From NCBI RefSeq assembly GCF_002159765.1, contig NZ_NFJH01000013.1, forward strand, positions 1 to 46,685: a DNA stretch of 46,685 nt, written 5' to 3'. The notes under the pieces were generated by a model. The model saw nothing but the letters and a program-made list of their open reading frames with translations, did no database searches and had not been told where the DNA came from. Shown here piece by piece: positions 1 through 46,685 of the stretch (positions within the stretch are counted from its first letter, which is position 1; each line of letters starts with the position of its first letter). Origin of the DNA: Collinsella sp. An268 (GTDB lineage: Bacteria; Actinomycetota; Coriobacteriia; Coriobacteriales; Coriobacteriaceae). Made by a program: the position numbers and the translations under genes.

Positions 1-703
1 GGTGCGCCCCCGCCGCGCCCCCGTCGAGCACCGTCGGCTCATAGGCGATATCCGCCCCCTCGCCGGGCGCGATGGCCGCATACGCCTCCACAAACCGCGC
101 GCGAAGCCGTTCGAGCAGCGCCAGGCGGTGCACCATGAGCGACGACCCCGCCTGCGCGAGCGCGTCGTTCCACGCAACGAGCATCTCGCGCGTGCACCAC
201 CGCTCCTTGAGGAGGGCGTTGCGCTGCTCCACGAGGCGCTCGTAGGTGCCCAGAAGCTGCGCGTACTGCTCGTTGAGCTGCACGCCGAATCCGTCGAGCG
301 CCGCGCGGCGGACGCTTGCCGAGCGCTTGACCATGTCGAGGTCGTCCGGGCAGAACAGCACGCTCGGCACCACGCCCCGCACCCCGGCGGCGGGGCACTT
401 CTTACCGTTGCGGGTAAACGAGCGCTTGCCGTCGGTGACCGTGCAACCCAAGTCGACCACGCGGCCGTCGCCCTCAAGGCGGAGGGCGAGCGAGCACGCG
501 CTCTCGCCCTCCGCCACCAGTTCAGAGGGCGCGGGCTTGCGAAAGCTCGTGCCCGACGTCAGAAGCTGCAGCGCCTCGATAAGATTCGTCTTACCCTGCG
601 CGTTGCGCCCCACGAGCACGGTCACGCGCGGGTCGAGCTCGAGCGTGTACGACGCGTAGCTGCGGTAGTGGCGCACCGTGAGCGTGCGCGCAAAGATCGC
701 CAC
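1..703 (-). CDS. recF: DNA replication/repair protein RecF (3' end cut by window edge)
   Basis: RecF is an SMC-like ATPase that binds single-strand gaps and loads RecA with RecO and RecR. The minus-strand reading frame from a GTG at 703 begins VAIFARTLTVRHYRSYASY. It carries the P-loop GRNAQGKTN near residues 29-37, followed by LIEALQLLTSGTSFR and, further on, FCPDDLDMVKRSASVRR, all typical RecF sequence. About 234 residues are visible of a usual 360-400, and the C-terminal Walker B half lies outside the window. The start is chosen because GAGGCGG sits just upstream and the gap to the dnaN stop is only about 11 bases, so recF is probably co-transcribed with dnaN. The plus-strand frame over the same bases is antisense noise. 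Identification is firm; the exact start is less so. Confidence 0.93.
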   Translation of the reverse strand, partial: MAIFARTLTVRHYRSYASYTLELDPRVTVLVGRNAQGKTNLIEALQLLTSGTSFRKPAPSELVAEGESACSLALRLEGDGRVVDLGCTVTDGKRSFTRNGKKCPAAGVRGVVPSVLFCPDDLDMVKRSASVRRAALDGFGVQLNEQYAQLLGTYERLVEQRNALLKERWCTREMLVAWNDALAQAGSSLMVHRLALLERLRARFVEAYAAIAPGEGADIAYEPTVLDGGAAGAH

Positions 704-714
704 GTCCCGCCTCG

Positions 715-1818
715 CTAGATGCGCACGGGCATCACGAGGTAGAGGTAGTTGATCTTGTCGTAGCTCTTGAACACGCCGGGCGCCTGGTAGCTCTTGAGCT
801 CGAGCGTGATCTCCTTCTCGCGGTTAAGCACGTTCAGGCAGCCAAAGATGTAGTGGTAGTTAAAGGCGATGGTGCCGCTCTCTCCCTCTGCCTCCACGTC
901 GATGGTCTCCTGGGCGAGGTCCTGGTCGCCCGAGATGGAGGAGAGCGAGAGCGTGCCGGCGTCCGTATCGATCTCGATCTTGACCGCGGGGTTGCTGCTC
1001 GCGATGACAGCGACACGCTTGAGCGCCGCGTTGAAGGAGGCGACGTCGATCTTGACGCTCGTCATGCACGACGTGGGGATCAGCTGCTTGTAATTGGGGT
1101 ACGTGCCCTCCAGACGGCGCGAGACGTAGCAGGTGTTGCCCGCCTCAAACACCACTTGGGTGTCGGTCGCCCCCACGAGGATCGCCGGCTCGTCGCGCAT
1201 GATGGAGAGCGCGTCGTTCATGGCCTCGGCTGGAATGTTGATTTCAAAGGCGCCCTCGAGCGTCGAGGTCTCCACCTGCGTGTCGCATACGGCCAGACGG
1301 AAGGAGTCGGTCGCCACAAGGCGCAGCGTATTGTTCTCGACCGTCATGTGCACGCCGCCTAGGATCGGGCGCGCCTTGTCGGTGGAGGTGACGCGCCACA
1401 CGCGTGCCGTCATCTCGGTCAGGATGTTCATCGGCAGCTCGACGCTCGCCTCGATTGCGTACGCCGGGAACTCCGGAAAGTCCGCCGGATCGAGCGTGTT
1501 CAGGCGCACATGCGATTTCTGGCAGGTGATGGCGATCTGCCGGTCGACCGTCTCAAAGGCAACGGCGGCGTCCGGAAGCGTCTTGATGAGGTTGGCGAGC
1601 ATCTTGCAGGGGATGACGGTCGCGCCCTCCTCCTCCACGTGCGCGGCGATGCGATGGCGGATGGACGTGGTGTAGTTGGACGTCTGAAACTCGAGGACAC
1701 CGTCGGTCGCGCGGATGAGCACGCCCGCCAAGATGGGCAGGGTGGATGAGGTTGCAACACCTTTCTGTACGGTGGCTATCGCGTCGGCGAGAGATGACTG
1801 GCTTACGGTGAACTTCAT
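715..1818 (-). CDS. dnaN: DNA polymerase III beta subunit (sliding clamp)
   Basis: This is the ring-shaped processivity clamp that tethers polymerase III to DNA. The 367-residue length is normal for the family. The start MKFTVSQSSLADAIATVQKGV, the central KARPILGGVHM segment, LVATDSFRLAV and the C-terminal YLYLVMPVRI are recognisable clamp motifs; the last matches the conserved end that contributes to the peptide-binding pocket. AAAGGG lies seven bases before the ATG. The gene sits between dnaA and recF in the canonical order, all on the minus strand, leading-strand relative to the putative origin at 5174-5526. The 249-base gap on its upstream side carries DnaA boxes and AT-rich sequence, so it probably has its own promoter as well as read-through from dnaA. 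Confidence 0.97.
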   Translation of the reverse strand: MKFTVSQSSLADAIATVQKGVATSSTLPILAGVLIRATDGVLEFQTSNYTTSIRHRIAAHVEEEGATVIPCKMLANLIKTLPDAAVAFETVDRQIAITCQKSHVRLNTLDPADFPEFPAYAIEASVELPMNILTEMTARVWRVTSTDKARPILGGVHMTVENNTLRLVATDSFRLAVCDTQVETSTLEGAFEINIPAEAMNDALSIMRDEPAILVGATDTQVVFEAGNTCYVSRRLEGTYPNYKQLIPTSCMTSVKIDVASFNAALKRVAVIASSNPAVKIEIDTDAGTLSLSSISGDQDLAQETIDVEAEGESGTIAFNYHYIFGCLNVLNREKEITLELKSYQAPGVFKSYDKINYLYLVMPVRI

Positions 1819-1936
1819 GGCGCGCCCTTTCTTTTATATATAAGTTCTAACTACCAATGATAGTAATAAGACGGTTGATGGTGTGGATTGTGCGCATTCC
1901 CCCTGCGTACGGCCTAAAAGTTATGCGCCGTTGCGC

Positions 1937-2012
1937 AGTGGATAACGGGGCTGGTTTTCCACTGCGGGCCCCTGTGTAAAAGTTTTCCCGCATGCCGCTT
2001 AGGTTATCCACA
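1937..2012. promoter_or_regulatory. DnaA-box cluster between dnaA and dnaN
   Basis: The dnaA-dnaN gap (1819-2067) contains a perfect DnaA box TTATCCACA at 2004-2012 (plus). It also has TTTTACACA on the minus strand at 1973-1981, TTATCCACT on the minus strand at 1937-1945, and a weaker TTTTCCACT at 1955-1963. AT-rich sequence (TTATATATAA) follows at about 1832-1843, immediately upstream of dnaN. The cluster could be part of a bipartite origin, or a DnaA-responsive control region for dnaN. The boxes are seen directly; their role is inferred. Confidence 0.7.
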
Positions 2013-2067
2013 GGTTATGTCCCACCTTTCCCGTCATTTTCCCCACGTCCGATCGTGCCCGTTGCCG

Positions 2068-3846
2068 CTAGGAGCGCAGCATGATCTTGTTGCGCAGCGC
2101 CTGCAGGTCTTCGGCAAACGAGCGGTCCTTCTTGAGGCCCTCGACCACCTTCACCGAGTGCAGGATCGTCGTGTGGTCTCGTCCGCCAAAGGCGGCGCCC
2201 ACGGCCACGCCCGAGATCTCGCACATGTCGAGGGCGAGGTATGCCGCCACGTGCCGCGCGCGCACGATACCTGCCTGGCGTCGCGGCCCGATGAGGTCGG
2301 CGTGGCTCACGTGGTAGAAGTCCTCAACCACCTTCTGCACCGTCTCGACGCTGATGCGCTTGTGCGCCGAGTCGAAGTATTCGTTGGCGATGCGGTCGAT
2401 GTCCTCGGCGGTCAGGTGCTCCCCCGCCTGCTCGCGCTCAAACGACTCCCCCGCGCACCGCTCGCAGAAGCTCTCGAGTTCGCGGATGTTGGTGCCCGAG
2501 ACGCTCGCCATGTGCTTGAGGTCGTCTTCGGTGAGGTGGCCGCCGCCCGTGCGGATGGACGAGAGGAGCGACTGGTCGCCTCGCGGCGCCCCGGCGTCGT
2601 CGGCGGCCGGAAGCACCGTGTTCTCGTAGTAGTGCCGCAAGATCATGTACTTCATCTCAAAACCGGGCTCCGAGACGAGGCAGAGCATGCCGGCGTTAAA
2701 GCGGCTCGTCAGGCGCTCGTCCATGCCGAGGTTTTTGGGTGCGCGGTCTGAGGCGATGGCGACCTTCTTGTTGTTGCGGATGAACTCATCCATCAGGCTG
2801 AAGAAGTTGTCGATGGACGCGGTCTTCCCGATGATGTTCTGGATGTCGTCGATGATGAGGACGTCGGCATCGTGGTAGTCGCGCAGGATGGCGCGGTGCT
2901 GGTCTTTCTGCAGCGCGACCTCGTTGATGAAGTCGTCGATGTAGGCCTGGCTGTTGGCGTACTTGACGCGCAGGTGCGGGCAGTTCTCGTTGAGGTAGTT
3001 CTTGATGGCGAGCAGCAGGTGCGTCTTGCCGAGCCCTGACTTGCCATAGATGAAGAGCGAGCTGTAGCTCTCAGGGTCCTCGGCCGTGGCGGCAAAGCGG
3101 ACGGCCGAGTTGTACGCATGCTTGTTCTCGTCGCCGTAGACGAAGTTCTCAAAGGTGAATTTGGAGTTGATGGGTACCGCGGGATAGCTCGCCGCCGGTG
3201 CGGCAGCGTTCCCCGTGCCAGCGGTCTGCGCGGCGGGCGCGGTTGTCCCTACGGCATGGGCCGGGGCCTGGCTCATGGAGCTCATGAGGCGCTTGAGGTC
3301 GCCCGCGCTGATGGTGTTGACCACCTTGACGCGCGCCTCGCCCTCGTCATCCGCCGGCTCGCTCGAGGCGATGCTGATGGCTGGCGCCGGTGCAGGCGCT
3401 ATCGTCGGTGCGGCTGCTACGGGCGCGGGTACGGCGGCATGCGATGCCGCTGCGGCAGCCGTCGACATGGCAGGCGCCGCCTGCGCGGGCGCCGCGGGAA
3501 CGGCTGCGGATGCGGTCTCCATCGTCGCACCCATGGCAGCCGGCGCGGGTGCGGGCTGCGGCGCCTGAACGGTTTCCCGTGAAACGTTCTCAGCCGCCGG
3601 CAGCGCTGTGGTCACGGTGAGCGAGACGGGCGCGAACGCGATTTCCTCGAGGTAGCGCTCGATGGTGGCGCGCTGTTTTGTGAGCGCGGCTGCGGCAAAG
3701 CGCGACGGTGCCTCAAGGGTGAGGGTCGTGTCCGTGAGTTCGAGCCCGCGCGACTGCTTGAGCATGTTGATGAGGCGCGCGTCGATTCCGTCACGCTCGC
3801 AGAACGAGATGGTATCGTCCAGGATGATCTGCGCTTCGTTGTCCAT
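2068..3846 (-). CDS. dnaA: Chromosomal replication initiator DnaA, with a long Ala/Pro linker
   Basis: DnaA binds 9-bp boxes at oriC and melts the origin. Domain I lies in about the first 85 residues. It is followed by a roughly 140-residue Ala/Pro-rich linker (about 88-228), much longer than in most DnaA proteins; the total is 592 residues against the usual 440-500. The AAA+ core starts at FTFENFVYG, with Walker A GKSGLGKTH and Walker B VLIIDDIQNI. Domain IV has LIGPRRQAGIVRARHVAAYL and the DNA-binding signature FGGRDHTTI. I prefer the ATG at 3846, with GAGG six bases upstream, over an in-frame GTG at 3852 that sits on top of that ribosome site. Only 16 bases separate it from the GHKL gene upstream, so the two are probably one transcript. 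A degenerate parS-like palindrome lies inside the linker coding region. Confidence 0.97.
   Translation of the reverse strand: MDNEAQIILDDTISFCERDGIDARLINMLKQSRGLELTDTTLTLEAPSRFAAAALTKQRATIERYLEEIAFAPVSLTVTTALPAAENVSRETVQAPQPAPAPAAMGATMETASAAVPAAPAQAAPAMSTAAAAASHAAVPAPVAAAPTIAPAPAPAISIASSEPADDEGEARVKVVNTISAGDLKRLMSSMSQAPAHAVGTTAPAAQTAGTGNAAAPAASYPAVPINSKFTFENFVYGDENKHAYNSAVRFAATAEDPESYSSLFIYGKSGLGKTHLLLAIKNYLNENCPHLRVKYANSQAYIDDFINEVALQKDQHRAILRDYHDADVLIIDDIQNIIGKTASIDNFFSLMDEFIRNNKKVAIASDRAPKNLGMDERLTSRFNAGMLCLVSEPGFEMKYMILRHYYENTVLPAADDAGAPRGDQSLLSSIRTGGGHLTEDDLKHMASVSGTNIRELESFCERCAGESFEREQAGEHLTAEDIDRIANEYFDSAHKRISVETVQKVVEDFYHVSHADLIGPRRQAGIVRARHVAAYLALDMCEISGVAVGAAFGGRDHTTILHSVKVVEGLKKDRSFAEDLQALRNKIMLRS
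3571..3586. promoter_or_regulatory. Degenerate parS-like palindrome inside dnaA
   Basis: GGTTTCCCGTGAAACG differs from the parS consensus TGTTTCACGTGAAACA at three positions; the inner 14 bases differ at one. It encodes part of the DnaA linker (Ser-Arg-Glu-Thr). ParB binding here is possible but unproven. Confidence 0.4.
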
Positions 3847-3862
3847 GGTCACCTCGCCCTAC

Positions 3863-5173
3863 TTAAGAATGACTGCGCGCCCAGCTCGCGCCCAGCTCGG
3901 TCAGGTAATACTTCTGACCCTGCTTGACGGTAAAGCCGCGCTTGCCCAGTGTAGCAAGCTCGCGCGACCACGTGGGGCCGGACTGGCCGTAGGCCGCGGT
4001 GAGCTCCGAGGGGCCGGCATGACCGTGTTCCAGCAGGTAGGAGAGGGCAAGGCGACCGCGCTCGCTCACGATGAGCTCGCCCGCGGGCATCGTCGCGCCA
4101 TCCCCCTCTAAGGGAGAATGCGCAGGTTGCGGCCCTGGTGCGGGCATTGTGGAAAACTCATGTCCCGTCTGTGGAAAACTCGCAGACGGTTGTGAATAGC
4201 CGGGGACCGGTTGCCATCCGGGTGCGGACGGGTACGTCGGCCAGGCGGGATATCCCCCTGCCACGGGCGCGTACGGGTTGGCGTAAGGGTTCTGGTACGG
4301 ATACTGGTTCGCATAGGGCTGGGGGTATCCCGTTCCGTAGGGAGCGGGATACGGTCCGCCATAAGCTGGGGGCTGCACAGGCGGCTGCTGCTGGTCTGTG
4401 GGCACCCCGGGTGCGCCCTGCCAGCCCTGCGGCGCCCCGGCTCCCTCGCTCCAAGGTTGCGCCGCAGGGTTCGCCGTCTGCTCCTCCCAGGGGCTCGGCG
4501 GCGTCGTGCCCGCTGCGCTCTGCGTCCTTTCATCCACCGGGCGCACGGCCGCCCCACGACCGCCCGCACGCTTTATCTCGAGAACGCGCTCGGGATCGGT
4601 GCTTACGGTCACGACGGTTCCGCCGCCGAGGTTGTTTTCGATGGAGACGGCCCCTCCTGCCGCCTCGAGGTATTGCTGGACCATCGGCAGGCCGGAGCCG
4701 GTGCCGCGGATATACCGCTTCATACTGCGATTCGCCGAGGTCACGCCAAACTCGAAGGCCCGCTCCTTGTCGGCTATGCCCGGTCCTTGGTCGGCGAACC
4801 TGATGGTGTTGCCGCCGTCCAGAATCGAGATGATGGGTTCGACGAAGTGCGCGTGAATGAAGTTCTCCACTATCTCGCGGATAACCATGAGCGAGATAGC
4901 GCCCCCCTGCTCCTTCATGGCGCGGTAGACCGTGTTGGTCACTTCCTCTAGATAAGAGCGTACGGGGCCGGGCTCGATCACGATGACGCGCGGCGTTGCG
5001 TAGAGGTCGTCGTAGACGGAGATACGTGTCGCATAGGCCGCCGTCTCTGCTTTGCCGGCGGCCTCGGAGGGCGCAGCTCCCGGCTGCTCCGTGGCCGGCG
5101 TGGCGTCCGGGAGGTGCTGATTGTCCGGCGCCGGGTCGCCCGAATCGACAAAGGGATAGAAGTCGTCAGCCAT
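3863..5173 (-). CDS. GHKL ATPase-domain protein with disordered linker and C-terminal winged helix; function unknown
   Basis: I do not recognise a named gene. Residues about 85-195 form a GHKL (histidine-kinase-type) ATP-binding fold: N-box EIVENFIHAHF (100-110), G1 box ADQGPGIAD (127-135), G2 box RGTGSGLPMV (156-165) and a closing GGGTVVTVS strand. No phospho-acceptor histidine domain or transmembrane segment is visible. A linker rich in Pro, Tyr, Gln and Gly follows (about 215-360). The last 70 residues look like a winged helix (LALSYLLEHG, GPSELTAAYG, LGKRGFTVKQGQKYYLTELG). The protein could be an anti-sigma-like or DNA-binding ATPase. It lies between the putative origin and dnaA and is probably the first gene of the dnaA transcript, so a role in initiation control is a reasonable guess. 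Two TTTTCCACA DnaA boxes fall within its coding sequence. The start ATG at 5173 has GGAGATTGAGAG upstream. Confidence 0.85.
   Translation of the reverse strand: MADDFYPFVDSGDPAPDNQHLPDATPATEQPGAAPSEAAGKAETAAYATRISVYDDLYATPRVIVIEPGPVRSYLEEVTNTVYRAMKEQGGAISLMVIREIVENFIHAHFVEPIISILDGGNTIRFADQGPGIADKERAFEFGVTSANRSMKRYIRGTGSGLPMVQQYLEAAGGAVSIENNLGGGTVVTVSTDPERVLEIKRAGGRGAAVRPVDERTQSAAGTTPPSPWEEQTANPAAQPWSEGAGAPQGWQGAPGVPTDQQQPPVQPPAYGGPYPAPYGTGYPQPYANQYPYQNPYANPYAPVAGGYPAWPTYPSAPGWQPVPGYSQPSASFPQTGHEFSTMPAPGPQPAHSPLEGDGATMPAGELIVSERGRLALSYLLEHGHAGPSELTAAYGQSGPTWSRELATLGKRGFTVKQGQKYYLTELGASWARSHS
4148..4178 (-). promoter_or_regulatory. Two DnaA boxes inside the GHKL gene
   Basis: TTTTCCACA occurs twice on the minus strand, at 4148-4156 and 4170-4178, both within the linker coding region. 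Both match TTWTNCACA, are in the same orientation and are 22 bases apart, about two helical turns. They could be origin-flanking regulatory boxes or a coincidence of Phe-Ser-Thr and Ser-Phe-Pro-Gln codons. Confidence 0.5.
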
Positions 5174-5526
5174 GGTCTCTCAATCTCCGTTGGTGCGGTG
5201 TATAGATAGTAGCTCACCTGAAAGGTTTCAAACCTTTCCACAGGTTTTCAAAACATGTTGAAAACTGAAGAAAACGAGTGAAAAGTTATGCACACACCTT
5301 GCACAACCTGTGGAAAACTCCGAAATATGGATGAAAAGTCGTGAAAAGTTCGAATGCGCCTTCAGAGCGGCGTCGAACGCCTGTGATGAGTTGTCGTTAA
5401 CCTGCGGAGATTTGTTGACATTGCCCAGATGTATTCCCTACAATCTGAAAGCTCACGTGCATAAACCGCATGTCGTGCATCATCCACTCGTACGCATGCT
5501 AGAAACGCAGCAGGAGGATTGTAACC
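5174..5526. other. Candidate replication origin (oriC) and divergent promoter region
   Basis: This 353-base gap separates the minus-strand recF-dnaN-dnaA-GHKL block from the plus-strand rpmH-to-parB block. It contains TTATGCACA (5286-5294, plus), TTTTCCACA (5309-5317, minus) and a near-match CTTTCCACA (5234-5242, plus). Around them are runs of GAAAA/TGAAAA and a 19-bp palindrome GAAAGGTTTCAAACCTTTC (5220-5238). A leftward promoter can be read as TTGAAA (5226-5231), 17-base spacer, TATCTA (5203-5208), both on the minus strand. Divergent transcription plus DnaA boxes make this the best oriC candidate; the dnaA-dnaN gap is the alternative. Confidence 0.65.
5415..5444 (+). promoter_or_regulatory. 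Promoter for rpmH
   Basis: A -35 box TTGACA (5415-5420) and a -10 box TACAAT (5439-5444) are separated by 18 bases. They lie about 80 bases before the rpmH start, giving a near-consensus vegetative promoter for the ribosomal protein and RNase P operon. Confidence 0.75.
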
Positions 5527-5661
5527 ATGAAGCGTACCTACCAGCCTAACAAGCGCAAGCGCGCCAAGACCCACGGCTTCCGCGCCCGTATGGCCACCAA
5601 GGGCGGCCGTGCCGTTCTCGCCCGTCGTCGCGCCAAGGGTCGCAAGCGTCTCACCGTCTAG
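5527..5661 (+). CDS. rpmH: 50S ribosomal protein L34
   Basis: This 44-residue basic protein begins [18 protein letters not shown] and ends RKRLTV, a textbook L34. It is a structural component of the large ribosomal subunit. A strong ribosome site, AGGAGG (5512-5517), lies upstream of the ATG. The neighbours rnpA, yidD and yidC are in the near-universal order on the same strand, with a good promoter 80 bases upstream. Confidence 0.98.
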
Positions 5662-5681
5662 TCGTTCTTGCTAGGTTCCGT

Positions 5682-6014
5682 ATGCAGACCATCAAGTCTC
5701 GTCCGGACTTCGAGCGCGTCTATACCGAGGGAAGGCGCTACAACCATCCCCTGATGCGTATGGTGATAGTTGATTCTGTAAGCGAAGGCGGCCCTGGTAG
5801 GGTCGCCTTCGCTGCTCCTAAGCGTCTGGGAAACGCGGTGTGGCGCAACCGTTCAAAGCGGGTCATGCGGGAGTGTGCCCGCGCAGTGGGTGTTCCGGTG
5901 GCCGGCAAGGACATCATCCTGTTCGCCACGCGCGGCACCGCAACTGCGTCGGCCGATTCGCTCATCCAAGCCCTTCAAGGGCTCTGCAGGCGGGCGGGTG
6001 TCACCCTTGGCTAG
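5682..6014 (+). CDS. rnpA: Ribonuclease P protein component
   Basis: RnpA is the protein cofactor of RNase P, which trims the 5' leader from tRNA precursors. The 110-residue product has the usual opening [19 protein letters not shown], the [23 protein letters not shown] block that includes the RNR RNA-binding motif, and the DIILFATRG strand. It starts 20 bases after rpmH and overlaps the start of yidD, so it belongs to the same operon. The length matches the family. Confidence 0.96.
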
Positions 6015-6234
6015 CGCTGCGCTGCTTCGCCGGTGCGCAATCGCACCCATTCGGTTCTATCAGCGACACATCTCGCCGATGCTCCCGGATTCGTGCATTT
6101 ACGTGCCAACGTGCTCTCAATATGCCGTCGAGGCTATAGAAAAGCACGGTGTTCTGTTCGGCATATTCCTGGCCGCGCGCCGTATCCTGCGGTGCAACCC
6201 GCTCCATGCGGGTGGCTACGACCCCGTCCCGTAG
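5998..6234 (+). CDS. yidD: Membrane protein insertion efficiency factor YidD
   Basis: YidD is a small membrane-associated protein that assists YidC-dependent insertion. The reading frame contains [33 protein letters not shown] and the terminal [18 protein letters not shown], all diagnostic. The frame is open further upstream inside rnpA, but family length (about 70-85 residues) points to a start near the rnpA stop. GTG at 5998, with GGCGGGCGG directly before it, gives 78 residues; TTG at 6007 is an alternative. The 17-base overlap with rnpA suggests translational coupling. Confidence 0.92.
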
Positions 6235-6261
6235 CGGGTCGGGACACGGAGGATTTCCATC

Positions 6262-7032
6262 ATGTGGGATTGGATCGTCAACATTCTCTTCGAGATCCTG
6301 CGCCTCATCCAGAGCTTTGCTGTCGACTGGGGCCTGTCGATCGTCATCTTGGTGCTGATTGTGCGTCTGCTGCTGACGCCGCTTATGATCAAGTCCACCA
6401 AGTCGACGGCGCGCATGCAGGTGCTTCAGCCCAAGCTGCAGGAGATTCAGGACCGCTATGCGGATGATCCGCAGCGCATGAACGAGGAGATGCAGAAGTT
6501 CTACTCGGAGAATAAGTTCAGCCCGCTGGGTGGGTGCCTGCCGCTCCTCATCCAGATGCCGATCCTTATCGCGCTCTTCACGCTGCTCTCCAACCTGCAG
6601 AACTACTTCGAGGGCACGTCCTTCTCGTTCTTTAATATCCTGCCGGATCTGACCGCCACCCCTGCTGGCACCATGGCCGAGGGCATTGCGGCCGCCCTGC
6701 CGTACCTCATCTCGCTGGTGCTCTTCGCCGTGCTGACGCTGATTCCGCAGCTGTACATGTCGCGCAACCAGACGGGTGCGCAGGCCTCTACCATGCGGAC
6801 CACCTCGGTCGTCATGGCCGTCATGATGCTCTTCATCGGTTGGGGTCTTCCCGCCGGCGTTCTGCTGTACTACGACGTCTCCACTGCCTGGCAGGTTGTT
6901 CAGCAGGTCTTCATTACGCAGCGCGTGATGGAGAAAGCGAAGGCCGATGAGGAGGAGCGCCTCAAGAACGCCCCGATTGAGGTCGACGTCGTGCGTCGCG
7001 AGCGCAAAGCGCGCCCGCATAAGAAGCACTAA
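6262..7032 (+). CDS. yidC: Membrane protein insertase YidC (Oxa1 family)
   Basis: YidC inserts and folds inner-membrane proteins, alone or with SecYEG. The 256-residue, Gram-positive-type protein has no large periplasmic domain. TM1 (about 22-43) carries the conserved arginine in VRLLLTPLMIKSTKSTARM. Next comes the cytoplasmic coiled hairpin LQPKLQEIQDRYADDPQRMNEEMQKFY, then the FSPLGGCLPLLIQMPILIALF helix and two more hydrophobic segments, ending in a basic tail ERKARPHKKH. I see no lipobox. It follows yidD by 27 bases and is followed by a strong terminator, so it closes the rpmH-rnpA-yidD-yidC operon. Confidence 0.96.
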   Translation: MWDWIVNILFEILRLIQSFAVDWGLSIVILVLIVRLLLTPLMIKSTKSTARMQVLQPKLQEIQDRYADDPQRMNEEMQKFYSENKFSPLGGCLPLLIQMPILIALFTLLSNLQNYFEGTSFSFFNILPDLTATPAGTMAEGIAAALPYLISLVLFAVLTLIPQLYMSRNQTGAQASTMRTTSVVMAVMMLFIGWGLPAGVLLYYDVSTAWQVVQQVFITQRVMEKAKADEEERLKNAPIEVDVVRRERKARPHKKH

Positions 7033-7046
7033 CGCGCTATAGTGGG

Positions 7047-7074
7047 AGACGGCTGCTGCGGCAGCCGTCTTTTT
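7047..7074 (+). terminator. Rho-independent terminator after yidC
   Basis: A perfect 10-bp stem, AGACGGCTGC and GCAGCCGTCT, with loop TGCG is followed by TTTT. It closes the rpmH-yidC operon. Confidence 0.92.
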
Positions 7075-7075
7075 C

Positions 7076-7105
7076 TATCTCATTGGGAAATATTAGGTAC
7101 CTAAC
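7076..7105. promoter_or_regulatory. Composite motif upstream of jag
   Basis: TATCTCATTGGGA (7076-7088) is followed by the palindrome TTAGGTACCTAA (7093-7104). Near-identical modules recur in the opposite order at 11377-11406. They could be operator halves or remnants marking the ends of the AT-richer segment. Confidence 0.45.
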
Positions 7106-7121
7106 AAAATGTGAGGCACGT

Positions 7122-7709
7122 ATGTCAGACGCTTCTGTTGAGTTTGAAACCGCAAACGATGTGCAGGCTACCGCCGATGCTGATGTCGTCACCGGTCCCT
7201 ATGCTGCTATTGAGCAGAAGTACAAGGCTGGTGAGGAGTTAACTGACGAGGAGATCGATACGCTCGTAGATGTGGCTCTTACCATACTCCGTGAGTTTCT
7301 GGGCTTCTTCGATGCTGCTGATGCGCCTATTGATGAGTACGACGGTGATGAGGGTGAGATCATCCTTGATATCACCGCTCCCAATCTTGCCGTCCTCATC
7401 GGCCGTCACGGGCGTACGCTTGAATCTTTCCAGACTATGTTCTCTCTGCTGCTGAGCCGCAAGCTTGGCTTCCGATTCCCCATCGTGGTCGATGTCGAGG
7501 GCTACAAGAGTCGTCGTCGCGATAAGATCACCGAGATGGCGGAGCGTGCTGCATCTCGAGCTATTCGTCAACATGGGTCCGTATCCCTTCAACCGATGAA
7601 TGCCTACGAGCGCCGCCTTGTCCATCTTGCGCTTCGTGAGAACACAAGGGTTGAGACTCATTCTGAAGGCGTTGACCCTGATCGTCGTGTAGTTATCTCA
7701 GCTATCTAG
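7122..7709 (+). CDS. jag: RNA-binding protein Jag/KhpB (KH-R3H)
   Basis: Jag/KhpB is a cytosolic RNA-binding protein usually encoded next to yidC and linked to cell elongation and sRNA biology. The KH domain is seen as ITAPNLAVLIGRHGRTLESF, and the R3H domain in the last 70 residues as LQPMNAYERRLVHLALRENTRVETHSEG. I choose the ATG at 7122 (195 residues, GAGG eight bases upstream) over an in-frame start at 7083 that would include the palindrome. Base composition drops here: codons such as TCT, GTT and CTT are frequent, unlike the GC-ending codons of yidC. Confidence 0.93.
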   Translation: MSDASVEFETANDVQATADADVVTGPYAAIEQKYKAGEELTDEEIDTLVDVALTILREFLGFFDAADAPIDEYDGDEGEIILDITAPNLAVLIGRHGRTLESFQTMFSLLLSRKLGFRFPIVVDVEGYKSRRRDKITEMAERAASRAIRQHGSVSLQPMNAYERRLVHLALRENTRVETHSEGVDPDRRVVISAI

Positions 7710-7746
7710 TGTCTTAATCTAGTTGCCTTCTATTTTAGGTATGCTT

Positions 7747-7778
7747 AGGAGACGCACTTGGTGTGTCTCCTTTTTATT
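7747..7778 (+). terminator. Rho-independent terminator after jag
   Basis: The stem GGAGACGCAC / GTGTGTCTCC (one G-U pair) has a three-base loop and is followed by TTTTTATTT. It separates jag from rsmG. Confidence 0.85.
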
Positions 7779-7825
7779 TGACTGAAGTTCATGCTTCATA
7801 GGTTTCTGTCATTGATGAGGTTCTT

Positions 7826-8575
7826 TTGACTATGTGTACCGCTTTTCTTAATCCTGAGTCAGATGCTTTGACTTCTGAGTTCTTGCGTCTCTGTTCCGAG
7901 AATGCTCTGAGTATTTCTCCTGAGATTGCCGAGAGGTGCGTCCAGCACTTACTATTTGTTCTTGAGGTGAATAAGACTACCAATCTCACTCGTATTACTG
8001 ATCTTCATGAAGCCCTTGTGCTCCATCTCTTTGATTCTCTGACTCTTCTCTCTTATCTCTGTGCTGCACCTGAGGGACCTTGTCTTGATATGGGAACTGG
8101 TGCCGGTTTCCCTGGTATCCCTCTTTGTCTATGCTCCGATCGTCATTTCACTCTGTTGGATTCTGTTGGAAAAAAGGTCCGTGCGGTTTCATCTTTCATT
8201 GAGTCATTAGGGTTAGCGTCAAGATGCGAAGCCGTTCAGGATCGCGTTGAATCCTTCGCTGCTTCTCATCCGAGTTCTTATGCTGTTGTTACCGCTCGGG
8301 CTATGTCGTCGCTTCCTGTTCTCGTCGAGTATGCCGCACCCTTACTAGTCTCCGGGGGCTACTTACTCGTCAGCAAGGGTAATCCAACTCGTGATGAGCT
8401 TAATCATGGGAACCGCGCCGGAAAGATTTGTGGCATGCGTCTTGTCAAACAATCCTCTCTTGAGCTTCCGCTTGAATTAGGCCATCGAGAGATCCTTGTT
8501 TACGAGCGATATGCAAAACCACAAGTTGTTCTGCCTCGAGCAATTGGTGCTGCTAAGAAAGCGCCTCTCTGTTGA
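7826..8575 (+). CDS. rsmG: 16S rRNA (guanine-527-N7)-methyltransferase RsmG
   Basis: RsmG methylates G527 of 16S rRNA using S-adenosylmethionine. The SAM-binding motif LDMGTGAGFPGIPL and the following FTLLDSVGKKVRAVSSFIESLGL are characteristic, and YAVVTARAMSSLPVLVEYAAPLL is the conserved second half. The length is normal, with a short extra C-terminus. The start is uncertain: TTG at 7826 has GAGG at good spacing, while ATG at 7832 gives two residues less. The gene is AT-richer than most of the window. It lies next to parAB, as in many bacteria (gidB-parA-parB), but with an 855-base gap between. Confidence 0.94.
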   Translation: MTMCTAFLNPESDALTSEFLRLCSENALSISPEIAERCVQHLLFVLEVNKTTNLTRITDLHEALVLHLFDSLTLLSYLCAAPEGPCLDMGTGAGFPGIPLCLCSDRHFTLLDSVGKKVRAVSSFIESLGLASRCEAVQDRVESFAASHPSSYAVVTARAMSSLPVLVEYAAPLLVSGGYLLVSKGNPTRDELNHGNRAGKICGMRLVKQSSLELPLELGHREILVYERYAKPQVVLPRAIGAAKKAPLC

Positions 8576-8626
8576 TTACACTTCTGACGATGCAACATCT
8601 GTCTAACGTTCTTGCTTTATGACATG

Positions 8627-8669
8627 CCCTCAATCCTATGCTGCTCGCTCACGGATTGAGGGTTTCTGT
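8627..8669 (+). terminator. Terminator after rsmG
   Basis: CCCTCAATCC and GGATTGAGGG form a perfect 10-bp stem around a 16-base loop, followed by TTTCTGTTT. It ends rsmG transcription. Confidence 0.8.
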
Positions 8670-8961
8670 TTCTGTTCTATGTTCGTCTTTACAAGGCGTT
8701 GCTATGAAATCGACTCACATGACAGCGTGTAATCATCTTATTTGGTGGTGACTGTAAGGTTATATGTCTGAGGAGAGTATCTGTACTCCATAAATCTGTT
8801 TTCAACCTTGCGTTCGCTCAGTTACACAGTATGCTATGCCTTTTAGATTCGTAAACGCATCTACAGCTAACTATATTGCTTCCATTCCTTTTCGTCACTT
8901 AACTAAGCACGCCCTACGGTCCTACATAGGGTGTGTATATCACTAATTACCAATGTCACAG

Positions 8962-8977
8962 TGTTTCACGTGAAACA
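8962..8977. promoter_or_regulatory. parS site (perfect)
   Basis: TGTTTCACGTGAAACA is an exact 16-bp match to the conserved bacterial parS, the ParB nucleation site. Confidence 0.95.
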
Positions 8978-9039
8978 CTTTCATTCAGTGTTTTTCGTTT
9001 ATCGAATGCTAGGTAGGCTGATCAATTTGCTCAGGTCTA

Positions 9040-9055
9040 CTGTTCACGTGAAACA
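9040..9055. promoter_or_regulatory. parS-like site (imperfect)
   Basis: CTGTTCACGTGAAACA keeps the TTCACGTGAAACA part of parS. One T is missing from the left arm. Confidence 0.7.
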
Positions 9056-9322
9056 TATGCTCCGAAATGATTCTTAATGAGTTCGATCTGAGTCCCATTT
9101 CATTTTTGACCATCTAAATGATTTCTACAGCTGAATCACGCTGTTCTATTAGGAGGTACAAACTCGAGCTAGAATTGCTGTATTACTTCATCCCCATCAG
9201 ATACCACCGTCAATTTGAGAGTTTGTCGACAATTAGTATTCAATTCAATTTGATTAATTGAGATTCATAAATTGTCTTCGATACATATTCGTTCTCAATC
9301 TTCAATATATGGCTTGTCATTA

Positions 9323-9338
9323 TGTTTCACGTGAAACA
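9323..9338. promoter_or_regulatory. parS site (perfect)
   Basis: TGTTTCACGTGAAACA is an exact parS, extended on both sides (TTA/TAA) into a longer palindrome. Confidence 0.95.
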
Positions 9339-9368
9339 TAATGAGCCTATGAGTCGTTTCATGTTGGT

Positions 9369-9384
9369 TGTTTCACGTGAAACA
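9369..9384. promoter_or_regulatory. parS site (perfect), parA-proximal
   Basis: TGTTTCACGTGAAACA is an exact parS about 47 bases before parA, so ParB loading here could also autoregulate the parAB promoter. Confidence 0.95.
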
Positions 9385-9430
9385 TGCCTCATGTTGCATC
9401 AAACACGCTTAAAATAGACAAGGAGGCAGT

Positions 9431-10231
9431 GTGGGGTTTAGAGATACAAAGCGTTCGAAGAGCGCGAAGCCGACACGTGTGATAGCAATAATCAATCAAA
9501 AAGGCGGTGTTGGAAAGTCAACGACTGCAGTGAATCTAGCGGCTGCGCTTGGCGAGAACAATAAGAAGGTCTTACTGGTTGATTTTGACCCGCAGGGAAA
9601 CAGTACCAGTGGATTTGGTATTGAAAAAGAAGAATTAAGCCAGTGCATCTATGATGCTTTGCTTAACGATGTGCCGGTCGAAGACCTTATTCATGATACC
9701 GACAGTAAAAAGGTCTTTGTTGTGCCGGCTACCATACAGCTTGCGGGTGCAGAAATCGAGTTGGTCTCAGCGATGGCGCGCGAAACTCGATTAAAAGAGC
9801 TGCTAGCACCAGTACGTGATGAGTTCGATTTCATATTCATCGATTGCCCTCCTTCACTAGGTTTGCTCACCATCAATGCGCTAACGGCCGCAGACAGCGT
9901 ATTGATTCCCATTCAGTGCGAGTATTACGCACTTGAGGGCGTTACCAAGCTATTAGAGTCTATGAGAATGGTTAAGTCTCGCATCAATAAGGATCTGGAT
10001 ACCTTCGGTGTCCTTATGACTATGTATGACTCACGGACTTCGCTTTCAAACCAGGTGGTTGATGAGGTTCGAAACTATTTTGGCGATAAGACATTTAAGA
10101 CGTTGATTCCGCGTACCGTCAAACTATCTGAAGCCCCTTCGTTTGGTATGCCGGTAATTGAGTATGCTCCCAACAACAAGGGTGCAAAAGCATATCGAGA
10201 GTTAGCGAAAGAGGTGATGAAGCGTGCCTAG
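9431..10231 (+). CDS. parA: Chromosome-partitioning ATPase ParA (Soj)
   Basis: ParA is a Walker-type ATPase that moves ParB-parS complexes and helps separate replicated origins. The deviant Walker A KGGVGKSTTAVNLAAALG, the Walker B region FIFIDCPPSLGLLTINAL and the LLVDFDPQGNSTSGFG motif are all present. The length of 266 residues is typical. The GTG start at 9431 is supported by AGGAGG five bases upstream. It overlaps parB by 8 bases, giving translational coupling, and lies just downstream of the parS cluster. Confidence 0.97.
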   Translation: MGFRDTKRSKSAKPTRVIAIINQKGGVGKSTTAVNLAAALGENNKKVLLVDFDPQGNSTSGFGIEKEELSQCIYDALLNDVPVEDLIHDTDSKKVFVVPATIQLAGAEIELVSAMARETRLKELLAPVRDEFDFIFIDCPPSLGLLTINALTAADSVLIPIQCEYYALEGVTKLLESMRMVKSRINKDLDTFGVLMTMYDSRTSLSNQVVDEVRNYFGDKTFKTLIPRTVKLSEAPSFGMPVIEYAPNNKGAKAYRELAKEVMKRA

Positions 10232-11102
10232 TCCAAAAAAGAAGGCATTGGGTCGTGGTCTGAACGCGCTTGTTGGCGAGGCTCAGTATGAGACAGGTAA
10301 CAGCGGGTCTGAAACCAAACTCTCAATTGGAGATATCGTTCCAAACCCTAATCAGCCGCGAACTCATTTTAATGAAACCGAGCTGAATGAGCTGAGTGAA
10401 TCTATCAGAGAACATGGTGTCCTGCAGCCGCTGCTTGTACGTAAGAAGGGCAGTAAGTACGAGATCATCGCAGGAGAGCGTCGCTATCAGGCATCAAAGC
10501 TCGCTGACCTCACCGAAGTGCCTGTTATCATCAAGGATGTTGATGATCAGCAGATGATGGCTCTTGCTCTTATCGAGAACCTGCAGCGCTCGGATTTGAA
10601 TCCGCTTGAAGAAGCGAAGGGATATCGTCAGCTCATCGATGCGAGTGGCATGACGCAGGATGCTCTCTCCAAAGCTGTCTCCAAGTCCCGCTCTGCAATA
10701 ACAAACTCTCTGAGGCTTCTCGATCTACCCGAGCAGGTTCAGCAGCTTATATTTGATGGGCAGCTTACTGCAGGCCATGCAAGGGCTATCCTTGCAGTTC
10801 CGTATGAGGATGCGCGGATCAAGCTTGCTGAGCGGGTTGTCAAAGAGGGTTTGTCGGTACGTGCGACAGAACATCTTGCACCGTTGTTTTCTGTCGGAGA
10901 TACACCGAAAGCTCCTCGACCTGTTACCCCTCAGTCCTTTAAAAAAGCGGCTCGAGTGTTGCGCCAGCGGTTTAATACAAACGTACGCGTGAAGAGCACT
11001 CGAGGTAAGAATAAGATTGAGATCGAGTTCAAGGACGAGGACGAGCTGAAGAGGATTCTCTCTGAGATGATACTTACAGAAGGTGATTCGGATGAACAAT
11101 AA
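10224..11102 (+). CDS. parB: Chromosome-partitioning protein ParB (Spo0J)
   Basis: ParB is a CTP-dependent DNA clamp that loads at parS and spreads. Residues about 32-120 hold the CTPase domain, with NPNQPRTHFNETELNELSESI, GVLQPLLVR and GERRYQAS. The helix-turn-helix follows in MTQDALSKAVSKSRSAITNSLRLLDLP, then LTAGHARAIL and a C-terminal dimerisation region containing KIEIEFKDEDELKRIL. The length of 292 residues is normal. The GTG start overlaps the parA stop by 8 bases. Perfect parS sites nearby match its expected substrate. Confidence 0.97.
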   Translation: MPSPKKKALGRGLNALVGEAQYETGNSGSETKLSIGDIVPNPNQPRTHFNETELNELSESIREHGVLQPLLVRKKGSKYEIIAGERRYQASKLADLTEVPVIIKDVDDQQMMALALIENLQRSDLNPLEEAKGYRQLIDASGMTQDALSKAVSKSRSAITNSLRLLDLPEQVQQLIFDGQLTAGHARAILAVPYEDARIKLAERVVKEGLSVRATEHLAPLFSVGDTPKAPRPVTPQSFKKAARVLRQRFNTNVRVKSTRGKNKIEIEFKDEDELKRILSEMILTEGDSDEQ

Positions 11103-11349
11103 GGTTGTGACAGCTTTGATCTTCGGTGGCGCTGCGGTAGCTATTGGTTCGTTTGTAGGTTACAAGCTAGCAACTGACAAAGAGCTGCGTGAGTATCTGC
11201 TGCGCAACGTGCAGGATGCATTCAACATCTCGAAGCGTAAGGTCGCAGGTATGACAGAAGATGTTGCAATGCGTACGGCACGGATGACGAGAAACCCAAA
11301 GATTAATCAGGAGTGGGTCGAGAATCAGTGGGAGGCTATCGGGTTCTAG
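11092..11349 (+). CDS. Small single-TM protein downstream of parB, function unknown
   Basis: This 85-residue protein is not recognised. One transmembrane helix is evident at the N-terminus (VVTALIFGGAAVAIGSFVGYKLA), followed by a soluble, charged, helical tail (KELREYLLRNVQDAF, KRKVAGMTEDVAMRTARM). The general look resembles YtxH-type small membrane proteins, but I would not assign it. The ATG at 11092 overlaps the last codons of parB, so it is probably co-translated. A membrane-anchored partner for the ParAB system is a plausible idea, inferred from position only. An in-frame GTG at 11083 is an alternative start. Confidence 0.75.
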   Translation: MNNKVVTALIFGGAAVAIGSFVGYKLATDKELREYLLRNVQDAFNISKRKVAGMTEDVAMRTARMTRNPKINQEWVENQWEAIGF

Positions 11350-11564
11350 GACGGTTCAGCTGAGAATAGGCAATAATAAGGTACCTAACTGATATCTCAT
11401 TAGGGATGGGTCAGGCCAGACAGAGCAGCGGCTATAGGCCACAATGCACCAGGCGTTGCGTGTGCGGGTGGCACTCATTGAGATGGACGGTCTGTTGTCG
11501 ATCCGGATGATTTGATGCGGCAGGTACCCGAGCGCTTAAGAACTCGGTATCTTAACTCTTATGG

Positions 11565-11580
11565 TGTTTCACGTGAAGCG
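11565..11580. promoter_or_regulatory. parS-like site overlapping a terminator
   Basis: TGTTTCACGTGAAGCG matches parS at 14 of 16 positions. Its last five bases are also the 5' base of the terminator stem. Confidence 0.6.
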
Positions 11581-11612
11581 CCCGGAACCAAATGAATGGT
11601 TCCGGGCGCTTT
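11576..11612. terminator. Bidirectional terminator between parB operon and rlmN
   Basis: AAGCGCCCGGAACCA and TGGTTCCGGGCGCTT form a perfect 15-bp stem with a six-base loop, ending in TTTG on the plus strand. The T tract is short, but the position between convergent genes fits. Confidence 0.8.
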
Positions 11613-11656
11613 GTCGTACGCATGGAGCGTTGTGGGGGCGTTTCGCTCCCCTATCG

Positions 11657-12703
11657 CTAACGCGCGTTGATGATACGCTGCTTTAGCTGTCCGCAGGCCG
11701 CATCGATATCAGAGCCGCGAGAATTGCGGATAGTGGCTTCGATACCGCGTGAGGCGAGCATGTTCTGCAGCTTCTCGACCTTCTCAACCGGAGAGGGGCG
11801 GAACGGGCTGTCAGGGATGTAGTTGAGCTGAATAAGGTTCACATGACAGAGCGTTCCCTCGCAGAAGTCGCACAAGGTGAGCATCTCAGGGTTGGTGTCA
11901 TTGATGCCGTCGATCATGGCGTATTCGTACGTGGGACGGCGACCGGTCTTCTCGACATAGTCCTGCAGCGCCTCATGGAGACGGAGCAACGTGAACTTCT
12001 TGACGCCTGGCATAAGCTGGTTGCGCGTCGCCTGTACGGCGGAATGAAGCGAGATAGCGAGCGTAAACTGCTCGGGAAGTTTGGCAAAATCGCGAATCGC
12101 GGGGATGATGCCGCAGGTAGAGACGGTAAGGTGCCGGGCACCGATATTCAGGCCCTCAGGGCTGTTGAGCATGCGCAGCGCCTTGACGACCTCGTTGTAG
12201 TTGGCAAAGGGCTCGCCCTGTCCCATAAAGACGACGCTCGTGACGCGCTCGCCAAAATCACGACCGACATGGATGACCTGGTCGACGATCTCTTGCGCGG
12301 TAAGCGAGCGGGTGAGGCCGGCGAGGCCGGTTGCGCAGAAGGAGCAGCGCATGCCGCAGCCCGCCTGCGAGGAAACGCAGACGGCAAGTTTGCCGCGCGA
12401 GGGCATGCCGACGGTCTCCACAGCGACGCCATCGGTGAATTGCAGCAGGTATTTGCGCGAGCCGTCGCGTGAAACCTGCTTTGCGACCTCAACGGGAATG
12501 TTGAAGCTAAAGCGCTCGGCGAGCGATGCGCGGAGGGCTTTGGGAAGGTTGGTCATCTCGTCGAACGAGGTAGCCTGCTTCTCTCCGAGCCACTCGATGA
12601 GCTGCTTGGCGCGGAAAGCGGGTTGGCCGAGTTCGGCGACGAGTGAGCGCAGCTCCTCGTGTGTGAGCGAGCGGATGTCGCGCAAAGGCGCAGATTGTTC
12701 CAT
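11657..12703 (-). CDS. rlmN: 23S rRNA/tRNA (adenine-C2)-methyltransferase RlmN (radical SAM)
   Basis: RlmN methylates C2 of A2503 in 23S rRNA and A37 of some tRNAs by radical-SAM chemistry. The 4Fe-4S motif CGMRCSFCATG fits CxxxCxxC. VFMGQGEPFANYNEV, STCGIIPAIRDFA, LAISLHSAVQATRNQLMP and the C-terminal RNSRGSDIDAACGQL are family signatures, the last holding the catalytic cysteine. Starting at MEQSAPLRDIRSL (ATG at 12703, AAAGG seven bases upstream) gives 348 residues, the usual length. The frame stays open upstream over the divergent ddl promoter, but that part is not conserved and is rejected. The gene faces away from its neighbours and ends at a shared terminator. Confidence 0.96.
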   Translation of the reverse strand: MEQSAPLRDIRSLTHEELRSLVAELGQPAFRAKQLIEWLGEKQATSFDEMTNLPKALRASLAERFSFNIPVEVAKQVSRDGSRKYLLQFTDGVAVETVGMPSRGKLAVCVSSQAGCGMRCSFCATGLAGLTRSLTAQEIVDQVIHVGRDFGERVTSVVFMGQGEPFANYNEVVKALRMLNSPEGLNIGARHLTVSTCGIIPAIRDFAKLPEQFTLAISLHSAVQATRNQLMPGVKKFTLLRLHEALQDYVEKTGRRPTYEYAMIDGINDTNPEMLTLCDFCEGTLCHVNLIQLNYIPDSPFRPSPVEKVEKLQNMLASRGIEATIRNSRGSDIDAACGQLKQRIINAR

Positions 12704-12857
12704 AGCGAACCTTTCTGGTGGCCGCCGCCGTGCGATATGTGACGTTTTGAATGGGCGCGCCGGCGCGGCGGTGGTGGTTGAGCCTATAGAATAGGATACC
12801 GTGAGTGAGATAGGGCACCGAGAGCGATGCAAAAACATCGCGAAGGGAGCGGTCGCT

Positions 12858-13895
12858 ATGACAGAAAAGGCACGAGAGTCCATGCGTGTGGTCGTACTTG
12901 CGGGCGGTATTTCCGACGAGCGGGAGATTTCGCTCAACTCGGGCAAGAACGTGTGCGCAGCACTCACCGAGGCAGGCTTTGGCACGGTGGAGATGCTCGA
13001 CCCTGCAGCAGGGGATTTTATCGACCGGCTCCGCGGCGGTGCCTACGACGTCGCCTTCCCAGCACTCCACGGTAAGGGCGGCGAGGACGGTCAGATCCAG
13101 AGCGTGCTGGAGTTCTGCGGGGTCCCCTACACCGGTTCGGGTGTTATCGCGAGCGCCTGCGCGGCGGACAAGGCCGTCTCGAAGGCGCTGTATCAGCATG
13201 CGGGGATTCCCGTCGCGCGTGACATGGTGTTCGAGCGCGGGGAGGGCGTTGATGCGAAGGCCGTTGTGGCCGAGCTGGGGAGCGAGCTCTTCGTCAAGCC
13301 GGCCGTCAACGGGTCGAGCTACGGCGTCTCGTGCGTGCATAGCGCCGCCGAGCTTATGCCCGCCATCGAGCGTGCGGCCGAGCACGGCGGTAAGGTGCTC
13401 GTTGAGCAGCGTCTGGTGGGTACCGAAATCACGGTCGGCGTCTACGACGCACCGGATGCGCTTCGCGCCCTGCCGGTGGTGGAGATCCGCCAGCAGGAGA
13501 ACGCCGAGTTCTACGACCTCAACGTGAAGTACATCGATCCTGCCGAGGTGCACCGCATCCCCGCGCAGATCGCGCCGGAGGACTACGCGCGCGCCCAGGA
13601 GCTCGCCTGCCGCGCCCACGAAGCGCTCGGATGCACCGGGTTCTCACGGAGCGACTTTATCGTTACGTCGGAGGGGCCCGTTATTTTGGAGACCAACACC
13701 ACGCCGGGTATGACGGATACGTCGCTGTATCCGGACGAGGTGCGCCACGCCGGCCTCGCGTTTAGCGAGGTGTGTGCCCGCCTGATCGAGCTCGCGCTCG
13801 ACGGCACGCGCGCGCACCTTCTCTCGGACCCGCGTGTTCCGGCGGACCTCACGCCCTCGCGTTACCCGCAGCTCTGGGGGCAGGCGTGCCGATAA
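12858..13895 (+). CDS. ddl: D-alanine--D-alanine ligase
   Basis: Ddl makes the D-Ala-D-Ala dipeptide for peptidoglycan precursors, using ATP. The N-terminal VVLAGGISDEREISLNSG, FPALHGKGGEDGQIQSVLE, the Y-TGSGV segment and FVKPAVNGSSYGVS are conserved. The ATP-grasp end reads GFSRSDF and ILETNTTPGMT, with the Mg-binding Glu and Asn. The residue after the serine loop is YTGSG, typical of the D-Ala-D-Ala rather than the lactate form, but this is a judgement by eye. The ATG at 12858, with AGGGAG upstream, gives 345 residues. An in-frame GTG at 12801 would add 19 unconserved residues. Its stop overlaps the next start (TAATG). Confidence 0.95.
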   Translation: MTEKARESMRVVVLAGGISDEREISLNSGKNVCAALTEAGFGTVEMLDPAAGDFIDRLRGGAYDVAFPALHGKGGEDGQIQSVLEFCGVPYTGSGVIASACAADKAVSKALYQHAGIPVARDMVFERGEGVDAKAVVAELGSELFVKPAVNGSSYGVSCVHSAAELMPAIERAAEHGGKVLVEQRLVGTEITVGVYDAPDALRALPVVEIRQQENAEFYDLNVKYIDPAEVHRIPAQIAPEDYARAQELACRAHEALGCTGFSRSDFIVTSEGPVILETNTTPGMTDTSLYPDEVRHAGLAFSEVCARLIELALDGTRAHLLSDPRVPADLTPSRYPQLWGQACR

Positions 13896-16801
13896 TGGGG
13901 AGCGTGCCGGCGGCGCTCGCATCGGCGCTCATGCCCGACACACCTGCGTTTGTGGCGAAGCGGTACGCAACGCTTGCCGAGCGCGCCCGCACACGGAGCT
14001 TTGGCCTGCTCAGCGATGACGTCGTTATCCTCGACACCGAGACGACGGGTCTTTCTGCGCAGGAGAACGAGCTGATTGAGATCTCGGCCGCACGGCTCGA
14101 GGGCGGTGCCATCGCGGAGCGGTTTGACACGTTTGTGCATCCCACGGGTCCCATCCCGCCGGAGATCATGGAACTCACACACATCACCAACGCCGATGTG
14201 GCCCATGCGCCGAGCGCGCGCGACGCCGTGGCGGCGCTGGCCGATTTTGTGGGCGGACGGCCGGTGGTGGCGCACAACGCTACGTTTGACCGGACGTTTA
14301 TCGAGCATGTGCCCGGCGGCGTTGCCGTGAGCGACCTCTGGATCGACTCCCTCGCACTGTCGCGCATCGCCTTGCCGCGCCTCGCCTCCCATAAGCTGGC
14401 GTCGATGGCGGAGCTCTTTGGCTGCGCCTCGGTATCGCATCGCGCGTGCGACGATGTCGACGCGCTCGCGGGCTTGTGGCCCATCCTGCTCACGGCGCTC
14501 TCCGATCTGCCCGAGGGCCTGGTGCGGGCACTGGCTGACATGCACCCCGAGGTTGCCTGGCCGTACCGGCCGCTCTTCTCGTATCTGGCAGAGGAGGAGG
14601 TCTCCGCGGCGCCGTTCTCGCTCGCGGCGGCCCGTGCGCGCGTGCTCGAGGCGGATGCGTCCCCTCAGCATGTCGATGTGGACGAGCTGCCCGCGTTGAA
14701 GGTCCCTACGCGTGACGAGATTGAGCGGGCCTTTGCCCCGGGCGGGCTGGTGGCCGCGATGTATCCCGAGTACGAGCCCCGTCCCGAGCAGGTGGCGATG
14801 GCGCTCGAGGTGCGCGACGCCCTTGCGACGGGCACGCACCGTGTGGTGGAGGCGGGCACGGGCGTGGGCAAGTCCGTCGCCTACCTGGTGCCGCTCGCCC
14901 TCACGGCAAAGCGGAACAACGTCACCGTGGGCGTGGCCACCAAGTCGAACAACCTGGCTGACCAGCTGATGTTCCACGAGCTGCCACGCCTTGCGCGCGA
15001 GCTCGACGGCGGTCTGGGGTACACCGCTCTCAAAGGATATGACCACTATCCCTGCCTGCGTAAACTCGAGCGACTCCGCCGCAGTACGGCGGAGATCAAG
15101 ACCAACCGCGACCCGGCGGACACGCTTACGGCCATAGCGGTCATCTACGCGTACGTGTGCCAGTCGCCGGAGGGCGACCTGGACGCACTCGGTATCCGCT
15201 GGCGGAGCGTCGACCGCTCGAGCCTTACCACGGGGTCGCGCGAGTGCGCCCGCCGCCTCTGCCCGTTCTTTCCCGACAAATGTCTGGTGCATGGCGCCCG
15301 CCGCCGCGCCGCGCGCGCGGACGTAGTGGTGACCAACCATTCGCTCCTGTTTAGAAACGTGCAGGCAGACGGCAAGATCTTGCCACCTATCCGTATCTGG
15401 GCGGTCGATGAGGCGCACGGGATCGAGGCGGAGGCGCGCCGTCAGTGGGCGGTTGAGGTCTCTGCCGAGGAGGTGCGCGCGCTCTTCGAGCGGCTGGGCA
15501 ACGACAAGACGGGTGTGCTCGGGCGGCTGCTCTCCGAGGTGGCCCAGTCGGATGCCGCCACCCTCTTTATGGGGCTTCTCGCCAAGGCGAATGCTTCGGT
15601 GCAGCGCGCGTCGCTCGTGATGGCGGACGTGTTCGACCTCACGCGCGACGTGGCCCGTGCGGCCCGTGAGCGCGGCTACGACAGCGCAAACGTATGGGTG
15701 AGCCCGGAGTTGCGCGCATCTGACGCGTGGGCGGAGCTGGCAGAGGCCGGCACCGTCGCCGTCGACGCGCTCGATCAGTGCGACAAGAACCTCAAGGCGG
15801 CCGTGGAGACGCTCGGTGCCGAGCGGCCGGAGTGGGTTGTCGACCTCGCGGACGCCGAGCGGCGCCTCGCGGAGGTGCTCGCCGGCCTCAAGCTCGTGCT
15901 CGCGGGCGAGGACGAGCACTACGTGTACGCCCTCCACGTCAATCAGCGCCTGCGCGCGGGCGGCGAGGCGCTCTCGGCGGAGCGCATCGACATCGGGCAG
16001 GTGTTTGCCGAGCGCTGGTATCCCGAGATGCGGAGCCTTATCTTCGCCTCGGCCACGCTCTCGGTGGCAGATGACTTCAAGCACTTCAACCGTGCCGTCG
16101 GCTTGGACCTGCTCGAGCCGGGAGCATCGCGCGCGCTCCATCTCGACTCGAGTTATGACTTCGACCGCAACATGGCGGTGGTGGTGGCGGGCGACCTGCC
16201 CGATCCCCGTAATCGCGACGCGTACCTTACGGCGCTCGAGCGCCTGCTGGTGGACGTGCACCGCGCCATGGGAGGATCGGTGCTCACGCTTTTCACTAAC
16301 CGGCGCGATATGGAGGACCTCTACGAGCGCGTGGAGCCCGCCCTCGCGCGCGACGGGCTAGAGCTCGCGTGCCAGACCCGGCAGGCGTCGACGCGTCGCC
16401 TACGCGACCGGTTTATCGCCGAGAAGGGCTCGTCGCTGTTTGCCCTCAAGGCGTTTTGGGAGGGGTTCGATGCGAGCGGGGAGACGCTCCGCTGCGTGGT
16501 GATTCCAAAACTGCCTTTCGCGCGGCCGACCGACCCGCTCTCGTGCGAGCGCGACCTGCGCGAGAAGGGGGCCTGGGGCCGCTACGTATTGCCCGAGGCG
16601 GTACTGGAGCTCAAGCAGGCAGCGGGCCGCCTTATCCGCTCGTCGTCGGATACGGGCGTGCTCGTGCTGGCGGACTCCCGCCTAGTGAGCAAGGGGTACG
16701 GCAAGAAATTCCTGTCTTCGCTCCCCACGGGGGCGTACCAGCGTATCGACGCGGCGCAGGTGGGCCGCTATCTGGAGCTGTGGCGGCGCAGCCACGAGTA
16801 G
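13895..16801 (+). CDS. dinG: DinG-family helicase with N-terminal DEDDh exonuclease domain
   Basis: This is a two-domain protein of the Gram-positive DinG type. Residues about 40-200 form a DnaQ-like 3'-5' exonuclease: VVILDTETTGL (Asp47, Glu49), VVAHNATFDRTFIEH and HRACDDVDA supply the DEDDh residues. An XPD/DinG helicase follows: Walker A VVEAGTGVGKSVA near 318, four cysteines (YPC near 386 and CARRLCPFFPDKC near 450-462) suited to an Fe-S cluster, a DEAH box near 504 and LKQAAGRLIRS near 906. The 968-residue length fits. The ATG at 13895 overlaps the ddl stop (TAATG), and MPDTPAFV at 13931 is an alternative start. Likely role: unwinding and degrading DNA during repair or at collisions. Some homologues work only as nucleases. 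Confidence 0.92.
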   Translation: MGSVPAALASALMPDTPAFVAKRYATLAERARTRSFGLLSDDVVILDTETTGLSAQENELIEISAARLEGGAIAERFDTFVHPTGPIPPEIMELTHITNADVAHAPSARDAVAALADFVGGRPVVAHNATFDRTFIEHVPGGVAVSDLWIDSLALSRIALPRLASHKLASMAELFGCASVSHRACDDVDALAGLWPILLTALSDLPEGLVRALADMHPEVAWPYRPLFSYLAEEEVSAAPFSLAAARARVLEADASPQHVDVDELPALKVPTRDEIERAFAPGGLVAAMYPEYEPRPEQVAMALEVRDALATGTHRVVEAGTGVGKSVAYLVPLALTAKRNNVTVGVATKSNNLADQLMFHELPRLARELDGGLGYTALKGYDHYPCLRKLERLRRSTAEIKTNRDPADTLTAIAVIYAYVCQSPEGDLDALGIRWRSVDRSSLTTGSRECARRLCPFFPDKCLVHGARRRAARADVVVTNHSLLFRNVQADGKILPPIRIWAVDEAHGIEAEARRQWAVEVSAEEVRALFERLGNDKTGVLGRLLSEVAQSDAATLFMGLLAKANASVQRASLVMADVFDLTRDVARAARERGYDSANVWVSPELRASDAWAELAEAGTVAVDALDQCDKNLKAAVETLGAERPEWVVDLADAERRLAEVLAGLKLVLAGEDEHYVYALHVNQRLRAGGEALSAERIDIGQVFAERWYPEMRSLIFASATLSVADDFKHFNRAVGLDLLEPGASRALHLDSSYDFDRNMAVVVAGDLPDPRNRDAYLTALERLLVDVHRAMGGSVLTLFTNRRDMEDLYERVEPALARDGLELACQTRQASTRRLRDRFIAEKGSSLFALKAFWEGFDASGETLRCVVIPKLPFARPTDPLSCERDLREKGAWGRYVLPEAVLELKQAAGRLIRSSSDTGVLVLADSRLVSKGYGKKFLSSLPTGAYQRIDAAQVGRYLELWRRSHE

Positions 16802-16836
16802 GAGGCAAGCGGGAGGCGAGCCGCGGGGATAACATC

Positions 16837-17048
16837 GGCGGATTGTATGTTTGGGACCCCGCGGGGAGAAAAGCCGCGGATTGCATAGGCAGATGGTATG
16901 TTCTGATTTCGGATCGGAGAGGTTCCAGCTCAGAGGGGTGCAAAGGTGGGGCGGATTGTATGAAAAGATACAATCCGCCTCATCTTTACCCTGCTTTTCA
17001 TACAATCTGCCACTTCTCTCCCTTTTCTGCGCGGACATACAATCTGCC
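16837..17048. repeat. Inverted array of the GGCRGATTGTATG word
   Basis: Three copies point rightward: 16837-16849, 16888-16900 (one mismatch) and 16950-16962. Three are inverted, read as CATACAATCYGCC: the right arm of the central hairpin at 16968-16979, then 16999-17011 and 17036-17048. The central pair forms a perfect 12-bp stem (16950-16961 with 16968-16979) around GAAAAG. A weaker copy, GCGGATTGCATA, lies at 16876-16887, and CATGCAATCAG at 17073-17083 may be another. Function unknown. Confidence 0.85.
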
Positions 17049-17170
17049 GTTTTTCTCCCGTTTGCCCTAGAGCATGCAATCAGACGATTCCTTCCCCTTA
17101 CCTGCGCGGGCATTTCGAGTTATTCGACCTTGTGCGCACGCCTGTTCCCTTGACAGATGCGAGGAGTAAG

Positions 17171-17314
17171 AAATCCACAGGTAGAGTGTCGTGGGTCGCG
17201 TTTTAAGAACCACCGATTGTCAGCAAACGGTCAGATGCAGGGCCGCTCTTCGGTAGCATGACCATACCATCTACCTGCGGATTTACAGAAACATAGCAAT
17301 CTACCTGCGGATTC
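17171..17314. repeat. Three copies of the AATCCGCAGGTAGA motif
   Basis: AAATCCACAGGTAGA lies on the plus strand at 17171-17185. AAATCCGCAGGTAGA lies on the minus strand at 17270-17284 and GAATCCGCAGGTAGA on the minus strand at 17300-17314. Further copies occur elsewhere in the window at 35405, 36991 and 39134. Confidence 0.75.
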
Positions 17315-17393
17315 ACTAACTGCACACAACTAGAGGCATAAGGGGAACGTAAGGGACGCGGTGCGCGAGGGGCGACGACGACGACCCGCTGCC

Positions 17394-17436
17394 TGTGGAA
17401 AACATACGGGTGGACGCACCGCCGCATTGTGGAAAA
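17394..17436 (-). promoter_or_regulatory. Two DnaA boxes upstream of dnaB
   Basis: TTTTCCACA occurs on the minus strand at 17394-17402 and 17428-17436, 34 bases apart, about 270 bases before dnaB. Each is followed by further AT-rich bases (AACAT). DnaA could regulate dnaB expression here; this is inference from the boxes. Confidence 0.55.
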
Positions 17437-17704
17437 CATTGATAACTGCCATTCGCGCAGGGTCATCATGGCAAAGTTATCCCCCACTTGTACAGGGCTG
17501 AGCGCGCGCATGTGGAGACCTCCCTTACCCGGCGCGCTGCCGGCCGGCACACGGGCGTGCGCGGGGCAAAAGCGCATACGGAATCTCGCGATTTGCGTGT
17601 CCGCATGCCGGTGCGTGTCGTAGTATGGGTGCTCCCAGAGTCAGAACGGGCGCCTCGCGCCGCGCCTGCACCGGCGCCCCGCCCCGCTATGTGAGAGGAG
17701 TCCC

Positions 17705-19093
17705 ATGCCCGACGATTACGGATACGAGCTCTCCACCAACGAGCGCGCCGCGCGCCAGGGGCTCCCCAACAACACCGAGGCGGAGGCCACGGTGCTCGCG
17801 GCCATGCTGCTCTCACCCGAGGTGGTGCCCGACGCCATCTCCCAGCTGCGCCCCGAGGACTTCTACCGCCCGGCGCACCGCACGCTCTTTCAGGCGCTCA
17901 TCGAGATGAACGAGCGCAGCATCCCCATCGACTCCATCTCGGTTATCGATTACCTCGTCTCCATCGACAAGCTCGCGGCGGTTGGCGGCGAGGCCTACAT
18001 TTTGGAGCTCGTGGGTAACACGCTCTCGCTCGTCAACTGGCAGCACCATGCGGGCATCGTCCGGCGCGACTCCATGCTGCGCGAGATCATCGGCGCCACC
18101 AACCAGATCAACGCGCTTGCCTACGATGCCCCGCTCGACACCAAAGAGGTGGTGGAGCGGGCCGAGAGCATGCTCCTCTCCGTTACCGAGCGCGAGGTCT
18201 CGACGGCGTACCGCTCGCTTACCGAGTTCATGATCGAGGCGTACAACGAGGCGGCCGAGGTCTGCGCTGCGGGCGGGCAGGCACACGGCGTGCCGACGGG
18301 CTTCCCCAGCCTCGACCGGCTCCTGCTCGGCTTCCGTGAGGGCCAGCTCATCATCGTGGGCGCGCGCCCCGCCGTGGGTAAGACGTCGTTCGCACTCAAC
18401 CTCGCGTTAAACGCGGCGGCGGCGGGCTTTACCGTCGGCTTCTTCTCGCTCGAAATGAGCGGTAAGGAGATTGCCCAGCGCCTCATCTGCGCGCACGCGA
18501 TGCTCTCCATCTCCGACTTCCGCACCGGCCGCATCACGCCCGAGCAGTGGGCGAGCATCAACGAGGCCACGCAGGAGCTCTCGAAGCTCGACATCCTTAT
18601 CGACGACACGCCGGGCACTACGGTGACCGAGATTCGCGCCAAGGCTCGCCGCATGCTGCACAACAAGGAGCACGCGGTGATTCTGATCGACTACCTGCAG
18701 CTGGTGAGCCCGCCGCCGGGCCGCCGCGCCGAGAGCCGTACCGTCGAGGTCTCCGAGATGAGCCGTGGCCTCAAGATCATGGCGAAGGACCTCGAGGTGC
18801 CGGTTATCGCGCTGTCGCAGCTCTCGCGTGCCGTCGAGAGCCGCACCGGCAAGCGCCCGCAGCTCTCCGACCTGCGTGAATCGGGCTCCATCGAGCAGGA
18901 CGCCGACATCGTTATGTTTCTCGACCGCGCGGCGGACGAGACGGAGGCCTCGCGTGATGACCGCCCCGACCTGGGCGTCACGCGCATCATCGTCGCCAAG
19001 AACCGTTCGGGCCCCATTGGTGACGTTGATCTGGCGTTCGTGCCCGCCTCGACTAAGTTCTACGAACTCGACGCCGTGCACGACGAGGGGTAG
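17705..19093 (+). CDS. dnaB: Replicative DNA helicase DnaB
   Basis: DnaB is the hexameric 5'-3' helicase at the replication fork. The N-terminal domain (PNNTEAEATVLAAMLLSPEV, FYRPAHRTLFQAL) interacts with primase. The RecA-like domain has Walker A GARPAVGKTSFALN near 220, GFFSLEMSG, VILIDYLQLVSP (Walker B), ALSQLSRAVESR and the arginine-finger region SGSIEQDADIVMFLDR. The 462 residues are one helicase length, so no intein is present. GAGAGGAG lies just before the ATG. A long regulatory-looking gap with DnaA boxes precedes it. Confidence 0.97.
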   Translation: MPDDYGYELSTNERAARQGLPNNTEAEATVLAAMLLSPEVVPDAISQLRPEDFYRPAHRTLFQALIEMNERSIPIDSISVIDYLVSIDKLAAVGGEAYILELVGNTLSLVNWQHHAGIVRRDSMLREIIGATNQINALAYDAPLDTKEVVERAESMLLSVTEREVSTAYRSLTEFMIEAYNEAAEVCAAGGQAHGVPTGFPSLDRLLLGFREGQLIIVGARPAVGKTSFALNLALNAAAAGFTVGFFSLEMSGKEIAQRLICAHAMLSISDFRTGRITPEQWASINEATQELSKLDILIDDTPGTTVTEIRAKARRMLHNKEHAVILIDYLQLVSPPPGRRAESRTVEVSEMSRGLKIMAKDLEVPVIALSQLSRAVESRTGKRPQLSDLRESGSIEQDADIVMFLDRAADETEASRDDRPDLGVTRIIVAKNRSGPIGDVDLAFVPASTKFYELDAVHDEG

Positions 19094-19102
19094 CGCGACA
19101 CA

Positions 19103-19251
19103 CTCAAGTCGTTTATGAGCGTTAATTGCGTGCTTTCGCGATGACACAGCTTAGGTTTCGTTGAAAACGGGAACGTTTGGGCAGGAAAGTGCTTTATTAC
19201 GATAAAGTGATTTTTGCGAGCCGGTGCGTTTACGCTCATAAACGACTTGAG
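19103..19251. repeat. 149-bp element with perfect 20-bp terminal inverted repeats
   Basis: The bases at 19103-19122 (starting CTCAAGTCGTTT) recur exactly inverted at 19232-19251. The 109-base interior carries a small hairpin, CTTTAT/ATAAAG (19192-19207), and no coding potential. No flanking target duplication is visible. It could be a miniature transposon or a large RNA/DNA hairpin between dnaB and the next gene. Confidence 0.8.
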
Positions 19252-19279
19252 CCATGCTTCATCACCCCCCATCGGCCCC

Positions 19280-19369
19280 TTTCGTTGCAACGATAATGCA
19301 ACGAAACTGCTTTCGTTGCATTTGCGAGTGAATCGAAAAGCCTTTCGTTCTATAATTGATGCAACGAAA
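19280..19369. promoter_or_regulatory. Promoter and TTTCGTTGCA operators of the AlbA_2 gene
   Basis: TTTCGTTGCA occurs at 19280-19289 and 19311-19320, and its inverse TGCAACGAAA at 19297-19306 and 19360-19369. A consensus -10 box TATAAT (19351-19356) lies within the set, ten bases before the gene. The arrangement looks like a multi-site operator for an autoregulated repressor. Confidence 0.7.
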
Positions 19370-19378
19370 GGGGATGCC

Positions 19379-20635
19379 ATGAGAGAAACCCGCGATTTAG
19401 AGTTCAAGCAGTCTGTTTCAAAAACATTCCTTAAGACGGTGAGTGCCTTTGCCAATTACGGTACAGGCACCATCCTGTTTGGAGTCGATGACGACGGAGA
19501 AGTTATCGGGCTTGAGGATCCGGTCGGTGATGCTCTCAAAATCGAGAATATGATCAATGACTCGATTGACCCGGTGCCCCGCTACTCTCTTCTTGTCGAT
19601 GAACAAGCAAAAACGGTGGGCCTTAGGGTGTACGAGGGAAGAAGTAAGCCGTACCTTTATGCAAGAAAGGCGTATCGTCGGGGTGACTCTGCAAGCATAG
19701 AGGTCGATAGAGTTGAACTCTCTCGACTCATTCTCTCGGGGCAAAACATGACATTTGACGAGGCGCCGTCAAATGGAACCGATTTCTCGTTCGAGGTACT
19801 GTCGGAACGCATCATGTCTCACCTCGGTCTAACAAGTTTTGATGACAACACCTTGCGAACGCTTGGCCTTAAATTGCCCGATGGCAGTTACAACCATGCA
19901 GCAGAGATACTTGCAGATCATAACGACCTCGCGGGTGTGGATATGGTTCGCTTTGGTGCAACCATAAGCGAGTTTCTCGACCGTAAGACCGTCACGGGAG
20001 TGTCGGTATTGCAACAATACGATGCAACACTGGAGTGGTACGAGAGATACTGCACCTACGAGGTGGTAGAAGGGGCGTTGCGTAAGAAGGTGGAGCGCAT
20101 TCCGCGGGAGGCGTTCAGGGAGGCAGTTGCAAACGCTCTCGTTCACCGCGTGTGGGATATTCCTGCAAACGTGACCATCGGTATCTATGACGATAAGGTT
20201 GTCGTCACATCTCCCGGGGGCTTGCCGGAAGGGATTAGCGTGGATGATTACCTCGGAGGAGGCATATCGGTTCCGCGGAATCCTCTTATTGCCAACGTCT
20301 TCTTCCGACTTGACTATATCGAGCAATTTGGAACGGGCATTACGCGCATCAACGATGCGTATGAAGAGGCGCTGGTCAAGCCAACGTATGAGGTGCGCGA
20401 GAGCTCAATGGTGGTGACCTTGCCCTGTGTTACCGCGGTTTCGGGAGGGATTCTTCCAGACGAGTCCTTGGTGCTGCAAACATTGAGTCGCACACTGCTT
20501 CTTTCTCGCGGTGATGTTGAGCAGCGAACCGGCTTTACCAAGAGCAAGACGATACGGATCCTCAACAATCTTGTGCAGCGCGGGCTTGTTGCGGCAGAAG
20601 GAGAAGGTCGGAGCCGGAGATACCGTAGGGTGTAG
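19379..20635 (+). CDS. AlbA_2/Schlafen-type putative transcriptional regulator
   Basis: Residues 1-120 match the AlbA_2 (Schlafen-like, formerly AAA_4) DNA-binding domain: RETRDLEFKQS, VSAFANYGTGTILFGVDDDGEVIGL and the following KIENMINDSIDP. Residues about 240-345 resemble the C-terminal domain often labelled HATPase_c_4 or RecG-like (FREAVANALVHRVWDI, VTSPGGLPEGI, RNPLIANVFFRLDYIEQFGTGI). A winged helix closes the protein (SRGDVEQRTGFTKSKTIRILNNLVQRGLV). The ATG at 19379 (418 residues) is chosen because an upstream frame would run through the operators. Operator-like repeats surround its promoter, so autoregulation is likely. The targets are unknown. Its base composition is lower in GC than its neighbours, which with the adjacent inverted-repeat element suggests acquisition. 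Confidence 0.85.
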   Translation: MRETRDLEFKQSVSKTFLKTVSAFANYGTGTILFGVDDDGEVIGLEDPVGDALKIENMINDSIDPVPRYSLLVDEQAKTVGLRVYEGRSKPYLYARKAYRRGDSASIEVDRVELSRLILSGQNMTFDEAPSNGTDFSFEVLSERIMSHLGLTSFDDNTLRTLGLKLPDGSYNHAAEILADHNDLAGVDMVRFGATISEFLDRKTVTGVSVLQQYDATLEWYERYCTYEVVEGALRKKVERIPREAFREAVANALVHRVWDIPANVTIGIYDDKVVVTSPGGLPEGISVDDYLGGGISVPRNPLIANVFFRLDYIEQFGTGITRINDAYEEALVKPTYEVRESSMVVTLPCVTAVSGGILPDESLVLQTLSRTLLLSRGDVEQRTGFTKSKTIRILNNLVQRGLVAAEGEGRSRRYRRV

Positions 20636-20742
20636 CGAGCGCAGACGCCATGGACATTCATGCCCGCACGCCACTTGCCCCCGCCTACCGGTTGAAACGG
20701 CGCGAATACCGTGCGCGCTGTGTGGCGAAGGTGGCCCGCGGC

Positions 20743-20748
20743 TATAAT
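20743..20748 (+). promoter_or_regulatory. -10 box upstream of purA
   Basis: TATAAT lies 67 bases before the purA start. No good -35 box is visible at 16-18 bases. Confidence 0.45.
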
Positions 20749-20814
20749 AGAGAGGTTGTTTAGTTTTTGTCCGGGCTACGGCTGCGTGGCACGGGCGCTA
20801 GGTGAGGAGACACC

Positions 20815-22107
20815 ATGTCGTCGACCGTGTTAGTCGGAACCCAGTGGGGCGATGAGGGCAAGGGCAAGATCTGCGACCTGATCGCCGGCGATTTCGATTG
20901 CGTCGTACGTTATCAGGGCGGCAACAACGCCGGCCACACCATCGTTGTGGGCGACAAGAAGTACGGTCTCCACCAGGTGCCGTCGGGCATCATGTACCCC
21001 CAGTGCATCTCGGTCATCGGCAACGGCTGCGTCGTCAACCCGGCGGTGCTCCTCGAGGAGATCGACATGTTTGAGGCGGACGGCATCTCGACCGCCAACC
21101 TCAAGGTCTCGGGCAACGCGCATGTCATCATGCCGTACCACATCGACCTCGACGGCGCTTACGAGGAGCTGCTCGGCAGCCACAACATCGGCACCACCAA
21201 GCGCGGCATCGGGCCGTGCTATCAGGACAAGATGGCGCGCATCGGCATCCGTATGCAGGACCTGCTCGACGAGGGTGTGTTCCGCGACAAGATGGCCCGC
21301 GCGCTCGACCGCGTGAACCCGCAGCTCGAGCTCATTTTCCACCGTCCGACCTACACCGTCGATCAGATCTGCGAGACGTATCTGCCCATGGCGGAGCGCC
21401 TGCGCCCCTACATCACCGAGACCGGCCTTCTGCTGGGCGAGCTCGTGGATGCGGGCGAGCGCATCCTCTTTGAGGGCGCCCAGGCGACGCTGCTCGACAT
21501 CGACCACGGCACGTATCCGTATGTGACTAGCTCCAACTGCACCGCCGGCGGCGCCGTGACGGGTTCGGGCATCGGCATGAAGAACGTCGACCGCGTGCTC
21601 GGCATCATGAAGGCCTACATCACGCGTGTGGGGTCGGGCCCCATGCCCACCGAGCTCGCCTACGAGACGCCCGAGGGGCGCACGCTGACCGAGCAGGGCT
21701 ATGAGTACGGCGTGACGACCGGTCGCCGCCGTCGCTGCGGCTGGTTCGACGGCGTGATTGCCCGCTATGCCGCCCGCGTGAACGGTCTCACGGACATCGC
21801 GCTCACCAAGCTCGACGTGCTCTCGGAGTTCGATACCATCAAGCTGTGCGTTGCCTACGAGTGCAACGGCGTGCGCTACACCACCGTGCCGGAGCACGAG
21901 AGCGCCTTTGCGGCCGCCGTGCCCGTGTACGAGGAGATGCCCGGTTGGCGCGGTGTCGACATCTCGGGTTGCCGCAGCTTTGACGAGCTGCCCGAGGCGG
22001 CGCAGAACTACGTGCACCGCATCGAGGAGCTGGCAGGCACCAAGGTCTCGTTTGTGTCGGTCGGCCCGGGCCGCGACCAGACGATCGAGTGCGGCTGGGA
22101 GCACTAG
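20815..22107 (+). CDS. purA: Adenylosuccinate synthetase
   Basis: PurA joins IMP and aspartate using GTP, the first committed step to AMP. The opening TVLVGTQWGDEGKGKICDLIAG holds the catalytic Asp and the GTP-binding loop. GGNNAGHTIVV, the IGTTKRGIGP segment, EGAQATLLDIDHGTYPYVTSSN and VTTGRRRRCGWFD are all conserved. The length (430 residues) is standard. The ATG has GTGAGGAG upstream. It stands as a single gene before the DegV gene, separated by 150 bases. Confidence 0.97.
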   Translation: MSSTVLVGTQWGDEGKGKICDLIAGDFDCVVRYQGGNNAGHTIVVGDKKYGLHQVPSGIMYPQCISVIGNGCVVNPAVLLEEIDMFEADGISTANLKVSGNAHVIMPYHIDLDGAYEELLGSHNIGTTKRGIGPCYQDKMARIGIRMQDLLDEGVFRDKMARALDRVNPQLELIFHRPTYTVDQICETYLPMAERLRPYITETGLLLGELVDAGERILFEGAQATLLDIDHGTYPYVTSSNCTAGGAVTGSGIGMKNVDRVLGIMKAYITRVGSGPMPTELAYETPEGRTLTEQGYEYGVTTGRRRRCGWFDGVIARYAARVNGLTDIALTKLDVLSEFDTIKLCVAYECNGVRYTTVPEHESAFAAAVPVYEEMPGWRGVDISGCRSFDELPEAAQNYVHRIEELAGTKVSFVSVGPGRDQTIECGWEH

Positions 22108-22257
22108 GGGCTTTTTAGGCGAAGCCTCGCTCCCTCTCCTCACGGGCTATCCATCCCTAACACCTCGCCGAAAATCGTCAACGACCACGCAACATCGCCT
22201 CGCATTGGGGTACGCTTGTGAGGTGTGTGCTAGGGGTCCGCTCGGAGAGGAAACACG

Positions 22258-23172
22258 ATGAACCAGTTCGCCGTCGTAACGGATAGCGCCGCCGACATCC
22301 CGCTTGCTCTGGCTGAGAAATGGGGCATCCATGTGGTGCCGCTGCATGTGGTGTTCCAAGGTAAGGACTATCGCGACGGTGTGGACATCACCACTCCCGA
22401 GCTGCTGAGGATGATGGACGGCGCCGAGGCCCTGCCCGTAACCTCGCAGCCCACCCCGGCGGACTTTCTCGAGGTGTACAAGGAGCTCTTTGAGGCCGGT
22501 TACACGCAGATTCTCTCAATCCACCTCGCCCGCGCGCTTTCCGCCACCATCGAGAGCGCCCGCGCCATCGCCGGGCAGATTCCCGAGGGGCTGCGCCTTG
22601 AGGTGGTTGACTCCTGCACCGCCACGGTCGCCCAGGGCGCCATGGTGCTCGAGGCCGCGGTCATCGCCCAGCGCGGCGGCACCATCGAGGAGGCGCTCGA
22701 GCGCATCGATGCTATCCGCCGGAGCTATCACATCTACTTCTCGCCGGATACGCTCGACAACCTGGTAAAGGGCGGCCGCGCCACCAAGGCGCAGGGGTTT
22801 GCCACCACGCTCCTCAACATCAAGCTCGTCATCGGCCTTTTGGAGGACGGCTCCATTGAGGTCGAGAAGAAGGCCAAGGGCGTTAAGGGCGCCATCTCGC
22901 ATATGGCCAAGCAGGTTGCGGCGGACGCCGAGGCGACGGGCGAGCTCATCTACTACGTGCTGCACACCAACCAGCGCGAACGCGCCTATCAGATAGCCGA
23001 GACCATCAAAAAGACCGGCGCGCCCGTTCGTGAGCTCACGGAGGGCACCATCGGCCCGGTCATCGCGACGCACGTGGGTGAGGGCGCCATCGGCATCTTT
23101 ACCATGCCGGCGGCCCTGCACGCTCCCGAGCTGGACGATCTGGCGGATTATCTCACACCGAATTTCTCGTAA
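22258..23172 (+). CDS. DegV family fatty-acid-binding protein
   Basis: DegV proteins bind a fatty acid; in Firmicutes the related FakB proteins present it to a kinase. Conserved marks are VTDSAADIPLALAEKWGI, the VTSQPTPADFLEVYKEL segment, the SIHLARALSATIESA segment, VVDSCTATVAQGAMV and YFSPDTLDNLVKGGR. The last part has GPVIATHVGEGAIGIF, near the lipid-binding pocket. The 304-residue length is slightly above average. GAGAGG lies before the ATG. No FakA kinase gene is seen next to it, so whether it serves lipid activation is not shown. Confidence 0.92.
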   Translation: MNQFAVVTDSAADIPLALAEKWGIHVVPLHVVFQGKDYRDGVDITTPELLRMMDGAEALPVTSQPTPADFLEVYKELFEAGYTQILSIHLARALSATIESARAIAGQIPEGLRLEVVDSCTATVAQGAMVLEAAVIAQRGGTIEEALERIDAIRRSYHIYFSPDTLDNLVKGGRATKAQGFATTLLNIKLVIGLLEDGSIEVEKKAKGVKGAISHMAKQVAADAEATGELIYYVLHTNQRERAYQIAETIKKTGAPVRELTEGTIGPVIATHVGEGAIGIFTMPAALHAPELDDLADYLTPNFS

Positions 23173-23349
23173 GTCTGCATACCATGCATGCCCGGTGCGC
23201 AGATGGAGTCCTGCCGATCCGTTTCTAAATACGCGGTCACTCAGCACCGTTGGCTGGTAGAGTAGAAGGTGGCGAATACATCGAGCCCAGGCACCTGATG
23301 CCTGGGCCGTGTGGGCGCGCCTGCGGGCGGGCCGGGAGGAGCTGATCCC

Positions 23350-24645
23350 ATGGGGAACACCATCAACATCCTGCTGCTGGGCAGCGGCGGCCGCGAGCAC
23401 GCGTTGGCGGCCAAGCTGGCCGAGAGCCCGCGCTGCGGCGAGCTCTTTATCGCGCCGGGCAACGGCGGTACGCTCGCGGTGGGCGAGAACGTCGCGCTGG
23501 ACGAGAACGATCCGGCGGCGGTGGCCGACTTCGCGCGCGAGACCAACTGCGGTCTGGTGGTCATCGGCCCCGAGGCTCCGCTGGTAGCAGGCGTTGCCGA
23601 CGCCGTGCGTGCGGCGGGCATCCCCTGCTTTGGCCCCGGTGCCGCCGGCGCGCAGATGGAGGGTTCCAAGAAGTTCTCCAAGGAGCTCATGGGGCGCGCC
23701 AACATCCCCACGGCCGCCTACGGGAGCTTTACCGAGCTCGAGCCGGCACTCGCCTACGTGCGTGTGCAGGGTGCGCCCCTCGTGGTAAAGGCCGACGGCC
23801 TGGCTGCTGGCAAGGGCGTTGTGGTTGCATCCACGCTCGAGGAGGCCGAGGACGCGGTGCGCGCCTGCTTTGAGGGCGCGTTTGGCGCCGCCGGCTCCAC
23901 GGTGGTTATCGAGGAGTGCCTGACCGGCCCCGAGTGCTCGCTTTTGGCCTTTACCGACGGCAAGACGGTGCGGCCCATGGCGACGTCGCAAGATCACAAG
24001 CGCGCCCTCGAGGGGGACCTCGGCCCCAACACGGGCGGCATGGGTGTGTACAGCCCGGTGCCCATCGTGACGGAGGCAGAGCATGCCGAGATGGAGCGCA
24101 TCATGGCGGCGACCGTGGCCGAGCTTGCAGCCGAGGGTATCGACTACCGCGGCTGCCTCTACGGCGGTTTCATGCTCACGCCGGAGGGTCCCAAGGTGCT
24201 GGAGTTCAACGCGCGCTTTGGCGATCCGGAGACGCAGGTTATCCTGCCGCGCCTGGAGAACGACCTCGTCGAGGTTATGCTCGCGTGCGCCAACCAGACG
24301 CTTGATGAGGTGGAGCTCAGCTGGCGTCCCGAGTGGGCGGTAAGCGTGGTGCTCACGAGTGCGGGGTACCCGGGCAGCTACGAGAAGGGCAAGGTTATCA
24401 CCGGTATCGAGGATGCCGAGGCCATGGAGAACGTGACGGTCTACCACGCCGGCACCGCCGTCAACGATGCGGGCGAGCTGGTTACGGCGGGTGGCCGCGT
24501 GCTGGATGTAACAGCGCTGGGCGAGACGTTTGAGGCGGCGCGCGACCTCGCCTATGCCGCCTGCGAGAAAATCTCCTTCGAGGGCAAGACGCTGCGTCGT
24601 GACATCGGCCTGCGCGCCCTCAAGGGCCGTGAGGCGTGGGCGTAA
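23350..24645 (+). CDS. purD: Phosphoribosylamine--glycine ligase (GARS)
   Basis: PurD is the ATP-grasp enzyme that makes glycinamide ribonucleotide in purine synthesis. It begins [23 protein letters not shown], the standard GARS opening. [42 protein letters not shown] and [26 protein letters not shown] are family motifs. The length (431 residues) is normal. I take the ATG at 23350 with GGGAGGAG upstream; the open frame before it (from 23311) lacks conservation. It lies near purA, both in the adenine branch, but a DegV gene intervenes. Confidence 0.97.
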
Positions 24646-24713
24646 CAAGCTGATTGCCAACCGAGCGCCGTTGCAGCAACTTCGGCGGTAGTTGCATGGC
24701 AATCGATTGAGGG

Positions 24714-24738
24714 CGGGGTCTGCACAGGCCCCGTCTTT
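24714..24738 (+). terminator. Terminator after purD
   Basis: CGGGGTC and GGCCCCG form a 7-bp stem (one G-U pair) with loop TGCACA, followed by TCTTT. Confidence 0.6.
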
Positions 24739-24761
24739 GGTCTAGCGCATAACCTCAACGT

Positions 24762-24904
24762 GAGGTCAACCTTAGGGTTTAGCACGAGGCTAAATTGAGG
24801 TTTAGCGTGCACCTAGATGAGGTTTAGCAAGAAACCAGCAGGTAAAAGCCTAAACATCACCAGAATCCTAAATTGAGGTTTAGGATGAGGTTAATGAGGT
24901 TTAG
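24762..24904. repeat. TGAGGTTTAG word array
   Basis: TGAGGTTTAG occurs at 24796-24805, 24818-24827, 24874-24883 and 24895-24904, with partial copies at 24762, 24774, 24785 and 24886. Two copies sit in matching palindromes, GCTAAATTGAGGTTTAGC (24789-24806) and CCTAAATTGAGGTTTAGG (24867-24884). The outer base pair is swapped between them, as if pairing were conserved. Confidence 0.75.
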
Positions 24905-25390
24905 GCGTTACTTGGCCGTGCGGCGTGCGGGGATTATCCTGCCCTCGGGCAATCGGCCGCTCGCGGATGATCATGGGATAGGGTGCAGCTCGGTGGAGTC
25001 TAGGTGACCGGTATAATGGACAGCCCCTAGAATCCATGAGGTATTACGTAATAGAGACCAATACACCCCGTCTAGCAGGACGGACGTTCTCAAATTCTTC
25101 AAGGTGAGCGGTCCGAATAGGGGTATGAGCGGTATCTCGCACGACACGAGTGTTATTCGACCATTACGCAAAACTTAAAGATGAATATAATTTAGATGTG
25201 GAAAACATTGGCTATTACCTGCATAAATAACAAGCCACATACCCCGTACATTAGGTAGAGGGGGTACATATTTAAGCAAATCTTAAACCTTAAAGCGAAA
25301 CTAGAATGTTCCATGTCTATCGCTATGCCGTGGCGATAGCTGTGCGCAAATGAACCAGAACTGCCCGCGCACATTGGAGGAGAAGGATAG

Positions 25391-28300
25391 GTGTCGCTGA
25401 TGTACTTGGGAAAGAAGAAGCGGTTTGGAGGACGGCTCTTTGCCCTGCTTGCCGCTCTGCTGGTCGTCGCAAGCACGCTCTTTGCCGTGCCGGCATACGC
25501 TGCCGATGGATCCACTTCGGGGAATCCCGTAGCGGACTTCTTCGGTGGTATTGCACAGACGCTTGGTCTTGCACCGGTGGATGAGAGCCCCAATGTTCAG
25601 GTGCTCTCGACCGAGGGTGCCGATACCGTGGTCGATCCCAACACGACAAATGTCTGGACTAACTTCACGCGTCCGGGCGGCCAGCCGTCTACGCAGAACG
25701 TCGGTCGCATCTGGACCGACAAGAGCGTGTTCGACGGGGATTACTCGTTCACTAACGACAACGATGCCGGGCTGAACGGCAAGAAGGTGGAAAAGGGCGA
25801 CTCCGACTTCCTTGTGAGCCTGTCCGCGCTCTCGTCGACCTCGAACCTCAAAGAGATGGTCAAAACCAGCCAACCGCTCGATATTGTGCTGGTGCTCGAT
25901 ACCTCTGGTTCCATGAGCGGCAGCAAGATGACCAATCTCAAGAACGCTGCCAACAGCTTTATCGATGCGACGGCTGAGAACAACCGCGGGCTCGAGCAGG
26001 ACCAGCAGACGCGTCTTGCAATAGTCCGGTTCGCGAGCGGAGCGAACACAGAGCGGCAGCTGAACTATGTAACCGACCAGAACGTTCAGCAGTACAAGAG
26101 CACCATCAATGGTTTCCGCGCGAGCGGCGCCACATATGCTGAAGAGGGTCTGCAGCAGGCGCAGAATGAGCTCGACCGCAACGGGCGTGCTGACGTGCAG
26201 CAGATCGTCATCTTCTTCACCGATGGTGAGCCGAACCATCAGAATGGGTTTGATAACGTAGTCGCTGCCGAGGCGGTCAACACTGCCCATGAGATGAAGC
26301 AGGACGGGACCATCGTCTATGCGATCGGCGTTATGAACGGGGCCGATGCATCGGTAACCGACGACGACGGCTTCAACGAGTACATGAACGGTGTTTCCAG
26401 CAACTATCCCAACGCAACCGCCAATGGTTCGAACGGTAGCTTTTTTGATTGGGATGGCTATTACAACACCACCTTCGGCGAGCGCGCCGAGGGTGACTAC
26501 TACAAGGCTGCTTCCGACCCGGATTCAATCGAAGAGATCTTCGACGAGATCTCCGATGAAGTTCAGCAGGGTGTTGGTTCCGGTTCCCCCATTGAGGAGA
26601 ACACTCAGCAGGGCAACACCGAGCCCGGTACGCTTACGTTTGAGGATCAGCTCGGCAACTACATGCAGGTGACGGGCACGGGCGCTGGTACCGGTAAGAT
26701 TCAGCTTGCCTATGGTGACCAGATTTACACCAGCGACAATAAGACCACCCTAGGCAATACCGATACCTATCACTTCAGCGGCGCTGTAGATGGCAACGCG
26801 GTCTATGGTGCAGCCAACCTTTCCGATTTGGTGGTGACCGTCGAGCGCAGCGATGACCTCGCTACAGGCGACAAGATCACCGTGACGCTTCCCGCCTCGC
26901 TGCTGCCCATGCGTCACTATGACGTGGATACCGACGCCAACACCATGACCGTGTCGCAGGCATACCCCGTCCGCCTGTTCTACGGCGTGAGCCTCAAGGC
27001 GGACGCGAAGACCGCGCTCGGCACCCCGACGAGCGAGGTATATGCTGACATTGTCAAGTCCCAGACGTCCGACGATGGTGCTTCCATCGACTTCTACTCC
27101 AACAGCTTCACCAAGGGCGCTGCCGATGGTTCCACCACGGCGTCCTTCTCTCCCAACGCGGGCAACAAGTTCTACTACTACACGCAGGACACGACGCTCT
27201 ACACCAATCCGGAGTGCACAACTGAGGCGAACTGGAATACCGCCAGAAACGCCAACACGCTCTACTACAAGGACGTGTACTGGGTCCAGACCGGAGACGG
27301 CAACGGGGCGCGCGAGGTGACCGACGGCTACGGCACCGTGACGAGCGGTACCGCCGAGTGGAACGCTATCGTGAGGCCGTACCAGGGCGGTGCGTACTAC
27401 ATCCCCGCGAACACCCAGCGCACGGAGCGCCCGCATACCCTGACGGATGGTAAAGACTCTAACGCTACCGGCACGGCGGCTAACGTCCTGAACCCGTCGT
27501 GGACCGAGGCCGGTGATGTGACCCAGGCGCTCGGCAACAACGGCAAGCTGTCGTTCGAGAAGCCCGGTTCGCTCGAGATCAAGAAGAATGTCGATTGGGG
27601 CAACGCTTCCGATCAGACCAAGCAGGACAAGAACGAGTTCACGTTTGACATCACGAATGCAGCCGCTCCGACTGGTGAGGGCGAGGCAACCGAGCCTCTT
27701 GCCGGTACGTACAACTACTACGTAGGCGATTCTGATACCGCTGCCGGTCAGGTGACGTTCACCAACGGCTCGGCAACGCTGACCGTTGACGGTGGCACCA
27801 CGGTCCGCATTGACGGGCTTCCCGCTGGCACGACGTTTACCGTGACCGAGCAGGGTGTCGGTCAGAACGGCTGGACGGTGACGGACGCAACGAGCCAGGA
27901 GAATGTCGAGAACACCAACACTACGGATGGTGTTGTGACTGGTACGATTCCTGCTGGCTCGCAGGCATCGCTCACGTTCAGCAATGCATATCATGCGAAC
28001 GAGGTGAATCTCAGCGCTAACACTACGCTCAAGGTGCAGAAGAATCTCGAGGGCCGCGATTGGCGCGACACCGACTCCTTCGACTTCACGATTACTGGAT
28101 TCCGCGCGCCTTCGGTCGTTGATCCGGTGCCCGTACCCGAGGACACTGTTATAACCGTTGACGCCAGCACGGATGCGTACACGGCATCCTTCGGGGACAT
28201 CACTTTTGATACACCTGGTGAGTATCGTTACGCCATCCAGGAAAATGGTGATCCCGAGCAGCCCATCGCCGGTATTGATTACTCCGACGCCATCTATCGT

Positions 28301-31300
28301 GTAACCGTGATGGTTGGCGACAGCGGAACCGGCTCGCTCGTCATTGACTCGGTGAAGATTGAGCTTATGTACGACGACGGCGGCAACCTGGCGAATACGG
28401 AGAACGAGGGCACGCCTGTTGAGGGCGATACGATGGCCTTCAAGAACACCTACAACGCCAGTACCGATACCGAGGGCATCCAGGGCAGGAAGGTTTACAA
28501 CGACACCACGGGAAACAACCCCTACGAGGGTGGTAAGTTCAGCTTCAAGCTTGAGGCCCAGGGTGGCTTTGTGACCGGTAGCGGAAATGTTAATAATCTG
28601 ACGATCCCCGCCGCGAACACCCCGATGCCGGATAACGCACAGGATAATGCGGTCACTACATCTAACGTGGGCGAGAACTTCACCTTCCCGACGATCACCT
28701 TCGACGGTAACGACGCGGGCAACACGTATGTCTACAAAGTGACCGAGGTTAATACCGGCGAGGCTGGTATGACCTACAGCGCTGCCGAGCATACGGTTCA
28801 GATTAGCGTCGAGGAGGTAGCCGGCGCTGACGGTACCCACATCGTTGCGACGGTACAGGCTCCGTATAACAACCCCCAGAACCTCGTGTTCGAGAACACC
28901 TACGATCCTGCCGATGCTACCTTGACAGGTGCTGACGCCATCCACGGCACGAAGACGCTCACCGGCCGCGACATGAAGGACGGCGAGACCTTCTACTTCC
29001 AGCTGACGGCAACGAACGCCGCCGCTCAGAGCGTGCTGCCCAATGCCAAGACGATTGAGGTGACGAGTCTTACCGACGGTTCTGCCAACTTCGACTTCGG
29101 TGAGATGTCCTTCTCCAAGGTGGGCAAGTATACGTTCACGGTGAACGAGGTTGCCGATCAGAACGGCACCGAGACCACCAACGTCTCCGGCATGACCTAC
29201 GACGCCAACATTTGCACTGTGACGGTAGACGTGACGGACAACAAGCAGGGCGCTCTCGTTGCCGATGTGACCTACAGCAACGACGTGAACAGCTCGGTGA
29301 CCGACAAGGCTCAGTTCAACAACACCTACGAGGCGTCCATGAACTACGGCGCCGAGGGTGCTGGCGGCATCGTGGTGACCAAGACGCTGAATGATCGTGC
29401 CGAGGAAAACAACACCTTCCTCTTCACCATCACGGGTGAAAACGAGGAAGATACCGCCAAGCTGCATGATCAGGACCGCAAGTTCAGCCATGGGCCGCTG
29501 ACGCCCGGTGTTCCCAATGAGATGGAGAAGCTCCAGCAGCTGACCTTCGACGAGACGGACGCCGGCAAGACCTATACGTTCATTGTTGACGAGCTTGAAG
29601 ACGAGTTCGGTCCTAACGAATCCGCAGATACACTCAAGGGCGTTGACTTCGACCAGTCCCAGTACCGCGTTGACATTGAGGTGCTGGACAACGGCGACGG
29701 CACCATGCATACCGTCACCACGGTGACAAAGACCATGGACAGGAACGGCTCGGCCGTGAACGAGGCCGTGTACGGTCCCTCGGATTCTGCAACTGATGGC
29801 TATACGGCCCCGAAGTTTGGCTTCGTGAACGACTACAACCCCGATCCGGCTGTGGTTGGCGGCAGCGCTGACGCAAAGATCCAAGTGACCAAGACCGTTG
29901 AGGGTGCGGATTCCGCGGCGGACTACACCTTCACGCTGACGCCCGTGGACCCGGACCAAGCTCAGTACATCGAGGGCCTGACTGACGGCAAGCTCGAGGT
30001 TTCCACCAACGGGACCATTGCCGAAGGCACTTCCCAGACGGTCGAGTTCGGTGAACTCAGGTTCACCAAGGCCGATTCGTATGGCTTCATCGTGAAAGAG
30101 AACCAGCCTGCCGAGGATGCTGGTTGGACGTTTGACGATGCGGACGGCGACGACGCTACCGACACGCACTACGTAGAGATTGTCATCACCGACAAGAACG
30201 CCGAAGGCAAGTATGACGGCAAGCTCTACGTTGAGAGCGTGACGAGCGATGCCGGTGCGGACCAGCCGGTTCAGATCACCAACAGTTACAAGGCTGACCC
30301 GGTGGTCGTGGGCGGCGAAGATGCCGAGCAGCAGATCACTGTTCAGAAGAGCGTGACGGGTGATGACACCGCTGCAGACGCTGAGTTCAACTTCCTGCTT
30401 GAGCCGGTGGTGGACGACACCAACACCGAGGCTGTATGGAGGGCCAACGTTGAGGCCGCGGAAGCAGGCTTCGAACCGAAGACCACCATTACCGGCGGCG
30501 TGACCACTGACACTCCCAAGACCGCTACGTTCGGCGGCATCAGGTTCAAGGCTGCGGGCGACTATACCTTCAAGGTGACCGAGGTTGAGGGCACCGACGA
30601 TCAGGCCGATCCGAGCGGCTGGACCTACGACGGTCACGAGGCCTTCGTAACGGTCCATGTCACCGACAATGGCGAGGGCAAGCTCGGGGCAACGGTGAGC
30701 TATAACAACGACGGCGCCACGGGTGCGGATAAGGGCGTTACCAACGCCGCCGCGTTCACCAACACCTATACCGGTAGCGGCGAGCTTGACGGTGCGACGG
30801 ACCTTGTGGTGACCAAGAACCTGGTGGGCCGCGATTGGACCGCCGATGACGAGTTCACCTTCTCGATTGCAGCGGGCGATCCGACAACGCAGCAGGCTGT
30901 TGATGCTGGGAACGTGACGTTGCCCGACAGCCCGATTACCATTGACTCCGAAACCAAGAACCACATTGCGGCATTTGGCAACATCCAGTTCTCTGGCTCG
31001 GGTGAGCATACCTACACGTTTGTTGTGAAGGAGAATGTGCCCGAAGGTGCCAATGCCGACAACGGCTGGACTTTTGACCACCTCACTTATGACAACAGCT
31101 TCAAGACGGTGACGGTGCACGTGACCGACAACGGCAGCGGTGAGCTGACGGCAGAGCTTGTTGATGAGTCGAGCGACGAGTTGACCTTCACCAATGTGTA
31201 CTACAACCCGGATGAGGCCAAGGAATCTGCACCGGCTGAGGGCGACACCAACGGCGTGCAGGTGGGTGACATCCTGACCTACACCATCGACTGGGCCAAC

Positions 31301-34300
31301 AACGCTGTGAACGAAAATGGTGTGCCTGTTGCCGCTGAAGTGACTGTTACCGATAAACTGCCGGTTGGCTTGGTGTACGTTGGCGTGCCCGAGGGCGCAA
31401 TCAAGCCAACGAGCGTTTCCGATGATAACAAGACCATCGTTTGGGAACTTGGCAAGCAGGCCGTTGGCGCTGCGGATACCCTCACCTTCAACGCGCGGGT
31501 GACCGAGGATGCGGCACCTGCGGGCGAGGTGAACAACCAGGCCACGGTGACGGTTGGCAACAACGAACATGAGACCAACACCACCCACGACGAAATTGGC
31601 ACTGGCAATCTGACCATCTCCAAGACCGTAACGGTTGACGAGGAGCAGGGCACCCAGATTGACACCAATAAGGCGTTTACGTTCACCATTGCTCTCACCG
31701 ACACTGCCGGTAACCCGTTGACCGGTGCGTATACGCTGGGCAATGTTCCGGGCGAAGAAGCACCGCAGCTCATCTCCTTCGCTGGTGATGAGGCGGCGGA
31801 AATCCCCGCTGGCAGCGCTGTGGTGACGCTGAAACATGGCGAGAACATTGTGATTCAGGGCCTGCCTGAAGGCGCTTCCTACACGGTGACCGAGAACCTT
31901 AACAATGCCGAGGGCGGCGCTGACTACGGCTACGCGCAGGTTGCACCGGTTGACGGCGAGCAGGCTGCAGCGCCGGCTACGGGTACCATCCCGGTGGGCG
32001 ACGAGAACGCCTCCGCTGAGTTCGTGAACGCCTACAGCACCGATCCTGGCGAGGTGCCTGGCACAGGCGATGTGGACAAGGCCTTCAACCTGACCAAGCA
32101 GTTCACTGGCCGCGACGGCAACGCATGGCTCAAGGGCGACCAGTTCAGCTTCACGCTGACTCCGGTTGATGGGGCGCCTATGCCCACCGAAGGCCTGAAC
32201 GAGGACGGCACCAAGACCGTGACCGTTGGCGTCGCTAACGTGGCAGACCCCGAGAACGGCATCGCGTCTATCAACTTCGGTGATATTACGTACGCCACGG
32301 CCGGCACCTACAAGTACACGGTGACCGAGACCAACGCAGGCGACACCATCAACGGCGTCACCTACGACGGCGATACCGTGGACATCACCGTTACCGTGAC
32401 CGACAACGGATCGGGCAAGTTGACGGCTGCAGTCGCTAAGACCGACGAGGATGCAAACGCGTCCTTCACCAACACCTACGACTCCACCATCCACTACGGT
32501 GCGGATGGCAAGGGCGGCCTCACGATCACCAAGCAGCTCAACAACCGCGACATGACGGCCGGCCAGTTCACCATGACGGTGACGGCTGCAGACGATGCTT
32601 CTGCCGAGAAGATTGGCGGACAGACGGTCGAGCTCAAGTCCGCGGCGGCTGCGGCCAACACGGCTGCGCCTGTGACGGGCAGCCCGTTTGACAACGTGAC
32701 GTTCAACCTCGACGACGCGGGTAAGACGTTCACCTACACCATTGCAGAGACGGGCACCGCGCCTGCGGGCTATCAATTCGACACTAATGTCTACACGGTG
32801 AGTATCACGCCGCGTGACAACGGCGACGGTACGATGACCGTAAGCACGCAGGTTACGAGCGAGGGCGGCTACAACGAGATGACCGAGGGCGTGGCGACGG
32901 TTCCGTTCGTCAACACCTACGACCCCGATCAGACCACCGTGGGTGCCAACGGCAGCGCAAGCATCGTTGCCCACAAGACGCTCGAGAACGATGACATCGC
33001 CAACTACAAGGGTGCCTTCACCTTCAAGGTGACTGGCGGTGATACCGTGGTAGCAACGGGCTCTAACGATGCTGCGGGCAACATTACCTTCAGCGATATC
33101 GCCTACACGAGCGAAGAGCTCTACAAGGCAACGCACGGCGGCTCCGATGTCATCGGCACCGCCACCATGAAAACCGATGAGACGACGGGCAACGAGGTCT
33201 ACACCTTTGCGTACTCTGTGACCGAGGATGCGCTTCCGGGCGATAACGGTGTGAGCTACGTTTCCGGTAACGGTGGTGTGACGGTGGTTGTGACCGACGA
33301 TCACTCCGGGAAGCTCTCCGCCGAGGTCGTGTACGACAATGATGCCCAGAGCATTGAGTTCGTGAATGCGTACGGTACGGGTACCGATGGCGCCACTACG
33401 CTGACTCTTGCGGGCTCTAAGCAGCTCGTTGGCGTGAATGGCGCTCAGGCCCCGGCGCTTAAAGCCGGTCAGTTCAACTTCAGCATTGTGGGCAACGCGG
33501 CCACGGATGGCACGCGCGCTCCGATGCCCGAATCCGCGACGGCTACTAACGCTCAGAGTGGTGCGGTGAGCTTCGGTCCCATCACCTACACGATGGAGAA
33601 CGTCTTTGGTGCTAAGGCTTCGGCAACCGACGAGTCCGCGACAAATGAGGGCATCGAGACCTACACCGCCGGTCGCACCAAGGAGTTCACCTACACCGTG
33701 ACCGAGAATCAGGGCGGCGAGGTTATCGACGGAATCACCTACGATGCCTCCTCCCAGACCATCGAGGTTACGGTGACCGACGAGGGCGACGGCAAGATTT
33801 CCGCAGCCGTGACGGGCGTGTCCGACGCGGCGAAGGGCAATGACGACTTCACCTTCGTGAACACCTATGCGGTCACTCCGGTTGACTCCACGCCCACCGG
33901 CAATGGTGGCTTGACCTTCACCAAGGTGTTCGACCCGCAGTCCGGCACGCGCCAGCTGGCCGAGGGTGACTTCACCTTCCAACTGACCGACGCTGCGGGC
34001 AAGGTAGTGGCCACTGGCACGAACGACGCCAACGGCAAGGTGGCCATGAGCGCCATTAGGTTTACGCAGGCTGGCGATTACAGCTACACGCTGAGCGAGG
34101 TAGTGCCTGAGGGTGCCACCCCCAACGCTGACGGTAGCTACACGCTTGACGGCGTGACCTATCTGCCCGCTCAGTACACGGTGACGGCCCATGTGATGGA
34201 CAACCACAACGGCACGCTTACCGTGACCTGGGACATGACCAACGCCGATGGCGATGCGACGACCACCGCTGAGTTCGTGAACGTGTACAACGTTGATCCC

Positions 34301-34780
34301 ACCACGGTGACCTTTGGTGCCGCGAAGGCGCTCGAGGGCCGCGAGATTGCCGAGGGCGAGTTCGAGTTCGAACTCAAGGGCGCTCAGGGCAACGTGGTGG
34401 CAACGGCGACGAACGACGCGGACGGCGCGGTGACGTTCGAGCCGCAGACCTTCGGCGATGCGGGCACCTACGAGTTCACCATCTCTGAGGTGCAGGGCGA
34501 TGCCGAGGGCGTGACCTACGACACGACGGTTTACAATGTGGTTCTGACGCTTGTGGACAACGGCAGGGGCGGTCTTGAGGTCACCGAGCTCACCTACAAC
34601 GGCGCGGCTGCGCTCCCGGTGTTTACCAACACCTACACCGAGCCCCCGGCGCCGGTTGGGCCCGATGAGGTTATCCCTGCAACGGGCGATGCCGCGGTCG
34701 CAGCCGTCGCCGCAACGGTCGCTATTGGTGGTACTCTGGTGGCAGCGGGCTACGTGACGAGTAAGAAGCGTGGTGAGTAA
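25391..34780 (+). CDS. Giant LPXTG-type surface protein: VWA domain plus about 15 pilin-type (FctA/Cna-B-like) repeats
   Basis: This 3129-residue cell-wall protein starts with a basic, hydrophobic signal peptide that should be cut after AVPAYA (residue 37). A von Willebrand A domain spans about 160-390, with the MIDAS motif DTSGS at 170-174 and FFTDGEP. From about 727 a chain of roughly 110-150-residue domains begins. Each opens with a K-containing strand (VQKNLEGRDW, VTKNLVGRDW, ITKQLNNRD, FTKVFDP), has a central YTVTE-like glutamate and ends F-x-N-x-Y (FKNTY, FVNTY). Lys-Asn isopeptide bonds are expected by analogy with FctA-type pilins. One DUF11-like domain (about 1957-2060, DILTYTIDWANN) interrupts the series. 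The C-terminus has IPATGD (3095), a hydrophobic helix and KKRGE, a sortase signal. The GTG start follows GGAGGAGAAGG. Likely a host-tissue adhesin or stalk. No sortase gene is in the window. Confidence 0.93.
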   Translation: MSLMYLGKKKRFGGRLFALLAALLVVASTLFAVPAYAADGSTSGNPVADFFGGIAQTLGLAPVDESPNVQVLSTEGADTVVDPNTTNVWTNFTRPGGQPSTQNVGRIWTDKSVFDGDYSFTNDNDAGLNGKKVEKGDSDFLVSLSALSSTSNLKEMVKTSQPLDIVLVLDTSGSMSGSKMTNLKNAANSFIDATAENNRGLEQDQQTRLAIVRFASGANTERQLNYVTDQNVQQYKSTINGFRASGATYAEEGLQQAQNELDRNGRADVQQIVIFFTDGEPNHQNGFDNVVAAEAVNTAHEMKQDGTIVYAIGVMNGADASVTDDDGFNEYMNGVSSNYPNATANGSNGSFFDWDGYYNTTFGERAEGDYYKAASDPDSIEEIFDEISDEVQQGVGSGSPIEENTQQGNTEPGTLTFEDQLGNYMQVTGTGAGTGKIQLAYGDQIYTSDNKTTLGNTDTYHFSGAVDGNAVYGAANLSDLVVTVERSDDLATGDKITVTLPASLLPMRHYDVDTDANTMTVSQAYPVRLFYGVSLKADAKTALGTPTSEVYADIVKSQTSDDGASIDFYSNSFTKGAADGSTTASFSPNAGNKFYYYTQDTTLYTNPECTTEANWNTARNANTLYYKDVYWVQTGDGNGAREVTDGYGTVTSGTAEWNAIVRPYQGGAYYIPANTQRTERPHTLTDGKDSNATGTAANVLNPSWTEAGDVTQALGNNGKLSFEKPGSLEIKKNVDWGNASDQTKQDKNEFTFDITNAAAPTGEGEATEPLAGTYNYYVGDSDTAAGQVTFTNGSATLTVDGGTTVRIDGLPAGTTFTVTEQGVGQNGWTVTDATSQENVENTNTTDGVVTGTIPAGSQASLTFSNAYHANEVNLSANTTLKVQKNLEGRDWRDTDSFDFTITGFRAPSVVDPVPVPEDTVITVDASTDAYTASFGDITFDTPGEYRYAIQENGDPEQPIAGIDYSDAIYRVTVMVGDSGTGSLVIDSVKIELMYDDGGNLANTENEGTPVEGDTMAFKNTYNASTDTEGIQGRKVYNDTTGNNPYEGGKFSFKLEAQGGFVTGSGNVNNLTIPAANTPMPDNAQDNAVTTSNVGENFTFPTITFDGNDAGNTYVYKVTEVNTGEAGMTYSAAEHTVQISVEEVAGADGTHIVATVQAPYNNPQNLVFENTYDPADATLTGADAIHGTKTLTGRDMKDGETFYFQLTATNAAAQSVLPNAKTIEVTSLTDGSANFDFGEMSFSKVGKYTFTVNEVADQNGTETTNVSGMTYDANICTVTVDVTDNKQGALVADVTYSNDVNSSVTDKAQFNNTYEASMNYGAEGAGGIVVTKTLNDRAEENNTFLFTITGENEEDTAKLHDQDRKFSHGPLTPGVPNEMEKLQQLTFDETDAGKTYTFIVDELEDEFGPNESADTLKGVDFDQSQYRVDIEVLDNGDGTMHTVTTVTKTMDRNGSAVNEAVYGPSDSATDGYTAPKFGFVNDYNPDPAVVGGSADAKIQVTKTVEGADSAADYTFTLTPVDPDQAQYIEGLTDGKLEVSTNGTIAEGTSQTVEFGELRFTKADSYGFIVKENQPAEDAGWTFDDADGDDATDTHYVEIVITDKNAEGKYDGKLYVESVTSDAGADQPVQITNSYKADPVVVGGEDAEQQITVQKSVTGDDTAADAEFNFLLEPVVDDTNTEAVWRANVEAAEAGFEPKTTITGGVTTDTPKTATFGGIRFKAAGDYTFKVTEVEGTDDQADPSGWTYDGHEAFVTVHVTDNGEGKLGATVSYNNDGATGADKGVTNAAAFTNTYTGSGELDGATDLVVTKNLVGRDWTADDEFTFSIAAGDPTTQQAVDAGNVTLPDSPITIDSETKNHIAAFGNIQFSGSGEHTYTFVVKENVPEGANADNGWTFDHLTYDNSFKTVTVHVTDNGSGELTAELVDESSDELTFTNVYYNPDEAKESAPAEGDTNGVQVGDILTYTIDWANNAVNENGVPVAAEVTVTDKLPVGLVYVGVPEGAIKPTSVSDDNKTIVWELGKQAVGAADTLTFNARVTEDAAPAGEVNNQATVTVGNNEHETNTTHDEIGTGNLTISKTVTVDEEQGTQIDTNKAFTFTIALTDTAGNPLTGAYTLGNVPGEEAPQLISFAGDEAAEIPAGSAVVTLKHGENIVIQGLPEGASYTVTENLNNAEGGADYGYAQVAPVDGEQAAAPATGTIPVGDENASAEFVNAYSTDPGEVPGTGDVDKAFNLTKQFTGRDGNAWLKGDQFSFTLTPVDGAPMPTEGLNEDGTKTVTVGVANVADPENGIASINFGDITYATAGTYKYTVTETNAGDTINGVTYDGDTVDITVTVTDNGSGKLTAAVAKTDEDANASFTNTYDSTIHYGADGKGGLTITKQLNNRDMTAGQFTMTVTAADDASAEKIGGQTVELKSAAAAANTAAPVTGSPFDNVTFNLDDAGKTFTYTIAETGTAPAGYQFDTNVYTVSITPRDNGDGTMTVSTQVTSEGGYNEMTEGVATVPFVNTYDPDQTTVGANGSASIVAHKTLENDDIANYKGAFTFKVTGGDTVVATGSNDAAGNITFSDIAYTSEELYKATHGGSDVIGTATMKTDETTGNEVYTFAYSVTEDALPGDNGVSYVSGNGGVTVVVTDDHSGKLSAEVVYDNDAQSIEFVNAYGTGTDGATTLTLAGSKQLVGVNGAQAPALKAGQFNFSIVGNAATDGTRAPMPESATATNAQSGAVSFGPITYTMENVFGAKASATDESATNEGIETYTAGRTKEFTYTVTENQGGEVIDGITYDASSQTIEVTVTDEGDGKISAAVTGVSDAAKGNDDFTFVNTYAVTPVDSTPTGNGGLTFTKVFDPQSGTRQLAEGDFTFQLTDAAGKVVATGTNDANGKVAMSAIRFTQAGDYSYTLSEVVPEGATPNADGSYTLDGVTYLPAQYTVTAHVMDNHNGTLTVTWDMTNADGDATTTAEFVNVYNVDPTTVTFGAAKALEGREIAEGEFEFELKGAQGNVVATATNDADGAVTFEPQTFGDAGTYEFTISEVQGDAEGVTYDTTVYNVVLTLVDNGRGGLEVTELTYNGAAALPVFTNTYTEPPAPVGPDEVIPATGDAAVAAVAATVAIGGTLVAAGYVTSKKRGE

Positions 34781-34781
34781 C

Positions 34782-35126
34782 ATGCCAGGTACGGGTGCGT
34801 CGCTCACGGGTGTGAGCAACCGGATCAACGGCAGACATGCCTTCATCCACGAGCGCGTACTCGAACTCATTGTGCGCGAGACGGAGTTGCGCGAGTCGGT
34901 CAGCTTTAGCAAGGCCGACCTCGCGCGCCGCCTCGGGTGCTGCGATCGAACCCTCGATCGCGCACTCACCCGCCTCCGCCGCGAAGGGCTCATTATCTCC
35001 GAGCCCACGTACGGACCCTCGGGGGCACAGCTCGGCAACGTGTACCGTGCAACCGAGGAGGGCAAACAGGTTGCCCATCGCTTTACGCGCGAGAAGCCCA
35101 AGCGCAAGCCCGAGGCAGACGCGTAA
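34782..35126 (+). CDS. Small winged-helix DNA-binding protein directly after the adhesin
   Basis: This 114-residue protein has a helix-turn-helix: SFSKADLARRLGCCDRTLDRALTRLRREGLIISEPTYGPSGAQLGNVYRATEEG. That is the look of a winged-helix regulator with a GntR/MarR-like wing. The C-terminus is basic (RFTREKPKRKPEADA). The name of the family is not certain. The ATG at 34782 lies one base after the adhesin stop, with GGTGAG upstream; two in-frame GTG codons (34770, 34773) would overlap the adhesin. It must be co-transcribed with the 9.4-kb adhesin gene, so it could report on, or feed back upon, that gene's transcription. A terminator follows. Confidence 0.85.
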   Translation: MPGTGASLTGVSNRINGRHAFIHERVLELIVRETELRESVSFSKADLARRLGCCDRTLDRALTRLRREGLIISEPTYGPSGAQLGNVYRATEEGKQVAHRFTREKPKRKPEADA

Positions 35127-35195
35127 GGGTGTGCGGGCAACGCGAGTTTGCCCAGCCCGACCGACGCAACCGTCCGTAAAGCGTCACACGAGATG

Positions 35196-35237
35196 AACGA
35201 CCCCGGCTGGTCTGAACCGCCGGGGTCGTTTTATTTT
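35196..35237 (+). terminator. Terminator of the adhesin/regulator operon
   Basis: AACGACCCCGGC and GCCGGGGTCGTT form a perfect 12-bp stem with an 11-base loop, followed by TTATTTTT. Confidence 0.93.
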
Positions 35238-35310
35238 TGGATCTTCTCTCCATGCACAGTGGAATGCATGGCGTCCCTCGCGCATCCATGCCGCCGTATC
35301 GGATGTATCT

Positions 35311-35474
35311 CTATTTGCATCTTATTTGCTTCTGATTTGCCGGCTATTTGTTCGATAAGGCACTTTCCTGCCGGCAAATCGCGACGACCCAGTCGAAATA
35401 AGCATCTACCTGCGAAATCGTGCAACTCGCTCGCTCTAGCTTTATTTGCTTCTTATTTGACGCCTATTTGCTTG
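35311..35474. repeat. 11-bp-period TATTTGC arrays
   Basis: Four consecutive 11-mers lie at 35311-35354: CTATTTGCATC, TTATTTGCTTC, TGATTTGCCGG and CTATTTGTTCG. Three more lie at 35442-35474: TTATTTGCTTC, TTATTTGACGC and CTATTTGCTTG. The word repeats exactly every 11 bases in both blocks. An inverted GCAAATC (35374-35380) and a CGCAGGTAGA motif (minus, 35405-35414) lie between them. Confidence 0.85.
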
Positions 35475-35542
35475 GTCAATGCTTCCGTCCGTGCTTTTTG
35501 GCACGCGCGGGTGACAGCGTGGACAGGAATAGACCCCGTAGG

Positions 35543-35734
35543 CTACCTAGGAAACCTAGACACTACCTAGGAAACCTAGGAAGCAACTTCCTAAGTAACT
35601 TCTTAAGTAACTTCCTAGGTTTCCTAGGTAAGTTCCTAGGTACACGGTAAAACTTCCTAGGTAAGCGCCAAAACTTACTAGGTTCAGCTCATATATTTCT
35701 AGGTTCAATCGACAGCGCATGAGATTCAATCGAG
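35543..35734. repeat. CTAGG phased array with 9-, 12- and 21-bp steps
   Basis: CCTAG-type cores begin at 35546, 35555, 35566, 35575, 35590, 35602, 35614, 35623, 35635, 35656, 35677 and 35698. The block at 35585-35620 is three 12-mers: AACTTCCTAAGT, AACTTCTTAAGT and AACTTCCTAGGT. From 35630 the unit is 21 bp (35630, 35651, 35672, 35693, 35714), the last copies sharing GTTCAATCGA or ATTCAATCGA. Most cores are palindromic (CCTAGG, CTTAAG). Confidence 0.88.
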
Positions 35735-36041
35735 ACGGACTCGGCTGAGAGCAGACTCATCGTGCCCGCGCAGCTGCTGCAAAACGGCGGCGCGATAGCG
35801 CTGATGTAGCCGCGCGGATGGGGAGCCGCTTGCATAGGGACGTTTGGTGAGAGGTTCCGTGTGCTTGGCGGCTAACGACAGGAACCTGACGTTAGCGCAT
35901 GCGGGCCCAAAAGATTCACCCAGGCGGAAGGTGCCAGAATGGGTACCCTTACAACGATATGTGTTGCGGTGCAGGCGGTGCTTTACGCAGTTGCGTTGTC
36001 GTCTGCGCCCGATGGCCTGAGTCCACATGCGGGGAGGCACC

Positions 36042-36779
36042 ATGGCAGACGAGAAGCGTGACGAGGCGTTGGATGCGGCAGAGCGCACCGATGAGATTGG
36101 CTCCATCGAGGTGGAGGACGGCGACCGCACCGAGGAGAACGCCTCTCCCGAGCCCGAGATGGAAGATCTGCCCGCGCTCGTGCTGGGCGACGAGGCGGAG
36201 CACGACGCCGAGCTCCACGAGGAGGTCATCGATAGCGAGATCGCCTGGCGCGGCAAGATCTTCGACGTCGAGCGCCTGCAGGTGCGCCTGCCCAATGGCC
36301 ACACGTCCGTGCGCGACGTGGTGCGCCACCGGGGTGCCGCGGCCGTGGTGGCCCTCACCACGAGCGGCAAGATCGCCCTCGTCCGTCAGTACCGCACCTC
36401 ACTCGGCCGCGTGACGGTGGAGATTCCCGCCGGCAAGCTCGACCCGGGCGAGGATCCGCTCGAGTGCGCCAAGCGCGAGCTCAAAGAGGAGACGGGCTTT
36501 GTTGCCGGACGCATCGCCTATCTCACCACCATCGCGACGAGTTGCGGGTTTGCAGACGAGCTCATCCACATCTACCTAGCAACCCAGCTCTCGTTTGAGG
36601 GTGCGCGCCCCGATGACGACGAGTTCCTCAACGTCGACCTCGTGCCGGTGGGCGAGCTGGTGGATGCCGTGCTCGACGGCAAGATCGAAGACGCCAAGAC
36701 TGTGGTTGGCGCACTCGCCTGCGAGGTCATGAGCCGTCGGCTTGCCGACGCCGCCGTGGCGGAGGAGGCGGGCGATTAG
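36042..36779 (+). CDS. Nudix hydrolase, ADP-ribose pyrophosphatase-like, with acidic N-terminal extension
   Basis: The Nudix box GX5EX7REUXEEXGU is complete in GKLDPGEDPLECAKRELKEETGF. The preceding ALVRQYR-type strand and VEIPAGK resemble ADP-ribose/ADP-sugar pyrophosphatases (NudF/YqkG group). These hydrolyse ADP-ribose to AMP and ribose 5-phosphate; substrate assignment by motif alone is tentative. The 245-residue protein has about 65 extra, strongly acidic residues before the catalytic domain (rich in Glu and Asp), which homologues usually lack. The ATG at 36042 has GGGGAGG upstream; the ATG at 36027 overlaps that site. It lies downstream of the CTAGG array. Confidence 0.9.
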   Translation: MADEKRDEALDAAERTDEIGSIEVEDGDRTEENASPEPEMEDLPALVLGDEAEHDAELHEEVIDSEIAWRGKIFDVERLQVRLPNGHTSVRDVVRHRGAAAVVALTTSGKIALVRQYRTSLGRVTVEIPAGKLDPGEDPLECAKRELKEETGFVAGRIAYLTTIATSCGFADELIHIYLATQLSFEGARPDDDEFLNVDLVPVGELVDAVLDGKIEDAKTVVGALACEVMSRRLADAAVAEEAGD

Positions 36780-37247
36780 GCCGCCGGCACCTGCCCTCGC
36801 CGCCGCGCCCGCTCTTGCCTTAGACGGACAGTAATCTGGCGCCATTCCTAGGTTATGGCCTAACTTGGGGTGGCGCTATCTTTATGCAAGGTTATCCGTC
36901 GCGCTTGGCACTTGGATGATAACTAAGAGGCTACTGAGTGATAACTGAAAGGCAACTGAAGCCGCGTGTGCCGTGAATGAGCCGATGCGAAAACCCGCAG
37001 GTAGAACGCGTGAAGCGGAAGCGAGACCAGTGCCGAGTGACCGGTTTTGTGATTCTCAGGCAACTGAATGTGATTCGGCGGCAACTGAACCGAACGTATG
37101 TTTCTCGTTTGTCTGTAATCCGCCGCACCGCCGCACCGCCGCATCGGCCGCTGTCGTATACTAGGGCGTTGCCGCGCCGCCGCGCTTTGCCGTGCGCCTT
37201 ACCCTGCGGCTTCGTTTGCGTAAACGCCCGATAGATAGCGAGTACCC
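36780..37247. other. 468-base non-coding region with AACTGA array
   Basis: It contains a possible long imperfect hairpin (about 36839-36878, GGCGCCA...TGGCGC with inner TAGGTTATGGCCTA) that may end the Nudix gene. It also holds the AACTGA array (36918-37090) and one AAACCCGCAGGTAGA motif (36991-37005). Short frames here are not credible genes. Confidence 0.65.
36918..37090. repeat. 11-bp-period AACTGA array
   Basis: Four consecutive 11-mers lie at 36918-36961: GATAACTAAGA, GGCTACTGAGT, GATAACTGAAA and GGCAACTGAAG. Two further copies of GGCAACTGAA start at 37059 and 37080, 21 bases apart. Confidence 0.8.
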
Positions 37248-39041
37248 ATGAGCAAGCCCAAGACGATGTTCCGTCGTTTTCTCTCTTACTACCGGCCCGA
37301 ACTCGGCCTGTTTATCGCCGACACCGTATGCGCCCTCGTCATCGCGGGCATCGACCTCGCGTTTCCGAGCATCCTGCGCGCGCTCACGGGAGGACTGTTT
37401 ACCGAGGGGCGCGACGCCATCCTCGGCGCGCTCGGCATGATCGCCCTCGGCTTGGCGACGATGTACCTCGTCCGCATGGGCTGTCGCTACTTTGTGTCCG
37501 CGCAGGGCCACATCATGGGCGCGCGCATGGAGTCGCGCATGCGCGAGGACCTGTTTGACCAGTACGAGCGCTTCTGCTTCAGCTATTTCGACCGCGTCAA
37601 CTCGGGCGACATGATGAGCCGCGTGGTCAACGACCTGTTTGACATCTGCGAGGCCGCCCACCACGTGCCCGAGTGGATCATCATCTGCGGCGTCGAGATC
37701 GTGGGTGCCTACGTGATCCTCTTTACCATCTCACCGGTGCTCGCCGGCGTGATGGCCGTGGTGACCCTGGTGTTTGTGGCCATCATGGTGCGGCAGAACC
37801 TGCGTATGCGCGCGGTGTTTGCCGACAACCGCCGCAAGATCTCCGAGGTCAACTCCCAGCTGCAGGACTCGCTCGCCGGCATCCGCGTAGTGAAGTCGTT
37901 TGCCAACGAGCAGACCGAGCGCGAGAAGTTCCGCCACTCCAACGCGCGCTACCTCGAGTCCAAGGTCAACCAGTATCACGCCATGGGCTCCTATCAGGCC
38001 ACAAGCGCCCTCATGACGGGTGCGCTCTTTACCATCATCGTCGTGCTCGGCGGCTATCTGGTTGCCCAGGGCCAGATGACCGCCGTCGACATGGCGACGT
38101 TTGCGCTCTACATCAGCCTCTTTACCACGCCCATCGAGACGCTCGTCAACTCGACCGAGACGGTTCAGAAGGCCATCGCCGGCTTCAAGCGCATGGACGA
38201 GGTCATCCTGAGCATGCCCGACATCGTCGATGCGCCAGATGCGCGCCCGCTCGAGGTGACGGAGGGCGCCATCGCCTATAACGATGTCTGCTTTAGCTAC
38301 GATGACGCGGAGCTTGCCGAGAACGGCTCTGCCCCCGCGCGCCCTGTGATCGACCACCTGTCGCTTACCATCGCGCCCGGCGAGACCATCGCGCTCGTGG
38401 GCCCTTCGGGCGGCGGCAAGTCCACCACGTGCTCACTGCTGCCGCGCTTCTACGACGTGCTTTCGGGCTCTATCACCATCGACGGACAGGACGTGCGCTC
38501 GGTTACGCAGGAGAGCCTGCGCCGCGCCATCGGCTTGGTGCAGCAGGACGTGTACCTGTTTGACGGAACGCTCCGCGACAACATCGCCTACGGCCGGCCC
38601 GGCGCCAGCCAACAGGAGATTGAGGAGGCCGCGCGCCGTGCGAACATTCACGACTTTATTGCGAGCCTGCCCGAGGGCTACGACACCGTGGTGGGGGAGC
38701 GTGGCAGCCGGCTTTCGGGCGGGCAGAAGCAGCGCGTCGCCATCGCCCGCGTGTTTTTGAAGGACCCCAAGATCCTCATTCTGGACGAGGCGACGAGTGC
38801 CCTCGACAACGAGAGCGAAGAGGCCGTGCAGGAGTCGCTCGAGCGGCTTGCTGCCGACCGCACGACGATCATCATCGCGCATCGTCTCTCGACCATTAAG
38901 GGTGCCGACGAGATCGCGACGGTCGAGGCCGGGCGCGTGGTGGAGCGCGGCACGCACGATGAGCTGCTCGCCCGCGGCGGCACGTACGCGCGCTACTACC
39001 GCATGCAGTTCGAGGGCGCCCGTGCGCACGAACTGGCATAA
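37248..39041 (+). CDS. ABC transporter, fused permease/ATP-binding (exporter type)
   Basis: This is a half-transporter of the type-IV (MsbA/LmrA-like) class that should work as a dimer. About 330 residues form the transmembrane domain, with six hydrophobic helices and [29 protein letters not shown]. The nucleotide-binding domain has Walker [14 protein letters not shown]-loop [11 protein letters not shown], signature LSGGQKQR, Walker [13 protein letters not shown] and the switch IIAHRLSTI. The length of 597 residues is typical. The substrate cannot be told from sequence; lipids, peptides and drugs are all possible. It stands alone, though such proteins may pair with a second half-transporter elsewhere. 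The ATG at 37248 has only a weak ribosome site (GCGAG). Confidence 0.93.
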
Positions 39042-39461
39042 CTGGCATAACGTCTGGGATAAATCGGGGGTTATTAATTCTAGTGCACGGTTGCGCGCCA
39101 CCTTGCAAAGTAGAGGCGGCGCGCCGTGTCAGAAAAAGTGCAGGTAGAGAGGTCGCACGATTTTGCGCCTACTTGCGGGAGTCACTCTGAAATAGGCACT
39201 AGAATTAATAACCCCCTGCGCGGACAGGAGCGAGCTGTGTAGATAGGGGCGAAAAGGGCTAGAGTTGCCTGACGGATGCCGCATGCCCCCGCTGGTACGG
39301 CTGATTCTTATAGCGACTCAGCCTGGATTGCGCTCCGCGCGCTTTGCTTCTTACATGAGAATTGCGCAGCGTAAGGCGGCCGCCGTGCCGCTATGCGTAT
39401 AATGGCGGCGCGGCGTACGCCGCCACACTGAGAACACCCCCGACGCGCACCTAGGTTGGCC
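39042..39461. other. 420-base non-coding region with inverted-repeat element and a promoter
   Basis: Most of the left half is the 151-bp inverted-repeat element (39066-39216). A TATAAT -10 box (39398-39403) lies 59 bases before the next gene, with no clear -35 box. No gene is seen. Confidence 0.65.
39066..39216. repeat. 151-bp element with perfect 21-bp terminal inverted repeats
   Basis: The bases 39066-39086 (starting GGGGGTTATTAATTC) recur exactly inverted at 39196-39216. The interior carries AAAAGTGCAGGTAGA (39134-39148) and an approximate inverse CCTACTTGCGGG, but no coding sequence. No target duplication is visible. Its size closely matches the 149-bp element after dnaB, although the end sequences differ. 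Confidence 0.85.
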
Positions 39462-40334
39462 ATGGCAAAGAAACCCCCGCTTACTCCAGAGGAAGTCACC
39501 GAGCTCTTTGCGCAGCTCGACGACTCGGGTGTGATCGACCCCAACCGCGCGCGCCGCAAGACCGACCGTACCATCGACCCGCTTTCGGGCGACGACCCCT
39601 CGGGTTCCAAGGTCGACAACGCCATCTCGCGCGTTGCCATGGCCGTCATCATCGGGGTGCTCGTAATCGTCTTGGGCATGCAGGTGTGGTATGGCGTCAA
39701 CCGCCGCCTCAACACCGCCAACCTCTCAGATACCGTTAACCCGCAGACCGTGTCTTCGGCGCTCGAGGGCGGCGTTGAGTGGGGCAACGGCTTTACGCAG
39801 TTCCCGAGCACGTTTACGGTCAATGCGGCCGACGAGCGCAGCGGCGTGGTGGAGGTGAGCGTGGTCGACACCGACTCCGCCAACGAGCTGCAGCTGTTCT
39901 CCAACAGCCAGATTCAGGCCGCCGCACTGGCGACCAACGCGCTTCTGAACGACAACATCAACCAGGTGGTCTACAACGTTTCCGCCAAGCTGGATGAGAA
40001 CGGCAACATCACGCACGATCGCTTCTTGGGGCTGCTGCCCGCAAGCGGCGAGGAACGCGCGATCTTTACGTTTATCTGGACCAAGTACCGCTCGGGCGAG
40101 TCGTCCAACATCGACTGGGAGCTTCGCATCATCGGCATGGACGAGGACATCGCCGGGCGCATTCAGGAGCAGGTGAACTCGGTGTCCTCGCTTATCGATA
40201 CGCCGGGGATCAATCAGGATGACCTCGATGCGCAGAACGAGGAGCTCGAGCTCGAGCGGAACCTCATGGGTAGCGAGCAGTACCTGGGCGGTACCGCAGA
40301 GAAGAGCCTCGAGGACGTGCTGCCCGAGGAGTAG
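39462..40334 (+). CDS. Single-TM membrane protein of unknown function
   Basis: I do not recognise this 290-residue protein. A cytoplasmic N-terminus of about 58 charged residues (KKPPLTPEEVTELFAQLDDSG, RRKTDRTIDPLSGDDPSGSK) is followed by one transmembrane helix (VAMAVIIGVLVIVLGMQVWYGV). An extracellular domain of about 200 residues follows, with beta-rich segments (TFTVNAADERSGVVEVSVVD, FLGLLPASGEERAIFTFIWTKY, WELRIIGMDED), and an acidic end. No lipobox or sortase signal is present. The ATG at 39462 is preceded by a modest AGG; the TTG at 39456 is an alternative. It is transcribed from its own TATAAT. Confidence 0.8.
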   Translation: MAKKPPLTPEEVTELFAQLDDSGVIDPNRARRKTDRTIDPLSGDDPSGSKVDNAISRVAMAVIIGVLVIVLGMQVWYGVNRRLNTANLSDTVNPQTVSSALEGGVEWGNGFTQFPSTFTVNAADERSGVVEVSVVDTDSANELQLFSNSQIQAAALATNALLNDNINQVVYNVSAKLDENGNITHDRFLGLLPASGEERAIFTFIWTKYRSGESSNIDWELRIIGMDEDIAGRIQEQVNSVSSLIDTPGINQDDLDAQNEELELERNLMGSEQYLGGTAEKSLEDVLPEE

Positions 40335-40402
40335 GCGCGGCCGTGTCGGGCTCTGTTCGTAGGGAGCTCGTTAAGGGCAACAACGCATCGTATTGATAGA
40401 AA

Positions 40403-40432
40403 ACCCCGTGGTGCCGTTGGGCGCCACGGGGT
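40403..40432 (-). terminator. Terminator of the pyridoxal kinase gene
   Basis: A 13-bp stem runs from ACCCCGTGG to CCACGGGGT with loop GTTG. On the minus strand it is followed by TTTTC, so it mainly ends the minus-strand gene; it may also stop read-through from the plus strand. Confidence 0.85.
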
Positions 40433-40515
40433 GAATTGGTTTGCGGCAGCGAAAAAGCACGGCCGCCTTGCGTGAGCGGGGTTACGCCAAGAGCGCGGTA
40501 ACCTTGCAGGAGGGC

Positions 40516-41409
40516 CTACGCCAAGAGCGCGGCGACCTTGCCAAGCAGCGGCTCAAAGCTCACCCCGCGGTCCTGGAACTGCGGCTGCTGCGCCGAGACT
40601 ATCATGGCGTCGTGCACAAAGTCGCCGGCAAAGCGCACGGCCTCCTCAGTGGAACGGCCCGCCATGACGGCGGCGAGGAGGCACGAGCAGTACAGGTCGC
40701 CCGTGCCGTGGAGCATGTAGGGCAGAAGCTCGTTGTGCACCTCAAAGAGCGCGCCGTCCTGAGTGCCGACGAAGTTGCGGATCAGGCCGTCGCCGCGCTG
40801 GATACCCTTGAGGACCACGGTGCGCGTGCCCTTGGCAAGCAGTGCGTTTACCAGCCGGCGCGCCTCGGCGTCGGTGATATCCTCGCCCGCCCAGGCGTCG
40901 CCGATGGGCTCGTCCAAGATGATGGCGGCCTCGGTGAGGTTGGGTGTGAGGATGTCCGCACCCTCGGCGAGCTCGGCCATGGCGGCGCAGAGCTCGGGCG
41001 TGTAGGTGGGGTACACGCGGCCGTGGTCGGCCATGACGGGGTCGACGATGCGGAGCGCGCGCGGATACATCTCGTAGAGGTCGCGGATGCGGTCGACCTG
41101 CTCGGGCGCGCCGAGGAAGCCGGAGTAGACCGCGTCGATCTCTACGCCGATCTTGCTCCAGGCGGCGAGGTAGTCGGGGAGGATCTCGGTAGTGTCGTGC
41201 ATGTACCAGCCGGGGAAGGCGGTGTGCGACGAGAAGAGGCCCGTGGGGACCGGGCAGACGTCGCAGCCGGCGGCCGAGAGCACGGGAATGGCGACGCCGA
41301 GCGAGCACTTGCCGTAGCCGCAGAGGTCGTGCACGGCAGCGACACGGGGGATGTAGGCCCCTTCGCGCTGGTAGAGGGGCTGATGAGACAGACTGATTCC
41401 GTTGGACAT
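40516..41409 (-). CDS. pdxY: Pyridoxal/pyridoxamine kinase
   Basis: This is a ribokinase-fold enzyme that phosphorylates vitamin B6 vitamers for the salvage route to pyridoxal phosphate. Family marks are VAAVHDLCGYGKCSLGVAIPVLSAAG, PTGLFSSHTAFPGWYMHD, DPVMADHGRVYPTYT, DILTPNLTEAA and the anion-hole/catalytic region MLHGTGDLYCSCLLAAVM, with the conserved GTGD. The 297-residue length fits PdxY/PdxK-like proteins. The ATG at 41409 (MSNGISLSHQ) has AGAAGGA upstream; the longer open frame is over the divergent carA promoter and is rejected. It is divergent from carA and ends at its own terminator. Confidence 0.9.
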   Translation of the reverse strand: MSNGISLSHQPLYQREGAYIPRVAAVHDLCGYGKCSLGVAIPVLSAAGCDVCPVPTGLFSSHTAFPGWYMHDTTEILPDYLAAWSKIGVEIDAVYSGFLGAPEQVDRIRDLYEMYPRALRIVDPVMADHGRVYPTYTPELCAAMAELAEGADILTPNLTEAAIILDEPIGDAWAGEDITDAEARRLVNALLAKGTRTVVLKGIQRGDGLIRNFVGTQDGALFEVHNELLPYMLHGTGDLYCSCLLAAVMAGRSTEEAVRFAGDFVHDAMIVSAQQPQFQDRGVSFEPLLGKVAALLA

Positions 41410-41584
41410 GGGTGTTCCTTCTTTCATCCGCGGACTTATGGACCAGCGTACGGCTTCCCAGCATAGTACGTGCGCGCTCCCGATGCGTGACGTAATTGAG
41501 AAGAAACAGAAGGCGCCCTCAGCGCCGGGGGTGCGGAAAAATCGCGGACGCCGTCCGGCCCGCGCGCTCGTGCGCAAAAACGCC

Positions 41585-41640
41585 TACAATGAGGTGCAGC
41601 CTATCCACCTTTAAGCCGGTCCCGCGAGGCCGGGAAGGAG
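41585..41640 (+). promoter_or_regulatory. Probable PyrR-binding RNA hairpin and promoter of carAB
   Basis: A -10 box TACAAT lies at 41585-41590. The leader then reads CCTTTAAGCCGGTCCCGCG and AGGCCGGGAAGGAG up to the carA ribosome site. CCGG (41616-41619) pairs with CCGG (41630-41633), the loop carries TCC...GAGGC, and an outer CCTT can pair with the AAGG of AAGGAG. This matches the PyrR-binding element known from Bacillus (loop UCC-N-GAGGC) and from actinobacterial leaders, where it hides the ribosome site. Uridine-nucleotide-dependent repression of carAB translation by PyrR is the likely outcome. A pyrR gene is not in this window. Confidence 0.75.
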
Positions 41641-41645
41641 TGTCT

Positions 41646-43133
41646 ATGGCGGTGACAGACGCGACGGGTGTCCTCTCCCGTCCCTACGGCGGAAACCGCG
41701 CCGTCCGCAGCGCAGCGTTGAGTGACCTCGCGCAGCACATGCTTTCTCAAACCAGCAAACAAGCGAGTGCTCCGGGCCTGTTGATGCTCGCCGACGGCAC
41801 GGTCTTTTACGGCCGCGCGTGCGGTGCTGCGGGCACGGCGACGGGCGAGGTGTGCTTCAACACGTCGCTCGAGGGGTACTTCGAGGTCCTCACCGACCCG
41901 AGCTACGCCGGCCAGATTGTGACCATGACCTACCCGCAGATCGGTAACTACGGCATCGACCCGGTCGATACGCAGACCGGTCTTGGCGCCGACGGCGACC
42001 CGACGCTCACCACGCGCCCGGCTCTGCGCGGCATGATCGTGCACGATATGTGCCGCACGCCGTCCAACTGGCGCAGCGTCCAGAGCGTGCCCGCCTACCT
42101 CGCCGAGCGCGGCATCGTGGCGCTCGAGGGCATCGACACGCGCGCGCTGGTGCGCCACCTGCGCGACAACGGTGCGCAGAAGGGCATCATCACGACGGAG
42201 GTCTTCGACCTGGAGGAGCTTTCCCGTCTGCTCGCCGAGGCGCCCGATCTGGTGGGCGAGAACCTCGTCAAGACGGTGAGCCGTACGAGCACGCGCTCCT
42301 ACACCGCCGCCGACCTGCCGGCAGACCACGCCTTCGCCTCCGCCGACCCCGCGCCCGCCCGCCACAAGGTGGTCGCCTACGACTGCGGCATCAAGCGCGG
42401 CATCCTCGAGGGGCTCGTCCGCGCCGGCTGCGACCTCACGCTCGTGCCGTGGGACACGCCCGCCGAGGACGTGCTCACCATGGGCGAGGGCGGCGGCGCG
42501 CCCGACGGCGTCTTTCTCTCCAACGGCCCCGGCGACCCGGATGCCGTTACCGAGACCTACACGCAGGTGCAGAAGCTCATCGGCCGGGTGCCCATCTTTG
42601 GCATCTGCCTGGGCCATCAGATGATTAGCCTTGCCTGCGGCGCCACCATGGAGAAGCTCAAGTTCGGCCATCGCGGCGGTAACCAGCCGGTCATGAACCT
42701 GCTCACGCACCGTGTGGAGATTACGGCGCAAAACCACGGCTTCGGCCTCGTCTTCCCGAGCCTCGGCGCGCTCGTGCCCGAGCTCTCGGGCGGTGTGACG
42801 GAGCACCCGTGCGGTGCCGACGGCACGCCCGCGACCGGTGACCTGCGCTTCTGGGTTGAGCGCGGTATCGCGCCCGTCGTCCAAAACGAGCGCTTCGGTC
42901 GCATCCGCCTCACGCATGTGAACCTGAACGACGGCACCGCCGAGGGCATCCAGCTGCTCGACCAGCCGTGCTTCTCGGTGCAATACCACCCCGAGGCCTC
43001 GCCCGGCCCCACCGACGCGCACTACCTCTTTACCGCGTTCGCGCGCCTTATGGACGGCGACGCCGACTACCTCAACATCGACATCTCGAAAGACCGCCTC
43101 GCGGGGTGGAAGTTCGCAGAGGAGGAGAACTAA
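41646..43133 (+). CDS. carA: Carbamoyl-phosphate synthase small (glutaminase) subunit
   Basis: CarA releases ammonia from glutamine for CarB. The body begins GLLMLADGTVFYGRACGA, with GEVCFNTSLEGYFEVLTDPSYAGQIV. The class I glutaminase part has FLSNGPGDPD, the nucleophile Cys in FGICLGHQM, and VQYHPEASPGP with the His-Glu pair. At 495 residues it is longer than the usual 360-390: about 43 N-terminal residues before GLLML are extra. Roughly 50 residues rich in Gly and Pro (PSLGALVPEL to ERFGRIR) are inserted between HGFGLVF and LTHVNLNDGTAEG. The ATG at 41646 has AAGGAG upstream, and translation is probably PyrR-controlled. carB follows with no gap. Confidence 0.95.
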   Translation: MAVTDATGVLSRPYGGNRAVRSAALSDLAQHMLSQTSKQASAPGLLMLADGTVFYGRACGAAGTATGEVCFNTSLEGYFEVLTDPSYAGQIVTMTYPQIGNYGIDPVDTQTGLGADGDPTLTTRPALRGMIVHDMCRTPSNWRSVQSVPAYLAERGIVALEGIDTRALVRHLRDNGAQKGIITTEVFDLEELSRLLAEAPDLVGENLVKTVSRTSTRSYTAADLPADHAFASADPAPARHKVVAYDCGIKRGILEGLVRAGCDLTLVPWDTPAEDVLTMGEGGGAPDGVFLSNGPGDPDAVTETYTQVQKLIGRVPIFGICLGHQMISLACGATMEKLKFGHRGGNQPVMNLLTHRVEITAQNHGFGLVFPSLGALVPELSGGVTEHPCGADGTPATGDLRFWVERGIAPVVQNERFGRIRLTHVNLNDGTAEGIQLLDQPCFSVQYHPEASPGPTDAHYLFTAFARLMDGDADYLNIDISKDRLAGWKFAEEEN

Positions 43134-46418
<3,285 letters not shown>

Positions 46419-46457
46419 GCCCGTAGACAGCGTCTCCGCTTATGCACCGGCGCCCCC

Positions 46458-46487
46458 AACGTCCCCGCTCCGGCGGGGACGTTTTTT
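46458..46487 (+). terminator. Terminator of carAB
   Basis: AACGTCCCCGC and GCGGGGACGTT form a perfect 11-bp stem with loop TCCG, followed by a run of T. Confidence 0.95.
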
Positions 46488-46580
46488 CTGCGCCGTTGCG
46501 TTTCCGCTCGGGTAGGGGACCCTTTGCCGCGCCTCCGCGTTCCCGTGTGCGAATCTGCCACTTTTGCCTCTTTGCGGGGA

Positions 46581-46630
46581 TGCGGACAAAAGGTTGGACA
46601 CCCGCGGGTGTCCGGATCGGAGGTCCGCAT
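46581..46630. promoter_or_regulatory. Nested palindromes before the last gene
   Basis: An 18-bp perfect palindrome GGACACCCGCGGGTGTCC (46596-46613) is flanked by TGCGGAC (46581-46587) and its inverse GTCCGCA (46624-46630), which overlaps the next start codon. The structure resembles either an operator or the end of a transposable element. Confidence 0.6.
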
Positions 46631-46685
46631 GTACGACGACGATACGAGGGCGCTGGCCGTCGAGGCCGTCGGCGCCGGGTTCACC
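46629..46685 (+). CDS. N-terminal fragment of an unidentified protein (cut by window edge)
   Basis: Only 19 codons are visible, from an ATG with GGAGG eight bases upstream: MYDDDTRALAVEAVGAGFT. The pattern (short acidic start, then RALAVE-AV-AG-) is like the helix-turn-helix start of IS3/IS150-type OrfA transposase proteins, and the palindromic sequence before it could be an element end. The fragment is too short to settle this. Confidence 0.4.
   Translation, partial: MYDDDTRALAVEAVGAGFT

Follow-up and report, generated by a model that had tools for sequence, protein, structure and literature searches.

A CTAGG-core array in Collinsella sp. An268 that is probably a solo operator array left by a lost AlbA_2 regulator gene

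Here, we report a periodic array of 9-bp cores in Collinsella sp. An268 that is probably a solo operator array, left after the loss of its autoregulator gene of the AlbA_2-HATPase_c_4-winged-helix (wHTH) type. The window is the whole stretch of DNA analyzed (46,685 nucleotides, contig 5 of a 2.37-Mb draft genome). Arrays sharing its motif and grammar are linked to one clade of such genes in other genera, the clade gene is missing here, and a locus of Bifidobacterium stellenboschense gives a snapshot of gene loss. For these reasons, we read the array as the likely remnant of an array-gene-array module.

The array occupies window positions 35545 to 35704 (160 bases) and consists of twelve 9-bp cores of TTCCTAGGT, of which 7 are exact, 3 have one mismatch, and 2 have two mismatches, the maximum allowed. 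Four leftward cores are followed by eight rightward ones (----++++++++) in steps of 9-11-9-14-12-12-9-12-21-21-21 bp, the orientation turning at the 14-bp step (35574 to 35588). Inside it fall 10 of the 52 CTAG copies and 7 of the 11 CCTAGG copies in the window. The initial annotation, made from the sequence without database searches, had described three exact 12-bp steps at 35585 to 35620; these are three 12-bp words, that is, two steps, and a third 12-bp step follows at 35621 to 35633. Of its five 21-bp units, four contain a core; all that is left in the fifth is TTCAATCGA. Its placing of the cores on one DNA face holds for the 21-bp and 9+12-bp steps and fails for the 12-bp steps alone, since each rotates the face by ~50 degrees. 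The inverted orientation of the left block (Table 1), absent from that description, proved diagnostic. CRISPR had been discounted, rightly: the repeats are 9 bp with spacers of 0 to 12 bp, as opposed to long repeats with unique spacers of constant length.

Table 1. Coordinates of the array, its surroundings, and gene-linked arrays elsewhere (window positions unless a locus is named)
Feature	Coordinates	Strand	Remarks
118-aa small HTH protein (Crp-like HTH)	34770..35126	+	Adjoins big adhesin in congeners without the array too
Terminator-like hairpin of upstream gene	35196..35230		Inverted repeat, then T run; left edge of hypervariable interval
Lineage-specific interval	35231..35930		Terminator to conserved promoter-side GGGTACCC of NUDIX gene
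Left inverted block	35545..35582	-	Four ACCTAGGAA-type cores: 35545, 35554 (2 mismatches), 35565, 35574; steps 9, 11, 9
Centre-right block	35588..35641	+	Cores TTCCTAAGT 35588, TTCTTAAGT 35600, TTCCTAGGT 35612, 35621, 35633; steps 12, 12, 9, 12
21-bp block	35633..35704	+	Cores 35633, 35654, 35675 (TTACTAGGT), 35696 (TTTCTAGGT)
Core-less continuation	35703..35733	+	TTCAATCGA twice, 21 bp apart; kept in congener G001
NUDIX hydrolase	36027..36779	+	Found in congeners without the array
Arcanobacterium L183	Array 1664-1873, gene 1922-3430		Array directly before clade gene
B. subtile L190	Array 3013-3100, gene 3144-4676		Array directly before clade gene
Further gene-adjoining arrays: Actinomycetaceae L266, B. 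tibiigranuli L197/L156, B. simiarum L271, B. aesculapii L188, G530			Directly before clade gene

The array is real, well beyond what chance gives. In 2000 dinucleotide shuffles of positions 35541 to 35735, exact cores averaged 0.0075 (maximum, 1) and cores with at most one mismatch averaged 0.15 (maximum, 4), as against 7 and 10, respectively, in the array. The annotation's counts, at least twelve CCTAG-type cores in about 190 bases among them, were close to correct, and the excess over shuffled sequence, a check it had proposed, was confirmed. Autocorrelation at 21 bp was 0.517 (0.255 in shuffles) and was reached by 0 of 2000 shuffles; the value at 20 bp was likewise matched by 0 of 2000 and that at 12 bp by 4 of 2000, and 9-bp autocorrelation alone was not significant (119 of 2000 shuffles reached the observed value). 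Among 20 stretches of the same genome (447 kb), the array was the sole non-coding stretch to pass the 0.58 threshold for 100-bp autocorrelation. In a pattern search across the genome, no second TTNCTAGGT pair with a 21-bp step and fewer than three mismatches turned up, and viral, phage, and plasmid collections gave no match to the array. Rfam matches were sub-threshold, confined to eukaryotic microRNA families, and caused by palindromes; they were discarded. Between the 21-bp units, core columns are 0.92 identical and all other columns 0.38 (84% and 39% in the array of congener G001). Recent tandem duplication keeps cores and spacers alike, whereas here the cores are fixed and the spacers free, so the array is a set of selected sites.

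The array lies between the terminator of the small HTH gene and the NUDIX gene, in an interval that is very short in congener G007, ~100 bp in G004 and G005, ~250 bp in G006, and 700 to 820 bp in the window's genome (G000) and G001; in G003, it holds a transposase. Only 2 of 395 genomes of the order (G000 and G001, at the same locus) carry a pair of TTCCTAGGT cores. In G001, the array has one more 21-bp unit and a rearranged center. The neighboring genes do not need the array, and the small HTH protein was rejected as its partner because it is conserved in congeners lacking the array.

Other short repeats were seen nearby. TATTTGC repeats in steps of 11 bp (35307 to 35351 and 35437 to 35471) precede the CTAGG array by 200 bp; they are rearranged in G001, have no adjoining gene, and are possibly another solo array. 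A GCTAACGACAGG...CCTGACGTTAGC hairpin lies at 35873 to 35898, and G001 (L009, 1950 to 2062) carries a 108-bp insertion with two more hairpins related to it. Repeats of the GGCAACTGAA type, spaced 21 to 22 bp, precede an ABC transporter gene (36917 to 37089); the ~230-bp block that holds them is cleanly missing from G001.

A total of 84,980 species were scanned for two TTCCTAGGT cores; only the matches listed were followed, so counts of solo and gene-linked arrays are lower bounds. Among these matches, the same core, orientation rule, and steps recurred in Arcanobacterium, another Actinomycetaceae genome, Bifidobacterium, Alloscardovia, Aeriscardovia, and Galliscardovia. In most such Bifidobacteriaceae and Actinomycetaceae genomes listed, the array lies directly upstream of a gene of one AlbA_2 clade, which encodes Schlafen AlbA_2 (PF04326), HATPase_c_4 (PF13749), and a C-terminal winged helix, and in B. 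subtile, B. tibiigranuli, B. simiarum, and B. aesculapii there is a second array just after the gene. In most of 17 further arrays, leftward cores come first, the steps measure 8 to 9, 11 to 13, and 20 to 21 bp, and the turn spans 13 to 15 or 24 to 25 bp; the window array agrees in motif (7/12 cores exact) and in orientation and steps. Arrays occur in 11 of 151 Bifidobacteriaceae genomes. All arrays of a genome sit at one locus in 10 genomes, B. stellenboschense standing apart. Clade genes with 79% or more identity to the query were present in 4/11 array genomes versus 0/39 array-free genomes tested (best, 46%; Fisher P = 0.0014). Many Bacteroidota matches (Prevotella, Porphyromonas) were 10-bp or 22- to 23-bp tandem runs of another grammar and were set aside as probably unrelated; L217, L204, L170, and other loci of Prevotella-like genomes have TTCCTAGGT-like words in 10-bp tandem runs, and Porphyromonas uenonis has paired, inverted 23-bp runs of such words all over its genome.

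Diverged relatives of the clade gene also have an array upstream, namely, a broken gene (G434) and the Aeriscardovia gene, whose wHTH is split off. The latter locus (L246, 2853 to 4465) has two TTCCTAGGT arrays before a separate 105-aa wHTH open reading frame (ORF), itself upstream of a wHTH-less AlbA_2-HATPase ORF. The only other 21-bp CTAGG array in the family (G049) lies directly upstream of an AlbA_2 (PF04326) gene; the clade protein there is 58% identical, and the CTAG array has 8+13 = 21-bp steps and a changed motif, TTCCCTAGT. The recognition helix reads S-x-K-T-[IV]-R-[DE] in proteins with TTCCTAGGT and S-I-K-T-V-R-R in the G049 protein. Such pairing of helix and motif would most naturally mean that the wHTH reads the core. 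The suggestion of a DNA-binding protein in the initial annotation is well supported by the conserved cores, the free spacers, and the winged-helix regulator gene beside the same array in other genera; that the array might be the orphan of a known protein family had not been foreseen.

Gene-specific arrays are common before AlbA_2 genes. In the DNA before 92 such genes, we found many arrays of a short motif particular to the gene, in direct and inverted order. At least 5 copies, beyond every shuffle, were present in 27/92 AlbA_2 upstream regions versus 5/152 other upstream regions of G000, a comparison whose P value is too small because the AlbA_2 set includes related genes and the controls come from one genome. 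A gene in G046 has arrays on both sides, with a motif other than TTCCTAGGT. Before the G000 AlbA_2 genes whose upstream DNA was read, the TTCCTAGGT motif is absent. The window itself holds a gene-linked example of the same kind, an AlbA_2, HATPase_c_4, and MarR-like gene between dnaB and purA (19214 to 20635) with its own upstream TGCAACGAAA array. Two arrays in direct and inverted order stand apart from such genes: a GAGGTTTAG array between purD and the gene for a 3129-aa surface protein (24745 to 24915), with no adjoining AlbA_2 gene, and a GGATTGTAT/ATACAATCC array on contig 23 of G000 (L056, 8100 to 8300), with no recognized gene adjoining. A AGTTTTCCACAGG/TTTTCA-rich stretch (5200 to 5390) precedes a HATPase_c and wHTH gene (3863 to 5173), directly after which come dnaA (2068 to 3852) and dnaN (715 to 1818); this neighborhood is a probable replication origin region.

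At clade-level identity, neither G000 nor G001 has a clade gene (best relatives, ~35% and ~31% identical, respectively), no near relative of the two carries one with which they could be compared, and no AlbA_2 gene or remnant is recognizable beside the window array. It is consequently called a solo array and not an intact module. No known array partner was found in G000, ~19% of which was searched for a stand-alone wHTH. Further arrays in genomes without a clade gene (E <= 1e-60) were found in Alloscardovia (G395, with galK on one side and a DUF711 gene on the other), Galliscardovia (G398), and three Bifidobacteriaceae genomes (G489, G502, and G504). The G502 array has a 9/12/21 run and the spacer word GCCAAAACTT common to G000 and G001. 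Both the G502 and the G504 array precede the same HD-domain gene, so solo arrays may be retained in some cases.

B. stellenboschense (L320) has both a module with a truncated gene and a solo array. Locus A retains the upstream and downstream arrays, but of the gene between them only about the final 80 codons are left, and the reading frame changes within the wHTH. At a distance of 4.4 kb, locus B is a hybrid array whose left part corresponds to the upstream arrays and whose right part corresponds to the downstream arrays, most simply explained by recombination between flanking arrays.

For the window array, we propose the following. The C-terminal winged helix of clade regulators is predicted to bind the cores, several such domains probably doing so cooperatively along the 9/12/21-bp ladder, and the bound regulator would, judging by position, control transcription of its own gene. 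In an ancestor of G000 and G001, the gene would have been lost, most simply by recombination or deletion between upstream and downstream arrays, so that a single array stayed behind without a known partner in the genome.

An unlikely alternative is that the solo array still functions in trans, bound by an AlbA_2 regulator that has diverged or by a wHTH protein that has become detached, and controlling a neighbor such as the NUDIX gene. Its cores are mostly intact in G000 and G001, with little more decay than in gene-linked arrays, which makes such function possible; the likeness of the G502 array down to the spacer word and the position shared by the G502 and G504 arrays add to its weight, and the separate wHTH ORF of Aeriscardovia, with the same motif, is an example of a detached wHTH. 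Against this, in the alignable right part of the array, G000 and G001 differ at 3/27 core and 4/36 spacer positions, so the cores are no better kept than the spacers, which, in so tiny a sample, would fit lost constraint. Neither the G000 AlbA_2 upstream DNA read nor the genome-wide search revealed a second site set, and congeners have the NUDIX gene without the array.

A purely mutational origin, by local tandem duplication and slippage with no binding protein, is very improbable. In its favor, the interval around the array varies and contains further short repeats; against it stand near-random spacers beside nearly fixed cores, and the same core and grammar beside one gene clade in other families. 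Equally little probability attaches to another type of regulator, either LytTR proteins, on direct repeats 21 bp apart, or a MerR protein resembling BldC. LytTR sites are commonly 21 to 22 bp apart, a spacing that the array fits, and the genome encodes five LytTR proteins; these were ruled out as partners by the motif, which is not LytTR-like, and by the inverted block. BldC binds 9-bp direct repeats cooperatively, head to tail (PMC5859096), but these arrays turn from leftward to rightward, and in other genomes they are linked to AlbA_2-wHTH genes and to neither LytTR nor BldC. The iteron-like role raised in the initial annotation is the least probable of all: sites are directly repeated and dnaA and dnaN lie in the window, but ~32 kb away, with no initiator gene adjoining (the neighbors are the small HTH protein and the NUDIX hydrolase), no plasmid context, no plasmid or phage match, chromosomal relatives beside a regulator gene, and an array missing from most congeners and hence dispensable.

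Returning to the solo operator array, its closest kin are the AlbA_2/HATPase_c_4/winged-helix proteins (COG2865-type "predicted regulators"), one clade of which adjoins the same TTCCTAGGT arrays in other Actinomycetota, although the clade gene is missing here. We found no paper describing operators of AlbA_2-wHTH proteins in the open-licence literature. By analogy, BldC operators may offer the nearest mechanism (9-bp units, variable copy number, periodic, likely cooperative), but they belong to another protein family, and the window array adds an orientation flip and 12- and 21-bp steps. Solo long terminal repeats of retroelements are likewise a lone flanking repeat after recombination deletes the gene between two copies; unlike them, the arrays show no sign of transposition and are predicted operators, not terminal repeats. 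Iterons share directly repeated predicted binding sites about two helical turns apart, whereas the window array is chromosomal, dispensable, and without a replication gene.

More broadly, and tentatively, AlbA_2-wHTH genes and their flanking arrays might be self-contained modules that diversify fast and, much as selfish or addiction-like elements do, enter and leave genomes, with solo arrays as their footprints or as reusable host operators; we consider this unlikely. From sequence alone, gene-specific predicted operator arrays can be assigned to many members of the widespread Schlafen-type (AlbA_2) family, with a 9/12/21-bp grammar common to the TTCCTAGGT-clade arrays and protein-motif pairs that are directly testable. 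Operators can outlive their regulators, which matters when regulons are read from intergenic repeats.
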